Shown here piece by piece: positions 1 to 64,000 of a stretch of DNA of 64,000 nucleotides. The notes under the pieces were generated by a model, which was not told the DNA's origin, searched no databases, and saw nothing but the letters and a program-made list of their open reading frames with translations. A program made the position numbers and the translations under genes. How positions within the stretch are numbered: position 1 is the stretch's first letter; every line of letters starts with the position of its first letter. The DNA is from Deferribacter desulfuricans SSM1 (GTDB lineage: Bacteria; Chrysiogenota; Deferribacteres; Deferribacterales; Deferribacteraceae): NCBI RefSeq assembly GCF_000010985.1, contig NC_013939.1, positions 1,269,501 through 1,333,500 of the forward strand, written 5' to 3'.

Positions 1-694
1 CATTTTCACCATCAACAGAAAGGTTGATTTTGCAGCCAACTCCACAATATGAACAAACAGTTTCAACAGATTTTTTGTTATATTCATCAAGCAAAATGTT
101 ATTTTTTATAGCCCCTGTTGGGCAAAAATCTACACAAGTCCCACAAAATTCACATAGAGCTTCTTCAAAAGATTCATCAGCTCCAATGGTTAATTTTTGA
201 TTTTTACCCTTGTAAGCAAAGTTCCAGACAAATCTACATTGCAATTCTTTGCATGCAGAAACACACCTTCCGCACTGCACACATAAATTATTATCAAAGC
301 TAAAAAAAGGGTTGCTAACTATTCTATTTTCACTGAAACATCTGCTGGAAATTGATTTATAACCAAAATACTTAAATAACTTACTAAGTTCAGAAATATC
401 ATTTACTCTTTCAACATAAATATTATCAACAAGTAAATCAAAATTTATTTTTCTGAAACTTCTAAGTTCTTCATCATTTGTAATGATGTCCATCCCATCT
501 TCTATTTTGGTTTCACAGGCAGTTACAATTTTGTCATTAACTTTCACAATACAAAGCTTACATCTACCAATCGGTTTTAATCTTTTATCATAGCAAAGCT
601 TTGGGATATATATCCCCACACTCTCGCATGCGTCTATTATCGTCATTTTCTCTTTAAAACTATAATCAGCACCATTAATTGTTATCTTAATCAT
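1..694 (-). CDS. fdhA: NAD-dependent formate dehydrogenase, alpha subunit (N-terminal part, runs off window)
   Basis: Only the first 231 codons are visible. The ATG at 694 overlaps the upstream gene's TGA as ATGA, so the two are translationally coupled. Residues 1-80 are a [2Fe-2S] ferredoxin domain with C34, C45, C48 and C60. Residues 138-148 and 181-191 each hold CxxCxxCxxxC for two [4Fe-4S] clusters. Residues 214-221 (CSYCGVGC) open the molybdopterin oxidoreductase Fe4S4 domain, which separates it from NuoG-like hydrogenase subunits. Family knowledge: such proteins oxidise formate with Mo or W bis-MGD in the cytoplasm and pass electrons to a NuoEF-like partner, which is the next gene upstream. 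Oddity: the His/Cys cluster motif usually found between the [2Fe-2S] and ferredoxin domains is missing; only C119 remains there. The substrate is inferred from domain order. Confidence 0.8.
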   Translation of the reverse strand, partial: MIKITINGADYSFKEKMTIIDACESVGIYIPKLCYDKRLKPIGRCKLCIVKVNDKIVTACETKIEDGMDIITNDEELRSFRKINFDLLVDNIYVERVNDISELSKLFKYFGYKSISSRCFSENRIVSNPFFSFDNNLCVQCGRCVSACKELQCRFVWNFAYKGKNQKLTIGADESFEEALCEFCGTCVDFCPTGAIKNNILLDEYNKKSVETVCSYCGVGCKINLSVDGEN

Positions 695-2178
695 TTTGCA
701 CTCTCAAAAAAGGAATAAACACCATTTTTAATAGCTTTGCCAAGGCCACAGCGCGTACTTACTGACATTGATTCTACAATAGATTTTATATCTTCCACTT
801 TATCGTTTAAGTTATTGATGGATAAAATTTCTTCTAATTTTTGATAACCTTTATAACAAGGGATACACTGTCCACAGGATTCATCAGCAAAAAATGAGAC
901 AAAATATTTCAAAATGGATAATTTATCTCTTGATTCATCTGCTATAAAAATAGAACCCACAAAACTTTTTTCAAAATCTCTTAACTTTTTACTGAAATTA
1001 TTTTTATCTACAAAAAAACCTGAAGCCCCACCTAATATCGCAAAACCAGGATTTCCAATAGTTCTATCACAAATATTTTTGACAATCTCATTTATAGCAA
1101 CATCTAAATCTATTTCAACAACCCCTTTTTCCTTCACATCTCCGCAAACAGATATAAGCCTTTTATTCAAGTTTACTATTTTTTTTTCACATACTTCAAA
1201 AACATAGGAAAGGGTTTCAATGTTATTTACTAACGTTGGTTTACCAAAAATACCAGATTCAAAGGGATATGGCGGCTTATTTCTCGGATTCCCCCTTTTC
1301 CCCTCAAAAGATTCTATAAGCCCTGTCTCCTCACCACAAACATAAGCTCCTGCCCCTGATACAATCTCCACATTTAAACTATTAAAAAAATCTATTTCTA
1401 ACAAAAAATAACTGGTTATTTCACTTAAAATCTTTTTCTGTTTTATATATTCACCTCTAATATAAAAAATTATATCAGTAGCACCAACTATATAGGCACT
1501 TAAAATTGCTCCAGCTACAGCCACAAAAGGGTTTATTTCTAACAAAGCTCTATCTTTAAAGACAAAAGGCTCGGATTCGTCAATATTGCATACAAGATAT
1601 TTTTTGCTACTATTTATATTTTTTATTGCTTCAAACTTTTTATACGTTGGAAAATTTGCACCACCTCTCCCTCTTAAATCAGATTTTTTTACTCTTTCAA
1701 GCAAATCATCCCTATCAGCTGATAACAATTTTGTAAGAGTTGTTATATATTCATCCTTATCTCTTACATTTAAAATGAAACAATCATCGATATTCTTATT
1801 TAATACCTTAGCGCTCTCAGATTCTTTAAAAATACCTTGAACAAAACATGCCTGTTTCCCTTCTTTTATAACCGCTGGAGAGTTATCGCATAAGCCTAAA
1901 CAGTGAGTTTTAATTGCATTATCAAATAGTTCATCATTTTTGCAACATGGAGCATTGCAGGAAAGTAAATTTTTGCCATTCACATTTAATAGTGAATAAA
2001 AAGAAACAATGGAAAAAGTTTCGCTATAAGGGATACCAAATTTTCTGGCAAGCAATTTAATCGTTTTTTTGTCAATCGATGAAAATTTGTACCTTTTTGC
2101 CTCTTCTAAAAAATTTTTATAAACAAACCTATCTTTTATAAAAGCAAAGTTTCTCTTATACCTATCAACTACAGGCAT
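691..2178 (-). CDS. NuoE-NuoF fusion, NADH-binding diaphorase subunit of formate dehydrogenase
   Basis: 495 aa. Residues 1-110 are a NuoE-type thioredoxin-fold [2Fe-2S] domain with C74, C79, C93 and C97. Residues 150-420 are a NuoF-type FMN/NAD(H) domain with RGRGGANFPT near 170 and CGEETGL, followed by an SLBB-like stretch. The C-terminal [4Fe-4S] ligands are C435, C438, C441 and C477. The FMN/NAD motifs differ slightly from canonical NuoF (GANFP for GAGFP; IDESEPFVFKDR). It starts one base after the methyltransferase stop and overlaps the formate dehydrogenase alpha start. The likely role is transfer of electrons between the alpha subunit and NAD(H), as in FdsB/HndC-like proteins. It could instead serve another NAD-linked enzyme, but the adjacent alpha subunit argues against that. 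Confidence 0.85.
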   Translation of the reverse strand: MPVVDRYKRNFAFIKDRFVYKNFLEEAKRYKFSSIDKKTIKLLARKFGIPYSETFSIVSFYSLLNVNGKNLLSCNAPCCKNDELFDNAIKTHCLGLCDNSPAVIKEGKQACFVQGIFKESESAKVLNKNIDDCFILNVRDKDEYITTLTKLLSADRDDLLERVKKSDLRGRGGANFPTYKKFEAIKNINSSKKYLVCNIDESEPFVFKDRALLEINPFVAVAGAILSAYIVGATDIIFYIRGEYIKQKKILSEITSYFLLEIDFFNSLNVEIVSGAGAYVCGEETGLIESFEGKRGNPRNKPPYPFESGIFGKPTLVNNIETLSYVFEVCEKKIVNLNKRLISVCGDVKEKGVVEIDLDVAINEIVKNICDRTIGNPGFAILGGASGFFVDKNNFSKKLRDFEKSFVGSIFIADESRDKLSILKYFVSFFADESCGQCIPCYKGYQKLEEILSINNLNDKVEDIKSIVESMSVSTRCGLGKAIKNGVYSFFESAK

Positions 2179-2179
2179 T

Positions 2180-3313
2180 TTATATCTCTGAGTATATTTT
2201 GCTCAATTCGTTAAACAGTTCTGTAGAACGTTTTTTGTAAAAGAAATTTTCAGGGATTTTTACCCCTTTACTCTGAATCAAAACATTAAAGTTTGTACCA
2301 AAACCACCCTCTGGTATAATCAGAGACCTTATCCTTGCCTTATGCAAATCTGATTCTGCATATTTTATCTCATCCAAGATTCCACTTTGTAAGAGAAAAA
2401 GCCACTGTGGCTCAAAATTTACAACATCCAATCCGCTCTCTTTCCCATACTCCATAAGAGCAGAAAAATCCACAAATGCAGTTATATCTTGATAACCAAC
2501 CCTTTCAAAAAAATCGTTATTTTGAGTATGTTTGAAATAACAGGTAACAGTACCATCCATCCTAAATGGAGCATACAATTGTTTGGCCTCAAAACCATAA
2601 TCAATTGTAACAACCAGCCCTTTATTTATCTTTTTACCCAAATCTCTAATCCATTTCACTGCATCAAGGTTTATATCAGCGATTTGTTTATCCACCAGTT
2701 TTATATTTAATCTATTGATATATTCCTTTAACTCTTCGGTGGAAAAATCATCAGGATAAAACTGCAATTTATCATCATGATAAATCACATAAAGCTCTTT
2801 TAATTCTCCCGATATATTAATGATTCTATGTACAGGGAAAGCATCAACTAATTCGTTTGAAAAAAATACACCATCAAAATCCCTTAATTCTTTAAATGAA
2901 TGCCAAGAAATCTTTCCTTCATGAGCTTTAAGCAACTCCTTTTGCTTATCTATTAAATATTCACTCTTTTCGATAATAATATATTCTATTTTTTCATAAA
3001 ATTGAGGCTCCTCATCCTTATAAAAATTAAGGATATCATTTGCCAGCATCCCACTACCAGCACCCATTTCACAAAGTACCGGCTCAAGATCCAACTCATT
3101 TATCGCTTTTAAAAAGCCTCTTGCCAGAGACCTACCAAAAGACTCTGAAGCATCAACAGAAGTGTAAAAACTACCCTGCATCCCAAATGGGTTCTCTTTT
3201 TGATAATACCCATATTGAGGATGATAAAGAGCCAGATTCATAAACTCAGCAAACGTCATTTTTTTATTTTTAACTTTTTCAATTATCAACTCTCTCAATT
3301 CGTCCATAATCAC
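2180..3313 (-). CDS. SAM-dependent methyltransferase, MidA/NDUFAF7 family (DUF185)
   Basis: 377 aa. The N-terminal region (MTFAEFMNLALYHPQYGYY near 19-37, then GSFYTSVDASESFGR) and the SAM-binding motif EMGAGSGMLA near 101-110 are diagnostic of the family. Human NDUFAF7 methylates an arginine of complex I subunit NDUFS2; bacterial targets are mostly unknown. Here the gene lies directly upstream of NuoE/NuoF-like and NuoG-like subunits, suggesting that it modifies or helps assemble that enzyme. The start overlaps the tonB stop by four bases (ATGA). The family call is strong; the substrate is unknown. Confidence 0.85.
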   Translation of the reverse strand: MIMDELRELIIEKVKNKKMTFAEFMNLALYHPQYGYYQKENPFGMQGSFYTSVDASESFGRSLARGFLKAINELDLEPVLCEMGAGSGMLANDILNFYKDEEPQFYEKIEYIIIEKSEYLIDKQKELLKAHEGKISWHSFKELRDFDGVFFSNELVDAFPVHRIINISGELKELYVIYHDDKLQFYPDDFSTEELKEYINRLNIKLVDKQIADINLDAVKWIRDLGKKINKGLVVTIDYGFEAKQLYAPFRMDGTVTCYFKHTQNNDFFERVGYQDITAFVDFSALMEYGKESGLDVVNFEPQWLFLLQSGILDEIKYAESDLHKARIRSLIIPEGGFGTNFNVLIQSKGVKIPENFFYKKRSTELFNELSKIYSEI

Positions 3314-4032
3314 TCCACCTTAAAAAATAGTACTATTTCTACCTCATCAGGTTTGGTATAATCAACCGCATCAAACCTTAACCTTTTAATAAAATTAATT
3401 GCAATATTTTCAACATAACTACTGCTTCTTGTAACAAATCTTATATCGTAAGGGATTCCATAATTATCAACCTTGAATTTTAAAGTGATTTTAGTATCTT
3501 TTTCAAGCTGAAACTTTGGCTTAGGAGGCTCATATATAATCTTCCTTCTAATATTCGAAATCTTTTTTATCTCATAAAAATCACTGTTTTTCGATGCTGA
3601 TATTTCATTGTTTTTTTGGTTATACTCTTTTAAAACTTCCTCTTTAGTCTTTGCAAGTTCACTATTTAATTCAACTTTATTAGCTGATTTCTCCCCTTCT
3701 AACTGCACATTTTCAAACTCAGGTATTAAAATCTTCTCTAAATTGTTAGCAACAGGTAAATCAACATTGCTATCAACCTGTTTGCTTTGATTTTTATTCC
3801 TTTTCAACTTCTCTTTAATCTTATTCAAATCAAATTTTTTAATGGGGTTTTGTAGTTTGTTTGAGCTTTTAATTCTTTTTGAAACTGCACTCTTTTTAAC
3901 AATTTTTAACTCTATTTCACGTGGTTTTAAATTTTTAAAATCTATGCGCAACTCTGGTAAGATTAAAATAATCATTAAATGAAATATTAGAGATAATATT
4001 AAAAAACCCAATAATCTTGAATAAATAATCAT
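3310..4032 (-). CDS. tonB: TonB-like energy transducer
   Basis: 240 aa. One N-terminal membrane helix (about 8-28) is followed by a long Lys/Asn/Glu-rich periplasmic linker. The C-terminal TonB-type domain (about 165-240) includes KITLKFKVDNYGIPYDIRFV and ends EIVLFFKVE. The linker is Lys-rich rather than Pro-rich, as in many low-GC genomes. The start overlaps exbD by ATGA and the stop overlaps the methyltransferase gene. With ExbB and ExbD it would carry proton-motive energy to an outer-membrane partner. No TonB-dependent receptor lies in the window. TolA is an alternative, but the C-terminal fold signature reads as TonB. Confidence 0.8.
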   Translation of the reverse strand: MIIYSRLLGFLILSLIFHLMIILILPELRIDFKNLKPREIELKIVKKSAVSKRIKSSNKLQNPIKKFDLNKIKEKLKRNKNQSKQVDSNVDLPVANNLEKILIPEFENVQLEGEKSANKVELNSELAKTKEEVLKEYNQKNNEISASKNSDFYEIKKISNIRRKIIYEPPKPKFQLEKDTKITLKFKVDNYGIPYDIRFVTRSSSYVENIAINFIKRLRFDAVDYTKPDEVEIVLFFKVE

Positions 4033-4430
4033 TCCTCTTCTACTGCAATAGTAAACCTATCAAAACCCGCCCTTTTACACTGATCCATCACATAAACCAC
4101 AGTCCCGTGTTTTGCATTTTTATCGGCCTGCAATATTACTGGTAAATTTTCATTAGTTTTTTTCATCTTCGTTAAGGTTTTATATAAAGCAAATTTTGGT
4201 ATCTCTTTCTTATTTATAAATATTTTATTTTTATTATCAACAACAATTACAATACTTTTGTTTACAGCTTGCTCATCACCTTTAGCTTTTGGCAGATCTA
4301 CTTTTAACGCATTGGTATAGATAAAAGTTGTTGAAACCATAAAAAATATCAATAGTAAAAACACTACGTCGATAAGAGGAGTTAAATTAATATCTAAACC
4401 AGTACCCTTCTCTTTTTTAGAAAATCTCAT
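4029..4430 (-). CDS. exbD: ExbD/TolR biopolymer transport protein
   Basis: 133 aa, the usual length. A short cytoplasmic tail is followed by one membrane helix, LTPLIDVVFLLLIFFMVSTT (residues 16-35). D21 is the conserved proton-carrying aspartate. The periplasmic domain (45-133) includes the expected VILQADKNAKHGTVVYVMD segment. It is one base downstream of exbB and overlaps tonB, so the three form one coupled unit. Confidence 0.93.
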   Translation of the reverse strand: MRFSKKEKGTGLDINLTPLIDVVFLLLIFFMVSTTFIYTNALKVDLPKAKGDEQAVNKSIVIVVDNKNKIFINKKEIPKFALYKTLTKMKKTNENLPVILQADKNAKHGTVVYVMDQCKRAGFDRFTIAVEEE

Positions 4431-4431
4431 C

Positions 4432-5037
4432 CTAACCCTCTTTAAAAATTAAGTTTATTACCTTTGCTGTGGCTTTTTCCATCTCCAATGTGAGTTTTTC
4501 AGATCTGTGTCTTACAATGTGGTAAAAAAGAACTGTAGGAATTGCAACAGATAAACCAGCCGCAGTAGTAAGAAGTGCCTCAGATATCCCACCAGCTAAA
4601 GCCTGAGCATTACCCACACCTTGCTCAGAAATTACAATAAATGTCTTTATCATACCCAAGACAGTACCTAAAAGTCCTAATAGTGGGGCAATATTACCTA
4701 TTGTTTGCAAGGTAGGTAAGAATCTCTCCAACTTGGAAGCTTGAAATCTCCCAGTTTCTTCAGCAAGCTCCATGAGTCTTGTAACTGGCAAATCTAAATT
4801 ATTTAATATTTCATACGCAATTTCACTCATAGGATTTTTCTGTAATTCACATAAATTTTTTGCATCCTCAAAATCCTTTTTTTCTAAATAAATGTATAGT
4901 TTCTCCATAAACGTTGATGGAACAAAATTATTTTTCCTCAAAGTAAACAATCTTTCCAAAAAAACAGCCAAAGATATCACAGAAAGCGCAATAATTGGGT
5001 ACATAAGTACCCCACCCTTTTGTATAATTTCAAACAT
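4432..5037 (-). CDS. exbB: ExbB/TolQ/MotA family proton channel subunit
   Basis: 201 aa with three membrane helices (about 9-28, 112-133 and 145-170). The hallmark motifs are GNIAPLLGLLGTVLGMI and ALLTTAAGLSVAIPTVLFYH. It forms the inner-membrane proton channel with ExbD. The gene directly abuts the TPR gene upstream (stop at 5038) and exbD downstream. Together with the TPR protein it resembles TPR-ExbB-ExbD-TonB sets whose cargo is unknown. Confidence 0.92.
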   Translation of the reverse strand: MFEIIQKGGVLMYPIIALSVISLAVFLERLFTLRKNNFVPSTFMEKLYIYLEKKDFEDAKNLCELQKNPMSEIAYEILNNLDLPVTRLMELAEETGRFQASKLERFLPTLQTIGNIAPLLGLLGTVLGMIKTFIVISEQGVGNAQALAGGISEALLTTAAGLSVAIPTVLFYHIVRHRSEKLTLEMEKATAKVINLIFKEG

Positions 5038-7668
5038 TTATCCCTCCACTTTTTTTAATATTTTCTCTATTTTTTCAGCCTTATCTTTTTTCCCCATCTT
5101 TAAATAACAATCTTTTGCATATTCCAAAGATTTTTTAACATATTTACTATCCTTAAATAGATAATATACTTTAAGAAAATGCTTTAAGGCATAGATATAA
5201 TCTTTTTTATTAAAAAGATAAACCCCTTTAAAATACAATCCAGCTGGCACAAAATCTTTATCACCACTTTCTAATAGTTCCATAATATACTGATAGCTAT
5301 CTTCACCAATAGTTTTCAAAAGATTTAAATATCTTTCAAGCCCATGATAGTATAAATTAATATCCTTATCTTTAAAAAATAAACTGTTTGTTAAAACCTC
5401 TTCTGCATCGTTTGATAAATCAATAATCTCTTTTCTACTCACATATTCATAACCACTTGATTTTTCCAATAACATTTTAAAAATTTCATAAGCTTTTTTA
5501 TTATCAATATATTTTAAGCATTTTGCTTTTACAAAAAGTGCTTCATTGTTTTTGCTCTTTTTATAAGCCGTATCAGCATCAATTACGCAATTTTGATACA
5601 ATTTATTTTTTTCATAAAAATTTGCTCTCAATAAAAGTGCTTCAGATTGATATTTTGAATTTGGATACTTTTTAAAAAAGTAATTTATGTATTTTATATA
5701 ATTTTCCTTATCATCATTTTCAAAAGAAATTTTCGCTAATTGCAAAACTATAAAATCTTTATCCTGGAAATCATACTTTTCAATAATCTTTGCAATATCG
5801 TTTACAAAATTTTTCTCATTTTGTTCTTTTTTAATATTAATAAGTCCATAAATTGTATCAAAAAGATACTCTTTTTTATTAAGCAATGTTAAAAACAGAT
5901 TTTCTGCCTCTTTATATTTTTTTAGTGAATATAATGATTTAGCTTTTAGCAACATAAGATAGTGATCATTAATATTTGATTTATCGATATAATAGATTAC
6001 TTTGTCATATTTGCCAGCTAAAAACAGAAATTTTACCCCTTCTCTTAGAAATTTTAAATTATTAACATGTTTATTTAATATTTTTTCCCCTTTATTCAGT
6101 CTGTCAGTTTTAAAATAAATCAACATTTTTAAAAATTGAGTGTCTTCATCTTCATTCGACAATTTTTCAAGTTCATTAGAAGCCTGATTATATTTTTTTA
6201 AGTTATATAAAGATGCTGCTCTAAGAAAGAAAACCCTATTATCTTCTACTCCTTCAGTTATTTTTAATACATCACTATACTTTTTAAGATTATAAAAAAC
6301 CTCAGCTTTTATTCTCTTACAAAGCATTGTATCACAATCAGCTACCAATAAAAATGCATCGTTATATCTTTTGTTAATGATTCGTATTTGAGCAACAATA
6401 AATCTTGCAATATCAATTTTTGTATCATCAAATGACTCATTTAAGTATTGGGTCAACAATTTTTCTGCTTTATCTAAGTCGATATAAACATAGCATATTC
6501 CTTTGTAAAGAATTGACTCTTTGTAAAGCTTGTCATTGAAAATTATTTTATCAAAATTTAAAATAGCCTTTTCATAATTATTATTTTTATAAAAGTACAA
6601 ACCCAGATAAAAATATTTATACTCTTCAAGTTTACTATCTATAAATTGAATATTTTCCACTGATTTATAAGAAATATCAGGAAAATATTTAGAGAAATAA
6701 AACAACATCAAAGATAGTTTATCAATATCTTTAAACTGATTTATCTTTTCATCAGAAAAAATACCTTTTAATATTTCAAGTTTTACATTAAAATATTCAT
6801 TAAAATATTTATCAGTAATACTATTTATAAGCTGTTCAGCTTCATCAAGCCTATTTAAAATTATTAAAGAATCAACAATAAATGGAGCGACATTATCACT
6901 TCTATAATCTAAAGAAACAACTTCATCATACTTGCCAGTAAAATACAAAGAAAGCACCAAAAAATCTTTGATAAAATCATAATCATAATTTGTTGATTTT
7001 ATAAAATCGATAATTTCATAGTATTTTTGCATCGACCTTAATGTGCTTAAATAAACATATATAGAAAAAGGTGTCTTTTCTTCTAACTTATCAAAAACTT
7101 TTAAAAGATTTTTGTCTTTGGTTTCGTATAAATTTTCAAAATAAAAATCTGTTGCAACATTTTTGTAGATATTATCTGATAAAATTATGCTTTCTAATTG
7201 CTGATACGCATCTTTTTTAAACCCTGTCTTAAAAAGTGATATTGCATAAATAAGCTCAACTTCATCTTTTATTTCTTTAGTCTTAATTTTTTCATAATAT
7301 TTTTTATAGTTTTCCAAAACCGAGATATAATCTCCCGATAAAAACTTCTTTATCAAATAATTTCTATAAGCCTTCTCTCCAACAAAAATTGCCGATAACC
7401 CTGTACCAAACTTTGTTGAATAAATCCCTCCAGGATCTTTTGCACTATATTCTTTTTTTTCAGGTGTCTTTATTTTAACTTTTACATCTTCAAGATAACT
7501 TGAAAAATTAGAAACACCTTGAAACTCAATTTTTACGTTTGTAAAAGTTGGTTTTACATCAAAATTGCTTATTTCCTTGCCAATAAAAGAAAATTTAGGG
7601 ACTTCAATTGCAGCATAACCAACAGAATAGACAAAAAACAAACAGATTAAAAGTAATCTTTTTAACAT
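5038..7668 (-). CDS. Large periplasmic tetratricopeptide-repeat protein
   Basis: 876 aa from the ATG at 7668. This start gives a clean signal peptide (MLKRLLLICLFFVYSVGYA) directly before mature sequence; the open frame extends 24 codons further upstream without signal-like sequence. The mature protein is a long array of helix-turn-helix repeats of roughly 30-35 residues, such as YKYFYLGLYFYKNNNYEKAI and PAGLYFKGVYLFNKKDYIYA. No catalytic motif is seen. It starts one base after the stop of a small upstream gene and has no strong ribosome binding site of its own, so coupling is likely. It precedes exbB-exbD-tonB, suggesting a periplasmic scaffold for that motor. Function unknown. Confidence 0.8.
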   Translation of the reverse strand: MLKRLLLICLFFVYSVGYAAIEVPKFSFIGKEISNFDVKPTFTNVKIEFQGVSNFSSYLEDVKVKIKTPEKKEYSAKDPGGIYSTKFGTGLSAIFVGEKAYRNYLIKKFLSGDYISVLENYKKYYEKIKTKEIKDEVELIYAISLFKTGFKKDAYQQLESIILSDNIYKNVATDFYFENLYETKDKNLLKVFDKLEEKTPFSIYVYLSTLRSMQKYYEIIDFIKSTNYDYDFIKDFLVLSLYFTGKYDEVVSLDYRSDNVAPFIVDSLIILNRLDEAEQLINSITDKYFNEYFNVKLEILKGIFSDEKINQFKDIDKLSLMLFYFSKYFPDISYKSVENIQFIDSKLEEYKYFYLGLYFYKNNNYEKAILNFDKIIFNDKLYKESILYKGICYVYIDLDKAEKLLTQYLNESFDDTKIDIARFIVAQIRIINKRYNDAFLLVADCDTMLCKRIKAEVFYNLKKYSDVLKITEGVEDNRVFFLRAASLYNLKKYNQASNELEKLSNEDEDTQFLKMLIYFKTDRLNKGEKILNKHVNNLKFLREGVKFLFLAGKYDKVIYYIDKSNINDHYLMLLKAKSLYSLKKYKEAENLFLTLLNKKEYLFDTIYGLINIKKEQNEKNFVNDIAKIIEKYDFQDKDFIVLQLAKISFENDDKENYIKYINYFFKKYPNSKYQSEALLLRANFYEKNKLYQNCVIDADTAYKKSKNNEALFVKAKCLKYIDNKKAYEIFKMLLEKSSGYEYVSRKEIIDLSNDAEEVLTNSLFFKDKDINLYYHGLERYLNLLKTIGEDSYQYIMELLESGDKDFVPAGLYFKGVYLFNKKDYIYALKHFLKVYYLFKDSKYVKKSLEYAKDCYLKMGKKDKAEKIEKILKKVEG

Positions 7669-7669
7669 T

Positions 7670-7795
7670 TTATTGAGTATTAGTTTGCTCTGGTGATGTT
7701 GGATTGCTATTAGAGCACCCTTCACAACCATAAAAAGCAACTACAGACACAAACAGCAACAAACTTATTAATAAAATTTTAATTATTCTTCCCAT
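7670..7795 (-). CDS. Small membrane or lipoprotein-like gene (41 aa) nested in the surE end
   Basis: A 41-codon frame starts at the ATG at 7795, inside the last codons of surE. AAGGAGG sits seven bases upstream, the best ribosome binding site in this operon. The product begins MGRIIKILLISLLLFVSVVA, then FYGCEGCSNSNPTSPEQTNT: a positively charged start, a hydrophobic stretch, a Cys pair and a short Ser/Asn/Pro tail. This looks like a small lipoprotein, although the residues before Cys24 (FYG) are not an ideal lipobox. It ends one base before the TPR start, which would explain how that weakly primed gene is translated. The function is unknown. Confidence 0.6.
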   Translation of the reverse strand: MGRIIKILLISLLLFVSVVAFYGCEGCSNSNPTSPEQTNTQ

Positions 7796-8547
7796 TTAAG
7801 TTCCTCCTTGTCAATCTCCTTAAAGAACGAGTAATCTGTAAGATCATACTTTAATGGCGTAACACTAATATAGCCGTTTTTAACCGCCTTGTCATCACTA
7901 TTCTCGCCATTATCGTCAATAATCTTTTCCCCTGTAAGCCAGAAATATGTATTCCCTCTTGGGTCAACCCTTTTCTCAAAGGTATCAAGATAACGCGTTT
8001 TACCTTGAACAGTATATTTCCAACCTTTAATTTCCTCACGTTTTAAAGGTGGAACGTTTACATTAAAAAGCAAGTGATTTATTTCCTTATTACCATAAAG
8101 ATATTTTGCAAAAAATGAGCCAAATTTTGCTGCAACAGAAAAATCATCATACTCAACTGATGCTAAGCTTATTGCAAAAGATGTTACACCAAGCATAGCA
8201 CCTTCAGTAGCAGCGGAGACAGTCCCAGAATAAATAACATTTGAAGAGAGATTTGCCCCATGATTGATGCCTGAAACTACAAGATCAGGTTTTGTCGTCA
8301 AAATATCATCAAAAGCTAATTTCACACAATCAGCTGGTGTGCCTTTAACTCCATAGCCAAAGAACCTGTTTCTACGAGTAACTTCATAAATTCTTAAAGG
8401 ATCAGAAATAGTGATAGCATGACCCACAGCACTTTGCTCAGTAATTGGTGCGACAACAATGACTTCTGCTATTTTAACCAGTTCCTCATAAAGAGCATAA
8501 ATCCCTTTAGAATATATACCATCATCATTAGTTAGTAATATTTTCAT
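7783..8547 (-). CDS. surE: 5'/3'-nucleotidase SurE
   Basis: 254 aa from the ATG at 8547, which has GGAGGAG six bases upstream; the open frame also has an in-frame TTG at 8562 that lies before this site. It opens MKILLTNDDGI with the metal-binding D8-D9 pair. It also holds SAVGHAITISDPLR, VVSGINHGANLSSNVIYSGT and the C-terminal VTPLKYDLTDY typical of SurE. The family dephosphorylates nucleoside monophosphates in the cytoplasm and is linked to stress survival. It appears to be first in the minus-strand operon that runs to the window start. Confidence 0.95.
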   Translation of the reverse strand: MKILLTNDDGIYSKGIYALYEELVKIAEVIVVAPITEQSAVGHAITISDPLRIYEVTRRNRFFGYGVKGTPADCVKLAFDDILTTKPDLVVSGINHGANLSSNVIYSGTVSAATEGAMLGVTSFAISLASVEYDDFSVAAKFGSFFAKYLYGNKEINHLLFNVNVPPLKREEIKGWKYTVQGKTRYLDTFEKRVDPRGNTYFWLTGEKIIDDNGENSDDKAVKNGYISVTPLKYDLTDYSFFKEIDKEELKWEE

Positions 8548-8568
8548 TATCAACTCCTCCAAAATATA

Positions 8569-8595
8569 TTTATATCAAAAATAGGTTTTATTCAA
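8569..8595 (-). promoter_or_regulatory. Candidate promoter of the surE operon
   Basis: On the minus strand TTGAAT (8595-8590) is followed after 15 bases by TATAAA (8574-8569). That is a slightly short spacer for a housekeeping sigma factor. It lies about 20 bases before the surE ribosome binding site. No other good candidate was seen between the repeats and surE. Confidence 0.35.
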
Positions 8596-8650
8596 CCTCG
8601 CATTTTCATATTTTGAAGCTATTTGCACATCTAAAGCTGCTAAATATCTC

Positions 8651-8711
8651 AGATTGCTGCGCTAACGCTCGCAATGACAAATTTTGGGGTCATTGCGACC
8701 CCGCCATTTAA
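8651..8711. repeat. Palindromic interspersed repeat, copy 1
   Basis: It starts AGATTGCTGC, then has TCGCAATGAC facing GTCATTGCGA, and ends in CCCCGCCATTTA. The inner GCAATGAC/GTCATTGC arms can form a hairpin. It lies between divergent surE and mrp. The same modules occur at 11593, 36103, 36197, 39223, 41992, 59837, 60064 and 63111. Confidence 0.8.
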
Positions 8712-8914
8712 TAGCAGATGTTGAGTTTATAATTTTCTGAGTATATTATGTTATTGAAGTATAACTATCAAGATGTATAAATTAATGGCGGGGGAAGCAA
8801 TCTCAAAACTATAGTGATATTAAAAAATTGACCTACTGTGCAACAGTTATGAAATTTTAAATTACTGCGCAATATCCTAGTTTCACATTATTTCAAATTT
8901 GTTTATTGAATAAC

Positions 8915-8942
8915 TTGAAAATTAATTTTTCAACGTTATATT
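8915..8942 (+). promoter_or_regulatory. Candidate mrp promoter with overlapping inverted repeat
   Basis: TTGAAA (8915-8920) is followed after 16 bases by TATATT (8937-8942), a reasonable housekeeping promoter. An inverted repeat TTGAAAA-N5-TTTTCAA (8915-8933) covers the -35 box and could be an operator. The regulator is not known. Confidence 0.45.
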
Positions 8943-8976
8943 AGCATTTGTTTAAAACACAAACAGGAGGTAATAA

Positions 8977-9852
8977 ATGTCATCATGCAATTCAAATAAT
9001 TCTTGCAGCAGCTGTTCTTCTCAAAATAGTTGTGACACAAATGAAAAAGAACAACACACCAAAGAACTTTTAAGACAGAGATTATCAAAGATAAAATGCA
9101 CCTTAATGGTAATGAGCGGAAAAGGTGGCGTGGGAAAATCCACCGTCAGCACTAATCTTGCTGCAATGCTCAATATGCTTGGACATAAAGTAGGTATTTT
9201 GGACGCTGATATCCATGGGCCAAACATTCCAAAGATGCTTGGCATCAACGAAAAGGGCGTTTTATCATCTGGTGAAGGGATTATCCCATTTGAACCAGTA
9301 GAAAATCTTAAAGTAATGTCAGTAGCTTTCCTTTTAAAGAGTGATGATGATGCGGTTATTTGGAGGGCTCCATTAAAACATAGTCTAATTGAGCAGTTTA
9401 TAAGCGATGTAAACTGGGGTGAGCTTGATTTCCTTATAATAGACCTTCCACCGGGGACAGGTGATGAACCATTGAGCGTAGCACACGTTATTGAAGGTGT
9501 TGATGGTAGTATTATTGTTACAACCCCACAAGAAGTGGCTCTTCTTGATTCAAGAAAATCTGTAACCTTTAGCAGAAAGTTAAACATACCTGTTTTAGGT
9601 ATAGTTGAAAATATGAGCGGTTTTGTTTGCCCTAATTGCGGTGAAAAAATAGATCTTTTCAAGGTTGGTGGTGGTGAAAAAGCAGCTAAAGAACTCAATG
9701 TGGACTTTTTAGGTAGAATCCCAATAGATCCATCGGTAGTATTAGAAGGGGATGCTGGTAAACCATATATTTTAGAGCATCCAGACTCTGAAGTATCAAA
9801 AGCTTTCAAAGAAATTGCAGAAAAAGTAATAGCAAAAACACTAAAAAAATAA
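8977..9852 (+). CDS. mrp: Mrp/Nbp35-family iron-sulfur carrier P-loop ATPase
   Basis: 291 aa; ACAGGAGG lies just upstream of the ATG. The N-terminal tail is unusually Cys/Ser/Asn-rich (five Cys in the first 19 residues, CSSC among them). The deviant Walker [11 protein letters not shown] is near 46-55, and [14 protein letters not shown] and a C-terminal CPNCGEKI (a CxxC that bridges a cluster between subunits in this family) follow. The role is loading [4Fe-4S] clusters on apo-proteins in the cytoplasm. The window encodes many Fe-S enzymes (formate dehydrogenase, BioB, IorA). It is followed by a strong terminator and so is probably monocistronic. Confidence 0.93.
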
Positions 9853-9857
9853 AACTA

Positions 9858-9890
9858 GGGGGATAAGTTCTATCCCCCACTCTTTTTATT
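9858..9890 (+). terminator. Rho-independent terminator of mrp
   Basis: GGGGGATA (9858-9865), a five-base loop, then TATCCCCC (9871-9878) and a T-rich tail (9881-9890). It begins six bases after the mrp stop. Confidence 0.9.
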
Positions 9891-9980
9891 TTCACTCTTA
9901 AAACTTTAACAATTTATTTTATAATTTTGAAATTTATTATAATCCAATTCCCACACATTTAAGCTAACATGACATTCAAC

Positions 9981-10013
9981 TTAGAACTTAGAACTCAGAA
10001 CTTTGAACTTATA
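9981..10013. repeat. AGAACTT-type short repeat
   Basis: A run of imperfect units (TTAGAACTTA, GAACTCAGAA, CTTTGAACTT). Its last 17 bases (9997-10013, AGAACTTTGAACTTATA) recur exactly at 60045-60061. The copy overlaps the stop codon of the downstream minus-strand gene, so the element may have supplied the gene's end. Confidence 0.6.
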
Positions 10014-11541
10014 CCTTCTCCCATTCAAAATTTATGATATTTTTTTCTTCAGAGCTAAATTCTATACCTACAAGGTAAATTTCATTCGACTTATCTAAAT
10101 ACTTTTCTGCATATTTTTTCTCTTTTATCTGCCTTAAAGCTTCACCCCTTTTACCATCTACCTTAAATTCAACTATATAAATCTTATCATTGACAAATAA
10201 TGTCAAATCGATCCTACCCTTATTCGTCACATCCTCGCCTATAATCTTTATACCAAGTGAAGAAAGATAAGCAAAAATCACACTGGCATAAAAACCTTCA
10301 TATAAATTTAATTCATTTTTCACATAATTGGTATATGGTATTGATGAAAAAAGTCTTATTAAAGCATCCTTAAAATCATTTAGATTTCCAAAATAAAGTG
10401 ATTTTATTAGCGGTTCTTTAATCTTTGTATCACCATTATAAAGATAACGAATAATATAATCATTTAAAGATATCTGAACTTCCAAGTTTGGTATCCTGAG
10501 ACTGTATTCTATTGACTGCAAAAGTTCATTTTGTATCACTTTATCTATGGTTAAATAACCAGATTGAAAAAGTAATACTTCTAAATCCATTTGCTCTATA
10601 TCAAAGCTAGATAATATCTTATCATCAACTACTAAATTACTTAAATTTGGTAGAAAATAATTTCTCTCTTTTATCAATTTAATCAAAAAAGATGGCGTGC
10701 CTGTTTCAAACCAATAGTTTCTAAACAAATACCCGTTACTGATAAATTGTAAAATATCAAACGGATTATACACATTATCTTTTAAGAAGTTGTAACCATT
10801 GTACCATCTTTTTACTTTTTCCATATCCACGTTTTCTAAATATGGTTTAAAAGTTGTCTCAAGGTCATACTGTGTATAACCACAAATATTACCAAACCTT
10901 GGATTAAGGGAAATATCAGTAAGCATATTTAGTCCACTAAAAATCGATGCTTTTGAAAACTTACTCACACCAGTTAAAAATGCAAATTTGACATAAGCAT
11001 CATTATCTTTGATTATAGAGTATAAACCTCTTAAAAATTCTCTATGCAACTTTGCTTGCTCAATATCTTCTATCACATCAAGAATAGGCTTGTCATACTC
11101 ATCTATCAAAATCACTACTTTCTGATTGTATTTTTTATAAGCTTTATAAATCAAATCTCTAAAACAACTGCCTGGATCTGTTACATTATCACATGTTACT
11201 TCTAAGTTTTCTTGATTAAATTTAAAAATATCTAATGCAACCTGTTTTAAACTCTCAAGAGTCTGTAAATCCCCTGCCCAGCTTATTTTAATTACCGGGT
11301 ACTTTTCATCCCAATCCCATTTATCATAAATGTATAAACCTTCAAAAAGCTTTTTATTCCCCTCAAAAAGCTCTTTTAGTGTATCCAAGAAAAGTGATTT
11401 ACCAAATCTACGAGGGCGAGAAAGAAAAACATATTTATAATTGTCTACAAGTTCAAATGCTTCAAAAGTTTTATCCACATAAACATAATTATTTTCCCTT
11501 ATCTCTTTAAAAGATTGAATACCTATTGGAAGCTTTTTCAT
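10009..11541 (-). CDS. AAA-ATPase-like protein with C-terminal PD-(D/E)XK nuclease domain
   Basis: 510 aa. The N-terminal AAA-ATPase_like domain holds LPIGIQSFKEIRENNYVYVDKT and the P-loop region SRPRRFGKSLFLDTL near 41-55, with VVILIDEYDKPIL as Walker B. The C-terminal PDDEXK_9 domain holds GRIDLTLFVNDKIYIVEFKV, giving the D...ExK signature. This paired family is common and often multicopy in anaerobes; its function is not established. The gene stands alone, with a palindromic repeat before it (11593-11662) and another repeat overlapping its stop. That placement, and unrelated neighbours, suggest a mobile or acquired gene, but no transposase is seen. Confidence 0.85.
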   Translation of the reverse strand: MKKLPIGIQSFKEIRENNYVYVDKTFEAFELVDNYKYVFLSRPRRFGKSLFLDTLKELFEGNKKLFEGLYIYDKWDWDEKYPVIKISWAGDLQTLESLKQVALDIFKFNQENLEVTCDNVTDPGSCFRDLIYKAYKKYNQKVVILIDEYDKPILDVIEDIEQAKLHREFLRGLYSIIKDNDAYVKFAFLTGVSKFSKASIFSGLNMLTDISLNPRFGNICGYTQYDLETTFKPYLENVDMEKVKRWYNGYNFLKDNVYNPFDILQFISNGYLFRNYWFETGTPSFLIKLIKERNYFLPNLSNLVVDDKILSSFDIEQMDLEVLLFQSGYLTIDKVIQNELLQSIEYSLRIPNLEVQISLNDYIIRYLYNGDTKIKEPLIKSLYFGNLNDFKDALIRLFSSIPYTNYVKNELNLYEGFYASVIFAYLSSLGIKIIGEDVTNKGRIDLTLFVNDKIYIVEFKVDGKRGEALRQIKEKKYAEKYLDKSNEIYLVGIEFSSEEKNIINFEWEKV

Positions 11542-11592
11542 GAAATTACCCCCTTAAAATTTTAACTAACTTTTAAAAGTTTATAAATACTA

Positions 11593-11662
11593 AGATCGCT
11601 TCTTCAGCTTACGCTTCCTCGCGATGACTGCCGCGTCATTGCTAGCGCCATCGAAGCAATCT
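11593..11662. repeat. Palindromic interspersed repeat, copy 2
   Basis: Ends AGATCGCTTC and GAAGCAATCT form terminal inverted repeats. Inside are CGCGATGACTG and CGCGTCATTGC, diverged versions of the inner arms. It lies between the divergent ATPase gene and the pilin operon. Confidence 0.75.
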
Positions 11663-11741
11663 GGTTAATTAAAACAACATATAATTCATTATATAATAAC
11701 CCTAATATTTGTAAAGATGTTTCAAGTTTGTGTTATAGGTT

Positions 11742-11775
11742 TGACAATTTTGTCAACTTTTGACAATTTTTGTCA
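11742..11775 (+). promoter_or_regulatory. Tandem palindromic sites upstream of pilA (putative enhancer)
   Basis: Two palindromes, TGACAATTTTGTCA (11742-11755) and TGACAATTTTTGTCA (11761-11775), have perfect 6-base arms and centres about 19-20 bases apart, close to two helical turns. They lie about 105-140 bases upstream of the sigma-54 promoter, the usual position for an NtrC-family activator such as PilR. The identity of the activator is inferred; no pilR is in the window. Confidence 0.6.
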
Positions 11776-11878
11776 GCAACTGTATTGTTTGAGTTAAAAC
11801 AATATTTTGATAGCAATAATAAATAGCTAATATACAACGAATTGGGATAATTATTTTTTACAACTTAATATTAAATTT

Positions 11879-11893
11879 TGGCACAGTATTTGC
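11879..11893 (+). promoter_or_regulatory. Sigma-54 promoter of the pilin operon
   Basis: TGGCAC (11879-11884), five bases, TTGC (11890-11893): the GG and GC pairs are 12 bases apart as sigma-54 requires. The expected transcription start is near 11905, leaving a short leader before AAGGAGG and the pilA ATG. Pilin genes are classic sigma-54/PilR targets in Pseudomonas, Myxococcus and Geobacter. Confidence 0.85.
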
Positions 11894-11929
11894 TTATTAT
11901 AAAACAGAAAACCCATTAAGGAGGTAAAT

Positions 11930-12133
11930 ATGAAGAAAACGAACAAAAAAGGTTTTACTTTAATTGAGCTGCTCGTTGTAGTAGCTATCATCGGTATTTT
12001 AGCAGCTATTGCTATCCCCCAATTCGCAAAGTATAGAAAAAATGCTCAAGATTCTGCTGCTCTTAGTGATCTAAAAACAATTCAATCAACTGCAGAAGCT
12101 TTTTATGCTGACAAAAATCATTATCCATATTAA
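11930..12133 (+). CDS. pilA: Short type IV major pilin (PilA-N / e-pilin-like)
   Basis: 67 aa, far below the usual 140-170. The prepilin leader KKTNKKG is cut before [13 protein letters not shown], giving a mature peptide of 59 residues with E5 in place. The N-terminal helix sequence through [12 protein letters not shown] closely resembles Geobacter sulfurreducens PilA. Mature aromatics are F1, F24, Y27, F50, Y51, Y57 and Y59; F1, F24, Y27 and Y57 are at the same places as I recall for Geobacter. The globular head is missing from this gene. It has a strong AAGGAGG and the sigma-54 promoter. Conductivity is a family association, not something the sequence proves. Confidence 0.92.
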
Positions 12134-12147
12134 TTTAGGAGGGTAAA

Positions 12148-12471
12148 ATGAGAAAACTAATTTTTTTGATAGTTATATTATCTTTTGCATCATTATTATT
12201 TGCAGGTGATTTTACATTAGGTTCTACTGACAATGAAACAATAAAGCTTTCTGCAAATGTTTCTGCAGATTATGATGCAGACACAAACGGTAATCACTAT
12301 GTAGCTGGAACAATGAGTTCTAAAGGTACAAAAAAATATGGTACAGCAGATACAGAGAGTGTGATTTATTATGATGAGTGTACAGGTAATGATTGCGCTG
12401 ATGATAATGTCACTTTCTCTGGATACAGTAGTGGCTTATCAACAATTCAAGGATGGACTCCAATGGAATAA
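12148..12471 (+). CDS. Secreted pilin partner resembling a detached pilin head (PilA-C/Spc-like)
   Basis: 107 aa, 14 bases after pilA with its own TTAGGAGGG. It has a Sec signal peptide (MRKLIFLIVILSFASLLFA) and a mature part of about 88 residues starting GDFTLGSTDNETIKLSANVS. The remainder is Gly/Thr/Asp-rich beta-type sequence with YYDECTGNDC, a possible disulfide, and ends GWTPME. This matches what is expected of the C-terminal head of a full-length pilin that has become a separate gene. G. sulfurreducens has the same arrangement (GSU1496 and GSU1497). The assignment rests on position and sequence character, not on alignment. Confidence 0.7.
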   Translation: MRKLIFLIVILSFASLLFAGDFTLGSTDNETIKLSANVSADYDADTNGNHYVAGTMSSKGTKKYGTADTESVIYYDECTGNDCADDNVTFSGYSSGLSTIQGWTPME

Positions 12472-12486
12472 CAATTGAACATTTTA

Positions 12487-12515
12487 GGGGAATCTATTTA
12501 AAGATTCCCCTTCTA
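12487..12515 (+). terminator. Terminator of the pilin operon
   Basis: GGGGAATC (12487-12494), loop TATTTAAA, GATTCCCC (12503-12510), then TTCTAT. It sits between convergent genes and may serve both strands weakly. Confidence 0.8.
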
Positions 12516-12517
12516 TA

Positions 12518-13411
12518 TCAATAAGTTGTTAAATCTAAAAATATATTCTCTAAATCTTTTTTTGTAGGTAAGATATCGAAAATTATAACTTTTTTTTCTT
12601 TTAATAAATCAATTATATTTACAATTTCGTCTTTTGCACATTTAATCTCATAAAGTCCTTCTTGAAGCTTTATAAATTTTAAACCCAAATTAGGGACTTC
12701 TTTGTTTACTATAATAGTAAAACCTGTAGTAGTGAGATATTTTATTTCTGTTCTTGTGAGTGATTTAACTACTTTGCCTTTATTAACGATTATTACTCGT
12801 GAGCAAATATCCTCAATATCTGGTATTATGTGAGAGCTAAAAAAGATTGTGACACCTTTATCGCTTAATTCTCTCATTTTATTTTTAAACAATACTCTAC
12901 CTATTGGGTCAAGACCACTCATAGGCTCATCCAATATCAAAATTTCTGGATTATGTATGATTGCTGCTGCAAACCCTACTCTTTGAATCATCCCTTTGCT
13001 ATATTTTCTTACAGGTCTTTTAGCAGCCTCTTTCAACTCAAACTCTTCTAAAAGTTCCCACGCTCTTTTTTTAGCAACATCCTTATCTATCCCATACATA
13101 CTTGCAGAAAACATCAATAAATCAAAACCTGTAAGTGTATCAAAATACTGAGGATTTTCTGGCATAAATCCCAATCTCTTTCTTGCCTCAGGAAGCCTAG
13201 AATCAATACCATCTATCAACACTTCCCCTTTATCTGCTCTTATCAAATCAAGCATTATCTTAATTGTTGTACTTTTACCTGCTCCATTTGGACCTAAAAA
13301 GCCTAAAATTTCACCTTGCTCAATTTCAAAGCTCATCCCATTTAAGGCATTTACTTTTTTCCCTTTAACTTTGTATGTTTTAAAAAGATTATTTACTTTT
13401 ACTTTTCCCAT
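12518..13411 (-). CDS. pilH: ABC transporter ATPase, PilH-like
   Basis: 297 aa. Walker A is GFLGPNGAGKSTTIKIML near 34-51; the signature YSKGMIQRVGFAAAI and Walker B EILILDEPMSGLDPIGR follow, with the switch histidine in FFSSHIIPDIE. This is the CcmA/NatA type that pairs with ABC-2 permeases. AGGGGAATAAAT precedes the ATG, which lies 23 bases inside the upstream TPR gene. In Myxococcus xanthus an ABC transporter (PilG, PilH, PilI) encoded next to pilA is needed for pili. The symbol rests on that neighbourhood; the ABC family call itself is certain. Confidence 0.8.
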   Translation of the reverse strand: MGKVKVNNLFKTYKVKGKKVNALNGMSFEIEQGEILGFLGPNGAGKSTTIKIMLDLIRADKGEVLIDGIDSRLPEARKRLGFMPENPQYFDTLTGFDLLMFSASMYGIDKDVAKKRAWELLEEFELKEAAKRPVRKYSKGMIQRVGFAAAIIHNPEILILDEPMSGLDPIGRVLFKNKMRELSDKGVTIFFSSHIIPDIEDICSRVIIVNKGKVVKSLTRTEIKYLTTTGFTIIVNKEVPNLGLKFIKLQEGLYEIKCAKDEIVNIIDLLKEKKVIIFDILPTKKDLENIFLDLTTY

Positions 13412-14285
13412 ATTTATTCCCCTTTTTATCTATAAATGCTAATTTGCTTGTAGTTCTAACCTTTCCATCTTTATCTAAGTAAAATTTGCCACCATATGGA
13501 TCCACTGGTATCTTCTTTAATACTTGAGACTTGACCAAATCTTCAATTGTTTTAGGTTTTTTACCAAACTTTTTCTCATAATTTTTAACAGCTTGCTCAA
13601 TTTGGTAAATAGCTTCCAAAGCTCTTAACCTTATTTCATAAGATTTTCTAATACTTTCTTTTCTAGTAATTTTTATCATAGTCTTTAAGTATGCTATACC
13701 AAGCTCAGTTTCACCACCTTCATAAAAATACCTTGCAGCCAATTTCGTAAATAATGGTGACTTTGATATTTCTGAAGCTTTTTTATAATATTTGGCAGCT
13801 TTTTTATAATCTTTTAAAAAATATGCATAATTAAAACCGATAAAAAATGGTATCTTAAAATCCCATGTCCTATATTTCATTACATATTCAAGCAATCTGT
13901 TAACTTCATTTACCCTACCAATATCCCATGTAAAAGCTGCTTGAGCAAAATAATAAGCATCCTCATTATAAGGGTTAAGTAAAATTGATGTTTCTATTGT
14001 CCTGTATAAATTATAATACTCAACTTCATTATACCTTCTTTGCTGAACTTTTTCCACCTTCCCACCATAGTAGATTATCGCTTTAAATGATAAATATTCA
14101 CCCATAAACCATCTATATTCACCAAGTATAGCTTTATAAAATTTCCCCTGTGGTGTATATCCAAGCTTTTCAAAAAGTGGACGGTTTTGCATATCTTTTT
14201 TAAAATAAGGCGTATAAATTACCAACAAAACAATTGAAAGTATAAAAACAAATATAAATAAAGAGTTATTTACTTTTTTTGTCAT
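13389..14285 (-). CDS. Membrane-anchored TPR protein of the pilus ABC operon (PilG-like position)
   Basis: 298 aa. One N-terminal membrane helix (about 9-27) leads into an extracytoplasmic region of helical repeats (YAYFLKDYKKAAKYYKKASE, ARYFYEGGETELGIAYLKTM). The last 60 residues read EKKFGKKPKTIEDLVKSQ, then LKKIPVDPYGGKFYLDKDGK, similar to the C-terminal 'PVDPWGNPY' loop of GspG pseudopilins. It overlaps both the permease (ATGA) and the ATPase. A comparable accessory protein accompanies pilus ABC transporters in delta-proteobacteria. Role unknown; perhaps it contacts pilins. Confidence 0.65.
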   Translation of the reverse strand: MTKKVNNSLFIFVFILSIVLLVIYTPYFKKDMQNRPLFEKLGYTPQGKFYKAILGEYRWFMGEYLSFKAIIYYGGKVEKVQQRRYNEVEYYNLYRTIETSILLNPYNEDAYYFAQAAFTWDIGRVNEVNRLLEYVMKYRTWDFKIPFFIGFNYAYFLKDYKKAAKYYKKASEISKSPLFTKLAARYFYEGGETELGIAYLKTMIKITRKESIRKSYEIRLRALEAIYQIEQAVKNYEKKFGKKPKTIEDLVKSQVLKKIPVDPYGGKFYLDKDGKVRTTSKLAFIDKKGNKYGKSKSK

Positions 14286-15067
14286 GTTAAGTCCCGCTTA
14301 TTAAAAATCATTACAGCAAGACTTATCACAACCATTAAATAAATGAAAAAATAACCTAAAGAAAACAATATTGACTGAGTACTTATTTTTAAAGAATACG
14401 CTGCATAAGCCGTCAAATCAAAAGCAGAAAAATTTGGTAAAATATAATAAACAACCTTTACAACAATTTTTACAAAATTTGAAATGTGTTCCTTACTTTT
14501 TAAAATATAATCATATATACCCTGGATTGAATTCCCAGCTAAAAAAATCGCAATTGTGGAAAAAACGGGTGTAAAAAAGGATGTAGAAAAAGATGCAAAT
14601 AAAAAACCGCAAGCTAGTAACAAAGCATATTTTAAAAAAGAGAAGATATACGCACCAAAAATATTAAACCATAAAATAGGTAAGTCAGATTTATAAAAAC
14701 TTGCAGATATTTTTATAGCTACCACACCTAATACAAAGTTTATTAAAGTAATAAATAATAAAATAATAACAAAACCTAGGTATCTACCAATAAAATAGTT
14801 TACTCTCGTAACTGGATAATGAAGTAATGTAAAAGTATATTTTCTCTCAATATCTCTCCATATAGTATAAGTGCCACCAAAAATAGATAAAATAAGTAAA
14901 ATAAAAAAATTTAATGAAATAGACATAGTAATGGAAATTTCCTGTAATTGTCTCATAGAAAAATAACTAAAAACAGGTATAAAAGCATAAATCAAAATTG
15001 AAGATGCAATTAGTAAAAATAACCTATCCTTCAACAATGTCTTTATAGTAAACTTTATGAATTTCAT
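14282..15067 (-). CDS. pilI: ABC-2 type permease, PilI-like
   Basis: 261 aa from the ATG at 15067, which has GAGG five bases upstream; an in-frame GTG at 15073 overlaps that site and is less likely. Six or so membrane helices are visible (for example VIILLFITLINFVLGVVAI and ILFSLGYFFIYLMVVISLAV). GGTYTIWRDIERKYTFTLLH is typical of ABC-2 permeases. It is the first gene of a three-gene operon with the TPR protein and the ATPase, convergent with pilA. The PilI assignment is from context. Confidence 0.75.
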   Translation of the reverse strand: MKFIKFTIKTLLKDRLFLLIASSILIYAFIPVFSYFSMRQLQEISITMSISLNFFILLILSIFGGTYTIWRDIERKYTFTLLHYPVTRVNYFIGRYLGFVIILLFITLINFVLGVVAIKISASFYKSDLPILWFNIFGAYIFSFLKYALLLACGFLFASFSTSFFTPVFSTIAIFLAGNSIQGIYDYILKSKEHISNFVKIVVKVVYYILPNFSAFDLTAYAAYSLKISTQSILFSLGYFFIYLMVVISLAVMIFNKRDLT

Positions 15068-15548
15068 ACTCACCTCAAATCAAATTTTTTATATCATTTT
15101 TGAATCATACGTCTTTTAAAATAACTAAACAACCTCACTAATTAATTTATTATTAATAAGATAATTGTGCAATATATTTATGCCATAACTTGATTAAATC
15201 AATTATTATTGTAAGACATCATCTGTTAAGCATTGTTATCACAATGAATCTATTAATATTTTCTATTACAATTTACACATATATATCTTGCTATTAACCT
15301 ATCATTAAGCTTTCATCTTATCATAAAGTTATTTGTTATAGATTATTTCAATAAATATTTTTCATGACTTAAAATTTATTTAGTTTTACTTAATTTACCT
15401 ATTTTCTAATATTATTTTACAATATTTATAATGCAATCAATCATTAATAACACAAAAAACTACTATTATGCTTTTTATATCAAAATGTTACAAAACTATT
15501 GACAATTTATAATTTCTATAATAAAAAGTTGTTATACGGGAGGGAATA
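15068..15548. other. AT-rich intergenic region between the pil ABC operon and pyc
   Basis: About 480 bases, extremely AT-rich, with no coding frame and none of the palindromic repeats. TTGACA at 15499-15504 and TATAAT at 15517-15522 both occur just before pyc, but only 12 bases apart, so they may not belong to one promoter. It should also hold the divergent promoter of the ABC operon. Confidence 0.5.
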
Positions 15549-18500
15549 ATGAAAAAAAGAAAAATACTTGCAGCAAACAGAGGTGAAATTGCAATAAGGA
15601 TTTTTAGAGCAGCAACAGAATTAGGTTTTAGCACAGTTGCAATTTACTCAGAAGAAGATAAATACTCACTACACAGGTACAAAGCTGATGAAGCTTATTT
15701 TGTTGGAAAAGGTTTAGACCCTGTTTCTGCTTATTTAAATATAGATGAGATTGTAGATTTATGCGTCAGGAAAAAAATAGAGTTTGTTCACCCAGGATAC
15801 GGCTTTTTGGCTGAATCTTATGAATTTGCAGAAAAATGTCAAAAAACTGGCATAAAATTTATAGGACCCTCTCCAGAAACTATAAAAATTTTTGGAGACA
15901 AAAAGATAGCAAAAGATCTTGCCAAAGAATGTGGAGTGCCAGTTATTGAAGGTTCAGACATAATAAACTCTCTTGAAGAAGCAAAATCTTTAGCTAAATC
16001 TATAGGCTATCCACTCATGATAAAAGCGACTGCTGGAGGTGGTGGAAGAGGTATTAGAATTGTACATAATGAAAAAGAATTAGCAGAAAACTTTGATTCT
16101 GCAAAATCTGAAGCTTTTAAAGCCTTTGCAAATGATGATGTAATATTAGAAAAGTATATAGAAAAACCAAAACATATAGAAGTTCAACTTTTAGCAGACA
16201 AATATGGAAATATTGTACACCTTTATGAAAGGGATTGTTCTATACAGAGAAGGCATCAAAAATTAATAGAAATAGCACCAGCTTTTACCATACCAGAAAA
16301 AGTATTAAACCAAATGTATGAAGCCGCAATTGAAATAGGTAAAAAATCTCATTTAGTTAGTGCTGCCACAGTGGAATTTTTAGTAGATAAAAATAACAAT
16401 TTCTATTTTTTAGAAGTAAACCCAAGAATACAGGTTGAACATACCATTACAGAGTTAGTCACTGGGGTAGATATCGTTCAATCACAGATTTTTATTGCCG
16501 ATGGTAAAAAACTTTCGGATAAAGAAATAAATTTAAAAAGTCAAAAAGATATCACTAAACACGGTTACTCAATTCAGTGTAGAATTACAACCGAAGATCC
16601 AGAAAATAACTTTATGCCAGACACAGGAACATTAGAAGTTTATAGATCAGCATCTGGCTTTGGTATAAGATTAGATGCAGGAAACGCATATACAAACGCA
16701 AAAATTACCCCCTATTACGATTCTTTATTAGTAAAAGTTTCATCTTGGGCTATTACTTTTGAACAAGCTGCTAAAAAAATGCTTAGAGCTTTAAGTGAAT
16801 TTAGAGTTAGAGGTGTAAAAACAAATATTCAATTTTTAGAAAATGTGATATCGCATCCGAACTTTTTGTCTGGTAACTTCGATACAACATTTGTAGATAA
16901 TACAAAAGAACTTTTCGTTTTTAGAAAAAGGCGAGATAGAGCAACAAAAGCACTTAAATTTTTAGGGAATAACATAGTTAATAACCCTTCTAATGCCAAA
17001 ATTCCTGATGATATGGTTTTGCCAGAAATTAAACCTCCTGTAATCAAATATGGTGAAAAAATACCAGCTGGAACAAGAGATATTCTACTTAGGAGAGGTG
17101 TCGAAGGGGTTTTAGATTTTATACAAAAGTCAAAGGAAACTCTGTTTACAGATACTACCTTTAGGGATGCTCACCAATCACTTCTTGCTACAAGACTTAG
17201 GACTTTTGACATGCTCCAAATAGCCGATGCCTACGCTCATCATATGCATCATCTTTTTTCTCTTGAAATGTGGGGTGGAGCTACCTTTGATGTGGCTTAC
17301 AGATTTTTAAAAGAGTCTCCATGGGAAAGGTTAAGATTACTAAAAGATAAAATTCCAAATATACTTTTTCAAATGCTTATTAGGGCTTCAAATGCCGTAG
17401 GTTATACAAATTATCCTGATAATGTGGTAAAAAAATTCATAGAGTTGTCAGCTAAAAATGGTATTGATGTTTTTAGGATTTTTGACTGTTTCAACTGGAC
17501 AGCTCAAATTATCCCTGTAATCGAAGAGGTAAAAAAACAAGGTAAAATCGCCGAAGCTGCAATTTGTTATACTGGAGATATATTAGATACAAAAAGAGAT
17601 AAGTATTCGCTTAAGTATTATGTAAACTTAGCAAAAGAGCTTGCTGATGCTGGGACAGATATTTTGGCAATAAAAGACATGGCTGGATTGGTAAAACCTT
17701 ATGCAGCCAAAAAACTAATTAAAGCGATAAAAGAGGAAACAGGCTTGCCTATACATTTTCATACACATGATACAAGTGGTAATGGAGAAAGTGCCATACT
17801 TATGGCTATAGAATCAGGCGCTGATATTGTTGATGCAGCAATTAGTTCCATGAGTGGATTAACAAGTCAGCCAAACTTAAACTCCATAGTAGCAGCTTTG
17901 GACAATACAGAACATCAATCCTCGATAGACAAAGAATGGGCTCAAAAAATCTCTGACTATTTTGAAAGGGTCAGAAGGTATTACTTCCCATTTGAAAGTG
18001 GATTAAAAGCAGCAACTGCAGAAGTATATGAGCATGAAATCCCAGGTGGCCAATATTCAAACCTTGTAGTTCAGGTGGAAGCCTTAGGTTTACTTGATAG
18101 ATGGGAAGAAGTAAGAAAAATGTACAAAGAAGTAAATGAAGCTCTTGGTGATATAATAAAAGTTACACCATCATCAAAAGTAGTGGGTGATTTAGCACTT
18201 TTCTTAGTAAGAAACAATCTAACAATTAATGACTTGTACGAAAAAGGGGACACCCTATCCTTCCCTGATTCAGTTGTAAGTTTTTTTAAAGGTTATTTAG
18301 GCCAACCTTATGGAGGATTTAACGAAAAATTGCAAAAAATTGTACTTAAAGATGAAAAACCTATTACATGCCGTCCTGGTGAGCTTTTAGAACCTTTTGA
18401 CTTTGAAAAAGCTAAAAAAGAATTAGAGTCAAAATTTAAAAATCACAGTTTTACAGACGAAGATTTGATCTCTTATGCACTTTATCCGAAGGTTTTTGAA

Positions 18501-18983
18501 GACTATATCAAGTTTGTGGATGAATATGGTGATGGAGCTATTTTTGATACAAAATCATTCTTTTATCCATTGAAGCCTGGTGAAGAGATTAGCGTTGATA
18601 TAGAAGAAGGGAAAACTCTAATTATTAAATACATTGGGGTAAGTGAAGTTGACGAAAAAGGTTATAGAAGACTGTTTTTTGAGTTAAATGGTCAACCAAG
18701 AACAGTATCTGTAAAAGATGAAAAAATCTCTGACATTATTAAATCTAATGTTAAAGGAGATATTACTAACCCAAAACATATCTGTGCCACAATGCCAGGC
18801 AAAATTGTAAAAATATTTGTAAAAGAAGGTGATGAAGTTAAAAAAGGTGATTTATTAGTTATCACAGAAGCAATGAAAATTGAAACAAAAATAAATGCTA
18901 ACTGTGATGGAAAAGTAGAAGAGCTCCTCCTGCACGAGGGGGATAAAATAGAAGCTGGCGATTTAATCCTGAAGCTGTCCTAA
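15549..18983 (+). CDS. pyc: Pyruvate carboxylase, single chain
   Basis: 1144 aa, full length; GGGAGGG precedes the ATG. Domain order: biotin carboxylase (about 1-450) with ATP-grasp KATAGGGGRGIRIV and EVNPRIQVEHTITE; carboxyltransferase (about 530-970) with TTFRDAHQSLLATRLR, DVFRIFDCFNWT and HFHTHDTSGNGE; biotinyl domain (about 1070-1144) with EAMKIET, K1110 being the biotinylated lysine. The reaction is pyruvate + HCO3- + ATP to oxaloacetate. The stretch GYTNYPDNVVKKF separates it from oxaloacetate decarboxylase alpha. It appears monocistronic. Biotin comes from the cluster at 42-47.5 kb. Confidence 0.97.
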   Translation: MKKRKILAANRGEIAIRIFRAATELGFSTVAIYSEEDKYSLHRYKADEAYFVGKGLDPVSAYLNIDEIVDLCVRKKIEFVHPGYGFLAESYEFAEKCQKTGIKFIGPSPETIKIFGDKKIAKDLAKECGVPVIEGSDIINSLEEAKSLAKSIGYPLMIKATAGGGGRGIRIVHNEKELAENFDSAKSEAFKAFANDDVILEKYIEKPKHIEVQLLADKYGNIVHLYERDCSIQRRHQKLIEIAPAFTIPEKVLNQMYEAAIEIGKKSHLVSAATVEFLVDKNNNFYFLEVNPRIQVEHTITELVTGVDIVQSQIFIADGKKLSDKEINLKSQKDITKHGYSIQCRITTEDPENNFMPDTGTLEVYRSASGFGIRLDAGNAYTNAKITPYYDSLLVKVSSWAITFEQAAKKMLRALSEFRVRGVKTNIQFLENVISHPNFLSGNFDTTFVDNTKELFVFRKRRDRATKALKFLGNNIVNNPSNAKIPDDMVLPEIKPPVIKYGEKIPAGTRDILLRRGVEGVLDFIQKSKETLFTDTTFRDAHQSLLATRLRTFDMLQIADAYAHHMHHLFSLEMWGGATFDVAYRFLKESPWERLRLLKDKIPNILFQMLIRASNAVGYTNYPDNVVKKFIELSAKNGIDVFRIFDCFNWTAQIIPVIEEVKKQGKIAEAAICYTGDILDTKRDKYSLKYYVNLAKELADAGTDILAIKDMAGLVKPYAAKKLIKAIKEETGLPIHFHTHDTSGNGESAILMAIESGADIVDAAISSMSGLTSQPNLNSIVAALDNTEHQSSIDKEWAQKISDYFERVRRYYFPFESGLKAATAEVYEHEIPGGQYSNLVVQVEALGLLDRWEEVRKMYKEVNEALGDIIKVTPSSKVVGDLALFLVRNNLTINDLYEKGDTLSFPDSVVSFFKGYLGQPYGGFNEKLQKIVLKDEKPITCRPGELLEPFDFEKAKKELESKFKNHSFTDEDLISYALYPKVFEDYIKFVDEYGDGAIFDTKSFFYPLKPGEEISVDIEEGKTLIIKYIGVSEVDEKGYRRLFFELNGQPRTVSVKDEKISDIIKSNVKGDITNPKHICATMPGKIVKIFVKEGDEVKKGDLLVITEAMKIETKINANCDGKVEELLLHEGDKIEAGDLILKLS

Positions 18984-18993
18984 AAGGGCAGCT
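18973..18993 (+). terminator. Possible hairpin at the pyc stop codon
   Basis: AGCTGTCC (18973-18980) pairs with GGGCAGCT (18986-18993), with one G-U pair. The loop TAAAA contains the stop codon. No T-run follows directly, so terminator function is uncertain. Confidence 0.35.
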
Positions 18994-19010
18994 CCCCCTC
19001 ATAAAATTTT

Positions 19011-19811
19011 CTAATCTTTCTTTACATGGACATCCATCTGAGGATAAGGGATTACAACACCCTCTGCATCAAATCTCTCTTTTATCCTTTCTAACAAATC
19101 AAACTTGACAGCCCAATAATCAGAAGCTTTTACCCAAGGCCTTACAACAATATTGATAGAGCTATCAGCAAGCTCAGCAACTGCAATTGTGCACGCAGGT
19201 TCTTTTAAAATCCTTCCATCACTGTTTACTATTTTCTCTAAAATAGCCTTTGCCTTCTTAATATCAGATTCATAGCTAATCCCAATTGTTAGATCGACAC
19301 GCCTAGTATCATTTGCAGAAAAATTTGTGATGGGATTACCTATAATACTTGAGTTTGGCACAATAATCTTTTTGTTATCAGGAGTTAATAATTCAGTATT
19401 GAAGATAGAAATTTTCTGAACACTACCCGAAATACCACCAACTTCTACAAAATCCCCAACCTTAAAAGGCTTTGTCAATAATATCAATACTCCAGAACCA
19501 AAATTTGACAAATTACTCTGCAATGATAAACCAATAGCAAGAGTGGCAGCACCAATAATAGCAGCTAAAGATGTAGTCTTAAACCCAAGAGTATTTAAAG
19601 CAATTACAACTGAAATTATAAAAAGTGCATAATAGAGTAAATCAGATAAAAAATCTACAAGCATCTCATCAGCGTTTGCTTTTTTCAAACCCAAACCAGC
19701 AAGCTTTGAAATTTTCTTTGATAAAAACCTACCCACAATGATTATTAAAATAGCCAAAACAACTTTTATTGTATAGCCAATCAAAATACCCCTATAAACA
19801 TTCCAGTCCAT
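19011..19811 (-). CDS. Small-conductance mechanosensitive channel, MscS family
   Basis: 266 aa from the ATG at 19811, preceded by AAGGAGG. The three-helix MscS layout is clear: TM3 AAIIGAATLAIGLSLQSNLS, then NFGSGVLILLTKPFKVGDFV into the beta domain and PNSSIIGNPITNFS. The length matches E. coli MscS. It acts as an emergency osmolyte release valve in the inner membrane. It is divergent from a second MscS-type gene at 20267. Confidence 0.93.
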   Translation of the reverse strand: MDWNVYRGILIGYTIKVVLAILIIIVGRFLSKKISKLAGLGLKKANADEMLVDFLSDLLYYALFIISVVIALNTLGFKTTSLAAIIGAATLAIGLSLQSNLSNFGSGVLILLTKPFKVGDFVEVGGISGSVQKISIFNTELLTPDNKKIIVPNSSIIGNPITNFSANDTRRVDLTIGISYESDIKKAKAILEKIVNSDGRILKEPACTIAVAELADSSINIVVRPWVKASDYWAVKFDLLERIKERFDAEGVVIPYPQMDVHVKKD

Positions 19812-19847
19812 CAAAACCTCCTTTATTTTTTAAAAACTCTATGTTAA

Positions 19848-19862
19848 TATAATGTTATGATG
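19848..19862 (+). promoter_or_regulatory. -10 element placed to give a leaderless or near-leaderless mRNA
   Basis: TATAAT (19848-19853) lies only three bases before ATG 19857 and six before the second in-frame ATG at 19860. Transcription would begin near 19860, making the second ATG the 5' end. There is no ribosome binding site, and the -35 region is poor. Confidence 0.35.
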
Positions 19863-20267
19863 GTAAAATTCAAGAAAGAGTTATTAGAAAAAATAATTGA
19901 TAACTTTGAAAAATTTTATATCCATATAATGCCTCACAAAAATTTAGTTATTGGCAATAGAGGTCTGATAGACCAAGAAAAAGAAAAAGGTCTAATGCTT
20001 GTCTTTGGCCCCTATTCTTACAAAGAGTTTAGATGGGATGATGAAAATATTTATGTTTCAATGAGATTTTCTGGAGTTTGGGAATACTTGATTATTCCAT
20101 TTGAATCAATTGTGTCTGTTTTTGACGATCCATTAAATCCAAGTTTTGTAATCAGTTTTAGATATACTCCAGAAGAAAAAGAGGTAGAAGAAGAAAAACC
20201 AAAAGTTGAAAAAATAAAAGAAAATGAAAAGGTTATTAAATTAAACTTCCCACGGAAAAATAAATAA
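19857..20267 (+). CDS. SspB-like ClpXP adaptor
   Basis: 136 aa. The core MLVFGPYSYKEFRWDDENIY, then VSMRFSGVWEYLIIPFESIV and FDDPLNPSFVISFRY follows the SspB pattern (hydrophobic strand, FGGVPE-like turn, VPF, FDPS..F). The C-terminus (about 105-136) is a charged Lys/Glu tail ending KLNFPRKNK, as in SspB, where a flexible tail contacts ClpX. Family role: tethering ssrA-tagged or other substrates to ClpXP. It overlaps the downstream mscS start by one base (TAATG). Start choice between the two adjacent ATG codons is open. Confidence 0.75.
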   Translation: MMVKFKKELLEKIIDNFEKFYIHIMPHKNLVIGNRGLIDQEKEKGLMLVFGPYSYKEFRWDDENIYVSMRFSGVWEYLIIPFESIVSVFDDPLNPSFVISFRYTPEEKEVEEEKPKVEKIKENEKVIKLNFPRKNK

Positions 20268-21367
20268 TGAATAATTTTTTTGCCTCATTAACAGAATTTT
20301 TAAACTACACAATTATTGATATAAAATTGAAAAAGCTTTTAATATTTTTTGGTATCCTTTTTGTATTTTTTCTTTTAAAGCAAATCTTATCTAAAATATT
20401 ATTTAAATCTATCAAAAAGTTAACAGCTAAAACCAAAACAGAAATAGATGACTATTTAATAGAATCTATTGAAAAACCTCTAAAGCTAATAATTGTTATG
20501 ATTGGATTTCATATTGCATTTTTATATTTGAATCTTCCTCCCAATCCTCAACAGCTTGTATCTCATGTTATAAATTCGTTTATAATCTTTGCTATATTTT
20601 GGGCTCTGTACAAATCAGAAACTATAATTAGCAACTCAATTGAAAAATATTTTAAAGAAAGAAATTACGAATTGATAGAGAGCTTTTTGCCGTTCATTAA
20701 TAAATTTATAAAAGTTACTATCATAATTTTTGGAGTTATTTTTATTATTCAAGAGTGGGGTTATAATGTAGGAGCATTAATAACAGGGCTTGGTATTGGT
20801 GGAGTTGCTGTAGCTCTTGCTGCAAAAGATACCCTCGCAAACTTTTTTGGTAGTATAATGATACTTATTGATAGACCCTTTAGAGTAGGTGATTGGATAA
20901 TATGTAATAATATCGAAGGGATTGTTGAAGATATTGGCTTTAGAAGTACAAGAGTAAGGACTTTTGCAAAAGCCCTTGTTTCTATACCAAATTCTATTGT
21001 AGCCACTTCACCAATAACAAATTGGTCACTAAGAGACAGACGACGTATTAAAACTATAATTGGAGTAACATACTCTACACCAAGGGATAAATTAGAAAGA
21101 GTTGTTAATCAAATCAGGGAAATGTTGATAAATCATCAAGATATACATGATGAACCATTGATGGTCTATTTTACCGATTTTAATAGCAGTAGCTTGGATA
21201 TTTTTATTTATTGCTTTACTAAAACTAGCGTTTGGTCAGATTATTTGGCAATCAAGCAGGATGTGAATTTAAAAATCATGGAAATTTTAGAAAGTTTAGA
21301 AATAGAATTTGCTTTTCCATCAACCTCTATTTATGTAGAAAAACTACCGGAAAATTTAAAAGTTTAA
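20267..21367 (+). CDS. MscS-family mechanosensitive channel (larger type)
   Basis: 366 aa. Several N-terminal helices precede the conserved pore helix region VGALITGLGIGGVAVALAAK and the beta domain (DTLANFFGSIMILIDRPFRV, VSIPNSIVATSPITNWSLRD). It is longer than the neighbouring MscS (266 aa) by extra N-terminal membrane segments. It is cotranscribed with the SspB-like gene by TAATG coupling. Its tail overlaps the end of the convergent mqnA by 12 bases. Confidence 0.92.
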   Translation: MNNFFASLTEFLNYTIIDIKLKKLLIFFGILFVFFLLKQILSKILFKSIKKLTAKTKTEIDDYLIESIEKPLKLIIVMIGFHIAFLYLNLPPNPQQLVSHVINSFIIFAIFWALYKSETIISNSIEKYFKERNYELIESFLPFINKFIKVTIIIFGVIFIIQEWGYNVGALITGLGIGGVAVALAAKDTLANFFGSIMILIDRPFRVGDWIICNNIEGIVEDIGFRSTRVRTFAKALVSIPNSIVATSPITNWSLRDRRRIKTIIGVTYSTPRDKLERVVNQIREMLINHQDIHDEPLMVYFTDFNSSSLDIFIYCFTKTSVWSDYLAIKQDVNLKIMEILESLEIEFAFPSTSIYVEKLPENLKV

Positions 21368-22150
21368 AATATCAAGTTCACAAATATTTTTAACCTCACC
21401 AATCTCATAAGCGTATTTATAAAATAGATTAAGCCCTTCAATATGCTTTTTACTCAAGTTATAATTAATAATTTCCCAGTAATCTATTATTTGATAAGGG
21501 GTTAACCCCTTAAAAAAGTAATGCTCCACAAGGGATGAAAGATTTAATTTGCTATCATTTTTTATTTTTATGAGCTCATTATAAAGTTTTTTTATAAGTT
21601 CTCTTTTTTTTGAATAGGTTTCTTTAGAAACTAACCATAAAGCATAGACAAATGGTAAGCCTGTAGCCTCATACCATATTTTACCTAAATCAAATATATA
21701 TTTAAATTCATTGTTATAATATTTATACAACGCCTTATCACCAATGTATAAAAATGCTTCACATTCATCTTTATTAGGTGAAAAATTTATTTCCACATTG
21801 TAAAATTTTTTAAAAATAATTTTTAATAGAACAATACTTGTGCCAGACTCCTCAGTTAAATAAATTTTTTTATTTTTCAAATATTTTATGTCATAGTTAG
21901 AAAATAAACATACACTTTTTACTTCTTTTAAAGAACTAATTGATATATCAGGCAAAATATAGTAGTTACCACAATTTCTAACATACTCTATACTACTACA
22001 ACATGATATATCTATCCCCCCCTCTCTTAATGCTTTGTTTAAAATAGAAGGGTAAGATTTGATAAACCTAAATTCTTCAAAATTTTTCTTTTTTAAGTTG
22101 TAAAAAATTGGGTAAACATTTGCATATTCTATCTCACCAATAATAAGCAT
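21356..22150 (-). CDS. mqnA: Chorismate dehydratase MqnA (futalosine menaquinone pathway)
   Basis: 264 aa. The periplasmic-binding-protein-like fold opens with EIEYANVYPIFYNL. It carries TEESGTSIVLLKIIFKK and the motif DLGKIWYEATGLPFVYALWL, which is diagnostic of MqnA. The reaction dehydrates chorismate to 3-enolpyruvylbenzoate, the first step toward futalosine. It is the last gene of the minus-strand run that begins at 27042. No other mqn gene is in the window. Confidence 0.9.
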   Translation of the reverse strand: MLIIGEIEYANVYPIFYNLKKKNFEEFRFIKSYPSILNKALREGGIDISCCSSIEYVRNCGNYYILPDISISSLKEVKSVCLFSNYDIKYLKNKKIYLTEESGTSIVLLKIIFKKFYNVEINFSPNKDECEAFLYIGDKALYKYYNNEFKYIFDLGKIWYEATGLPFVYALWLVSKETYSKKRELIKKLYNELIKIKNDSKLNLSSLVEHYFFKGLTPYQIIDYWEIINYNLSKKHIEGLNLFYKYAYEIGEVKNICELDILNF

Positions 22151-22151
22151 A

Positions 22152-22694
22152 TTAAACCACCAAAAATTTTATTCCTATTATGATTAAAACTACCCCACCA
22201 AGTATTTCCATCTTATCACCAAAAAATTTTCTTGATAAACTTCCAAAATAAACACCAAAGATAGAAAAAACAGCACAAACAATTCCGATTATTAGTGATG
22301 ATAAAAATATATTATTGTTTCCTACTGCTAATGTAAGTCCAACACCTAATGCATCCAAACTAGTAGCAATTGATAAATAAACCAAAGAAAAACCTCTGGT
22401 TGGATCTGATGCATAACAGTGGTCACCCTCATCTTTTATACCATCTTTTACCATCTTATAACCTATAAAAAAAAGAATAACTGCGGCAAAATAGTTTAAT
22501 CCAGCAACATAATTCTTTAATACTGTTCCAATATAAGCACCAATCAGAGGCATCATAAACTGAAATAATCCAAAATGAAAGGCTAGTCTAAAATAGTGCC
22601 TTAAGGTATTAAATTTACAACCAACTCCAAATGAGACAGAAAAAGCATCCATACTCAAAGCAAATGCAATTGCAAATACTTCTATATAATTCAT
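22152..22694 (-). CDS. mntP: Manganese efflux pump MntP
   Basis: 180 aa, six membrane helices. It carries the two duplicated acidic motifs ALSMDAFSVSFGVGC and IATSLDALGVGLTLA. It exports Mn2+ through the inner membrane. It overlaps the upstream transporter by ATGA and lies in the same run as a DtxR/MntR-type regulator gene, which fits manganese control. Confidence 0.93.
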   Translation of the reverse strand: MNYIEVFAIAFALSMDAFSVSFGVGCKFNTLRHYFRLAFHFGLFQFMMPLIGAYIGTVLKNYVAGLNYFAAVILFFIGYKMVKDGIKDEGDHCYASDPTRGFSLVYLSIATSLDALGVGLTLAVGNNNIFLSSLIIGIVCAVFSIFGVYFGSLSRKFFGDKMEILGGVVLIIIGIKFLVV

Positions 22695-24277
22695 AATATT
22701 TTAAATAATAACTCAGCATATATTAATGTAAGTATAAGTGAAAATGGATAAACTGCCGCATAACTAATAGAAGGTAACTCATTGCCAGCCATATTGTTAA
22801 CTACACCCAATGAAGGAGTAGATGTAAAACTCCCAGCAAGTAAACCCAAAAATTGTAAGCCATTCACTTTTAATTTTTTTAAAAATATATAGCTAAATAC
22901 AAAAGTTACGGTTATAAGCACAGAAAGTGATATTATAATAGGGTAAAAACTGTATTCAGATAGAGATTCGAATAAATATTTACCTGCATTTGTACCAACA
23001 GAAGTCACAAAAAGCAACTGTCCCAAAACTTTCATCAAAGTATTTGAATGTGGGGAAAGCTGCCAGACAATAGGACCTATCCTACCTACTCTGCCTAAAA
23101 TCAATGCAACCAGTAAAATCCCACCCACAAAGCTTAACTTAAACAACCCAACAAATGGTAATCCAATAGGAAACATCCCAACCAGTATCCCCATCACTAT
23201 ACCCAATGAAATTGGGAGAAAATCTGCAGCAGGAAAAGCCATTAAATTATCACCAATTAACTTTATTATTTTATCTTTATTCTTTTCAGGGCCAACAATA
23301 TATAATTTATCACCAAGCATTAGATGAACTTCAGGCATAGGGGATATATCAATCCCTGATCTTCTAATTTTAGTTATTCTCCCACCGTAAGAGTATAGTT
23401 CTTTCAATTCAGATATTTTTTTACCCACTACATCTTTATTACTAACTAAAAGCCTGTAAATTTTCATATCATCTTTAAACTCAATATTTGATTGGCATTC
23501 TTCACCAGCCACAATTTTCAATCTCTTTAGCTGTTCTTCAGTGCCAGTAGCTCTAATGATATCCCCATAATGAATCACGAAATCTTCTATAATATCATGT
23601 ATTTCGTACTCAGATTCTATCCTTTCTATAATAGTACCTGTCATCCTTTCCAAATCAGATTTTTTAATCATTTCTTTTTTAAAAATTTCATTGGTAACTC
23701 TAAAATTCTTTGTGATAATTGGAGGATTATTCTTTATAACATTTAACTTATATTTTTCGTATTCTTTATTAAAATCTATCTTAAAAATAATAGGTAATAT
23801 CCTAAACAAAATAACTGTAACAACTAATGCGAAAGGGTAAACAATACCAAATATGACAGAAATTGTGTGTGAATTTCTAACCTCCAAAGATGCAGCCAAA
23901 GCTGGAGCAGAAGTAAAAGTGCCAGTATAAATTCCGGAAGCCACATCCTCACTTAAATTGAAATACCAACAAACAACCAGTATGCCAAAATAAATCGCAC
24001 TAATAAAAATAAATGAGAAAAAATTAAGTTTTATCCCCTCTTTTTTTAAAGAATCAAAAAAACCTGGCCCTGTTTGTAAACCAATAGCATAAATAAAAAT
24101 TGCAAGACCAAAATATTTAAATATTTCAGGAATAACAACTCCATAATGTCCAGCAATTAAAGACACAATCAATAATCCAGCAATATCTAAATTAAAACTT
24201 TTAATTTTAAGGTTACCTAAAAACAAACCAATAGAAAAAAGTAAGAATATGAAAAAAACTGTATTTAAATAATCCAT
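22691..24277 (-). CDS. AspT/YidE-type membrane transporter with TrkA-C domain
   Basis: 528 aa. Two blocks of membrane helices (about 1-165 and 350-528) flank a cytoplasmic section with TrkA-C (RCK_C) sequence: VVGKKISELKELYSYGGRIT, then GDKLYIVGPEKNKDKIIKLI. The duplicated motifs GTFTSAPALAASLEV and GSFTSTPSLGVVNNMAG are typical of the aspartate:alanine exchanger family. The substrate is unknown. The start lies four bases after the TetR gene's stop. Confidence 0.85.
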   Translation of the reverse strand: MDYLNTVFFIFLLFSIGLFLGNLKIKSFNLDIAGLLIVSLIAGHYGVVIPEIFKYFGLAIFIYAIGLQTGPGFFDSLKKEGIKLNFFSFIFISAIYFGILVVCWYFNLSEDVASGIYTGTFTSAPALAASLEVRNSHTISVIFGIVYPFALVVTVILFRILPIIFKIDFNKEYEKYKLNVIKNNPPIITKNFRVTNEIFKKEMIKKSDLERMTGTIIERIESEYEIHDIIEDFVIHYGDIIRATGTEEQLKRLKIVAGEECQSNIEFKDDMKIYRLLVSNKDVVGKKISELKELYSYGGRITKIRRSGIDISPMPEVHLMLGDKLYIVGPEKNKDKIIKLIGDNLMAFPAADFLPISLGIVMGILVGMFPIGLPFVGLFKLSFVGGILLVALILGRVGRIGPIVWQLSPHSNTLMKVLGQLLFVTSVGTNAGKYLFESLSEYSFYPIIISLSVLITVTFVFSYIFLKKLKVNGLQFLGLLAGSFTSTPSLGVVNNMAGNELPSISYAAVYPFSLILTLIYAELLFKIL

Positions 24278-24281
24278 ATCA

Positions 24282-24863
24282 TCAGTTAAATGCTTTCAAA
24301 AACATATCGTATATTTTATCGATATACAAAGTTAAATCTCTACTCATACCAGTAAACACCCAAGTTGATATAACTTCATCTAATGTTCCAAAAAACATTT
24401 CTCTTGCTAAATAAACATCCAATTCAGGAGAAAAAATATTATTCTTTTTCCCCTCTTCTATAACTTCCTCAATGACTCTAAAATAGTTTCTCAAATTTTT
24501 TCTAACTTTAACACGAAGCTCAACATGTGGTTGTCTCAACTCAATCTGTAAAACTTTTGCTAAATCAGGATTATCTGTCATAATCTTTACATGATATTTA
24601 ATTAACACTTTTAATTTCTCTTTAGGATCAATAATGTTAGCAATCTCTTTTTTTGCGTTGTTAACATATTCTTCAAGTTTAATTTTAAAAATCGTTACTA
24701 GGATATCCTCTTTATTTTGGAAATAATTGTAAATAGTGCCATCAGCTACATCAGCCTCAACAGCTATGTCTTTTATTTTTGCATTATGAAAACCTTTGTT
24801 ACCAATAACTTTAATAGCAGCGTTAAGTATTCTTTCGAATTTATTTTCCTTATTATTTTCCAT
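24282..24863 (-). CDS. TetR/AcrR-family transcriptional regulator
   Basis: 193 aa. The N-terminal HTH (about 10-55) reads NAAIKVIGNKGFHNAKIKDI and DVADGTIYNYFQNKEDIL, standard for TetR. The C-terminal helices are like FadR/YfiR subgroups. GGGAGGAAAA precedes the ATG. It overlaps proC by 11 bases and is followed by the AspT-type transporter, its most likely target. The ligand is unknown. Confidence 0.9.
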   Translation of the reverse strand: MENNKENKFERILNAAIKVIGNKGFHNAKIKDIAVEADVADGTIYNYFQNKEDILVTIFKIKLEEYVNNAKKEIANIIDPKEKLKVLIKYHVKIMTDNPDLAKVLQIELRQPHVELRVKVRKNLRNYFRVIEEVIEEGKKNNIFSPELDVYLAREMFFGTLDEVISTWVFTGMSRDLTLYIDKIYDMFLKAFN

Positions 24864-25680
24864 TTTTCCTCCCTAACTCTTTTGATCTGTTTGTTGCTGA
24901 TTCAACAGCATTTATCAAAGTAGTCCTAAGTCCACCCTGCTCTAATGTGTGTAACCCAGCAATAGCAGTCCCACCAGGAGAAGTAACCATATCTTTTAAT
25001 CTTCCAGGATGCATCCCCGTCTCAAGTAACAACTTAGCAGAACCAAGAACAGTTTGAGCAGACAATTTTAGAGATACTTCTCTCGATAACCCCATCTTAA
25101 CACCAGCATCACTTAAAGCTTCAATAATCATAAAAATATAAGCAGGCCCACTTCCTGACAAACCAGTGACAGCATCCATTTGTGTTTCATCAATTACAAC
25201 AACTTTACCAACTGCTTTAAAAATTTCGTAAGCCATTCTAATATCATCTTCACTAGCATGTGCACCAGGGCAAATAGCTGTAGCACCTTCTAAAACAAGA
25301 GCAGGTGTATTTGGCATTGCTCTAATTACTCTCAATTCTTTTCCAATAGTTGTTTCAATATAATCAGTGCTGATACCTGCAGCGATTGAAATCAAAAGTT
25401 TTGAATCATCCACAACATGATCAATCTCTTTTAAGATCTTATCAAAGATTTGAGGTTTAATAGAAAATACGATAATATCCACTTTTTCAACAAGTTTAGC
25501 ATTATCTTTAAAAATCGTATTTATACCAAACTCATTCCTTAAAGAATCCAGTTTCTCTATATTTATATCACTAGTATAAATATCTTCTGCACTTATAAGA
25601 CCAGATTTCAAAATACCCTTTATTAAGGCAGTTGCCATATTCCCAGAACCAATAAAGCCTATCTTTTTCCCTGTAAACAT
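24853..25680 (-). CDS. proC: Pyrroline-5-carboxylate reductase
   Basis: 275 aa. The NAD(P) Rossmann motif IGFIGSGNMATALIKGIL is near 7-24. The family's IRAMPNTPALVLEGATAICP and the catalytic dimer-domain signature VTGLSGSGPAYIFMIIEALSD and SPGGTAIAGLHTLEQGG are present. It catalyses the last step of proline synthesis in the cytoplasm. GGGAGGATTAA precedes the ATG; it abuts the hydrolase gene upstream. Confidence 0.96.
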   Translation of the reverse strand: MFTGKKIGFIGSGNMATALIKGILKSGLISAEDIYTSDINIEKLDSLRNEFGINTIFKDNAKLVEKVDIIVFSIKPQIFDKILKEIDHVVDDSKLLISIAAGISTDYIETTIGKELRVIRAMPNTPALVLEGATAICPGAHASEDDIRMAYEIFKAVGKVVVIDETQMDAVTGLSGSGPAYIFMIIEALSDAGVKMGLSREVSLKLSAQTVLGSAKLLLETGMHPGRLKDMVTSPGGTAIAGLHTLEQGGLRTTLINAVESATNRSKELGRKNGK

Positions 25681-26595
25681 TTAATCCTCCCTAACCCACT
25701 TTTCAATTTTTTTAAATATATCTTCCGCTGCTTCTGGATTATCATTCAGCGTTAATATATGTTTTATATCTTTTTGTTTTATTAAATCAATCTTTTTTTT
25801 GCTAACTTGAAGCTTGTTATAAAATCTTTCCACTTCTTTATTATTTATTATATCATCATAAGCTGAATAAATTATGTAGACAGGAAATGATTTTTTATTA
25901 ATCATACTCCATGTATAATCAATCAACAAATATAATTGATACAAACCTTTTACTGGACGAACTCTATAATAATAATCCTGATATTTTGTATCAAAATCCT
26001 CTTTTTCTACAAAATTAACAAAATTTTTCAATATGGGCATAAAACTAAACTTTATACTCTTAATTCCTAAAGCTGGAGACAACAATACTGCCCCATCCAC
26101 ATCATTTAAAACAGATAAGTTATACGCAAGAAGCCCCCCCATTGATTGACCAACAACAAAAATTTTTTTACAATTTTTCTTTAAAACAAAGTAACCGTAT
26201 TTTAAAGATTCATACCAATCTTCATAAGTTAAAACGTTTAAATTTTCTGGACTACTACCATGACCAGCAACCCTAGCATTATAAACATAATAACCTTTAG
26301 AATTTAAATACTTTGCTAAAAAACTCATTTCATAAGGAGATGCGGTAAAACCATGTATAAGTAAAAAACCGATTTCACTACCCCCTTTATAATAATGAGG
26401 CATATTCTCTTTTTTATTCACACCCTCAGAAATTGCTCTTTTAACATCCATTTCCAATAGCTCATTAGTATTTATCAAACTTAAATCGGGAAATGGCTTC
26501 AATTCGGTGAGTTTTTCTTTATAAAAAAACATATACGCTGTGAGCACTAAAACAAATACAACCCAAGGAATTATAAACCATTTAATTACAATCAT
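25681..26595 (-). CDS. Alpha/beta hydrolase (carboxylesterase/monoacylglycerol lipase type), membrane-anchored
   Basis: 304 aa. An N-terminal helix (about 4-25) anchors the protein. The hydrolase domain has FLLIHGFTASPYEM, VAGHGSSPENL and the nucleophile elbow VVGQSMGGLLAYNL; the catalytic Asp lies in YSAYDDII and the His in QKDIKHIL. It resembles thermophilic Est30-type carboxylesterases. The substrate is unknown. GAGGGGTAA precedes the ATG. Confidence 0.85.
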   Translation of the reverse strand: MIVIKWFIIPWVVFVLVLTAYMFFYKEKLTELKPFPDLSLINTNELLEMDVKRAISEGVNKKENMPHYYKGGSEIGFLLIHGFTASPYEMSFLAKYLNSKGYYVYNARVAGHGSSPENLNVLTYEDWYESLKYGYFVLKKNCKKIFVVGQSMGGLLAYNLSVLNDVDGAVLLSPALGIKSIKFSFMPILKNFVNFVEKEDFDTKYQDYYYRVRPVKGLYQLYLLIDYTWSMINKKSFPVYIIYSAYDDIINNKEVERFYNKLQVSKKKIDLIKQKDIKHILTLNDNPEAAEDIFKKIEKWVRED

Positions 26596-27042
26596 TTACC
26601 CCTCTTTTTCCCTTTTCTTTTCCTCATTAATAAACTCTTTTATATTCAAACATTCAATATCATGTTCTGTAAAAAAGGACAAAAATCTTTCAAACTTTTC
26701 AAAAATATCTTTATCTATAACATGCTCCATTCTACATGCATTTTCTTCAGCACGTTTTTTATCCACACACAATATCTCAACTAAAAATTTTGTCATAGTT
26801 GTATGTTTATGATAAATTTCTTTTGCATATTTTCTACCTTCATCAGTAAGAGTTATATGGCTATATCTATCATAATTAATAAGATTTTTTTCAGATAATT
26901 GTTTTAGAGCATTTGTAACAGATGATTTTTTAACACCAAGTCTATCGGCAATCTCTTTTACTCTCGCTACAGGATTTTCTTTCAATATAATATAAATCGC
27001 TTCTAAATAATCCTCCATATTCTTAGATAATTTTTCGTCCAT
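26596..27042 (-). CDS. DtxR/MntR-family metal-dependent repressor
   Basis: 148 aa from the ATG at 27042; an in-frame GTG at 27063 would add seven residues, but GGGG lies eight bases before the ATG. The winged HTH covers about 5-65 (ARVKEIADRLGVKKSSVTNA). Metal-site residues of the family are visible: MEDYLEAIY at the start and ENACRMEHVID, the ExxCxxEH-like motif. It starts a run that ends with mntP and mqnA, so it may sense Mn2+ or Fe2+. The palindrome CTAAATTTAG at 27125-27134 lies in its upstream region. Confidence 0.85.
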   Translation of the reverse strand: MDEKLSKNMEDYLEAIYIILKENPVARVKEIADRLGVKKSSVTNALKQLSEKNLINYDRYSHITLTDEGRKYAKEIYHKHTTMTKFLVEILCVDKKRAEENACRMEHVIDKDIFEKFERFLSFFTEHDIECLNIKEFINEEKKREKEG

Positions 27043-27124
27043 TTGTAACCCCAATATATTCACTCTTTTCAGAACAATTATACTTCCTTTTTCTAATTAT
27101 TCAAATTAAAAAATATTCACCTCT

Positions 27125-27134
27125 CTAAATTTAG
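27125..27134. promoter_or_regulatory. Palindrome upstream of the DtxR/MntR-type gene
   Basis: CTAAATTTAG is a perfect 10-base palindrome, framed by ACCTC (27119-27123) and GAGGT (27145-27149). It could be an autoregulatory operator. AT-rich palindromes arise easily, so the support is weak. Confidence 0.3.
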
Positions 27135-27256
27135 AAAATCCATTGAGGTTGTTACATAATGAAATGATGCAATTTAGCAATGATGGCTTTACCAATAGCC
27201 TTAAGTCATTTTTGAATCATTAATAAAGTCATCAATCTCAATAAAACATAACCCTT

Positions 27257-28441
27257 TTATTGTATAATGCTCACATATTTATTTTCAAAATCTGAGTAGC
27301 TATAATTTTTTACCCATTTAATACCATCTTTTAAATTAATCACAACAATCGATGGAAGTTTTACTCCATTAAAAGTATTATTTTTAACAAAAGAATACAA
27401 AGCCATATCCAGCATTATTAATTTATCACCAACTTTTAGCGGATTTTTAAATGAGTAATACCCAAAAAAATCTCCTGCAAGACATGAGCATCCACCAATT
27501 CTGTATTTAAACTCATATTCGTCCCAATCTCCAGCACCAAGTATTTTTGGAGTATAAGGCATTGCCAGAACATCTGGAGTATGGGTTTCTGCTGAGGAAT
27601 CTACAATGGCAATATCAACCCCATTATTAATTATATCAAGTACTTGAGTAATAAAAACTCCAGCATGCAAAACAACAGCTTCTCCAGGCTCCAAATACAC
27701 ATCTAAATTTTTACCATATCTTTTACTAAAATCTTTTAGAGTATCAATAAACAGTTTCAAATCATAATCATCCCTTGTTATATGATGACCACCACCAAAA
27801 TTAACCCATTTTAGTTCATTAATATATTTTCCAAATCTTTTTTCAAAACTTTTTAACACCCTAACAAACACATCAGAATTTTGCTCACATAATGCATGAA
27901 AATGGAAACCATCAACAATACTGAGATCTTGCCCCTCTATATCCTCAGGGTTTACACCAAATCTTGAGCCAGGGATACATGGGTTGTATAAATCAACCTC
28001 CACTTCTGAATGCCCTGGGTTAACCCTTAATCCGACCTGTTTTCCTCTATTTTTTACTAATTCACCATATTTTTTTAATTGATTAATCGAATTAAAGATA
28101 ACCATATCAGAATATTCTATAATCTCATCAATTTCATCATTTCTATAAGCAGGTGCATAGGTATGCACTTCTTTTTTAAAATGTTTATACCCTAATTTTG
28201 CTTCCCATAACCCACTTGCACAAACACCGTAAAGGTATTTTGAAATCAGAGGATAGGTTACAGGTAAAGTATAAGCCTTTTGAGCCAAAAGGATTTTTAC
28301 TCCAGCTTCATCCTGCACCCTTTTTAAAATTTGACAGTTATATTCAATTGCATCCTCACTTATAACATAAGCAGGGGTATCAATTTTATTTAATATATTT
28401 TCTGGAAAGAAATCGTAATATCTCTCAATATAATTTTTCAT
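27257..28441 (-). CDS. nspC: Carboxynorspermidine/carboxyspermidine decarboxylase
   Basis: 394 aa from the ATG at 28441, which forms TGATG with the upstream stop. The fold is PLP alanine-racemase-like: VKILLAQKAYTLPVTYPLIS has the PLP lysine, NPGHSEVEVDLYNPCIPGSR and LEPGEAVVLHAGVFI follow, and the active-site cysteine lies in IGGCSCLAGDFFGYY. It decarboxylates carboxyspermidine (or carboxynorspermidine) to spermidine. It is third in the speA, dehydrogenase, nspC operon. Confidence 0.95.
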   Translation of the reverse strand: MKNYIERYYDFFPENILNKIDTPAYVISEDAIEYNCQILKRVQDEAGVKILLAQKAYTLPVTYPLISKYLYGVCASGLWEAKLGYKHFKKEVHTYAPAYRNDEIDEIIEYSDMVIFNSINQLKKYGELVKNRGKQVGLRVNPGHSEVEVDLYNPCIPGSRFGVNPEDIEGQDLSIVDGFHFHALCEQNSDVFVRVLKSFEKRFGKYINELKWVNFGGGHHITRDDYDLKLFIDTLKDFSKRYGKNLDVYLEPGEAVVLHAGVFITQVLDIINNGVDIAIVDSSAETHTPDVLAMPYTPKILGAGDWDEYEFKYRIGGCSCLAGDFFGYYSFKNPLKVGDKLIMLDMALYSFVKNNTFNGVKLPSIVVINLKDGIKWVKNYSYSDFENKYVSIIQ

Positions 28442-29661
28442 CAAAACTCTGGTAACTCCCCTTCAAAATCCTCTATCTTCCATGGCAACCCGTATTTATT
28501 TAGTGCATCCATAAATGGGTCGGGATCAAGCTGCTCCACATTAAATACCCCTTTACCACTCCATACACCTTTAATTACAAGCATAGCACCAATCATTGCA
28601 GGAACACCTGTTGTGTAGGATACGGCTTGTGCTTGCACCTCTTTATAAGCTTCTGCATGGTCGCACACATTATAAATATATTTTTTAAATCTCTTACCAT
28701 CCTTTTCACCATCAAATATACATCCTATAACTGTTTTCCCTTTATAATTTGTGCCAAGCTCAGCTGGATCTGGTAGTAATTTTTTCAAAAATTTAAGAGG
28801 CACGACTTTACACCCTTCATAATCCACTTCATCAATTCTTGTCATACCCACATTTTTTAAAACCTTTAAATGGGTTAAATATTGATCAGAAAAAGTCATC
28901 CAAAATCTAATTCTTTCAAGCCCCTTTATATGCTTTACCAATGATTCCATTTCCTCATGATATAAAAGGTAGCTTTCCCTTGGACCAACTTCTGGATAGT
29001 TAAACGTAAAGTGTACACTACCCTCTTCTATTATTGGTGGTGTCTCAACCCATTTGCCATTTTTCCAGTGTCTTACCACTTGGGTAACTTCTCTAATATT
29101 TATTTCAGGATTAAAATTAGTAGCAAAAGGATGACCGTGATCACCAGCATTACAATCTAATATATCTATTGTTTTAATTGTATCGTAAAGATGTTTGGCA
29201 GCATAAGCACAAAAAACATTTGTAACACCTGGATCAAATCCACAACCTAACACAGCCATTATCCCAGCATCTTTATATCTATCATGGTAAGCCCACTGCC
29301 ATTTATACTCAAACTTTGGATTATCTTTCGGCTCATAATTTGCAGTATCAAGGTAATGCACCCCAGTTTCAAGACACGCATCCATAATAGTTAAATCTTG
29401 ATAAGGTAGAGCAACATTTACAACAATATCTGGATTAAAATCTTTTATTAGTGCAACAACCTCTTCTGTTTTATCAGCATCAACTTCAGCTGTTTTAATA
29501 TCAATACCATACTGATTTTTGATATCAGATGCTATTTTATCACATTTCTCTTTAGTTCTGCTTGCTAAACAGATCTCTTCAAAAACATCAGGTAACATGG
29601 CACATTTTTTAGCCACAACATTACCAACACCGCCAGCACCTATTATTAAAACTTTACCCAT
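28441..29661 (-). CDS. Carboxynorspermidine/carboxyspermidine dehydrogenase (saccharopine dehydrogenase family)
   Basis: 406 aa. It opens with VLIIGAGGVGNVVAKK, a nucleotide-binding motif, followed by VVNVALPYQDLTIMDACLE and GVHYLDTANYEP, typical of the Lys1-like CANSDH family. It condenses aspartate semialdehyde with putrescine or diaminopropane and reduces the product with NAD(P)H. GAGGTGAAATT precedes the ATG. The pairing with nspC makes a role in lysine metabolism unlikely. Confidence 0.93.
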   Translation of the reverse strand: MGKVLIIGAGGVGNVVAKKCAMLPDVFEEICLASRTKEKCDKIASDIKNQYGIDIKTAEVDADKTEEVVALIKDFNPDIVVNVALPYQDLTIMDACLETGVHYLDTANYEPKDNPKFEYKWQWAYHDRYKDAGIMAVLGCGFDPGVTNVFCAYAAKHLYDTIKTIDILDCNAGDHGHPFATNFNPEINIREVTQVVRHWKNGKWVETPPIIEEGSVHFTFNYPEVGPRESYLLYHEEMESLVKHIKGLERIRFWMTFSDQYLTHLKVLKNVGMTRIDEVDYEGCKVVPLKFLKKLLPDPAELGTNYKGKTVIGCIFDGEKDGKRFKKYIYNVCDHAEAYKEVQAQAVSYTTGVPAMIGAMLVIKGVWSGKGVFNVEQLDPDPFMDALNKYGLPWKIEDFEGELPEF

Positions 29662-29675
29662 AATTTCACCTCAAT

Positions 29676-31517
29676 TTAATTTTTTGAACCTGCTATAGTT
29701 TTTAAATAGCAATTTTCACTTAATACAAGATATAAATTACCAATGACATCTTTTTTCTCATCATCAGGGATTAAATCAGAATCCTCAATATTTTGCTTTA
29801 ATCTTCTTTCAATCTCTTTTACATCATAGTCAAGATCATCTAACACATCCAAAATATTTTGCGCTTCAATGATATCATCTATTTTATAATTCCCCTCTTC
29901 ATCAAAAGTAATAACAAACTCGGTTGGATGTGTAAATAAGTTATGCTCCATCCCCAAAGTCTCTTGATAAGCGCCAACAAGAAAGAAACCTAAAAAGTAG
30001 TCCTCTTTTTTCAAATCCACATCGTGCAAAAACAACGGTCTATCTGCATCAAATGCTATTTCACCATCACTATCACACGTAATATCCCAAAGGCTTGCTG
30101 ATCTTGTAGGTGAAATATCAAGTTTATCAAGTGGCATAACAGGAAATTGTTGTCCAAGCCCCCAATAATCAGGTAAACTTTGAAAAATTGAAAAATTTAA
30201 CAAATATCTTTCCTGTATCATATTTTGAATATCTTTCAACTCTGATAGGTTTTTATTTTTTAATAGTTCAATTGATTTTCTAATTATGAGATGGACTAAA
30301 ACTTCGGTATTGTTTCTATCAATTAAATCTATATACCCTAAATCAAATAGGGTTAAAAGAGATTCCATGTGGTCTAAACTGTCATGTAAAAATTCTACAG
30401 CATTCTTCTCATTTATTGTATTGTAAAGCTCATACAGCTCCTCAATTAAAGGAGGATTATGTTCTTTTAAACAGAGTTTTTGCTCATTATACTCTTGAGA
30501 AAATAGCTCTAAAACAGGCACTACCAATACTGCATGGCTTGCTGCCACATATCTACCTGCTTCGATAAATATATCTGGCTCAGGAACACCTTTATTATTT
30601 GCTATCATTTTTAGTAAAAATACAACATCACTGGCATACTCATCTAAAGTATAATTGATACTGTGCAGAGTTTTATGCTGACTGTACTCTACAGCAAGGC
30701 CACCACCAATATCTATCTTTTTTAAATTTTTTGCTCCCATCTTATACAATTCAGCATAAATATTACCAGCCTCTCTCAACGCTTTTTTTACAGGAGATAT
30801 TTCACTGATTTGAGAGCCTATATGAAAATGTATCATGGTTAAATAATCAATTAACCCTTCCTCTTTCAGAATTCTCAAAGCTTCTATTAATTCTACAGAA
30901 GTAAGACCAAATTTCGAATTGATGCCACCACTTTTAGCCCAAATACCTATACCAGAGCTATGAAGTTTGATTCTCAAACCGATATTTGGATATGGCGGTC
31001 CCATCTCTTTTGCAACTTCTACAATTGTCTCAAGTTCATTTAAACCTTCAATGGTAAGAGTGATATTTTGCCCCATTTTTGCAGAAATAAATCCAAGAGA
31101 TATCATCTCTTTATCTTTAAAACCGTTTACAACTATCGAACACTTTTCATTAACATAGCTCATGGCAATTATGAGCTCGGGTTTACTACCAGCTTCTAAT
31201 CCGTAATTTTTCCCCTTTGTTTTCTCCATCAAATATTTAACAAAATTTGGATACTGATTTACCTTCAATGGAAATACCGATGAAAATTTTCCAGAATATT
31301 CATACTCTTTTATGTACTTATTAAATTTATTAAAAAGTGAGTTAACATGCTTTTTGAGAATATGAGGAAATCTAAACAGAACTGGCCCTTTAAACCCCTG
31401 CTCTCTCACATCTTTAACAATATCAATAATTGCAGGCCTGTTACCTTCATTAATGACAACTTTACCATCCTCAATAATAAAATCGTAGCCACCCCATATC
31501 TTTATCCCATAATCCAT
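29676..31517 (-). CDS. speA: Biosynthetic arginine decarboxylase
   Basis: 613 aa from the ATG at 31517 (AGAGGT upstream; the frame also has an in-frame TTG six bases earlier). It is a group IV PLP decarboxylase: VFPLKVNQYPNFVKYLME holds the PLP lysine, IHFHIGSQISEISPVKKALR and DIGGGLAVEYSQHKT follow, and the C-terminus has the SpeA-specific helical region. The reaction is arginine to agmatine. Agmatine must then become putrescine; no SpeB or AguAB is in the window. It is the first gene of the polyamine operon. Confidence 0.95.
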   Translation of the reverse strand: MDYGIKIWGGYDFIIEDGKVVINEGNRPAIIDIVKDVREQGFKGPVLFRFPHILKKHVNSLFNKFNKYIKEYEYSGKFSSVFPLKVNQYPNFVKYLMEKTKGKNYGLEAGSKPELIIAMSYVNEKCSIVVNGFKDKEMISLGFISAKMGQNITLTIEGLNELETIVEVAKEMGPPYPNIGLRIKLHSSGIGIWAKSGGINSKFGLTSVELIEALRILKEEGLIDYLTMIHFHIGSQISEISPVKKALREAGNIYAELYKMGAKNLKKIDIGGGLAVEYSQHKTLHSINYTLDEYASDVVFLLKMIANNKGVPEPDIFIEAGRYVAASHAVLVVPVLELFSQEYNEQKLCLKEHNPPLIEELYELYNTINEKNAVEFLHDSLDHMESLLTLFDLGYIDLIDRNNTEVLVHLIIRKSIELLKNKNLSELKDIQNMIQERYLLNFSIFQSLPDYWGLGQQFPVMPLDKLDISPTRSASLWDITCDSDGEIAFDADRPLFLHDVDLKKEDYFLGFFLVGAYQETLGMEHNLFTHPTEFVITFDEEGNYKIDDIIEAQNILDVLDDLDYDVKEIERRLKQNIEDSDLIPDDEKKDVIGNLYLVLSENCYLKTIAGSKN

Positions 31518-31636
31518 AATCAACCTCTATTTTTTATAATTACACTTCAAAGCAAAATATAACAAAATATTATCGATATACATATTTTTGCATTATTGAA
31601 GTAAATCCATTTAGTATTAAATTTAAAATTTTGCAA

Positions 31637-32236
31637 TTAAAAATTTAAAATAAAAGGGACTAAAATTGGGACAAGTGCGCTAAGAATAAAACCATTGATA
31701 AAGGCAACGATCGCAGCACTACTTCCTGCATATTTTTCTATAATAGGCAAAGTGGTATCCATAGTAGTAGCACCACCTGGAGCAATAGACACATAAGGGT
31801 CAACATATTTAGCAAGATATGGAACAAGCATTATACTGATTATTTCCCTGCTAACATTTGATAAAAATGCTATTGAGCCCAAATCGGCACTTTTCATCTT
31901 TGCAATTATAACAGCAGAAAGGGAATACCACCCAAAACCAGCTGCAATAGCAAGAGAATCTTTTACGCTGATTGCAAGAAAAAAAGAAGCCACAAAACCT
32001 CCTACCAATGTACCAACAATTGTTCCAAAAGGGACTAAAAAAGCATATCTATCAGCAGAAACAAGCTTCATGATAGATTCTTTATCTCTGCCTATATCAT
32101 AACCAATCAATAAAAGCAGCAAATACAATGAATAATCAGTTATATTTCCAGAGTATTCTGTTAAAAATGTGGGTAAAAATCCAAACTGTGCAAACAAAAC
32201 ACCACAAATCACAGCAATTATCATCAAAAAAATCAT
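31637..32236 (-). CDS. lysO: LysO-type lysine exporter, C-terminal part (DUF340)
   Basis: 199 aa, about six membrane helices. It has TDYSLYLLLLLIGYDIGRDK and the conserved core GFGWYSLSAVIIAKM and APGGATTMDTTLPII of the LysO/YbjE family. E. coli LysO is a single chain of about 300 residues; here its N-terminal part is the separate upstream gene, overlapping by ATGA. It would export lysine or analogues. Both halves read as intact. Confidence 0.85.
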   Translation of the reverse strand: MIFLMIIAVICGVLFAQFGFLPTFLTEYSGNITDYSLYLLLLLIGYDIGRDKESIMKLVSADRYAFLVPFGTIVGTLVGGFVASFFLAISVKDSLAIAAGFGWYSLSAVIIAKMKSADLGSIAFLSNVSREIISIMLVPYLAKYVDPYVSIAPGGATTMDTTLPIIEKYAGSSAAIVAFINGFILSALVPILVPFILNF

Positions 32237-32496
32237 TTTTTAAAAATCCTCATTAGCACAGCTACAACTATTACACTAAATACTACAGTAAATAAGCTTA
32301 TAATCAAAGATGTATAACCAAACATCGATATTTTATCCATCAGTTTAGGATCTTTTCCTATACTTACACCCATAAAATAAAGTAAAATCAATACAGTGAT
32401 ATTTAAAACATACTTATTGTATTTAGGCTCTCTTTTAGATCCGATGAAATAACCAAATAAAACTCCAATAACAAGAAATATAAGATATTTGACCAA
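32233..32496 (-). CDS. LysO-type exporter, N-terminal part
   Basis: 87 aa, three membrane helices: VKYLIFLVIGVLFGYFIG, VLNITVLILLYFMGVSIG and SLIISLFTVVFSVIVVAVLM. GVSIGKD is the repeat counterpart of IGYDIGRD in the next gene. The start is TTG at 32496; GAGG is 11 bases upstream, rather far. Its stop overlaps the C-terminal gene, so the halves are probably made in equal amounts and assemble. Confidence 0.75.
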   Translation of the reverse strand: MVKYLIFLVIGVLFGYFIGSKREPKYNKYVLNITVLILLYFMGVSIGKDPKLMDKISMFGYTSLIISLFTVVFSVIVVAVLMRIFKK

Positions 32497-32500
32497 CTTA

Positions 32501-33733
32501 TCATTTACCTCTTAAATCAATTACCCTCTTAGCCTTACCTTGACTTCTTTCAATAGCACCTTTTTCTACAATTTCAAGGTTTAGATGAAACCCTAAAAAG
32601 TCGTACAGTTTTGTATAAACCTTATCAAAAATATCATCATTAAAACCGTTTTCCCTTTCTACTTTTAAAGTGACACTATCTTTCCCCTTTTTGTCTTCTA
32701 AAATAATAACATACTCCATCGATAATTCGTTAAACTGGAGTAAAATGGACTCTATCTGAGATGGATAAAAGTTAACCCCTTTTATTTTAAGCATATCGTC
32801 AGTTCTACCCTTTATTCTCCCGACCTTTATGGTATGTAATCCACAATCACACTTTTCTCTACTAACGATTTTCGTAATATCCCTCGTTCTGTATCTAATC
32901 AAAGGTAGCCCTTCTCTTGTCAAAGTAGTGACCACCATTTCACCTTCAATACCATCCTCAACAGGTTCACATGTAACAGGATCGATAATTTCTACAATAT
33001 AATGATCATCCCAAACATGTATGCCATCATGTTTTATACAATCAATACCTAAGCCAACACCACCTGTCTCTGTCATACCAATAATATCAAAAGTTTCTAT
33101 CCCCATAATATATTCAATCCTTTTCCTCATCTCATTAGACCAAACTTCTGCACCAAATATCCCCACCCTCAGCTTCGAATTCTTTTTAAAATCAAAACCT
33201 TCATCTTCGGCTATTTCAATTAATCTTAATGGGTAAGATGCTATAGCGCACAAAACAGTTGATTCTAACTCTTTCATAAATTTAAGCTGCAAATGAGATC
33301 TACCTGGCCCAATGGGTATTACAAAAGCTTTAATCTTTTCTGCTCCATAATGAAAACCAAAACCACCGTTAAACAAACCAAAAGATGGTGTAATCTGAAT
33401 TGTATCCTCACTGGTAACAGTTGCGGTTTTATAACAACGAGCCATTATTTCTGCCCATTGATTTATATCATTTTGAGTCATAGGGTTGATAATAGGTGTA
33501 CCTGTAGTTCCACTGCTCATGTGCATTCTCATAAAATCTTTTCTATCTGCACAAGCAAAACCGAAAGGGTAACCATTTCTCAAATCATCCTTTGTAATAA
33601 AAGGCAATTTTATAAAATCATCATAACTTTTAATCTCAGAGTTAACATTAAGCCTTTCAAAATAAAATGGATTATTTTTCTTTATTCTATAAATAGTTTT
33701 ATTTAATAATTCGAGTTGTAAATCAGATAACAT
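32501..33733 (-). CDS. paaK: Phenylacetate-CoA ligase-type aryl-CoA ligase
   Basis: 410 aa, ANL superfamily. The phosphate-binding motif is MSSGTTGTPIINPMT, followed by YGMTE-like FDIIGMTETGG, YRTRDITKIV and GRTDDMLKIKGVNFYPSQIE, all PaaK signatures. AAGGAG precedes the ATG, and the gene overlaps iorB by 11 bases. With IorAB it likely handles arylacetates formed from aromatic amino acids, either activating acid to CoA thioester or running in reverse. The exact aryl substrate is not known. Confidence 0.9.
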   Translation of the reverse strand: MLSDLQLELLNKTIYRIKKNNPFYFERLNVNSEIKSYDDFIKLPFITKDDLRNGYPFGFACADRKDFMRMHMSSGTTGTPIINPMTQNDINQWAEIMARCYKTATVTSEDTIQITPSFGLFNGGFGFHYGAEKIKAFVIPIGPGRSHLQLKFMKELESTVLCAIASYPLRLIEIAEDEGFDFKKNSKLRVGIFGAEVWSNEMRKRIEYIMGIETFDIIGMTETGGVGLGIDCIKHDGIHVWDDHYIVEIIDPVTCEPVEDGIEGEMVVTTLTREGLPLIRYRTRDITKIVSREKCDCGLHTIKVGRIKGRTDDMLKIKGVNFYPSQIESILLQFNELSMEYVIILEDKKGKDSVTLKVERENGFNDDIFDKVYTKLYDFLGFHLNLEIVEKGAIERSQGKAKRVIDLRGK

Positions 33734-34235
33734 CTTTCAACTCCTTGAGTATTAAAGTATATTTATTTTCATCTAAAAGCTTTTGATTTATCAAAATGTT
33801 TTTTACATCTATTAAATCTATTTTTCCTAATAAGCTAAAAAATATAAACAATAAGAAATAGTTTGCATATTTAGGCGATTTAAAAATTTTTAAAGATAAT
33901 TTAGTTGCATCAAAAAATACCCCATTATTATTTTTATTATTTTTATCAGTATTAACAATATTATACCCATCATTTTTTAAGTAATGCTTGTTATTTAAAT
34001 ATTCTTCATAATCTGTAGAAATTATGTAGTCAGCCTGATTATAGCCAAAACCTGCACTTTTAAATTCACCACATTTTAAAAAAGTGCTTACACTACCACC
34101 TCTCATTGCCATCCCATGTGTTTCTGCAGAAATCACTTTGTATCCTAATAAAGATAAAATATTTCCTATAGTTCTATTTAAAGTGATAACCCCTTGCCCA
34201 CCTTTTCCACAAATTAAACAGTTAAACCTCATCAT
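33723..34235 (-). CDS. iorB: Indolepyruvate ferredoxin oxidoreductase, beta subunit
   Basis: 170 aa. The gamma-type domain opens NCLICGKGGQGVITLNRTIG and continues ETHGMAMRGGSVSTFLKCGE, the standard IorB motif. Two adjacent ATG codons could start it; GAGGTAG is just upstream. It overlaps iorA by 14 bases and paaK by 11. It forms the CoA-binding/electron-transfer half of the enzyme. Confidence 0.93.
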   Translation of the reverse strand: MMRFNCLICGKGGQGVITLNRTIGNILSLLGYKVISAETHGMAMRGGSVSTFLKCGEFKSAGFGYNQADYIISTDYEEYLNNKHYLKNDGYNIVNTDKNNKNNNGVFFDATKLSLKIFKSPKYANYFLLFIFFSLLGKIDLIDVKNILINQKLLDENKYTLILKELKDVI

Positions 34236-35991
34236 CTACCTCATCAACATAAGCAATAGCATCAAATGGGCATACTGACATACAAACACCACAATTAACA
34301 CATAATAATTCATCAATTTTTGCTGCATTTGCAAGCTTGTCTTCGAAGATGGCTGGACACTCAAATTTTTCATAACAGATTTTACAATTTTTACATTTAT
34401 CTGTAATAACTACTTTTTTCTTACCTTTATACTTAATTTTTGTGATACATGGGTGTTTAAAAATAACTACTGCAGGGGTACTATTCTTTTCAGAATACTC
34501 AATTGCTTCATTTAATAACCTTATACTCCCATCAAAATCATAAGGATCAATAGTTTTGCAAAAATCAACACCACACCCTTTTACTACTCTTTCAATGGAT
34601 ATTTTTTTATGTTTATGGGGCACAGGTTGAAATCCTGTCATAGCAGTAGTTTCATTATCAAGAATTGCTAATACAATCTTAGAATCATTTGCCACTGCAT
34701 TTATCAAAGCAGGAACTCCAGTATGAAAAAATGTAGAATCACCAATTGTAGCTATAACCACCTTGTCATTATTTGCTCTTTTTAACCCTTCTGCAAAAGT
34801 AACGGAGGCTCCCATACAGATACATGTATCCACAGCTTCCAAATTAACACCCAATGTATAACAACCGATATCACCAGGAAAAATACCTCTGTTTTTCGCA
34901 ACTTTTTTAATAGCATAAAATGCTGGTCTATGGCCACAGCCAGGGCATAGTCTTGGTTTTGCACTTTTAACATTTACATCAAACTCTTCTATCTCGTTTT
35001 GTTTGCCAAGAAATTGATACAACTTTGATTGTAAATATTGGTAAGTTAATTCACCCATATTTGTAATAAAATCGTTTAATCTACCAAACACCTTATCTCT
35101 TCTTGCAAATTGCATTTCAATAACTGGTTGCGTTTCTTCAATAACAAGAATTTTTTCATACTCCTCCAATAAGCTTTTTATAAGCTCATCAGAAAGTGGA
35201 AAAGGTAAATCAAGTTTGTATAAATCTATATTTAGTCCGTCTTCAGCTACTATATCCATTGCCATAGCAAAAGAGTAACCTGAACCAACAACAGCAAAAT
35301 CACTCTTTTTATTAATTTTAAACTCTTTGTAATATTTATTTGAGATATCTTTTAATTTTTGATTTAAAATACTATGTAATTGCTTACGAAATTTTGGTGT
35401 AGCAGCCCATCTTGCAGTATCTTTTTCAAAAGAGTTAGAAATAATTAAATTATTTTTTTCAATATCTACATCTATCGACTGTCTTGAGTGACATACACGC
35501 ATAACAGGTCTAATCATCACAGGAATTTCATATTTATGAGATAAATCTACAGCCTTTTTTGTAAGAAAATAAGCATCCTCAGGATTTATCGGGTCAAAAA
35601 CTGGTAATTTGGCTGACATTGCATACATTCTGCTATCTTGCTCTGTCTGAGAACTATAAGGGCCGGGATCATCAGCAGATGCAATTACTAATGCACCTTT
35701 TACACCAGTATAAGCAATGGAGAAAAACGGATCGGCTGCCACATTAAGACCAACCTGTTTCATACTACATAAAACATATTTACCAGAAATAGCCTCAGCA
35801 CCAGCCAATTCTAAAGCGATTTTTTCATTGATAGACCATTGAGCATACACTTCATCAGAAATCTTACTGAAATATTCGAGAATTTCACTGGAAGGAGTTC
35901 CAGGATAAGCGTATGCTGACCTAACTCCTGCATTATAAGCAGCAAGTGCAATTAATTCATTTCCCATTAAAAAATTTTTCATAACAGCCAT
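34222..35991 (-). CDS. iorA: Indolepyruvate ferredoxin oxidoreductase, alpha subunit
   Basis: 589 aa. The N-terminal pyrimidine-binding domain has AYAYPGTPSSEILEYFSKI; the TPP domain has LCPGCGHRPAFYAIKK, GDIGCYTLG and GDSTFFHTGVPALINA; the C-terminal ferredoxin (about 535-585) has CKNCKICYEKFECPAI and CVNCGVCMSVCPFDA for two [4Fe-4S] clusters. It oxidatively decarboxylates aryl pyruvates to aryl-acetyl-CoA, reducing ferredoxin. The start is the ATG at 35991 or the nearby ATG at 35982; neither has a clear ribosome binding site. Confidence 0.94.
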   Translation of the reverse strand: MAVMKNFLMGNELIALAAYNAGVRSAYAYPGTPSSEILEYFSKISDEVYAQWSINEKIALELAGAEAISGKYVLCSMKQVGLNVAADPFFSIAYTGVKGALVIASADDPGPYSSQTEQDSRMYAMSAKLPVFDPINPEDAYFLTKKAVDLSHKYEIPVMIRPVMRVCHSRQSIDVDIEKNNLIISNSFEKDTARWAATPKFRKQLHSILNQKLKDISNKYYKEFKINKKSDFAVVGSGYSFAMAMDIVAEDGLNIDLYKLDLPFPLSDELIKSLLEEYEKILVIEETQPVIEMQFARRDKVFGRLNDFITNMGELTYQYLQSKLYQFLGKQNEIEEFDVNVKSAKPRLCPGCGHRPAFYAIKKVAKNRGIFPGDIGCYTLGVNLEAVDTCICMGASVTFAEGLKRANNDKVVIATIGDSTFFHTGVPALINAVANDSKIVLAILDNETTAMTGFQPVPHKHKKISIERVVKGCGVDFCKTIDPYDFDGSIRLLNEAIEYSEKNSTPAVVIFKHPCITKIKYKGKKKVVITDKCKNCKICYEKFECPAIFEDKLANAAKIDELLCVNCGVCMSVCPFDAIAYVDEVDDEV

Positions 35992-36102
35992 AAAAAATAT
36001 GATATTTACTAAAAAAAGTCAAATATAATTTAACCTAAAACTATTGGTTAATAATTTAACTTAAAATTGAGAACATTGAACAATAAAATAGTGCAACTTT
36101 AC

Positions 36103-36173
36103 AGATTGCTTTGTCGCTTTAGCTCCTCGCAATGACTGAGAAATTGGTCATTGCGTAAGCAGTGAAGCAATCT
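36103..36173. repeat. Palindromic interspersed repeat, copy 3
   Basis: Begins AGATTGCTTT and ends GAAGCAATCT; inner arms CGCAATGACT and GGTCATTGCG. This is one of the three most complete copies (71 bases). Confidence 0.85.
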
Positions 36174-36196
36174 TATAGTTAATTGAATGAAAAACC

Positions 36197-36263
36197 GGGC
36201 AACTTATGTTGCCTTACAATGACCCCAAAAATATTGTCTTTGCGAGCGTTAGCGAAGCAATCT
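36197..36263. repeat. Palindromic interspersed repeat, copy 4 (composite)
   Basis: The left end is replaced by the GGGCAAC/GTTGCC hairpin (36197-36213). ACAATGACCCC, then TTGCGAGCGTTAGCGAAGCA and ATCT follow. The GGCAAC module also occurs at 41870 and 59963. Confidence 0.75.
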
Positions 36264-36350
36264 ATAAAACACATAGATTATTACTCAATGTGATAATGAA
36301 AATTTTACTTTTATGAAAATAAATATTTGAAAATAACAAATTTGTTAAAA

Positions 36351-39080
36351 TTATCTTTTTATTGATTCAGAAAGTATCTTTTTTAACTCTTCTACTTTAA
36401 AAGGTTTTAAAAAATAGTTATCAAAGCCAAAATCACTATAATTTGCAACTGCTCCAGTATCAGAATAACCACTTGTCACCACAATATATGCATCAGGCTT
36501 TATTTTTCTTATCTCCTTTGCTGTATCTACTCCTCCCATACCTCCCACAATGGTCAAATCAAGAATAATTACATCAAAATTATCTTTTTTTATTGCCTCA
36601 ATAGCTTCTTCCCCTTTTGAAACAGTAATTACTTCATGCCCCATACTTTCTAATAAAATCTTAAAAGAATCTCTTAACATATATTCATCATCCATATAAA
36701 GTATTTTTAACTTTTTGTCCGTTTCAATAATATTTTCATTCTTAAACACTTGGGTTTTTACTTCTTTAACCTTTTGCAAAAGTATTACAAACTCAGCTCC
36801 GTTTTTATATTCTCTGTTTAAATAAATTGTGCCACCATGTCTTTTCAAAACGGAATAACAAATAGCCAAACCGAGCCCATTACCATGCTCTTTTGTTGTA
36901 AAATAAGGATCAAAAATTTTACTCATTAACACTTCACTGATTCCAGGCCCAGTATCCCTAACCCTTATTTCAACATATTCGCCAGGTGATAAATTTAGAA
37001 TATTCTCTTTTTGCAATGAAATATTTCTTATATTTACTTCTATTTTACCATTATTTTGCATAGCATCTTTTGCATTGACAAACAAATTGACAAAAACCTG
37101 CACAATCTGACCTTTATCAGCATAAACAATAAATTTATCATCTTCAAAATTTATATTGTATTGAATACCTGTACCACTAAGAGATAAACTTATAGCCTCT
37201 TTAATCACTTCATTCAGGTCAATCAACTCTTTGACCGGCTCTCCACCTTTTGCAAATGTTAAAAGTTGTTTTGTAATACCTATACTTTTTTCAATAGTTG
37301 CATCAATATTTTTTGCAATACTCATTATCTCATCATCCAAGTTTTCTTTTTGCAAAATCAAATAATTATAATTTTTTATTATGGATAAATAATTATTAAA
37401 ATCGTGAGCCAGTCCAGCTGCAAACCTACCTAAAGTATCTATTTTATCAGATTTTAAGACTTCTCTTTCATATATCATTTTGTCCGTAATATCTGCAAAA
37501 ACAAAAACTGCCCCTGCTATTTTACTCTCAGAATCAAAAAGTGGCGACAAACTATCGTCAATATATTTTTCATTGTTTTTAGAAGTTTTGATTTTATAAT
37601 CTTTCCCAATTTCAAAATTGATACCTTTATTAAAGATATCATCAAGAGGTAGAAAAACCCTCTCTTCATCTTTATATAACCTTATTACATCATCAAACGA
37701 TTTACCAACACATTCATCAATTTCCAAGATTTCACAGGCGCTTTTATTTGCAAATATTATCTTTTTATTTCTATCAATAACTACAACACCTTCTGATACC
37801 GACTTTAAAATAGAATTTAATTTTTCCTTCTCAACTTGAAGTTCTCTCAAGATTTTTTCTGTTTCTGTAATATCAATTGCATACCACAATACAGTTCTTT
37901 TTTTATAACCCAAATCTATCGGTTTTACTCTGCCTTCAAAAAACCTTTTACCCCCAATTACATCCAACTCATATCTAAATATCTGTATTTCATTAGTATC
38001 CAATGCCTTTTGTATAATATTCATAATTTTATCAGCTACACTACCTTGTATTACATCCTTTACCTTTTTACCCAACAAATTATCTCTAAAATCAGCCAAT
38101 AACTCTTCATTACTTGTTAATACTTCTAGGTATTCGCCATCTTCTGCAATTAATAAAATCAAATCTGGGGTAGCGGACAAAATGGTAGTAAGCCTTTTGT
38201 TAATATCTATTAACTTTGATGTTCTATCTTTTATAATCTTGCGCAAAATGACAATTAATAAAAACAAAATAGAAGTAATTATTAATGCTAAATATATTAC
38301 TATCACATATTTTTTATGTAAGCTGCCATTATGAAAATAATGATTGTATTTTACATAATAAATTGAACTTTTATCATTAATAAGATTTTGCAATTCTTTA
38401 TCAAATAAATTAACAATGTTATCATTAATTTTTTTATTAAAAGCAAAAACGATTCTAACTGGTTGAAACGCTAAAAATGTTTCATAAATACTTCTATCAT
38501 TTATATAGTTATAAAAATTTCTAGCAATAAGCCCTGCATCCACATCACCACTTTTTACTAAATTTAAGACTTCTTCATAACTTGACACACTAACAGGTTT
38601 ATAATCAATGTTGTAAAGCTTTAAATAAGTTTCCATACCAAAAGTGCCAGTATAAAAAATATCATTTTTAACAATAGCTATTCTTTTGCCCTTTAAATCT
38701 GTTATTGTTTTGATATTCTTAGATTTTGAAATAATAACTCCCCAATTCATAAAAACAGGATAGTTGTAGTCAGTAAATTTCATATATTTTAGTCTTGTAT
38801 CTGAATATGCAATTGGAATTAATACATCTATCTCACCATTTACTAAATCGCTATAAAGATTAGCCCATTTTCCAGCAACAAATTTATATTTAATATCATT
38901 TTTTTCTGCTATATACTTAAAAATATCAACGACAAAACCAGATATCTCACTATCTTTTATTATTGATAGATTTGGATTGTTCCATACCCCAACGGTTAAT
39001 ACTTTGTCATTAGTAAAACCAACATTCACGAAAATAACAAAGAAGATTAAAAAAATTAAAACAAATTTTTTACAATTCAT
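36351..39080 (-). CDS. Hybrid sensor histidine kinase with periplasmic solute-binding domain
   Basis: 909 aa from the ATG at 39080, which gives a signal sequence (NCKKFVLIFLIFFVIFVNVG). Order: SBP_bac_3 periplasmic domain (about 25-250), membrane helix (about 260-285), PAS (295-410), PAS (425-535), HisKA with phospho-acceptor H in FAAGLAHDFNNYLSI, HATPase_c with NLFVNAKDAMQNNG and GNGLGLAICYSVLKRHGG, and a receiver (about 785-905) with MDDEY and VIILDLTIVGGMGGVD. The periplasmic domain probably senses an amino-acid-like ligand. No cognate output regulator is adjacent; repeats flank the gene on both sides. Confidence 0.92.
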   Translation of the reverse strand: MNCKKFVLIFLIFFVIFVNVGFTNDKVLTVGVWNNPNLSIIKDSEISGFVVDIFKYIAEKNDIKYKFVAGKWANLYSDLVNGEIDVLIPIAYSDTRLKYMKFTDYNYPVFMNWGVIISKSKNIKTITDLKGKRIAIVKNDIFYTGTFGMETYLKLYNIDYKPVSVSSYEEVLNLVKSGDVDAGLIARNFYNYINDRSIYETFLAFQPVRIVFAFNKKINDNIVNLFDKELQNLINDKSSIYYVKYNHYFHNGSLHKKYVIVIYLALIITSILFLLIVILRKIIKDRTSKLIDINKRLTTILSATPDLILLIAEDGEYLEVLTSNEELLADFRDNLLGKKVKDVIQGSVADKIMNIIQKALDTNEIQIFRYELDVIGGKRFFEGRVKPIDLGYKKRTVLWYAIDITETEKILRELQVEKEKLNSILKSVSEGVVVIDRNKKIIFANKSACEILEIDECVGKSFDDVIRLYKDEERVFLPLDDIFNKGINFEIGKDYKIKTSKNNEKYIDDSLSPLFDSESKIAGAVFVFADITDKMIYEREVLKSDKIDTLGRFAAGLAHDFNNYLSIIKNYNYLILQKENLDDEIMSIAKNIDATIEKSIGITKQLLTFAKGGEPVKELIDLNEVIKEAISLSLSGTGIQYNINFEDDKFIVYADKGQIVQVFVNLFVNAKDAMQNNGKIEVNIRNISLQKENILNLSPGEYVEIRVRDTGPGISEVLMSKIFDPYFTTKEHGNGLGLAICYSVLKRHGGTIYLNREYKNGAEFVILLQKVKEVKTQVFKNENIIETDKKLKILYMDDEYMLRDSFKILLESMGHEVITVSKGEEAIEAIKKDNFDVIILDLTIVGGMGGVDTAKEIRKIKPDAYIVVTSGYSDTGAVANYSDFGFDNYFLKPFKVEELKKILSESIKR

Positions 39081-39401
39081 ATTAAATTTTACCACACAAA
39101 TTAATTTGTATCAAACAATTTATTGTTGACATCAATAATCATTACTATAACTTTAAAAAAGAAATAAAGAATACTTAAATTATATAATGAGAGAGTTGCA
39201 CAGTAGTTTGCTAAAACCATACAGATTGCTTCGCTGGCGCTCGCAATGACAAATTCCATAATCATTGAGAGGAATTTTAGCGACAAAGCAATCTAAAAAT
39301 TATATTTGTTTCAAAATGTTTGACTAATTAGCAACACTTTTTATAAATTGTGGTTATTTTAATTATCACAGATAGAATTTTAAGACGAAAAGGGGGACTG
39401 T
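39081..39401. other. Divergent intergenic region kinase/nitroreductase
   Basis: 321 bases: repeat copy 5 with its GTTGCACAGTAG companion, and AT-rich sequence that must hold both promoters. A 61-codon open frame across the repeat (39101-39286) is not considered a gene. Confidence 0.6.
39223..39294. repeat. Palindromic interspersed repeat, copy 5
   Basis: AGATTGCTTCGCTGGCGCTC then GCAATGAC; the right half is diverged (TCATTGAGAGGAATTTTAG) and ends AAAGCAATCT. It lies between the divergent sensor kinase and nitroreductase genes, next to GTTGCACAGTAG at 39195-39206. Confidence 0.8.
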
Positions 39402-39929
39402 ATGATAGAGATTTTAAGAAAAAGAAGAAGTGTTAGACAATTTTTAGACAAAGAAATTGAAAAAGAGAAAATCGATATTTTAAAAGAAGCAGTTTTAAGA
39501 TCACCCTCTTCAAGAGGGATTAACCCATGGGAATTTATCTTTGTAACTGATAAAGAATTATTAGAAAAATTATCAAAAGCAAAAAAACATGGTTCTGCTT
39601 TTTTAAAAAATGCCAAGTTAGGTGTTTTGGTAATAGCTGATACAAGGAAATCTGATGTATGTATAGAAGATTGCTCAATAGCAGCAATTACTCTGCAGTA
39701 TGTTGCAGAATCTTTAGGATTAGGTAGTTGCTGGGCACAAATCAGATTAAGGGAACACAACGATAATATCAGTGCAGAAGAATATGTAAGAAATCTTTTC
39801 GTTTTACCTGATTATTATTTGATAGAATGTATAATTGGTATTGGTTATCCAAAAAATAAACCACAAGGGCATGACTATTCCACATTACAGTTTGAAAAAA
39901 TACATACAAATGGATTTAAAAATGATTAA
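39402..39929 (+). CDS. Nitroreductase-family flavoprotein
   Basis: 175 aa, short for the family (about 170-220). It has the FMN phosphate-binding start RKRRSVRQFLDKEI, SPSSRGINPWEFIFV and the C-terminal ECIIGIGYPKNKPQGH. GGGGGACTGT precedes the ATG. Family members reduce nitro groups, quinones or flavins with NAD(P)H. It overlaps the DUF255 gene by eight bases. Confidence 0.9.
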   Translation: MIEILRKRRSVRQFLDKEIEKEKIDILKEAVLRSPSSRGINPWEFIFVTDKELLEKLSKAKKHGSAFLKNAKLGVLVIADTRKSDVCIEDCSIAAITLQYVAESLGLGSCWAQIRLREHNDNISAEEYVRNLFVLPDYYLIECIIGIGYPKNKPQGHDYSTLQFEKIHTNGFKND

Positions 39930-41610
39930 AAATGAATTATCAAAATCAAAAAGTAGATACTTGCAACAGCATAAAAATAACCCTGTAGCATGGCAAATAT
40001 GGTCAGATGAAACATTGAAATTAGCTAAAGAAGTTAATAAACCTCTTTTTATAAGCATAGGGTATTCATCATGTCACTGGTGTCATGTAATGGCTCACGA
40101 ATCTTTTGAAGATGAAGAAACAGCAAATTTTCTAAATAACCATTTTATTCCAATAAAAATTGACAAAGAGGAATATCCAGAAATTGATAAAAAATACCAA
40201 TTTTATATACAACTTATAAAACAACAAGGAGGATGGCCTCTATCAGTATTTGCTACACCAGAAGGTGACCCTTTTTATGCTGGAACATACTTTCCAAAAG
40301 AAGAAAAATACGGTTTACCATCTTTTATGAATATTTTGAGTCAAATCAACAAAATTTATACAGAAAATTATAATCAAATTGAGGAATCGGTTTCAAAATA
40401 CAAAGATGCAATTGCACAGTTTTATAAAATAGACAAAATCGATATTAGAAATTTAGATTTAAATTCTTTTACAAAAAATATTTCAGACTTGTTAGATTTT
40501 GAAAATGGTGGACTCAAAGGTAGAAACAAATTTCCAAACATCCCCTATCTAAACTTTTTATTAGATTATCATTTTGATGAATTTGCAGATTTTTTAATAA
40601 AAACAGCTAGGAAAATAGCTTTTTCAGGTCTTTATGACCATATCAATGGTGGATTTTTTAGATATTGTGTAGATGAAAACTGGAGTTATCCACATTTTGA
40701 AAAAATGCTTTATGATAATGCCTTAAATACAATCTTTTTAATAAAACTTTATGACAAAGTAAAAGATCCTCTTTTTTACCACATATCAAGAAAAACAATA
40801 GATTTTATACTTGAAACTTTTAATACAGAATATGGACTTATATCTTCAATGGACGCTGACTCTTTAGATGAAAGTAATCAAATGGTAGAAGGTTACTTTT
40901 ATCATCTGGATGAAAATTTATTAAATATAATACCTCAAGATTTAAAAAAATATATAGTATCTAAAAACGGTTTTATATACCTAAACGATAAAACTGATTA
41001 TGAAACATACAAAAAACTTGAAATCTATTTTGATAAAATTTCGCTACAAAATCAAAAAATTGAACCAGAAAAAGACAATAAAGTTATCTGTAGCTGGAAT
41101 ATGTTATTTGTAAATGCTTTACTAACCTATGCAGAAGTTACTGGTGAAGAGTACTATTTTAACCACGCAATCAATCTTTTTAATAAAATAAAAACATTTT
41201 TACTTTCAAAAGAGCACATATATAGAATAAATTATGGCGATGAAATATTCAAACATGAGACATTAGAGGATTATTCTTACTCAATAAATGCATTATTAAA
41301 ATTGTATGAAATGACAAAAGAAAAAGATTTTCTATATTATGCTGATGCTATTACAAAAAAAGCTTTAGAAAAATTTACAGATGATAATTATATTTACCTA
41401 GATAAAAACAAATCGATCTTAGATACTTTCGACGATGCAATGTATTCACCAGTTGGTTTAATGGGGATAAATTTACTCATTTTATCAAAATACACATCCA
41501 TCAATCAAAACTCAAAAATTTACAGTTTCTTAATTGATAGAGCAGTTAAATTTCCTACTGGACATCCAACAATATTAACTTTCATAAGGAGGTTAGTAGA
41601 TGATAACTAA
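39922..41610 (+). CDS. DUF255 thioredoxin-domain protein (YyaL/SPATA20-like)
   Basis: 562 aa from the ATG at 39922, which overlaps the nitroreductase stop; earlier in-frame ATGs exist (39835, 39910) but would read through that gene. The N-terminal thioredoxin-like domain has SKSRYLQQHKNNPVAWQIW and SSCHWCHVMAHESFEDEETA with the CHWC pair, then GGWPLSVFATPEGDPFYAGT. The rest is an (alpha/alpha) barrel-like glycosidase-fold region with SYPHFEKMLYDNA and CSWNMLFVNALLTYA. It is about 100 residues shorter than typical YyaL. Its reaction is unknown. Confidence 0.85.
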   Translation: MIKNELSKSKSRYLQQHKNNPVAWQIWSDETLKLAKEVNKPLFISIGYSSCHWCHVMAHESFEDEETANFLNNHFIPIKIDKEEYPEIDKKYQFYIQLIKQQGGWPLSVFATPEGDPFYAGTYFPKEEKYGLPSFMNILSQINKIYTENYNQIEESVSKYKDAIAQFYKIDKIDIRNLDLNSFTKNISDLLDFENGGLKGRNKFPNIPYLNFLLDYHFDEFADFLIKTARKIAFSGLYDHINGGFFRYCVDENWSYPHFEKMLYDNALNTIFLIKLYDKVKDPLFYHISRKTIDFILETFNTEYGLISSMDADSLDESNQMVEGYFYHLDENLLNIIPQDLKKYIVSKNGFIYLNDKTDYETYKKLEIYFDKISLQNQKIEPEKDNKVICSWNMLFVNALLTYAEVTGEEYYFNHAINLFNKIKTFLLSKEHIYRINYGDEIFKHETLEDYSYSINALLKLYEMTKEKDFLYYADAITKKALEKFTDDNYIYLDKNKSILDTFDDAMYSPVGLMGINLLILSKYTSINQNSKIYSFLIDRAVKFPTGHPTILTFIRRLVDDN

Positions 41611-41794
41611 AGAAACAACTATTGAAGAGCTCGTTAACAAAAAGCCAAAATCAGTGGAATATATGTCTAAAAAAGGGATAATCTGCGTAAAGTGTGGTGA
41701 GCCAATCTGGGGCACAATTTACGAAGTATGCAAAGATAAAGGATTTAACGACCAAGAAATAGAAGAGATAGTCAAAGAATTAAATAATTTATAA
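41600..41794 (+). CDS. DUF1858 small protein
   Basis: 64 aa. The pattern ITKETTIEELVNKKPKSVEY, then GIICVKCGEPIWGT and IEEIVKELNNL fits DUF1858, a helical domain found alone or at the start of ScdA/Ric-like iron-cluster repair proteins. CVKC could bind metal. AGGAGGTTAGTAG precedes the ATG, and it overlaps the DUF255 gene by 11 bases, so the three form an operon. Confidence 0.85.
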   Translation: MITKETTIEELVNKKPKSVEYMSKKGIICVKCGEPIWGTIYEVCKDKGFNDQEIEEIVKELNNL

Positions 41795-41868
41795 CAAAAC
41801 TTAAAAAAACTATTGTACTTTAAGATTGTCTCACCAATATTAACAATTACCAATACATTAGACATTAC

Positions 41869-41886
41869 AAGGCAACGTAAGTTGCC
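41869..41886. repeat. GGCAAC/GTTGCC hairpin module
   Basis: AGGCAACGTAAGTTGCC forms a 6-base stem hairpin. It matches modules inside the repeats at 36197 and 59963. Around it (41822-41945) is a decayed repeat: AGATTGTCTC, then ATGCTTCACTTCATCCGCAA. Confidence 0.6.
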
Positions 41887-41991
41887 AAACTAATCTCTTG
41901 TATAAAGTTAAATTAGTAGAATGCTTCACTTCATCCGCAATGAGAGGATGTTGCACAATAGACTAACATATTGATAATTATCATAATCATA

Positions 41992-42063
41992 AGATTGCTT
42001 CGTCGCATTCGCTCCTCGCAATGACAGGGAAATTGGTCATTGTTAGCGTTAGCGAAGCAATCT
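41992..42063. repeat. Palindromic interspersed repeat, copy 6
   Basis: AGATTGCTTC at the left, GAAGCAATCT at the right, inner CTCGCAATGAC and GGTCATTGTTAG: a near-complete 72-base copy. It lies between convergent genes (DUF1858 and bioD) and may double as a terminator hairpin. GTTGCACAATAG is at 41950-41961. Confidence 0.85.
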
Positions 42064-42081
42064 GGGAAACTTAAGCAATTA

Positions 42082-42681
42082 TTATTCAAATAGCAATTTA
42101 TCCTGATCAAAAATTATTTTTATTTTCCCACCTGTAAAGTGATTTATCATTTCAAAGTTTTTTTGCAATTCAGATTGTTTAAAATACTCATTGAAAGCAA
42201 TTTTATACTCGACCCCCTCATTTTTTAACAAATAATCAGCTACAAGTGCATCACTTATACACCCAAGTTTATCAGGCACCACTAAAATTACCTCATCCAC
42301 ATTTAACTCATTGATAAGATGATAATTTAATAAGCTCTTATCAAGAGGGGAACAAATCCCCCCAGCTGTCTCTAAAATCATAACATCAACATCTTCGTAT
42401 TTTTTAACAGTATCTTTTACTTTTATCAAAGGGAACTTTTCAAACACCGATGCAGGAGCCACAGGAGGCTCTGCTCTTACAATAGAAAAACAATATTTTT
42501 CATCTATTTTTGCATAATTTGCTATAAATTTAGCATCATCATCCTTTGGATATCCAGTCTGAACAATTTTTAAATAAACAACTTTCTCCCTTTTTGAAAT
42601 TAAATACTTACAATATTCTGCTGAAAAATATGTTTTACCCACCTCAGTATTAGTCCCAAGAATTAAAACCTTCTTACTCAC
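42082..42681 (-). CDS. bioD: Dethiobiotin synthetase
   Basis: 199 aa from the GTG at 42681 (GAGG six bases upstream); an in-frame TTG at 42684 is the alternative, so the start is non-ATG either way. The P-loop is LILGTNTEVGKTYFSAEYC; PPVAPASVFE and ILETAGGICSPLD are family signatures. It closes the ureido ring of DAPA with CO2 and ATP. It overlaps bioA by eight bases. Confidence 0.95.
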   Translation of the reverse strand: MSKKVLILGTNTEVGKTYFSAEYCKYLISKREKVVYLKIVQTGYPKDDDAKFIANYAKIDEKYCFSIVRAEPPVAPASVFEKFPLIKVKDTVKKYEDVDVMILETAGGICSPLDKSLLNYHLINELNVDEVILVVPDKLGCISDALVADYLLKNEGVEYKIAFNEYFKQSELQKNFEMINHFTGGKIKIIFDQDKLLFE

Positions 42682-43999
42682 CAAGCACCTCTATTGTAGA
42701 CTCATAAGCAATTTGAACAAGCTTATCTATTTCATCAAAACTTATAATATAAGGTGGCATAAAATAAATTATATCACCAAGATTTCTCAAAAGCGCTCCC
42801 TTTGTAAGACTTTTTCTATATATTTGAAAGCCTACCCTCTTTTTCCAATCAAAACTTTTTTTACTTTTTCTATCCTCTACTAGCTCAACAGCAGTAATAA
42901 ACCCTTTACTTCTCACTTCGCCACAATATTTATACCCACTAAAATACTCTAAAACCTTTTGATAAAGGTATTCATACTTTTCTTTATTCTTTTCCAATAA
43001 ATTTTCCTCTTCAAATATATTTAAAACTTCCACCGCTAAAGAGCATGCAAGAGGATTTCCCGTATAGCTATGAGAATGCAGGAAAGCTTTTAAAACACAA
43101 TAATCTGAATAAAAAGCGTCATATACCTCATCAGTTGTCAATACTACTGACAAAGGGATATATCCACCTGTAATACCTTTAGAAAGTGTCATGAAATCTG
43201 GAGTAATCCCTGCATGTTCGCATGCAAACATTTTCCCAGTCCTACCAAAACCAACAGCAATTTCATCAGCAATCAAATGAATATTATTCTCTCTTGTAAT
43301 ATCTCTTAATTTTTTCAAATAGATTTCTGGATATATCTTAAAACCTCCAGCACACTGAACAATTGGCTCTATTAATACTGCAGAAACTACATCTTTATTT
43401 TTTTTGATAGCTTCTTCCACGTATATAAAACATTCTGCATTACATTCTTCTCTACTTTTCCCAAATGGACATCTATAACAATCAGGCCCTTTTACTCTAA
43501 TATTTTCTATCATTATCTCTTTATACATTTCTGCATAAAGCTCTTCCCCACAGACAGAAAGGGCTCCAAGTGTTTCCCCATGATAGCCAGAATCAAGATA
43601 AATAAATTTTGGTTTAATCACCCCATTGTTTTTAAAGTATGCAAAACTCATTTTCATGGCTACTTCGATAGCTGAAGAACCGTTGTCTGCAAAAAATATT
43701 TTTCTTAAACCATCTGGAACAATTTTTAAAAGCTTTTCAGATAACTTTAAGGCTGGATCATGTACAAAATTTGCAAAAATTACATGCTCCAACTTTTCCA
43801 CCTGCTCTTTTAAAACATTATTTAATCTTTCATTGGAATGTCCCAAAATATTCACCCACCATGAAGAAATTGCATCAATATAACTGTTCCCTTTATCATC
43901 ATACAGATAAACACCTTTGCCTTTTACAATTTTTATTAGAGGGTATTTTTCATGATCTTTCATCTGAGTGCATGGATGCCAGATTGGGTAATCTTTCAC
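42674..43999 (-). CDS. bioA: Adenosylmethionine-8-amino-7-oxononanoate aminotransferase
   Basis: 441 aa, starting at GTG 43999 with AAGGAGG upstream. It has PIWHPCTQMKDHE, AISSWWVNILGHSN, FADNGSSAIEVAMKMSFAYF and the PLP lysine in FMTLSKGITGGYIPLSVVL. It transaminates KAPA to DAPA using SAM as amino donor. It is divergent from bioB, with a candidate BirA operator between them. Confidence 0.97.
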   Translation of the reverse strand: MKDYPIWHPCTQMKDHEKYPLIKIVKGKGVYLYDDKGNSYIDAISSWWVNILGHSNERLNNVLKEQVEKLEHVIFANFVHDPALKLSEKLLKIVPDGLRKIFFADNGSSAIEVAMKMSFAYFKNNGVIKPKFIYLDSGYHGETLGALSVCGEELYAEMYKEIMIENIRVKGPDCYRCPFGKSREECNAECFIYVEEAIKKNKDVVSAVLIEPIVQCAGGFKIYPEIYLKKLRDITRENNIHLIADEIAVGFGRTGKMFACEHAGITPDFMTLSKGITGGYIPLSVVLTTDEVYDAFYSDYCVLKAFLHSHSYTGNPLACSLAVEVLNIFEEENLLEKNKEKYEYLYQKVLEYFSGYKYCGEVRSKGFITAVELVEDRKSKKSFDWKKRVGFQIYRKSLTKGALLRNLGDIIYFMPPYIISFDEIDKLVQIAYESTIEVLGE

Positions 44000-44039
44000 T
44001 TCATACCTCCTTGAAAAATTGATTGAAAAATATCATACT

Positions 44040-44071
44040 TTGTTTTAAAATTCAACAAAAGTAAAACACAA
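44040..44071. promoter_or_regulatory. Candidate BirA operator between bioA and bioB
   Basis: An imperfect inverted repeat: TTGTTTTAA (44040-44048), 14 bases, AAAACACAA (44063-44071). The total of 32 bases with 9-base halves and outer TTG/CAA matches the layout of BirA sites (TTGTAAACC-N14-GGTTTACAA in other bacteria). It lies in the 84-base divergent bio promoter, so the position fits. The inner bases differ from the consensus. Confidence 0.5.
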
Positions 44072-44083
44072 TGGAGAATTTTT

Positions 44084-45043
44084 ATGATTGATAATATTTA
44101 TAAAAAAGCAATAAACAAAGAATCATTTAAAGATTTCGAGATTGATTATCTTATCAACTTTAATGATATAAAAACCCTTACCAAATACTCAAAACAGATA
44201 AAAGAACACTTTTTCGGGAATAAATTTCAATTTTGCTCAATAATTAATGCTAAAAGTGGTCTTTGCAGTGAAGATTGCAAATTTTGTGCTCAATCAAGCC
44301 ATTATAATACAAACGCACCAGTTTATGATTTTATCGATTTAAAAAAGATCGAGCAAAGAGCAACAGAGTATAAAAAATATGGTATCAGAAGATTCTCCAT
44401 AGTTACTAGTGGAAAAACACTTGAGCAACAAGATATAGAAAAGCTTATTGAAGGTGTAAAGATAATTAAAAAAATAGGCTTAGTTCCAGATATTTCTGTT
44501 GGAATTTTAGATAAAAAGACTTTACTAAGATTAAAAGAAGCTGGATTATCCGGTTTCCATCACAATCTGGAAACATCAAGAAGCTATTTTAATAATGTCT
44601 GCACTACTCATGATTATGAAGAAGATGTTAAATGTGTTAAAGATGCAGTAGAGTTAGGCTTTTTTGTCTGTAGTGGTGGGATTTTTGGAATTGGTGAAAG
44701 CTGGGAGCATAGGGTTGAGCTAGCACTCACTTTAAAAGAATTAAATGTGGATTCTGTGCCAATTAACTTTTTAAACCCAATCCCTGGAACACCCTATGAA
44801 AACATCCCAATTTTATCTGAAGATGAAGCTTTAAAAATTATAGCAATTTATAGATTTATTTTACCAGATAAACAAATTAGAGTTTGTGGTGGTAGGAATG
44901 TAGTTTTTAGCAAAACTACAAAACAAAAGCTTTTAAACAGTGGACTTTTTGGCATTATGGTTGGTGATTATTTAACTGTGTCAGGATTTGATATAGAATC
45001 TGATATAGAAGATATAAATGCAAACAATCTTAAACTTATATGA
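44084..45043 (+). CDS. bioB: Biotin synthase
   Basis: 319 aa. The radical-SAM cluster motif is GLCSEDCKFCAQSSHYNT; GGIFGIGESWEHR and VPINFLNPIPGTPYEN follow, with the [2Fe-2S] region near VCGGRNVVF. It inserts sulfur into dethiobiotin. GGAG is eight bases before the ATG. It overlaps bioF by four bases. Confidence 0.98.
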   Translation: MIDNIYKKAINKESFKDFEIDYLINFNDIKTLTKYSKQIKEHFFGNKFQFCSIINAKSGLCSEDCKFCAQSSHYNTNAPVYDFIDLKKIEQRATEYKKYGIRRFSIVTSGKTLEQQDIEKLIEGVKIIKKIGLVPDISVGILDKKTLLRLKEAGLSGFHHNLETSRSYFNNVCTTHDYEEDVKCVKDAVELGFFVCSGGIFGIGESWEHRVELALTLKELNVDSVPINFLNPIPGTPYENIPILSEDEALKIIAIYRFILPDKQIRVCGGRNVVFSKTTKQKLLNSGLFGIMVGDYLTVSGFDIESDIEDINANNLKLI

Positions 45044-46203
45044 ATTATAAAGTATATTTTAAAAATTATTTAGAAAAATTAAAAGATGAAAATCTTTATA
45101 GGGAAATTCCACTTTTTGATAAAGGGGATTCAAAATACATTGAAATAAAAAATAAAAAATTACTTAATCTAGCATCAAACAACTATTTAGGCCTTTCAAA
45201 CAAAAAAGAGATAAAAGAAGGTGCGATTAAAGCTATTAAAAAATATGGGTGTTCTTCATCTGCCTCAAGAATAGTTACTGGTAATTTTTTACTTTACAAT
45301 GAGCTAGAATTAGGACTTGCAAAATTTAAAGGTTATGAAGCTGCTTTAATATTTAATACAGGTTATGTTGCAAATCTGTCTATTATTTCTGCTATATGTG
45401 ATAAAAATTGGGTAATATTTTCTGACAAACTCAATCATGCAAGCATTATAGATGGAACTCTTCTTTCAAAAGCAAAACATGAGCGTTTTAGACACTTAGA
45501 TTATGAACACCTTGAAACTATTTTAAAAAGATACAACAAAGATGTAAAAAAATTGATAATCACAGACACTGTCTTTAGCATGGATGGTGATGTAGCTGAT
45601 TTAGAAAAAATAGTAAAACTTGCAAAAGATTACAACGCTTTGGTAATGATTGATGAAGCCCATGCAACTGGTATCTTTGGCAAAGGGAGGGGCCTAGCTC
45701 ATGAATTGGGGCTAGAAAAAGAGATAGATATTAATATGGGAACATTTAGCAAGGGGTTGGGATCTTTTGGTGCTTATGTTTGCTGTAATAAATCTATCAA
45801 AGATTATTTAGTAAACAAAGCAAGGGGGTTTATCTTTTCAACAAGTTTACCACCAGCTGTTATAGGAGCAAATTTAGCTGCTATTAAATTTATTAAAGAA
45901 AACTATCAGTTAGGTGAAAGATTAATAGAAATTTCAAAAAAACTTAGGAAAAAATTAAATGAAATAGGATTTAACACTTTAAACAGCTCGACCCAAATCA
46001 TTCCAATCATAATTGGTAACAGAGAAAAGCTACAAATAGCAAAAGATTTTTTAATAGAAAGTGGCTTATATGTAGCAGCTATTAGGCCACCAACAGTTCC
46101 TATTGGCACAGATAGACTAAGACTTTCTCTTAGAGCTGATTTAACAGATGATGAGCTTGAGTTAATTGTAGAGGGGTTTAGAAAATTAAAAGAGAGGATT
46201 TGA
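45040..46203 (+). CDS. bioF: 8-amino-7-oxononanoate synthase
   Basis: 387 aa. It has LNLASNNYLGLSNKKEIKEG, GCSSSASRIVTGNFLLYNEL, the PLP lysine in MGTFSKGLGSFGAYV and RGFIFSTSLPP. It condenses pimeloyl-ACP (or -CoA) with alanine. The ATG is coupled to bioB by ATGA. Confidence 0.96.
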   Translation: MNYKVYFKNYLEKLKDENLYREIPLFDKGDSKYIEIKNKKLLNLASNNYLGLSNKKEIKEGAIKAIKKYGCSSSASRIVTGNFLLYNELELGLAKFKGYEAALIFNTGYVANLSIISAICDKNWVIFSDKLNHASIIDGTLLSKAKHERFRHLDYEHLETILKRYNKDVKKLIITDTVFSMDGDVADLEKIVKLAKDYNALVMIDEAHATGIFGKGRGLAHELGLEKEIDINMGTFSKGLGSFGAYVCCNKSIKDYLVNKARGFIFSTSLPPAVIGANLAAIKFIKENYQLGERLIEISKKLRKKLNEIGFNTLNSSTQIIPIIIGNREKLQIAKDFLIESGLYVAAIRPPTVPIGTDRLRLSLRADLTDDELELIVEGFRKLKERI

Positions 46204-46808
46204 TTTTCATATCTGGTTGGGCAGGATTTAAAACCCTTTATCCAGTATTATCAAAAAAATATACATATCTTACACCTTTTTTACTTGAAGATAATTTACA
46301 ACAAATTGAACAAGAACTGATTTCATCAAAAGCAAAAATCTTAATAGGCTGGTCAACAGGTGCCCATATAATCCTAAAAAATTTAGAAAATATAAAAGAT
46401 AATTTTGAAAAAATTTACCTAATAGCTCCTTTCCTATATTTTTTAGCAGATAAAAAGTTGAAAGTATTAGAGATTATGATTGAAGCTTTTAAAAAAGACC
46501 CAACTAAAGTTATAAAAAATTTTCTAAATAAAGCATGTGTAAAAACTATAGAAATCAAAAATTATAATGAAGATTCATTATTAAAAGGGTTAGATTTCTT
46601 AAAAAATTCTAAAATCAACTCATTTAACCCAGATATATTAGACGACAAAGTTATAATAATTTATGGGGAAAAAGATAAAATTGTAAAAATTGATGACATT
46701 TTTAAAAAATCAAAAAATTATATTGAATTAAAAAATCATGGACATTATATACCTGAGGAAATTTTAGGTGAGATAATTTATGAAACTTCAGATAAAAAGA
46801 TACTTTGA
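46200..46808 (+). CDS. bioG: Pimeloyl-ACP methyl ester esterase, BioG type
   Basis: 202 aa, starting at TTG 46200, which overlaps the bioF TGA (TTGA). A short alpha/beta hydrolase: IFISGWAGFKTLYPVL at the start, nucleophile serine in ILIGWSTGAHIILKNL, and the catalytic His near KNHGHYIP at the end. BioG removes the methyl group from pimeloyl-ACP methyl ester and stands in for BioH. Its place between bioF and bioC supports this. Confidence 0.88.
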   Translation: MIFISGWAGFKTLYPVLSKKYTYLTPFLLEDNLQQIEQELISSKAKILIGWSTGAHIILKNLENIKDNFEKIYLIAPFLYFLADKKLKVLEIMIEAFKKDPTKVIKNFLNKACVKTIEIKNYNEDSLLKGLDFLKNSKINSFNPDILDDKVIIIYGEKDKIVKIDDIFKKSKNYIELKNHGHYIPEEILGEIIYETSDKKIL

Positions 46809-47535
46809 TGACTCATACAAAACCTATGACAACAATGCTGATATACAAAAAATCGTTGCTCAAGAATTAAGCGATTTTATTACGCCTACAAAATGTGATA
46901 ACTTGCTTGAGCTTGGAATTGGTAGCGGTGTTTTCACGACTTTTTTATTAGAAAAAATAAATGCAAGAAGCTATTTTGGATTAGATTTAGCCTATAAAAT
47001 GTTAATTTCCAGCAAAAACAAATTTAAAGATTTTCATCTGATAAATGGAGATATTGATACTCTGCCTTTAAAAATAGAACATTTTGATATCATTGCAAGT
47101 TCATCAACTCTTCAATGGTTGGAATATCCAGAAAAAACAATTAATGATTTACTAAACAATTTGAAAAAAGGGGCAAAATGCTATTTTTCCATTTTTTTAG
47201 ATGGCACTTTCAATGAGATGAAAGAGGTAAGCAAAATTACAAAGTTTGGTTCAATTTATTCGCTAAAAAATGCAGAGTTTTATAAAAACATTTTCAACAG
47301 AAAAGATATTTATCTCAAATTTTTTGAAAAAAAGTATGTTTTATTTTATAACTCTGTAATTGACTTTCTAAAAACTCATAAAAAGACAGGTGCAAGATAC
47401 ACTGAAAAAAAAGCTATTGCAGGCAAACAATCCTTTTTAAACTTTTGCAGATTATATGAAGAATTATATAAAACAGAAGATTCTAAAATTCCTGTTACAT
47501 ACAATATATTATACATCATTTGCGAAAAAAGATGA
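46780..47535 (+). CDS. bioC: Malonyl-ACP O-methyltransferase
   Basis: 251 aa. The N-terminus IKRYFDDSYKTYDNNADIQK is the BioC pattern, the SAM site is LLELGIGSGVFTTFLLE, and ASSSTLQWLEYPEKTI is the family's 'LQW' motif. It methylates malonyl-ACP to start pimelate synthesis. It overlaps bioG by 29 bases and pabB by four. Confidence 0.93.
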   Translation: MKLQIKRYFDDSYKTYDNNADIQKIVAQELSDFITPTKCDNLLELGIGSGVFTTFLLEKINARSYFGLDLAYKMLISSKNKFKDFHLINGDIDTLPLKIEHFDIIASSSTLQWLEYPEKTINDLLNNLKKGAKCYFSIFLDGTFNEMKEVSKITKFGSIYSLKNAEFYKNIFNRKDIYLKFFEKKYVLFYNSVIDFLKTHKKTGARYTEKKAIAGKQSFLNFCRLYEELYKTEDSKIPVTYNILYIICEKR

Positions 47536-48563
47536 AAAATCCAACATTAATAGAACCAAAAAGCTATAACTTTTTATCAATAAATGAATTTTTGACTAAT
47601 TTTAATGACTATTATAATAAGTCTATACCTTTTATCTTTACAATAGATTTTGATATAAAACACTTTTACTTAGAAAAACTACAAAACTTAATTACTAACG
47701 ATAATGTTTTATTTAACTTCAATGGTATAACAAACCATTCCTCTATGTTTAAAATAGATAAAAACTTATATCTTAAAAAATTTCCGATAGATTATGAATC
47801 ATATTTAAAAAAATTTGAAATCGTCCAATCGCACTTAAAACAAGGGGATAGTTATTTATTGAATCTGACAGCTCCAACAAAAATTGAGACAAACTTATCA
47901 CTTAAAGAAATTTATCTTTTATCAAACTCCAAATACAAACTTTATTTTTATGGCATATTCACATTCTTTTCACCAGAAACTTTTATAACGATTGAAGATA
48001 GTATAATAAAAACGCATCCTATGAAAGGGACTATTGATTCTAGTATCCCAAATGCAAAAGAGGTCTTATTAAACGATGAAAAAGAATTAGCCGAACACAT
48101 AACTGTTGTTGATTTATTAAGAAACGATTTAAACATGGTATCTAAAAAGGTAACAGTTACAAATTTTAGATATTTTTCTGAGATAAATTTAAATAACAAA
48201 AAAATTTATCAAACAAGCACAGAAATTGTTGGTAATATAAAAAGCTCATATCAGAAAAATATAGCAGAACTAATAATCCGTTTACTACCTGCTGGCTCAG
48301 TAACTGGAGCTCCTAAGAAAAAAACAGTTGATATAATCAAATCAGTTGAAACATACGAAAGATTCTTTTATACAGGAATTAGTGGATTGTTTGATGGTAA
48401 AATATTAGATACATGTGTAAACATAAGGTATATAGAAAAGACACAAGATGATTTATATTATAAAAGTGGTGGTGGAATAACAGTATATTCAAACCCAATT
48501 AATGAATATAATGAACTGATTGAAAAGGTATATGTCCCAATTAGTAGAAACTATAAAGCTTAA
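47532..48563 (+). CDS. pabB: Aminodeoxychorismate synthase component I
   Basis: 343 aa from the ATG at 47532 (ATGA with bioC). The chorismate-binding domain shows HLKQGDSYLLNLTAPTKIE, THPMKGTIDSS, RNDLNMVSKKV and PAGSVTGAPKKKTVDIIKSV, the usual PabB/TrpE catalytic sequence. It makes 4-amino-4-deoxychorismate for folate. No PabA glutaminase is in the window. Coupling to bioC is unusual. Confidence 0.92.
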   Translation: MKNPTLIEPKSYNFLSINEFLTNFNDYYNKSIPFIFTIDFDIKHFYLEKLQNLITNDNVLFNFNGITNHSSMFKIDKNLYLKKFPIDYESYLKKFEIVQSHLKQGDSYLLNLTAPTKIETNLSLKEIYLLSNSKYKLYFYGIFTFFSPETFITIEDSIIKTHPMKGTIDSSIPNAKEVLLNDEKELAEHITVVDLLRNDLNMVSKKVTVTNFRYFSEINLNNKKIYQTSTEIVGNIKSSYQKNIAELIIRLLPAGSVTGAPKKKTVDIIKSVETYERFFYTGISGLFDGKILDTCVNIRYIEKTQDDLYYKSGGGITVYSNPINEYNELIEKVYVPISRNYKA

Positions 48564-49140
48564 AGAAGGTATTTTACAAAATATTCAATTTCACAATATT
48601 AGATTTTATAATACTAGGAAAGAATTATTTAATATATCTGAATACATTCGATTAGAAGATATAATTTATCAAAATTCTCCACCTACTGCAGGCATTTATA
48701 AAGTCAGGGTTCTTTATGACAAACAGATCCATAAAATAGAATTCATAAAATATAAATTACCTAATATTAATAAATTAATCCTAATAAATGATGAAAAAAT
48801 AGAATACAAATATAAATTTGTCGATCGTACACAGTTTGAAGTCTTAAAAAATAATATTGGTCAAAATACTGAAGTAATTATTTGTCAAAAAGGGTATATA
48901 ACAGATACAACTTTTACAAATGTTGCTTTTTATGATGGTAAAAAATGGTTTACACCAAATACTTATTTACTGAAAGGTACCAAAAGGGAATATTATTTAG
49001 AAAACAAAATTATATATGAAGAAGAAATTAAAATAAAAGATTTGAAAAAGTTTAAGAAGGTTGCTTTAATAAATGCTATGATCGATCTATGCGAATTAGT
49101 TTTGCCAATAGAAGCAATAGAAAATTTAACATCTATCTAA
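48532..49140 (+). CDS. pabC: Aminodeoxychorismate lyase (class IV aminotransferase fold)
   Basis: 202 aa from the ATG at 48532; it overlaps pabB by 32 bases. YKFVDRTQFEVLKN carries the PLP lysine, and EVIICQKGYITDTTFTNVAF matches the class IV pattern (normally ..G.vtE...sNv). It is shorter than E. coli PabC (about 269) but like the compact forms often fused or adjacent to PabB. It converts ADC to 4-aminobenzoate and pyruvate. It is convergent with gspF, with an 8-base overlap. Confidence 0.85.
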   Translation: MSQLVETIKLKEGILQNIQFHNIRFYNTRKELFNISEYIRLEDIIYQNSPPTAGIYKVRVLYDKQIHKIEFIKYKLPNINKLILINDEKIEYKYKFVDRTQFEVLKNNIGQNTEVIICQKGYITDTTFTNVAFYDGKKWFTPNTYLLKGTKREYYLENKIIYEEEIKIKDLKKFKKVALINAMIDLCELVLPIEAIENLTSI

Positions 49141-50341
49141 TAAATGTATTTAACTCAAATAAAGGTGACATAATTGATAAAACGATAAAACCAACAATCA
49201 AACCTAAAATCAAAATAAACAATGGCTCAATAATAGATAGAAATACATTTAAAGTTTTTTCAATCTTTTTAAAGTAAAACTCTGACAACCTTAAAAATAT
49301 ATTTGCCAAATTCCCCGATTTTTCACCAGTTTTTATTGCAGCAACAAACATCTCAGGAAAACTTCCACTCTGTTTAAGACTTTCAGAAAAACTCTTACCT
49401 GATTTTATATCCTCAGTAACAAAAAAAAGAACATCTTTTAACTCTCTATTTGAAATAGAATTAGTACTTAAACTAACAGCTGCAAGAAGTGGCACACCCT
49501 CAGATAGCAAAAAATTCATAGACTCAGAAAATTTATACAAATTAATATTTAAAAACAGGTTGAACCTCAATAAATATTTATCAATTTTTTTTAAAATTTT
49601 TTCGTTTTTCTTCAAATATAACCTTATTAAAATTATTAAAATAATTAAAATAGAAATAGTCAAAACTCCATAATTTTTAATAAAATTCCCTGTAGCAATT
49701 AAAAATTTTGTAGTTGCTGGCAACTCCCTATTTACCGCAGAAAAGATATTTTTCATTTTAGGAACTACATAAGAGAGCAAAAACCCTACAACCCCCATCC
49801 CTATCGAAAGTACTATCATTGGATAAATCATTGCAACCTTGATTTTATCCATACTTTTTCTTTTTTCCTCTTCATACCTTGCAACATTTTCAAAAGTTTC
49901 AGCAAGTCTACCTGTCTCCTCGCTGGTTCTAACAAGATTAATCAAAACATCTGAAAAATAATCGTTAAACTCTTGCATTGCTACAGAAAGTTTTATCCCT
50001 TCACTGACCTTTGCAGACAGTGCCAATAAAATACTTTTAACCTTTTTATTATTTACTTGATTGCCTGTAATTTTTAACGACTCAGACAAAGGGATACCAC
50101 TTTTTAAAAGCATTGCAAGTTGAAAGAAAACATCTGGTAACAGCTTTTTACCAGAAGAAACAAACCCATTAAAATAATCTAAAATCAAAAATCGATCTTT
50201 CGATTTTACATCCTTAATAGATTCTACAAAAATACCTTGCTCTTTTAACTTTGAAATTACAAAATTTATCGAATTACCTTCAATTGTGCCATGAACCTTT
50301 TTACCTTCAGAATTGAACCCTGTATATTTATAAACTGGCAT
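49133..50341 (-). CDS. gspF: Type II secretion inner-membrane platform protein GspF
   Basis: 402 aa. Two GspF/PilC domains (about 68-190 and 270-395) with YPMIVLSIGMGVVGFLLSYV and LSIIEPLFILILGLIVGFIV as membrane helices. PVYKYTGFNSEGKKVHGTIE is the family N-terminus. It is the last gene of the minus-strand T2SS block. Confidence 0.94.
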   Translation of the reverse strand: MPVYKYTGFNSEGKKVHGTIEGNSINFVISKLKEQGIFVESIKDVKSKDRFLILDYFNGFVSSGKKLLPDVFFQLAMLLKSGIPLSESLKITGNQVNNKKVKSILLALSAKVSEGIKLSVAMQEFNDYFSDVLINLVRTSEETGRLAETFENVARYEEEKRKSMDKIKVAMIYPMIVLSIGMGVVGFLLSYVVPKMKNIFSAVNRELPATTKFLIATGNFIKNYGVLTISILIILIILIRLYLKKNEKILKKIDKYLLRFNLFLNINLYKFSESMNFLLSEGVPLLAAVSLSTNSISNRELKDVLFFVTEDIKSGKSFSESLKQSGSFPEMFVAAIKTGEKSGNLANIFLRLSEFYFKKIEKTLNVFLSIIEPLFILILGLIVGFIVLSIMSPLFELNTFIR

Positions 50342-50344
50342 CTT

Positions 50345-51802
50345 CTACTCAAATTTTGTAACTGCTAAAACTTCTTCAACAGTGGTAATCTGATTTTGAA
50401 TAAGTTTAGCACCCTCTTCTATTAATCGCTTATATCCATATTTCTTTGCAACTTTTGCAATCTCTTCAGAATCAGATTTCGCATTTATCAACCTTCTAAT
50501 TTCATCATTTATTTCTAAAAATTCAAAAATAGCAGTCCTACCTTTATATCCAGTTCCAAAGCAGTGTTCACACCCTTTTCCTATTACAGCTCTTTCAAGA
50601 ATAATACCGTACTCTTTAAACAATTCTTTTACATTATCATCTAAATCAACTTCAATTTTGCAATGTTCACAAACTTTCCTTAATAATCTCTGTGCTATCA
50701 CAATCTGCAATGAAGAAGATATCAAAAATGGCTCTACATTCATATCTATTAATCTTGCAACAGCTGTTGGTGCATCATTGGTATGGAGAGTAGAAAAAAC
50801 AAGATGACCTGTTAAAGAAGCCTGCACAGCTGCTTTTGCTGTTTCTTCATCCCTAATTTCGCCAACAAGAATCACATCCGGATCTTGCCTTAAAAACGAT
50901 CTTATAGCTGATGCAAAATCAAGGTTTACAACAGGATTTACCTGCACTTGAGTAATACCATCAATATCGTATTCTACAGGGTCTTCAATTGTCACAATAT
51001 TTTTCTCTTCTCTATCTATTTCCAGTAGGGAAGCATAAAGAGTAGTAGTTTTACCACTTCCTGTAGGTCCTGTTACCAAAATGATACCATTTGGTCTATT
51101 TATATATTCTCTATACTTTTTAAGATAGTGCTCTGGCATCCCAATATTTTCGAGAGTTATCAACCCTTTTGTTTTTTCCAAAATCCTTAAAACTGCTTTT
51201 TCTCCCCTAATTGAGGGAATAATAGAAACCCTCATATCCACGCCGCGATTTCCAACTTTTATATTAATTCTTCCATCCTGAGGTTTTCTTGTTTCAGCCA
51301 CATCAAGCATAGACATAACTTTTATTCTTGCAATTACCTGGTCATGAATCCCTTTTTTAAAAGTTCTTATAGTTCTCAACACACCATCAATCCTATATTT
51401 TACCAAAAAAGTATTTTCACCGTTTTCAAAATGAATATCGCTTGCATCAGCTTTTACTGCATCAACAATCAATTGATTTACAAGGTTAATAATAGGTGCA
51501 TCCTGATAACTTGCAGAAAGTATATCCTCTATTTCACTATTATCTTCATCATGTCCAAAGTCTTCTACATTATCAAAATGTTCGCTAATATCTTCAAGCT
51601 TAGATAATATCTCCTTTTTATCAACAGGTCTAAAATCATACTGTAAACCTACTCTATCAGCCAAAAGCAAACCTTTTTTAAAACCTGACTCGTTAGAATA
51701 AAGTATTGTAACAGAATTATCATCCTTTAATTCTGGGAAAAAATCCCCTTTATCTGGAAATTTAAGATAAAACTTTATAATATTATCTTTTATCTGGCTC
51801 AC
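50345..51802 (-). CDS. gspE: Type II secretion ATPase GspE
   Basis: 485 aa from the GTG at 51802 (AGGA seven bases upstream); a TTG at 51808 is the other option. Walker A is LVTGPTGSGKTTTLYASLLE, Asp box TIEDPVEYDIDGITQVQV, Walker B DPDVILVGEIRDEETA, and a zinc site with CEHC and CEHCFGTGYKG. It powers pseudopilus assembly from the cytoplasm. The N-terminal GspL-binding domain is short but present. It overlaps gspD. Confidence 0.95.
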   Translation of the reverse strand: MSQIKDNIIKFYLKFPDKGDFFPELKDDNSVTILYSNESGFKKGLLLADRVGLQYDFRPVDKKEILSKLEDISEHFDNVEDFGHDEDNSEIEDILSASYQDAPIINLVNQLIVDAVKADASDIHFENGENTFLVKYRIDGVLRTIRTFKKGIHDQVIARIKVMSMLDVAETRKPQDGRINIKVGNRGVDMRVSIIPSIRGEKAVLRILEKTKGLITLENIGMPEHYLKKYREYINRPNGIILVTGPTGSGKTTTLYASLLEIDREEKNIVTIEDPVEYDIDGITQVQVNPVVNLDFASAIRSFLRQDPDVILVGEIRDEETAKAAVQASLTGHLVFSTLHTNDAPTAVARLIDMNVEPFLISSSLQIVIAQRLLRKVCEHCKIEVDLDDNVKELFKEYGIILERAVIGKGCEHCFGTGYKGRTAIFEFLEINDEIRRLINAKSDSEEIAKVAKKYGYKRLIEEGAKLIQNQITTVEEVLAVTKFE

Positions 51803-53648
51803 TCTCAATTCCTAACTTTTTCTTATTTTGCTCTTTAATCACTTTCATAAACTGCTTTTTCTCTGAAGTAATCAAATCGATATCCTGTCTTGTATTAATA
51901 ACCTTTGCAGTAATAAATACCATCATATTAGTTTTGGATCTGCTTCTATTTCTTGATTTAAACAACCAGCCAAGAATAGGTATTTTTGATAAAAATGGAA
52001 CTTCACTATTACTCACAGAAGTATCATCCCCAATAAGTCCACTTATTACCATCGTGTAGCCATCAATTAATTCAACCATCGTTTTTGTTTTTCTTGTCAA
52101 AGTAATAGGTGCAGTTAAGTCATTCCCAGCATTTGCTATAACTTTTTTGACTTCTTGCTCAATTTTTAGAGTAAGGGTTTTATTATCAGAAATATGTGGA
52201 GTTATCTTTAGCCTAATACCTACATCTCTATAATCGTATGATTGGACTGGATTATTATTTGCATCAAATTTTGTACTTGTTAGAAAAGGCCTGTTTTCAC
52301 CAACAAATACTTCAGCTTCTTCATTATCAAGGGTCAAGATCTGTGGATTAGAAATAATATTGATTGCACTATCAGTTTTTACAAAATTGACAAGAGCCGA
52401 AAGTGTTGGAAATTTTACCCCTTCATAAGTGATAACATTACCAAGAATTGCAGCAGTAAAACCGCCAGGCAGTGCAGCAAAATTTGGTGAATTTCCTTCT
52501 AAAACTGGAGATTGAAAGTTTGTTAATGCTCCATTATTTAAAAACCCAGCACTTCCAGCAAAATTTTCATTTCCACCACCTGCAAGCCATTCCACTCCAA
52601 AATCAGCCCCTTTTTCAATAGAAGTTTCTAAAACTAATGCTTCCACATAAACCTGTTTTCTTGGTTTATCAAGTTTTTCTAACAGTTGTTGAATATTGGA
52701 ATATAGCTCCTTATCCCCAAGTGCAATAATAGAGTTTGTTGATTTATCAGCAGCAACTTTAGATCTAACAACCTTTTTTTTCTTAGGATCAATATTTGAA
52801 AGCAGTAATTTATTCAATATCCCTTCCACATCAGTAGCATAAACATGTTTCAGTTTAAAAACCTGTGGTGCAAGTGCGCTATTATCATTACTTACATCAA
52901 GCTGATTTATGATGTATTCTATTTTGTTAATATCATCTTCTTTAGCAGCTACAATTAGAGTATTTGTAAAATCATCAGCTATAATAATGGGATTGAATGA
53001 AACAAGTGCTTGGGCTTGAAGCTGTTTAAAAAATTTAGTTATATTCTTTTCTATATTTGATGCTGAACTATTTTTAATAGAATAAGCTTTTAACTCATAA
53101 CTACCAGCAAGCTTGGAAATCTTATTTATAATATCTTTTATTTTCAAAATTCTATCTGCAGTATCTCTTATAACAACTACATTCGCACCCTTTAATACCT
53201 GCACATCTCCATACTTAGACTTTAATCTAGCTAATGAGGAAGCTATTTTACTCACATCTATTCCATCAAAATAAAGGACGGTAGTAATAAAATCATTCTT
53301 TGTTACATTATCCACATCTACAAATCTATCATCTATCTCTCGGACTTCATTTTTCTTTAATATTTGTAAATAAGTACCTTTATCAAGAGCATAAAGATTG
53401 TTCATACTTAATACTGTATTCATAATTTCTAACAAATTATCCTTTGTTAATTTTGATTTTGTATCAATAGTAATCTGACCTCTTATCTTTGATTCATCAT
53501 AAACGATGGATTTACCTGTAAATTCTGATACAAAAAGTAAAAAATCTTTTAAACTTACATTTTTAAAATTTGCATCAAAGTTTTCTGCAAATGAAGCCAA
53601 AGCAATAAAAGTAAAAACTATTAAAAATAATACTCTTTTCACTCTCAT
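51783..53648 (-). CDS. gspD: Type II secretion outer-membrane secretin GspD
   Basis: 621 aa from the ATG at 53648 (AAGGGG upstream). Signal peptide RVKRVLFLIVFTFIALASFA; N0 domain FKNVSLKDFLLFVSEFTGKS; N1-N3 repeats with FKLKHVYATDVEGILNKLL; secretin domain with FVGENRPFLTSTK and VPFLSKIPILGWLFKSR. It has no lipobox, so it probably relies on another pilotin or none. It forms the outer-membrane channel. Confidence 0.95.
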   Translation of the reverse strand: MRVKRVLFLIVFTFIALASFAENFDANFKNVSLKDFLLFVSEFTGKSIVYDESKIRGQITIDTKSKLTKDNLLEIMNTVLSMNNLYALDKGTYLQILKKNEVREIDDRFVDVDNVTKNDFITTVLYFDGIDVSKIASSLARLKSKYGDVQVLKGANVVVIRDTADRILKIKDIINKISKLAGSYELKAYSIKNSSASNIEKNITKFFKQLQAQALVSFNPIIIADDFTNTLIVAAKEDDINKIEYIINQLDVSNDNSALAPQVFKLKHVYATDVEGILNKLLLSNIDPKKKKVVRSKVAADKSTNSIIALGDKELYSNIQQLLEKLDKPRKQVYVEALVLETSIEKGADFGVEWLAGGGNENFAGSAGFLNNGALTNFQSPVLEGNSPNFAALPGGFTAAILGNVITYEGVKFPTLSALVNFVKTDSAINIISNPQILTLDNEEAEVFVGENRPFLTSTKFDANNNPVQSYDYRDVGIRLKITPHISDNKTLTLKIEQEVKKVIANAGNDLTAPITLTRKTKTMVELIDGYTMVISGLIGDDTSVSNSEVPFLSKIPILGWLFKSRNRSRSKTNMMVFITAKVINTRQDIDLITSEKKQFMKVIKEQNKKKLGIESEPDKR

Positions 53649-53658
53649 CAAACACCCC

Positions 53659-54510
53659 TTAATCTATCTCAACAAAAATAGATTTTTTAACTCCTCTTCT
53701 AATTAAATCCACTTTTACCGCTGTAACATCTGAAATATTAGTTAACAGTTCTAGCATTTTCTGAGGATTCTCCACCGATTCGTCATTAATTCTCACAATT
53801 ACATCACCGTTTCTTAGTCCCAATTTATACAAAATTGAATTTCTTCTAATTCTAGCAATACGATAACCTAAAAATTCTTTATTACGATAGTAAGGAGCTA
53901 CAAATATTGTCCTAAGTAGGGAATTTATATCTTTTAACTGTTTATCCACCTCTTGTCTGGATATTTTAAAAGTATCCGATTTAGAAGTTTTACTCTTTTG
54001 CACAGGCTTAGTCTTTACAGCAGTCTTATTTTCAGTTTTTTTACTTCCACCTACTAATTTTACTTTATAACTTTTACCATTGTGTAAAATAATCAAATAC
54101 TCATCATTAATTTTATCAACAATAAAACCATCAACAGGCTCTTTATTGTTTAACACATAAGTTTTTGAATTTATTTTTATCAATGCCAATATCTTATCTT
54201 TGTTTGCAACATAGCCTAATAATTCAAATTTAATATCTGCACTAATTTCATTTGTTTTTTCTTCAACTTTAGTTACCTGCGTGATCTGCTTTTCCTCTTT
54301 TTTTAGATTAAAAGGGTTTAACTCTAATATTTCGTTTACATTAACCTTTTCAGATTTTATTTTTTTTACATTATTCTTTAATGTTATATCTACAGTTTTG
54401 TTAGAATATTTATAATTGATATATTTAGTTACAGTAAAAGATATGAAATAAGCTAAAACTGCCAAACAAATCAAAATAACAATACTTTTTCTACCCACAT
54501 CCTCATCCAA
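53659..54510 (-). CDS. gspC: Type II secretion GspC-like protein with PDZ domain
   Basis: 283 aa. One N-terminal membrane helix (about 8-28), a homology-region domain (about 90-150) with IKFELLGYVANKDKILALIK, a Lys/Thr-rich linker, and a C-terminal PDZ domain with KLGLRNGDVIVRINDESVEN. GspC links the inner-membrane platform to the secretin, which is the next gene. It overlaps the CPBP gene by eight bases. Confidence 0.85.
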   Translation of the reverse strand: MDEDVGRKSIVILICLAVLAYFISFTVTKYINYKYSNKTVDITLKNNVKKIKSEKVNVNEILELNPFNLKKEEKQITQVTKVEEKTNEISADIKFELLGYVANKDKILALIKINSKTYVLNNKEPVDGFIVDKINDEYLIILHNGKSYKVKLVGGSKKTENKTAVKTKPVQKSKTSKSDTFKISRQEVDKQLKDINSLLRTIFVAPYYRNKEFLGYRIARIRRNSILYKLGLRNGDVIVRINDESVENPQKMLELLTNISDVTAVKVDLIRRGVKKSIFVEID

Positions 54511-54907
54511 TAAATATATTTAAATTAAAAAAAGCATGTAGTAATATACACATTATAACATTTTCATACTTATCATAAATCATACCTAAAATCAATGAAG
54601 GAATAATCACCAAAACAGAATGAATAATATTATTATAAATCAAATGAGACAAACCAAATAATAATGAAACAAAAATATTGGCATTTGAAATAAATAAATA
54701 TTTATTTTTTATAATTAATTTTGAAAAAAAATTCTTTCTTTTTAGTTCTCTTTGTAAAAACCCTCTAAAAAATAGCTCTTCAATAATAGGTGAAAAAAGT
54801 AAATAACTTAATATTTCTAATCCACTGTAATTAAAATTTAGTGTTCCTGTTAATACAAATCGTATAAATAAATAAACTATAGTAATTAAAATAATTACAT
54901 ACACCAT
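54503..54907 (-). CDS. Short CPBP-family intramembrane protease
   Basis: 134 aa. Motif 1 is SPIIEELFFRGFLQRELKRK (EExxxR), motif 2 LLFGLSHLIYN with His, motif 3 ILLHAFFNLNIFIG with His/Asn: the CPBP/CAAX protease set is complete. It is shorter than the usual 200-300 residues, with about four membrane helices. It is the first gene of the minus-strand T2SS block, upstream of gspC. The substrate is unknown; a role with pseudopilins or secreted proteins is speculation. Confidence 0.8.
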   Translation of the reverse strand: MVYVIILITIVYLFIRFVLTGTLNFNYSGLEILSYLLFSPIIEELFFRGFLQRELKRKNFFSKLIIKNKYLFISNANIFVSLLFGLSHLIYNNIIHSVLVIIPSLILGMIYDKYENVIMCILLHAFFNLNIFIG

Positions 54908-54992
54908 TTTTAAATTTTACCACTATATCAATCAATATCAACCCCAAAACTTTATAAACATAACTAAGTTTTGTGAATCTTTCGCAAAAAAC

Positions 54993-55020
54993 TTGATTTA
55001 ATTGTAAGTTGATTTAAAAT
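54993..55020 (+). promoter_or_regulatory. Candidate promoter of the gspG operon
   Basis: TTGATT (54993-54998), 16 bases, TAAAAT (55015-55020), about 20 bases before GGGAGG and the gspG ATG. It lies in the 141-base divergent region between the two T2SS blocks. Confidence 0.35.
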
Positions 55021-55048
55021 ATAAAAAATTAATTTTTAGGGAGGCAGT

Positions 55049-55483
55049 ATGAAAAATAACGAAGGTTTTTCACTAATCGAATTGATGGTTGTCATTGTGA
55101 TACTTGGTATTTTAGCAACAGTTTTATTACCAAAAATTATAAACAGACCAGATGAGGCAAGAGTAACAAAAGCAAAAAGCGATATAAAAACAATAGAATC
55201 AGCATTAAAATTATACAAGTTAGACAACGGAATGTACCCAACAACTGAGCAGGGGCTCAGCGCACTGATAAAAAAGCCAGAAATAGAACCGATACCAAAA
55301 AACTGGAAAAATGGTGGTTATTTAGACGCAAACAAAATACCTGTTGATCCTTGGGGTAACCCATATATCTATCGCTCCCCTGGAGATAATGGAAGAGATT
55401 ACGAAATAATTTCTTTAGGTGCAGATGGTAAAGAAGGTGGTGAAGGAGTAAATGCAGATATTAAAAGCTACGAAATAAATTAA
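55049..55483 (+). CDS. gspG: Major pseudopilin GspG
   Basis: 144 aa. Prepilin leader KNNEG then [20 protein letters not shown] with E5. The C-terminus has the GspG features [31 protein letters not shown] and the calcium-site loop [25 protein letters not shown] precedes the ATG. Confidence 0.97.
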
Positions 55484-55490
55484 TTTTATA

Positions 55491-55919
55491 ATGAATCTAG
55501 AATTAAAAACAGGTGCATTTACCTTTATAGAATTACTCATAATTATTGTAATATTTGGACTTTCACTTATGTTTATCACTCCTAAGATCGCTGCTAAATT
55601 TTCTGGTTTAAATCCAGTAGAAGCAGGAATAAATAACATTATAAATATAGCTTTTTTAGATGCTCAAAAAACCAAAAAACCAGTGTTTATAAAAGGGATA
55701 AAAGGGACAAATAAACTTTTTTTGGATAACAAAAGTTATGAAATAAAAGATATAGAGTCATTTCAAACTGTAGAAATAAACGAAATCAATCAACCAGGAT
55801 TAGATTTTTACATCGGTGTGTATCCAAAAAGGTTTGTAGATAGTTTTAAAATAGAAACAAATAACGGTATTATCAAATCTAATTCCTTAGGGTTAACATG
55901 TGAATTTTCGAAAAAATAA
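55491..55919 (+). CDS. gspH: Minor pseudopilin GspH-like
   Basis: 142 aa. The prepilin site is KTGA/FTFIELLIIIVIFGL: E5 is present, but the residue before the cut is Ala instead of Gly. The rest is low-similarity pseudopilin head. Assigned GspH by position between gspG and gspI. Confidence 0.75.
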   Translation: MNLELKTGAFTFIELLIIIVIFGLSLMFITPKIAAKFSGLNPVEAGINNIINIAFLDAQKTKKPVFIKGIKGTNKLFLDNKSYEIKDIESFQTVEINEINQPGLDFYIGVYPKRFVDSFKIETNNGIIKSNSLGLTCEFSKK

Positions 55920-56238
55920 AGGCTTTACCCTACTTGAAGTTTTAATAGCTCTATCAATCGCAGCAATAAGTATAATTGGGATTTATTCCCTTACAAACAA
56001 TTCCATTGATATTTTAGATTCTTCACAGAGCAAATTATCATTATTGAATAAAACTTATGAATACATAATAGTAAAAGATAAATATCCAAACTCAACCTAT
56101 TTTGAAAAATCAAAAAACAGCGAAATAACTTTCAAAGATGAACTAAAAGGGTCAATATATGGATTTGTGGACGAACATATTTTAACAGCTGAAAATAAAG
56201 ACTCAAAAATTTATATTCGATATTTTGTGAAAAAATGA
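55900..56238 (+). CDS. gspI: Minor pseudopilin GspI
   Basis: 112 aa, starting at GTG 55900 inside the end of gspH. Leader NFRKNKG then FTLLEVLIALSIAAISIIGI, with E5 and the GspI-type LLEVLIAL. The length is usual. It overlaps gspJ by ATGA. Confidence 0.88.
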   Translation: MNFRKNKGFTLLEVLIALSIAAISIIGIYSLTNNSIDILDSSQSKLSLLNKTYEYIIVKDKYPNSTYFEKSKNSEITFKDELKGSIYGFVDEHILTAENKDSKIYIRYFVKK

Positions 56239-56747
56239 AAAAAGGGTTTACATTAATAGAATTACTTGTCGCTTTTACCATCTCTATTTTTGTTATTATT
56301 ACTGTATATTCACTAGTTTCATCTATTGTTGAGATAAAAGATTCTTCTTCAAAAAAGATAGAGGAACTAAAGGAAAAAATTGGTATCCAAAAAATCATCA
56401 ATCTCGATATTACAGCGCTAACTAATACAAAATTTGAAAAAAATGAAGGTTTTGAAACTAATAGCATTTCGTTTTACTCAATGAACTCGCTTTTTTTTAA
56501 TTCTGGAGTAAAAGTAAAAATAACTTATTTATTTGAAGATAATAATCTTTACAGAATAGAAGAAAATGAAAAACTGGGCTATAAAGAACAATTTGTATTA
56601 TTGCAAAATGTAGAAGAATTTAAAGTATTGAGCTTTGATGGTAATGATTACACTGAAAATTTTGATAAAGCATATGTACTAAAGTTTATTATAAAAACTA
56701 AAAACCATAATTATGAAATCACAGCAGGAAATATGCTATATGAATAA
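56235..56747 (+). CDS. gspJ: Minor pseudopilin GspJ
   Basis: 170 aa. Leader MKKG then [20 protein letters not shown] with E5. The head resembles GspJ in length and in the late ITYLFEDNNLYRIEEN segment. Position between gspI and gspK supports the call. Confidence 0.88.
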   Translation: MKKGFTLIELLVAFTISIFVIITVYSLVSSIVEIKDSSSKKIEELKEKIGIQKIINLDITALTNTKFEKNEGFETNSISFYSMNSLFFNSGVKVKITYLFEDNNLYRIEENEKLGYKEQFVLLQNVEEFKVLSFDGNDYTENFDKAYVLKFIIKTKNHNYEITAGNMLYE

Positions 56748-57654
56748 AAAAGGGAGTGTACTACTCATTGTATTGATTATTGTTACTGCTGCATTGGCAA
56801 TTTCATTAGGTATAAGCGAAAAAAATACCGACATATACTCAAAAGTGACAACTATGCAAAATCAATATCAAGCAGAAACTTATGCATATACAATAGCAAA
56901 AGCTGCTGCAGAAATAATTAAAGAGGATGATAATAAATATGACAGCTTAAAAGATGACTGGGCAAACAGCATATCGTATCCCACTGATGAAGGTTTCATA
57001 GAGGTCAGTATAACCCCTTTAAACAAAAAGGTAGATCTGAATGCCTTTACTTTAAACAATAAAATATTAAACGAAAGAATAATTAACTATTATAATGTTA
57101 TAGTATCTGAAAATAATCTAGATACTAATATAATCTATCTTATAAAAGATTATGTGGATAACGACACTGAAATAACAAGCTACGGGAACGAAAACCAGCC
57201 TATAATAAAATTTGGAAGAGTTTTGTCTGTAAAAAATGATTTTTTAGATACACTTTATGAAATTAATTATACCAATGAAAATTTTGATAATAAAACATAC
57301 AATATATTAAAAAGATTTTTTACAGCTTCTAATGGGGAGAAAAAAATAAATATCAATTTTGCAACTGCTGATACAATAAAATACTTTTTACCAGAAATCG
57401 CTGACTATGCAGATGCAATAGTCAAATACAGAGAATCAAAACCTTATAAAGATATTTCAGCCATTAGAAAAGCTGCAGAAATCCCCAATGATGTTTATCA
57501 AAAAATAATCCCATATATCACGGTTAAATCAAATCGATTTTATCTTAAAATTACTATTGATAACTTTGGCAACTTATTTTACTATCATGTATTAATTGAT
57601 AGGAAAAAAGGGGTCTTACTATTTTTCGAAGGGGCAAATGAAGACTACTTCTGA
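56740..57654 (+). CDS. gspK: Minor pseudopilin GspK
   Basis: 304 aa from the ATG at 56740, which places MNKKG directly before SVLLIVLIIVTAALAIS. The frame opens nine codons earlier, but that part has no leader. As usual for GspK, the Glu5 is missing and the head is large (about 300 aa). It ends in helix-hairpin-helix-like repeats (ADAIVKYRESKPYKDISAIR). It forms the pseudopilus tip with GspI and GspJ. Confidence 0.9.
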   Translation: MNKKGSVLLIVLIIVTAALAISLGISEKNTDIYSKVTTMQNQYQAETYAYTIAKAAAEIIKEDDNKYDSLKDDWANSISYPTDEGFIEVSITPLNKKVDLNAFTLNNKILNERIINYYNVIVSENNLDTNIIYLIKDYVDNDTEITSYGNENQPIIKFGRVLSVKNDFLDTLYEINYTNENFDNKTYNILKRFFTASNGEKKININFATADTIKYFLPEIADYADAIVKYRESKPYKDISAIRKAAEIPNDVYQKIIPYITVKSNRFYLKITIDNFGNLFYYHVLIDRKKGVLLFFEGANEDYF

Positions 57655-58615
57655 AACTATTATTTATATCGATCCAAATGGGAATATTAGAGATAATGAT
57701 TACAACATTATTGGCATTGATAATTTAAGCAATATTAAAAACTTTTCTATCGTTATAGATGATACATATTTTATATATGAAGTTGTAAAACCAAAATTCC
57801 CAAAAACAAGTAAAATCAAACTTTTAGCCAAAAACTATTTAAAAAGTATTTATCCTGAAGAGTTGCTAGAAAATTTATATATTTTAAATTTACCTGACAA
57901 ATCAATTATAGTTATACCTTTGCAAGAGTTCATCACATTACTGCAAAATTTTCAGAAACTATTTGATAAAGCAAAAAAAATAAGCACACCTGCTCTAGAA
58001 TGTTTAAATCAAGGAGAAAAAACTGAAATCGAAACAGAGAAATTCATCATCAAAATTGATGATTCTATCGAGTATAAACAAAAAAATAACAATATACCTA
58101 AAGATGAAGAAATAAAAATAGAATCAGTAACATTAAATATATTCAAAGAAAACTCTTACCTTAAAAATTTTAAAGATTTATTACTCCCAATAGTTACTAC
58201 AATTATTTGTTTCATATTGCTAAATATTGGATATTACTTTGACTTAAAAATCTACAAAGAAAAATACCATTATATTAATAACAAACTTATAGAACTATAC
58301 AAACAAGCTGGAGTATATGGAGATTATGATCCTTACGGTAAATTACTTTATAAAGCTCAAAAAAACAGAAAACTCAATAACCAGAAGATATTGCCAGTCC
58401 TTTACAAAATCACAAAATCATTTGGAAAAATTGGGACAATAGAGAGCCTTTCTTATAAAGGAAATTCTTTTTTTATAGATGGCACTACTTTAGACTTTAA
58501 AGCTTTAGATAATATAAAAAATAATCTAAATAAGAATTTCAATAAAGATATAAATATAATAAACACTAAATTAGAAGATAATAGAGTAAAATTTACGCTA
58601 AAGGTGAATTTGTAA
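57638..58615 (+). CDS. gspL: Type II secretion GspL-like protein
   Basis: 325 aa from the ATG at 57638 with AAGGGG before it; it overlaps the gspK end. A cytoplasmic actin-like region (about 1-180) precedes one membrane helix (LLPIVTTIICFILLNIGYYF, about 187-206) and a periplasmic ferredoxin-like domain. Sequence similarity is low, but layout and position fit GspL. Confidence 0.75.
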   Translation: MKTTSETIIYIDPNGNIRDNDYNIIGIDNLSNIKNFSIVIDDTYFIYEVVKPKFPKTSKIKLLAKNYLKSIYPEELLENLYILNLPDKSIIVIPLQEFITLLQNFQKLFDKAKKISTPALECLNQGEKTEIETEKFIIKIDDSIEYKQKNNNIPKDEEIKIESVTLNIFKENSYLKNFKDLLLPIVTTIICFILLNIGYYFDLKIYKEKYHYINNKLIELYKQAGVYGDYDPYGKLLYKAQKNRKLNNQKILPVLYKITKSFGKIGTIESLSYKGNSFFIDGTTLDFKALDNIKNNLNKNFNKDINIINTKLEDNRVKFTLKVNL

Positions 58616-59083
58616 ATGAAATTTAATGCCAACAAAGAAAAAATATATATCTTGATTATTATAATTGGCTTGATTTTTATTATTTATAATTGGAACATCT
58701 CTTATTACAAAAACAAAACGGAACAATTAAAAAAAGAAACAGAAACTCTCAAAGAAAAATACTCTAAGGTAGCAGATTTAATTCGGCAAACAAAATCCTC
58801 AAAAAACCTAAAAAAAGTAAACAAAAGTTTACTAGTCTTTATACAGGAAACAACTAATTCGTTGAACTTATCAGATAAAATAAGCTCTTTAAAACCGCAA
58901 ACTACACAAAATAATATCGAAAGTGTTAGCTTAAGAATAGAGCAGCTAAATTTAAATGAAATTATTAAAGTGTTACAATATCTTGATCAATTTGAAAACA
59001 TAAGCATTACAAAACTCAATATAAATAAAAGATTTGATGATAATACTCTTGCAGACTTGACATTAGAAGTAGTAAAACAATGA
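58616..59083 (+). CDS. gspM: Type II secretion GspM-like protein
   Basis: 155 aa. One N-terminal membrane helix (IYILIIIIGLIFIIYNW, about 10-26), a coiled coil (about 35-60, EQLKKETETLKEKYSKVADL) and a periplasmic domain ending QYLDQFENISITKLNI. It directly follows gspL, as GspM does in other systems. Confidence 0.8.
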   Translation: MKFNANKEKIYILIIIIGLIFIIYNWNISYYKNKTEQLKKETETLKEKYSKVADLIRQTKSSKNLKKVNKSLLVFIQETTNSLNLSDKISSLKPQTTQNNIESVSLRIEQLNLNEIIKVLQYLDQFENISITKLNINKRFDDNTLADLTLEVVKQ

Positions 59084-59790
59084 AAAAGTTTTTATATTAT
59101 ACAGCTTTTTTTATAATTGTTTTATTGTTAAACCTTTATGTTCATTTCCCTTATCAAACAGTGGCTGATTATTACTTAAAGCAAACTATTAAAACTTACA
59201 ATTTACCAATCAATTATAAAACTATAAAAGGAAATGCATTTAAAACAGAAATTACTAATATATCAATTGATAATCTTGAAATAAAAGAAGTTATTATCCA
59301 CCACAATATTTTAAATTTGATTAAAAGAAAAATCCCTTACTTCGTAAATGATGAAAAAATAAAAATAAATGGTGAAATCAGTAAAAATATAATCAATTTT
59401 CAAATAAACTCAGAGCTTGAAAAATTAAGTAGATTGTTTGAAACAGACACCCCTATTTCAGGAAAATTAACTGTTAAAGGTACTTATAATTTTAAAAATA
59501 ATAAGCTAACTTCAACAGTTTATATTTCAAACTTAAATATTTCTATACAAAAATTTAATTATTCTTTTGATAAAATCACTGCTGAAATAAAGAACAATAA
59601 AAACAGACTTGAAATCGTAAAAATCAATTCGACAGGTAAAAATAAAATCGATTTAAAAGGGTATGTATTAATAAATCCTAAAAAATTAGAATTTAGCAGA
59701 TTAAATTTAAAAGGTAGTTTATCCCAAAACAGGTTAAAAATAAATTTTAGAGCAACAGGAACCATTTCGAATCCACGAATAAGATTTTAA
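59080..59790 (+). CDS. gspN: Type II secretion GspN-like protein
   Basis: 236 aa. An N-terminal membrane helix is followed by beta-rich sequence with LTVKGTYNFKNNKLTSTVYI and a final NRLKINFRATGTISNPRIRF, the pattern of GspN (AsmA-like). It overlaps gspM by ATGA and is the last gene of the plus-strand block. Confidence 0.75.
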   Translation: MKKFLYYTAFFIIVLLLNLYVHFPYQTVADYYLKQTIKTYNLPINYKTIKGNAFKTEITNISIDNLEIKEVIIHHNILNLIKRKIPYFVNDEKIKINGEISKNIINFQINSELEKLSRLFETDTPISGKLTVKGTYNFKNNKLTSTVYISNLNISIQKFNYSFDKITAEIKNNKNRLEIVKINSTGKNKIDLKGYVLINPKKLEFSRLNLKGSLSQNRLKINFRATGTISNPRIRF

Positions 59791-59836
59791 AAATATAAGT
59801 TAAAGACTTTGTATTTTAACAGTTTCTTAATACTCT

Positions 59837-59990
59837 AGATTGCTTCCCCCGCCATTAAGCTTCAAATACTCAAAATTATATATACTATACACACTAAAAG
59901 TTTTAAATTTAAAATTTACTGCAAAATGGCGGGGTCGCAATGACGGCATTTTGGGTCATTGCAAGGCAACAAAAGTTGCCGAAGCAATCT
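59837..59990. repeat. Palindromic interspersed repeat, copy 7 (long composite)
   Basis: It starts AGATTGCTTCCCCCGCCATT and AAGCTT, has about 60 bases of AT-rich filler, then AATGGCGGGGTCGCAATGAC, GGGTCATTGC, AAGGCAACAAAAGTTGCC and GAAGCAATCT. CCCCGCCATT and AATGGCGGGG form an extra pair of arms. It lies between convergent gspN and the lipoprotein gene. Confidence 0.8.
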
Positions 59991-60011
59991 CAATATTAAA
60001 ATAATTATATT

Positions 60012-60061
60012 TCATTTGAACTTTAAACATTGAACGATGAACATAGAACTTTGAACTTATA
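60012..60061. repeat. AGAACTT-type short repeat, second copy
   Basis: TTGAACTTTAAACATTGAAC, GATGAACAT, AGAACTTTGAACTTATA. The last 17 bases match 9997-10013 exactly. Confidence 0.6.
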
Positions 60062-60063
60062 AA

Positions 60064-60094
60064 ATTGCGAAGAGCGAAAGCGACGAAGCAATCT
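60064..60094. repeat. Palindromic interspersed repeat, copy 8 (right half)
   Basis: ATTGCGAAGAGCGAAAGCGA then CGAAGCAATCT. Only the right half is present, just before the lipoprotein gene's stop. Confidence 0.7.
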
Positions 60095-60101
60095 TAAAAT
60101 A

Positions 60102-61409
60102 TTATTTTGCTGTATCAACTTTTTTATCAAAGTAGTAGTAAATATTATCTTCATCAATTTCTCTTTTTAACATTTTATATTTTTCATTTTCATTCACCAC
60201 TTTTGCTATTGTTATGATAGGATTACCATTTTCATAAAACACTCCATATTTATAAGTAAGCTCTTTATCACACTCAGCTTTTTCTGGAAGTTTTTCAATT
60301 GAGTATTTATTAGTGTCAATAAACCTTTTATTCCCATCAATATCAAAAAGTATATATCCATTATCGGTTTTACACGCTTTTAACTTTGGTCTATTTAAAA
60401 AAATCTCTTTAAAGTAAACTTTTTTACCTAAATCCGCATATTTCAACATATTATTACTTTTAAAAAAATATATCTCATTATCACTCATTATCTTATTCAC
60501 AGAATCGTGCAACTTATCAAAAAAAGAGAATACTTTTTTATTATCAAAACAAAAGATAGGATAATCACCCTTTTTTAAAGGATAACATATTTTGGCATTA
60601 TCTAAATAATCTCCATATTGAAGTTTATAATATTTCTTATTTTTCTCTAAAATGATACAATCATTAAAAAAATAAACTTCTTCAAAATCTACCTTAACTG
60701 GATTGCCAATTATTTTATTATCAATATCCACAACAACCAGCTCATTATCACTATTTAACAAATACAGTTTTCTGTTAAAAATTTTGCCTTGCTCTATTTT
60801 TTTAAATAGATAGCCAGATAAAATCTCTTTACCTGTTACATCTAAAACCCTGAAATGTCGATTTAGAAACAACAATATAAAAGAATTATCAAAATCATAC
60901 TGATAACTTGCAGCATCTATTTTCCCAATTTTACCGCATTGCCTTTTGTCATAAATATCAATCCTATTTTGATAGATAAGATAAATATAATTACCAGAAA
61001 CTCTAATTTCTTTTGCATTATCTTCAACTAAAAGTTCATAACAATTCTTAATATTTGTTTTAACAACACTATTTTTTAAAATAAATATCTCATTATTTAA
61101 GATATAAAAATCCGTCACATTATCAGAAACCGTTTTTACGGAATATATTCTTTTAAAATGAACCACTCCATTTAAAATAAAATCACTTTTTGGCATATTA
61201 CTTTCAAATTTTAACAGGTTATCCTCTTTTTCATTCAAGTTTTTAAAAATTTTTACAACTTTTGTGTCAGTATTACTGCTTAACATACTTTTATTTTTTG
61301 TAGAACAAGATAATAAAACAATTAAAATTATTACAAACAAACATTTAATGCTAATTTTTCCCTTAAAATAAAAAACTTCCTTTATTTTGAAAAAATTCAT
61401 ATTACTCAT
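60102..61409 (-). CDS. Predicted lipoprotein of unknown function
   Basis: 435 aa. A long charged N-terminus is followed by IKCLFVIILIVLLSCSTKNK, a lipoprotein signal with Cys at LLSC (near 35). The mature part is beta-rich with repeated short strand-turn units (EIRVSGNYIYLIYQNRIDIY, GKIDAASYQYDFDNSFILLF), which could be a beta-propeller. It stands alone. The start could be the ATG at 61409 or that at 61400. I do not recognise the family. Confidence 0.7.
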   Translation of the reverse strand: MSNMNFFKIKEVFYFKGKISIKCLFVIILIVLLSCSTKNKSMLSSNTDTKVVKIFKNLNEKEDNLLKFESNMPKSDFILNGVVHFKRIYSVKTVSDNVTDFYILNNEIFILKNSVVKTNIKNCYELLVEDNAKEIRVSGNYIYLIYQNRIDIYDKRQCGKIGKIDAASYQYDFDNSFILLFLNRHFRVLDVTGKEILSGYLFKKIEQGKIFNRKLYLLNSDNELVVVDIDNKIIGNPVKVDFEEVYFFNDCIILEKNKKYYKLQYGDYLDNAKICYPLKKGDYPIFCFDNKKVFSFFDKLHDSVNKIMSDNEIYFFKSNNMLKYADLGKKVYFKEIFLNRPKLKACKTDNGYILFDIDGNKRFIDTNKYSIEKLPEKAECDKELTYKYGVFYENGNPIITIAKVVNENEKYKMLKREIDEDNIYYYFDKKVDTAK

Positions 61410-61552
61410 TATATATATCCAGTTTATTTAACAAAAAAAACACTCTTAAAAATCAGTCTACCTCTTTTAAGTTAACATAAAGTTGGAAAAATTCAAACAT
61501 TAATCCATTGACAAAATATAGTAATAAACAATCTTAAAGAATGAAACTAAAT

Positions 61553-61568
61553 AGGAGGAAAGGTTATA
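61553..61568 (+). promoter_or_regulatory. Ribosome binding site pointing to an ATA start codon
   Basis: AGGAGG (61553-61558) is seven bases before ATA (61566-61568), the spacing an ATG would have. The frame starting at this ATA restores the first strand of the dehydrogenase fold. Confidence 0.6.
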
Positions 61569-62279
61569 GGAAGAAAAGTATTGATTACAGGAGCAAGTAA
61601 AGGGATAGGATTGAGTTTAGCAAAATTACTACTTAAAAAAGGGGACACACTGGTTTTAACCGCTAGGACAATGGAAAGTTCCCCTCATCTTAAAGAATTA
61701 GAAGAAATTTCTAATAATTTTTACACAATTAACGCAGATTTATCAAAAGCAGAGGATATTGAAAAAGTTTACAACTTCACTAAAGAAAAAATAGGAAGTA
61801 TTGATATCTTAGTTAATAATGCTGGTAGGGGTATCTATGCACCCTTAGGTACAGAAACAGCTAAATCGATAAAAGAAATTTTAGATTTAAATGTTTTTGC
61901 CCCCATTTATTTGACAAACCTTTTTGCAGAAGATTTAGTTGCAAATAAAGGGACTATTGTAAATATAGCTTCTGTTGCAGGTAGAAAAGGTTTTGCAGGA
62001 TTATCAACCTATTGTGCTTCAAAATGGGCTGTTGTAGGATTTGCTGAAAGTGTAAGAGATGAACTGCACTCAAAAGGTGTCAGAGTAATTACAATAGAGC
62101 CAGGGCTTGTTGATACCGAATGGGGTGAAAATTTACCAGAACAGTTTATCAATTATAAAAAATCTGTAGATATGCTTACACCTGATGATGTTGCAAATCT
62201 TATAGCTTATGCTGTCGATGCCCCATCACATGTTTCTCTAAATGAAGTATTAATTAGACCAACTAATCAACCTAGATAA
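61566..62279 (+). CDS. Short-chain dehydrogenase/reductase (probable ATA start)
   Basis: 237 aa if read from ATA 61566: (M)GRKVLITGASKGIGLSLAK. The usual start rule gives TTG 61581, which would remove GRKVL and with it most of the first beta strand that this Rossmann fold needs. The NAD(P) motif TGASKGIG, NNAGRG, the catalytic serine in IASVAGRKG and YCASK (Tyr/Lys) are present. AGGAGG fits only the ATA. It resembles oxidoreductases of the YdfG/YqjQ group. Substrate unknown. It may be a true rare start or an ATG that has mutated. Confidence 0.85.
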   Translation: MGRKVLITGASKGIGLSLAKLLLKKGDTLVLTARTMESSPHLKELEEISNNFYTINADLSKAEDIEKVYNFTKEKIGSIDILVNNAGRGIYAPLGTETAKSIKEILDLNVFAPIYLTNLFAEDLVANKGTIVNIASVAGRKGFAGLSTYCASKWAVVGFAESVRDELHSKGVRVITIEPGLVDTEWGENLPEQFINYKKSVDMLTPDDVANLIAYAVDAPSHVSLNEVLIRPTNQPR

Positions 62280-62286
62280 AAAAAAT

Positions 62287-62304
62287 GGGGGAAATCCCCC
62301 CTTT
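62287..62304 (+). terminator. Rho-independent terminator after the SDR gene
   Basis: GGGGG (62287-62291), loop AAAT, CCCCC (62296-62300), then CTTTA. The end overlaps the stop of the convergent gene by two bases. On the other strand an A-rich to T-rich tail also exists, so it may serve both genes. Confidence 0.75.
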
Positions 62305-62917
62305 ACTTATCCTTCTTTTTTAAAGGAATCATCTTTAAATTTTTAAGATGATCTGTATTTATGCGAATCTGTTTTAAGATAGCATTTTTCTCAGATTCTT
62401 TTTCTATATGTTTACCCTCGAGCAAATCATATCTGATTGCATTTGAAAGCTCAGATAAAATATCAAAGATTTCGTCAACATCTTTGCCAACTATTTTATT
62501 ATCTTGTGATGCATCATTAAAAATATCTATAAATTTCCCAAAAATACTCAGCACATCTTTTGATGCAATTGTTGCTAATTTTTGATTGATAAGTTTTAAC
62601 TTTATTATATCAGAATCTGTTAAATCCTGTTTCATAAAAACATCTTCTAAATATTTAAATAATTCGTTATAAATATCAGCTTTAAACTCAAATAATTTCA
62701 AATTTTCTTCTTTTAAAAGCTCAACCTCTGTCTGCTTGTTTAATAAAATAGCGGTAATCAGTATGGTAACAATTGTACCTAAAAATACAGCAACTATTTC
62801 TTGGGAATAAGGAAAATCATTATTTAAATAGTAAAGTTCTCTTATTAGAAAATACGAAGAAATTGTAAGTATTATTGCTAAAATTGTTAATATTAGATTT
62901 TTATTATTTAACTTCAT
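62303..62917 (-). CDS. Small membrane protein of unknown function
   Basis: 204 aa. Two membrane helices (about 8-28 LILTILAIILTISSYFLI and 42-61 VAVFLGTIVTILITAILL) are followed by an amphipathic, probably coiled-coil cytoplasmic domain (KQTEVELLKEENLKLFEFKA). The C-terminal half is helical (KDVLSIFGKFIDIFNDASQD). No family is recognised. It has no neighbours in the same direction. Confidence 0.75.
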   Translation of the reverse strand: MKLNNKNLILTILAIILTISSYFLIRELYYLNNDFPYSQEIVAVFLGTIVTILITAILLNKQTEVELLKEENLKLFEFKADIYNELFKYLEDVFMKQDLTDSDIIKLKLINQKLATIASKDVLSIFGKFIDIFNDASQDNKIVGKDVDEIFDILSELSNAIRYDLLEGKHIEKESEKNAILKQIRINTDHLKNLKMIPLKKKDK

Positions 62918-63110
62918 AATAATAAATATTTATCATTTAGTTAATTGAAAATCAATTAAAATAATTTTAGAAAATCTCTTTGTGAAAGTTTGTATTAAAT
63001 CATTTAAAGTCTTTGCAACACTCTTCATTAAATGTTCGTATATGTTGCTCAATGGATCAACTTTTTGTGTATAGTATTTGCATATATAATCTTAAATAAA
63101 AGATATATTT

Positions 63111-63138
63111 GAAGCTTAATGGCGGGAGAAGCAATCTC
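63111..63138. repeat. Palindromic interspersed repeat, copy 9 (fragment)
   Basis: GAAGCTTAATGGCGGGAGAA then GCAATCTC. It matches the inverse of the left end of copy 7 and the fragment at 8781-8804. Confidence 0.7.
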
Positions 63139-63212
63139 AAAATGCTACTTTTTCGTTGCACAACATCTTCTGTTAATTTAAAAATATTACTGGTAAAATC
63201 AAAAATATTTGC

Positions 63213-63218
63213 TATAAT
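63213..63218 (+). promoter_or_regulatory. Candidate -10 box of nhaA
   Basis: TATAAT (63213-63218), 22 bases before the ATG, with GGAAG between them. No convincing -35 box is seen. Confidence 0.35.
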
Positions 63219-63240
63219 TACATCGGAAGTTACATTAACG

Positions 63241-64000
63241 ATGTTTAGAAAAACGATTAAAGAACAAATATTTGACCCATTCTCCCATTTTCTAAAAAAA
63301 GAATCCTCAAGTAGTATTTTAATGTTCTTATCTATGGTTGTTGCAATATTTCTTGCAAATTCTAAATTTGCCGAGTGGTATCACAACTTATGGGCGCAAA
63401 AGGCTGGATTTACCTTTGGAAATTTCAGTTTATACAAGCCATTACTTTTATGGATAAACGATGGTCTAATGGCTATATTCTTTCTTGTTATAGGGCTTGA
63501 GATAAAAAGGGAAATCTTAATTGGTGAGCTTTCTGATATTAAAAGCGCACTTTTTCCCATTTTAGCTGCAATTGGTGGTGCTATTTTCCCAGCTATTATC
63601 TATATATTTATAAATTTGAAAAATGGGAATTTTTCAGGCTGGGGAATACCAATGGCTACAGATATAGCTTTTGCTGTGGGTATTATCTCTCTGCTTGGTG
63701 ATAAAGTTCCACTTCAATTAAAAATTTTTATCACTTCTCTTGCAGTGGTAGATGATATGATAGCAGTCCTCATTATTGCACTATTTTATACAAACAAAAT
63801 AGTGATATCCTATTTAATATGGGCTGGTGTGATCTTATTATTACTTTTTGTAATAAATAGACTAAAAATAAAAATCATTATGGTTTATCTGTTTTTGGGA
63901 ATGTTTCTATGGTACTTTTTCTTAAAATCAGGTGTTCATGCTACAATCGCTGGAGTTTTATTGGCACTATTTATCCCTAGCAAACCAAAAATTCCTTTGA
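63241..64000 (+). CDS. nhaA: Na+/H+ antiporter NhaA (N-terminal part, runs off window)
   Basis: 253 codons are visible with no stop. It opens MFRKTIKEQIFDPFSHFLKK. The membrane segments include FLANSKFAEWY, FFLVIGLEIKREILIGELSD, the MATDIAFAVGIISLLG stretch with the conserved Asp, and LAVVDDMIAVLIIALFY with the two catalytic aspartates. It exchanges Na+ for H+ across the inner membrane. The N-terminal half is intact; the end is beyond the window. Confidence 0.96.
   Translation, partial: MFRKTIKEQIFDPFSHFLKKESSSSILMFLSMVVAIFLANSKFAEWYHNLWAQKAGFTFGNFSLYKPLLLWINDGLMAIFFLVIGLEIKREILIGELSDIKSALFPILAAIGGAIFPAIIYIFINLKNGNFSGWGIPMATDIAFAVGIISLLGDKVPLQLKIFITSLAVVDDMIAVLIIALFYTNKIVISYLIWAGVILLLLFVINRLKIKIIMVYLFLGMFLWYFFLKSGVHATIAGVLLALFIPSKPKIPL

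Follow-up and report, generated by a model that had tools for sequence, protein, structure and literature searches.

The window, i.e., the whole 64,000-nucleotide stretch of Deferribacter desulfuricans SSM1 DNA analyzed here, carries a gene for a short ("headless") type IVa pilin, pilA, at positions 11930–12133 of the plus strand. It encodes 67 residues, of which 59 form the mature pilin according to the N-methyl motif, and it matched N_methyl (PF07963, 5.4e-11) and typeIV_PilA_Myxo (1.7e-17). Upstream lies a sigma-54-type promoter assigned by motif match, TGGCAC-N5-TTGCT (−24/−12; 11879–11894, plus strand), the sole exact match within the window. pilA is followed on the same strand by a gene for a PilA-C-like secreted protein, the split-off pilin head (12148–12471; 107 residues with its own Sec signal peptide).

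Throughout the organism's order, short PilAs end at a conserved 'YP' after the long helix, and full-length relatives run on into the head. A PilA-C profile matched the C-terminal halves of the order's full-length PilAs (E 2e-9 to 1e-7). The adjacent secreted PilA-C proteins have about 100–120 residues, with a signal peptide in nine out of nine copies when read by eye. Judged by its sequence, the window pilin is truly split, i.e., into a short N-methylated pilin and an adjacent secreted head homologue. The layout is already known from Geobacter and Deferribacter, whose split e-pilin operons (pilA-N/pilA-C) share it: a short pilin with pilA-C was reported for Deferribacter autotrophicus (PMC6896113), and pilin fission was proposed for Geobacter (PMC5174107). 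A second, divergent split pair distant from the transporter genes described below occurs in one relative (G008; L094:5884–6421), and another (G010) likewise has two short pilins.

Three genes on the minus strand face this operon at a distance of 46 bp. In the order PilI-PilG-PilH, they encode a PilI-like ABC-2 permease (14282–15073), a PilG-like membrane-anchored periplasmic TPR protein (13389–14285; 298 residues) and a PilH-like ABC ATPase (12518–13411; 297 residues). The permease has 263 residues from a GTG start at 15073, or 261 from the in-frame ATG at 15067, the end given by the earlier note. According to the reading frames, permease and TPR genes overlap by 4 bp, TPR and ATPase genes by 23 bp. 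The note's description of an overlapping trio beside pilA (15073 to 12518, minus strand), convergent with the genes for the 67-residue pilin and the 107-residue PilA-C-like protein, was thus accurate. A hairpin terminator at 12486–12511 is strong in both directions (folding z −4.5 on the plus and −5.8 on the minus strand versus shuffles); we hence conclude that the pilA unit and the trio are convergent, separate transcription units and not one operon.

In domain searches, the ATPase matched PF00005 (3.5e-31) and the permease PF12730 and PF12679 (ABC2_membrane_4/_2), the latter two below curated cut-offs. The middle protein gave weak TPR hits only, and no curated Pfam or NCBIfam family captures its signature of TPRs plus a pilin-like tail. 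By curated NCBIfam scores, the ATPase is neither the gliding ABC ATPase GldA (207 versus 402.6 bits required) nor DrrA (220.9 versus 312.5 bits). A 510-residue reading frame starting with MKKLPIGIQSF, apparently of an AAA-ATPase-like/PD-(D/E)XK family, lies at 10009–11541. Relatives (L075, L077) again have similar genes next to the trio or to pilA, which suggests a repetitive family that reshuffles this neighbourhood.

Homology to Myxococcus PilGHI

PilGHI is commonly seen as peculiar to Myxococcus, with export of pilin as its ascribed role. We compared the window trio with Myxococcus-type loci using a PilG profile built from the order's sequences and one distant group. A narrower alignment scan of genome contigs had returned just 16 loci, none of them in Geobacter or Myxococcus; Myxococcus-type genomes were therefore reached through the NCBIfam equivalog for Myxococcus PilA, NF041775, searched across one phylum. 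Nine genomes exceeded the 400-bit cut-off. In all four that were examined, the Myxococcus-type PilA had a PilG-profile match directly 3' of it (E 6e-41 to 2e-43); PilH and then PilI came next, and pilB lay upstream. These four loci were held out, i.e., absent from the profile. Their PilH proteins were 33–42% identical to the window ATPase, varying with the BLAST segment, and their PilI proteins matched the PilI profile with E 2e-42 to 1e-38. Compared directly with one such locus, window PilG was 26% identical (E 2e-21; profile 4e-43), PilH 34% over 299 residues to its counterpart, which is encoded between PilG and PilI (E 7e-59), and PilI 23% to the third gene after PilA (E 5e-14; profile 1e-38).

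The window hence encodes, side by side and genetically linked with pilA, an ATPase, an ABC-2 permease and an extracytoplasmic accessory protein with a membrane anchor, each of which has a homologue among the genes that directly follow the Myxococcus PilA equivalog. By this homology, the window trio is PilI, PilG and PilH. It has the three components of Myxococcus xanthus PilG-PilH-PilI (MXAN_5782–5780; TCDB 3.A.1.144.5 as cited in PMC3924187), each homologous to its counterpart in the Myxococcus-type loci, and the earlier note was right to name this system. M. xanthus pilAGHI forms a single operon (PMC3546991), and the gene order at our Myxococcus-type loci is the published one. The window differs in its PilI-PilG-PilH order convergent with pilA, and its pilin is short and split, whereas the Myxococcus-type pilin is full length (208 residues mature).

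The note's further point, similar genes by pilA in Geobacter, stands only in part. Sharma et al. 2018 (PMC6060248) report that the pil genes of Geobacter follow the Cystobacterineae arrangement. However, XapD/GSU1501, the ABC ATPase that the literature places by Geobacter pilA, is described as exporting sugar (PMC5585712). The window's split pair thus faces PilGHI, whereas the literature-named neighbour in Geobacter is XapD. One might argue from XapD that the trio exports exopolysaccharide and lies near pilA only through co-regulation of matrix and pili, and M. xanthus pilGHI deletions are indeed defective in both S motility and exopolysaccharide (PMC5544727). However, a pilB allele that suppresses their exopolysaccharide defect also suppresses a pilA deletion, and pilA mutants lose exopolysaccharide too (PMC3724824). 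The loss is therefore downstream of pili. Moreover, the PilG component and the gene orders match PilGHI, and no polysaccharide genes lie next to the trio in the window. We consider exopolysaccharide export very unlikely. The requirement of PilGHI for pilus assembly rests on the M. xanthus literature (PMC5544727, PMC3924187), where the three proteins are the R, C and M components 'necessary for social motility, pilus assembly and pilus subunit (PilA) export' (PMC3924187).

PilG architecture and the fold of PilI

In the structural model of PilG (pLDDT 83), a hydrophobic helix at the N-terminus (residues 7–33) is followed by a helical TPR array, and a helix with two short strands is modelled with confidence at the C-terminus. 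Foldseek grouped it with TPR proteins, with no match below E 0.001, and phmmer against PDB sequences gave nothing significant. The best conserved stretch, IPxDPYGGxFYIDxxGxVxTTS, lies within the last 70 residues. Outside PilG, a profile of this C-terminus matched mainly pilins and pseudopilins (18 out of 30, E down to 6e-11), along with a few small lipoproteins. From these matches, the PilG C-terminus (residues ~210–283 in the window protein) resembles a pilin or pseudopilin domain. Its ~70 residues share the helix-'YP'-LxxL-xxP-DPxG-strand layout of GspG/T2SSG pseudopilins, including the window's own GspG (55049–55483). In contrast to GspG, PilG lacks the N-methyl signal, and its tail domain sits after the TPR array and can be duplicated.

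A tail was found in 78 of 96 PilGs, as one copy in 69 and as two in tandem in nine (L207, L212, L197, L205, L216, L226, L234, L235, L240). In 18 PilGs none was detectable, so the tail is not essential everywhere. Apparent PilG fusions of 500–860 residues in GC-rich genomes seem to be mostly upstream read-through of the frame; the tandem tail is real. Also seen were small predicted lipoproteins with little besides the PilG/pseudopilin tail domain (L279:478–834, L280:414–779, L281:482–799, L282:496–834). The window itself contains an apparently complete type II secretion set at 49133–59790, in which the minus strand carries gspF, E, D and C and the plus strand gspG with the genes after it; a 10-residue motif in its GspG parallels the PilG tail.

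The model of PilI (pLDDT 76) had as its nearest PDB match NosY of NosDFY, the copper-site assembly ABC transporter (TM 0.71/0.75, E 1.4e-4, 16% identity), followed by PmtCD. The NosY match does not prove mechanotransmission, because ABC-2 folds are common to true exporters such as PmtCD, identity is 16% and model confidence is limited to the pLDDT of 76. NosDFY shares with the trio an ATPase, an ABC-2 permease and a periplasmic partner. The trio is, however, not a NosDFY system: the helical TPR protein PilG, with its pilin-like tail, is not a β-helix like NosD, and the neighbours are pilA and unrelated genes, not nos. Both the PilG tail and the modelled closeness of PilI to NosY appear to be undescribed in the searchable literature, which excludes the bulk of subscription articles, Wu et al. 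1998 among them; the search of it turned up no mention of the tail.

Distribution and linkage to pilins

The trio was present in 13 of the order's 46 genomes. Besides the window, eight other genomes of the order have it at 52–77% identity per subunit, and four genomes from another family carry a more divergent form. Among 385 sampled genomes, 135 had PilG-profile matches, about 98 with good coverage of the TPR region, the rest being weak or tail-only. We read the neighbourhoods of 60 of these genomes, of 19 in another phylum and of 19 regions in or near the order. A complete co-directional trio was found at 13 of 13 loci in the order and at 16 of 18 and 33 of 54 elsewhere; gene orders among complete trios were GHI, HIG and IGH.

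For linkage outside the order, we used the 31 complete trios with more than 4 kb of flank on both sides; 20 arbitrarily chosen regions in genomes of the same kind served as controls. A pilin lay within 4 kb of 15 of the 31 trios and in none of the 20 controls (p = 1e-4). In a separate calculation of pilin enrichment, the p-value is inflated, since part of the loci had been retrieved through tail or pilin matches, and should be relied on for direction alone. About half of the trios have no pilin inside 4 kb. Several PilG genes adjoin pilM. Within the order, 12 genomes had both the trio and the PilA clade, one had the trio only, three PilA only and 30 neither (p = 1.4e-7 by genome and 9e-4 by genus). 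Because the genomes are related, the p-values of this survey overstate independence. PilM exceeded its cut-off in about 91 of 98 PilG-positive genomes versus 160 of 287 others. Two genomes, G002 and G016, have PilA and PilM with no trio detected, and the machine is therefore not universally required for this PilA clade. The tie between trio and pilin genes that the earlier note had proposed is supported by the adjacency and by the strong co-occurrence with the PilA clade.

The note had gone further and suggested that a conserved link with short or split pilins could show that the transporter moves or processes something specific to these, e.g., PilA-C. The trio does have a split pilA-N/pilA-C pair nearby in G001, G008 and G009 as well as in the window, and eight of the order's nine split-pilin genomes have it. 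But so do four of the six full-length-pilin genomes (p = 0.53), i.e., the survey revealed no preference. All pilins near the 15 pilin-linked trios outside the order are full length (mature 114–298 residues), as they are in those four genomes inside it and in the Myxococcus type. Moreover, the trio is no neighbour of the split pilin in G003, G010 and G015, where the two lie on different contigs or, in G010, far apart on the chromosome. PilA-C has its own signal peptide and can exit by Sec; no dedicated exporter is needed, which disfavours such a role. A split-pilin-specific function is thus largely refuted by the occurrence of the trio with full-length pilins, Myxococcus type included, and we regard a split-pilin cargo as hardly credible.

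Could the trio instead work as an ordinary exporter, with PilG as an accessory scaffold, whose small-molecule or lipid-linked glycan substrate pili require, e.g., a pilin-modifying glycan? ABC-2 permeases often export glycans. A Wzy_C/O-antigen-ligase type glycosyltransferase follows pilA in G009 and G010, and a TMEM260/POM type accompanies pilA or PilG in G002 and four distant loci. However, just 7 of 96 loci had a POM-like gene in the same orientation as PilG and no more than 1.5 kb from it, not clearly above the controls (1 of 20, counted anywhere in 16 kb). In the window no glycosyltransferase adjoins the trio, and G002 has one with PilA but no trio. Glycan export would also leave the pilin-like tail unexplained, and we judge it unlikely. 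In three relatives, glycosyltransferases directly follow pilA/pilA-C (L078:8606–10423, L084:6865–8694, L090:6860–8746; two of Wzy_C type, one of TMEM260/POM type), which suggests lineage-specific pilin glycosylation with exchangeable enzymes.

A proposed role in PilA handling

NosDFY acts on its periplasmic partner. Other ABC proteins, such as MacB and LolCDE, also spend ATP on periplasmic work and not on transport (PMC5985334), and in M. xanthus pilB suppression pilGHI acts genetically like pilA (PMC3724824). The pilin-like tail of PilG, the closeness of PilI to NosY and the failed split-pilin link favour a PilA-handling machine over a carrier of split-pilin cargo. We propose, with a probability of roughly 0.5, that PilGHI is a machine that uses ATP to handle PilA from the periplasm and serves type IVa pili with split or full-length PilA. 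PilH and PilI would form the ABC core in the inner membrane, with PilG, held by one helix, standing in the periplasm as a TPR arm with a pilin-like terminal domain. The ATP cycle of PilH/PilI would be passed on to PilG, which may handle PilA within the inner membrane or on its outer face, where it would place, fold or hold the pilin for the assembly platform; the tail would contact the pilin or the pilus machinery. PilGHI would then work like NosDFY or LolCDE and not as a pump for a specific solute. More tentatively, ATP hydrolysis by PilH might move PilG such that the pilin-mimicking tail, in one or two copies, occupies a site on the assembly platform or on PilA and gates subunit entry into the pilus.

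With profile matches in 135 of 385 sampled genomes, PilGHI is a T4aP-associated family across many bacterial lineages and not just of Myxococcus, and split pilins are removed as its explanation. A TPR protein with a pilin-like tail is a clear signature of PilGHI and a concrete, testable target; this tail is the most useful new lead on the family.
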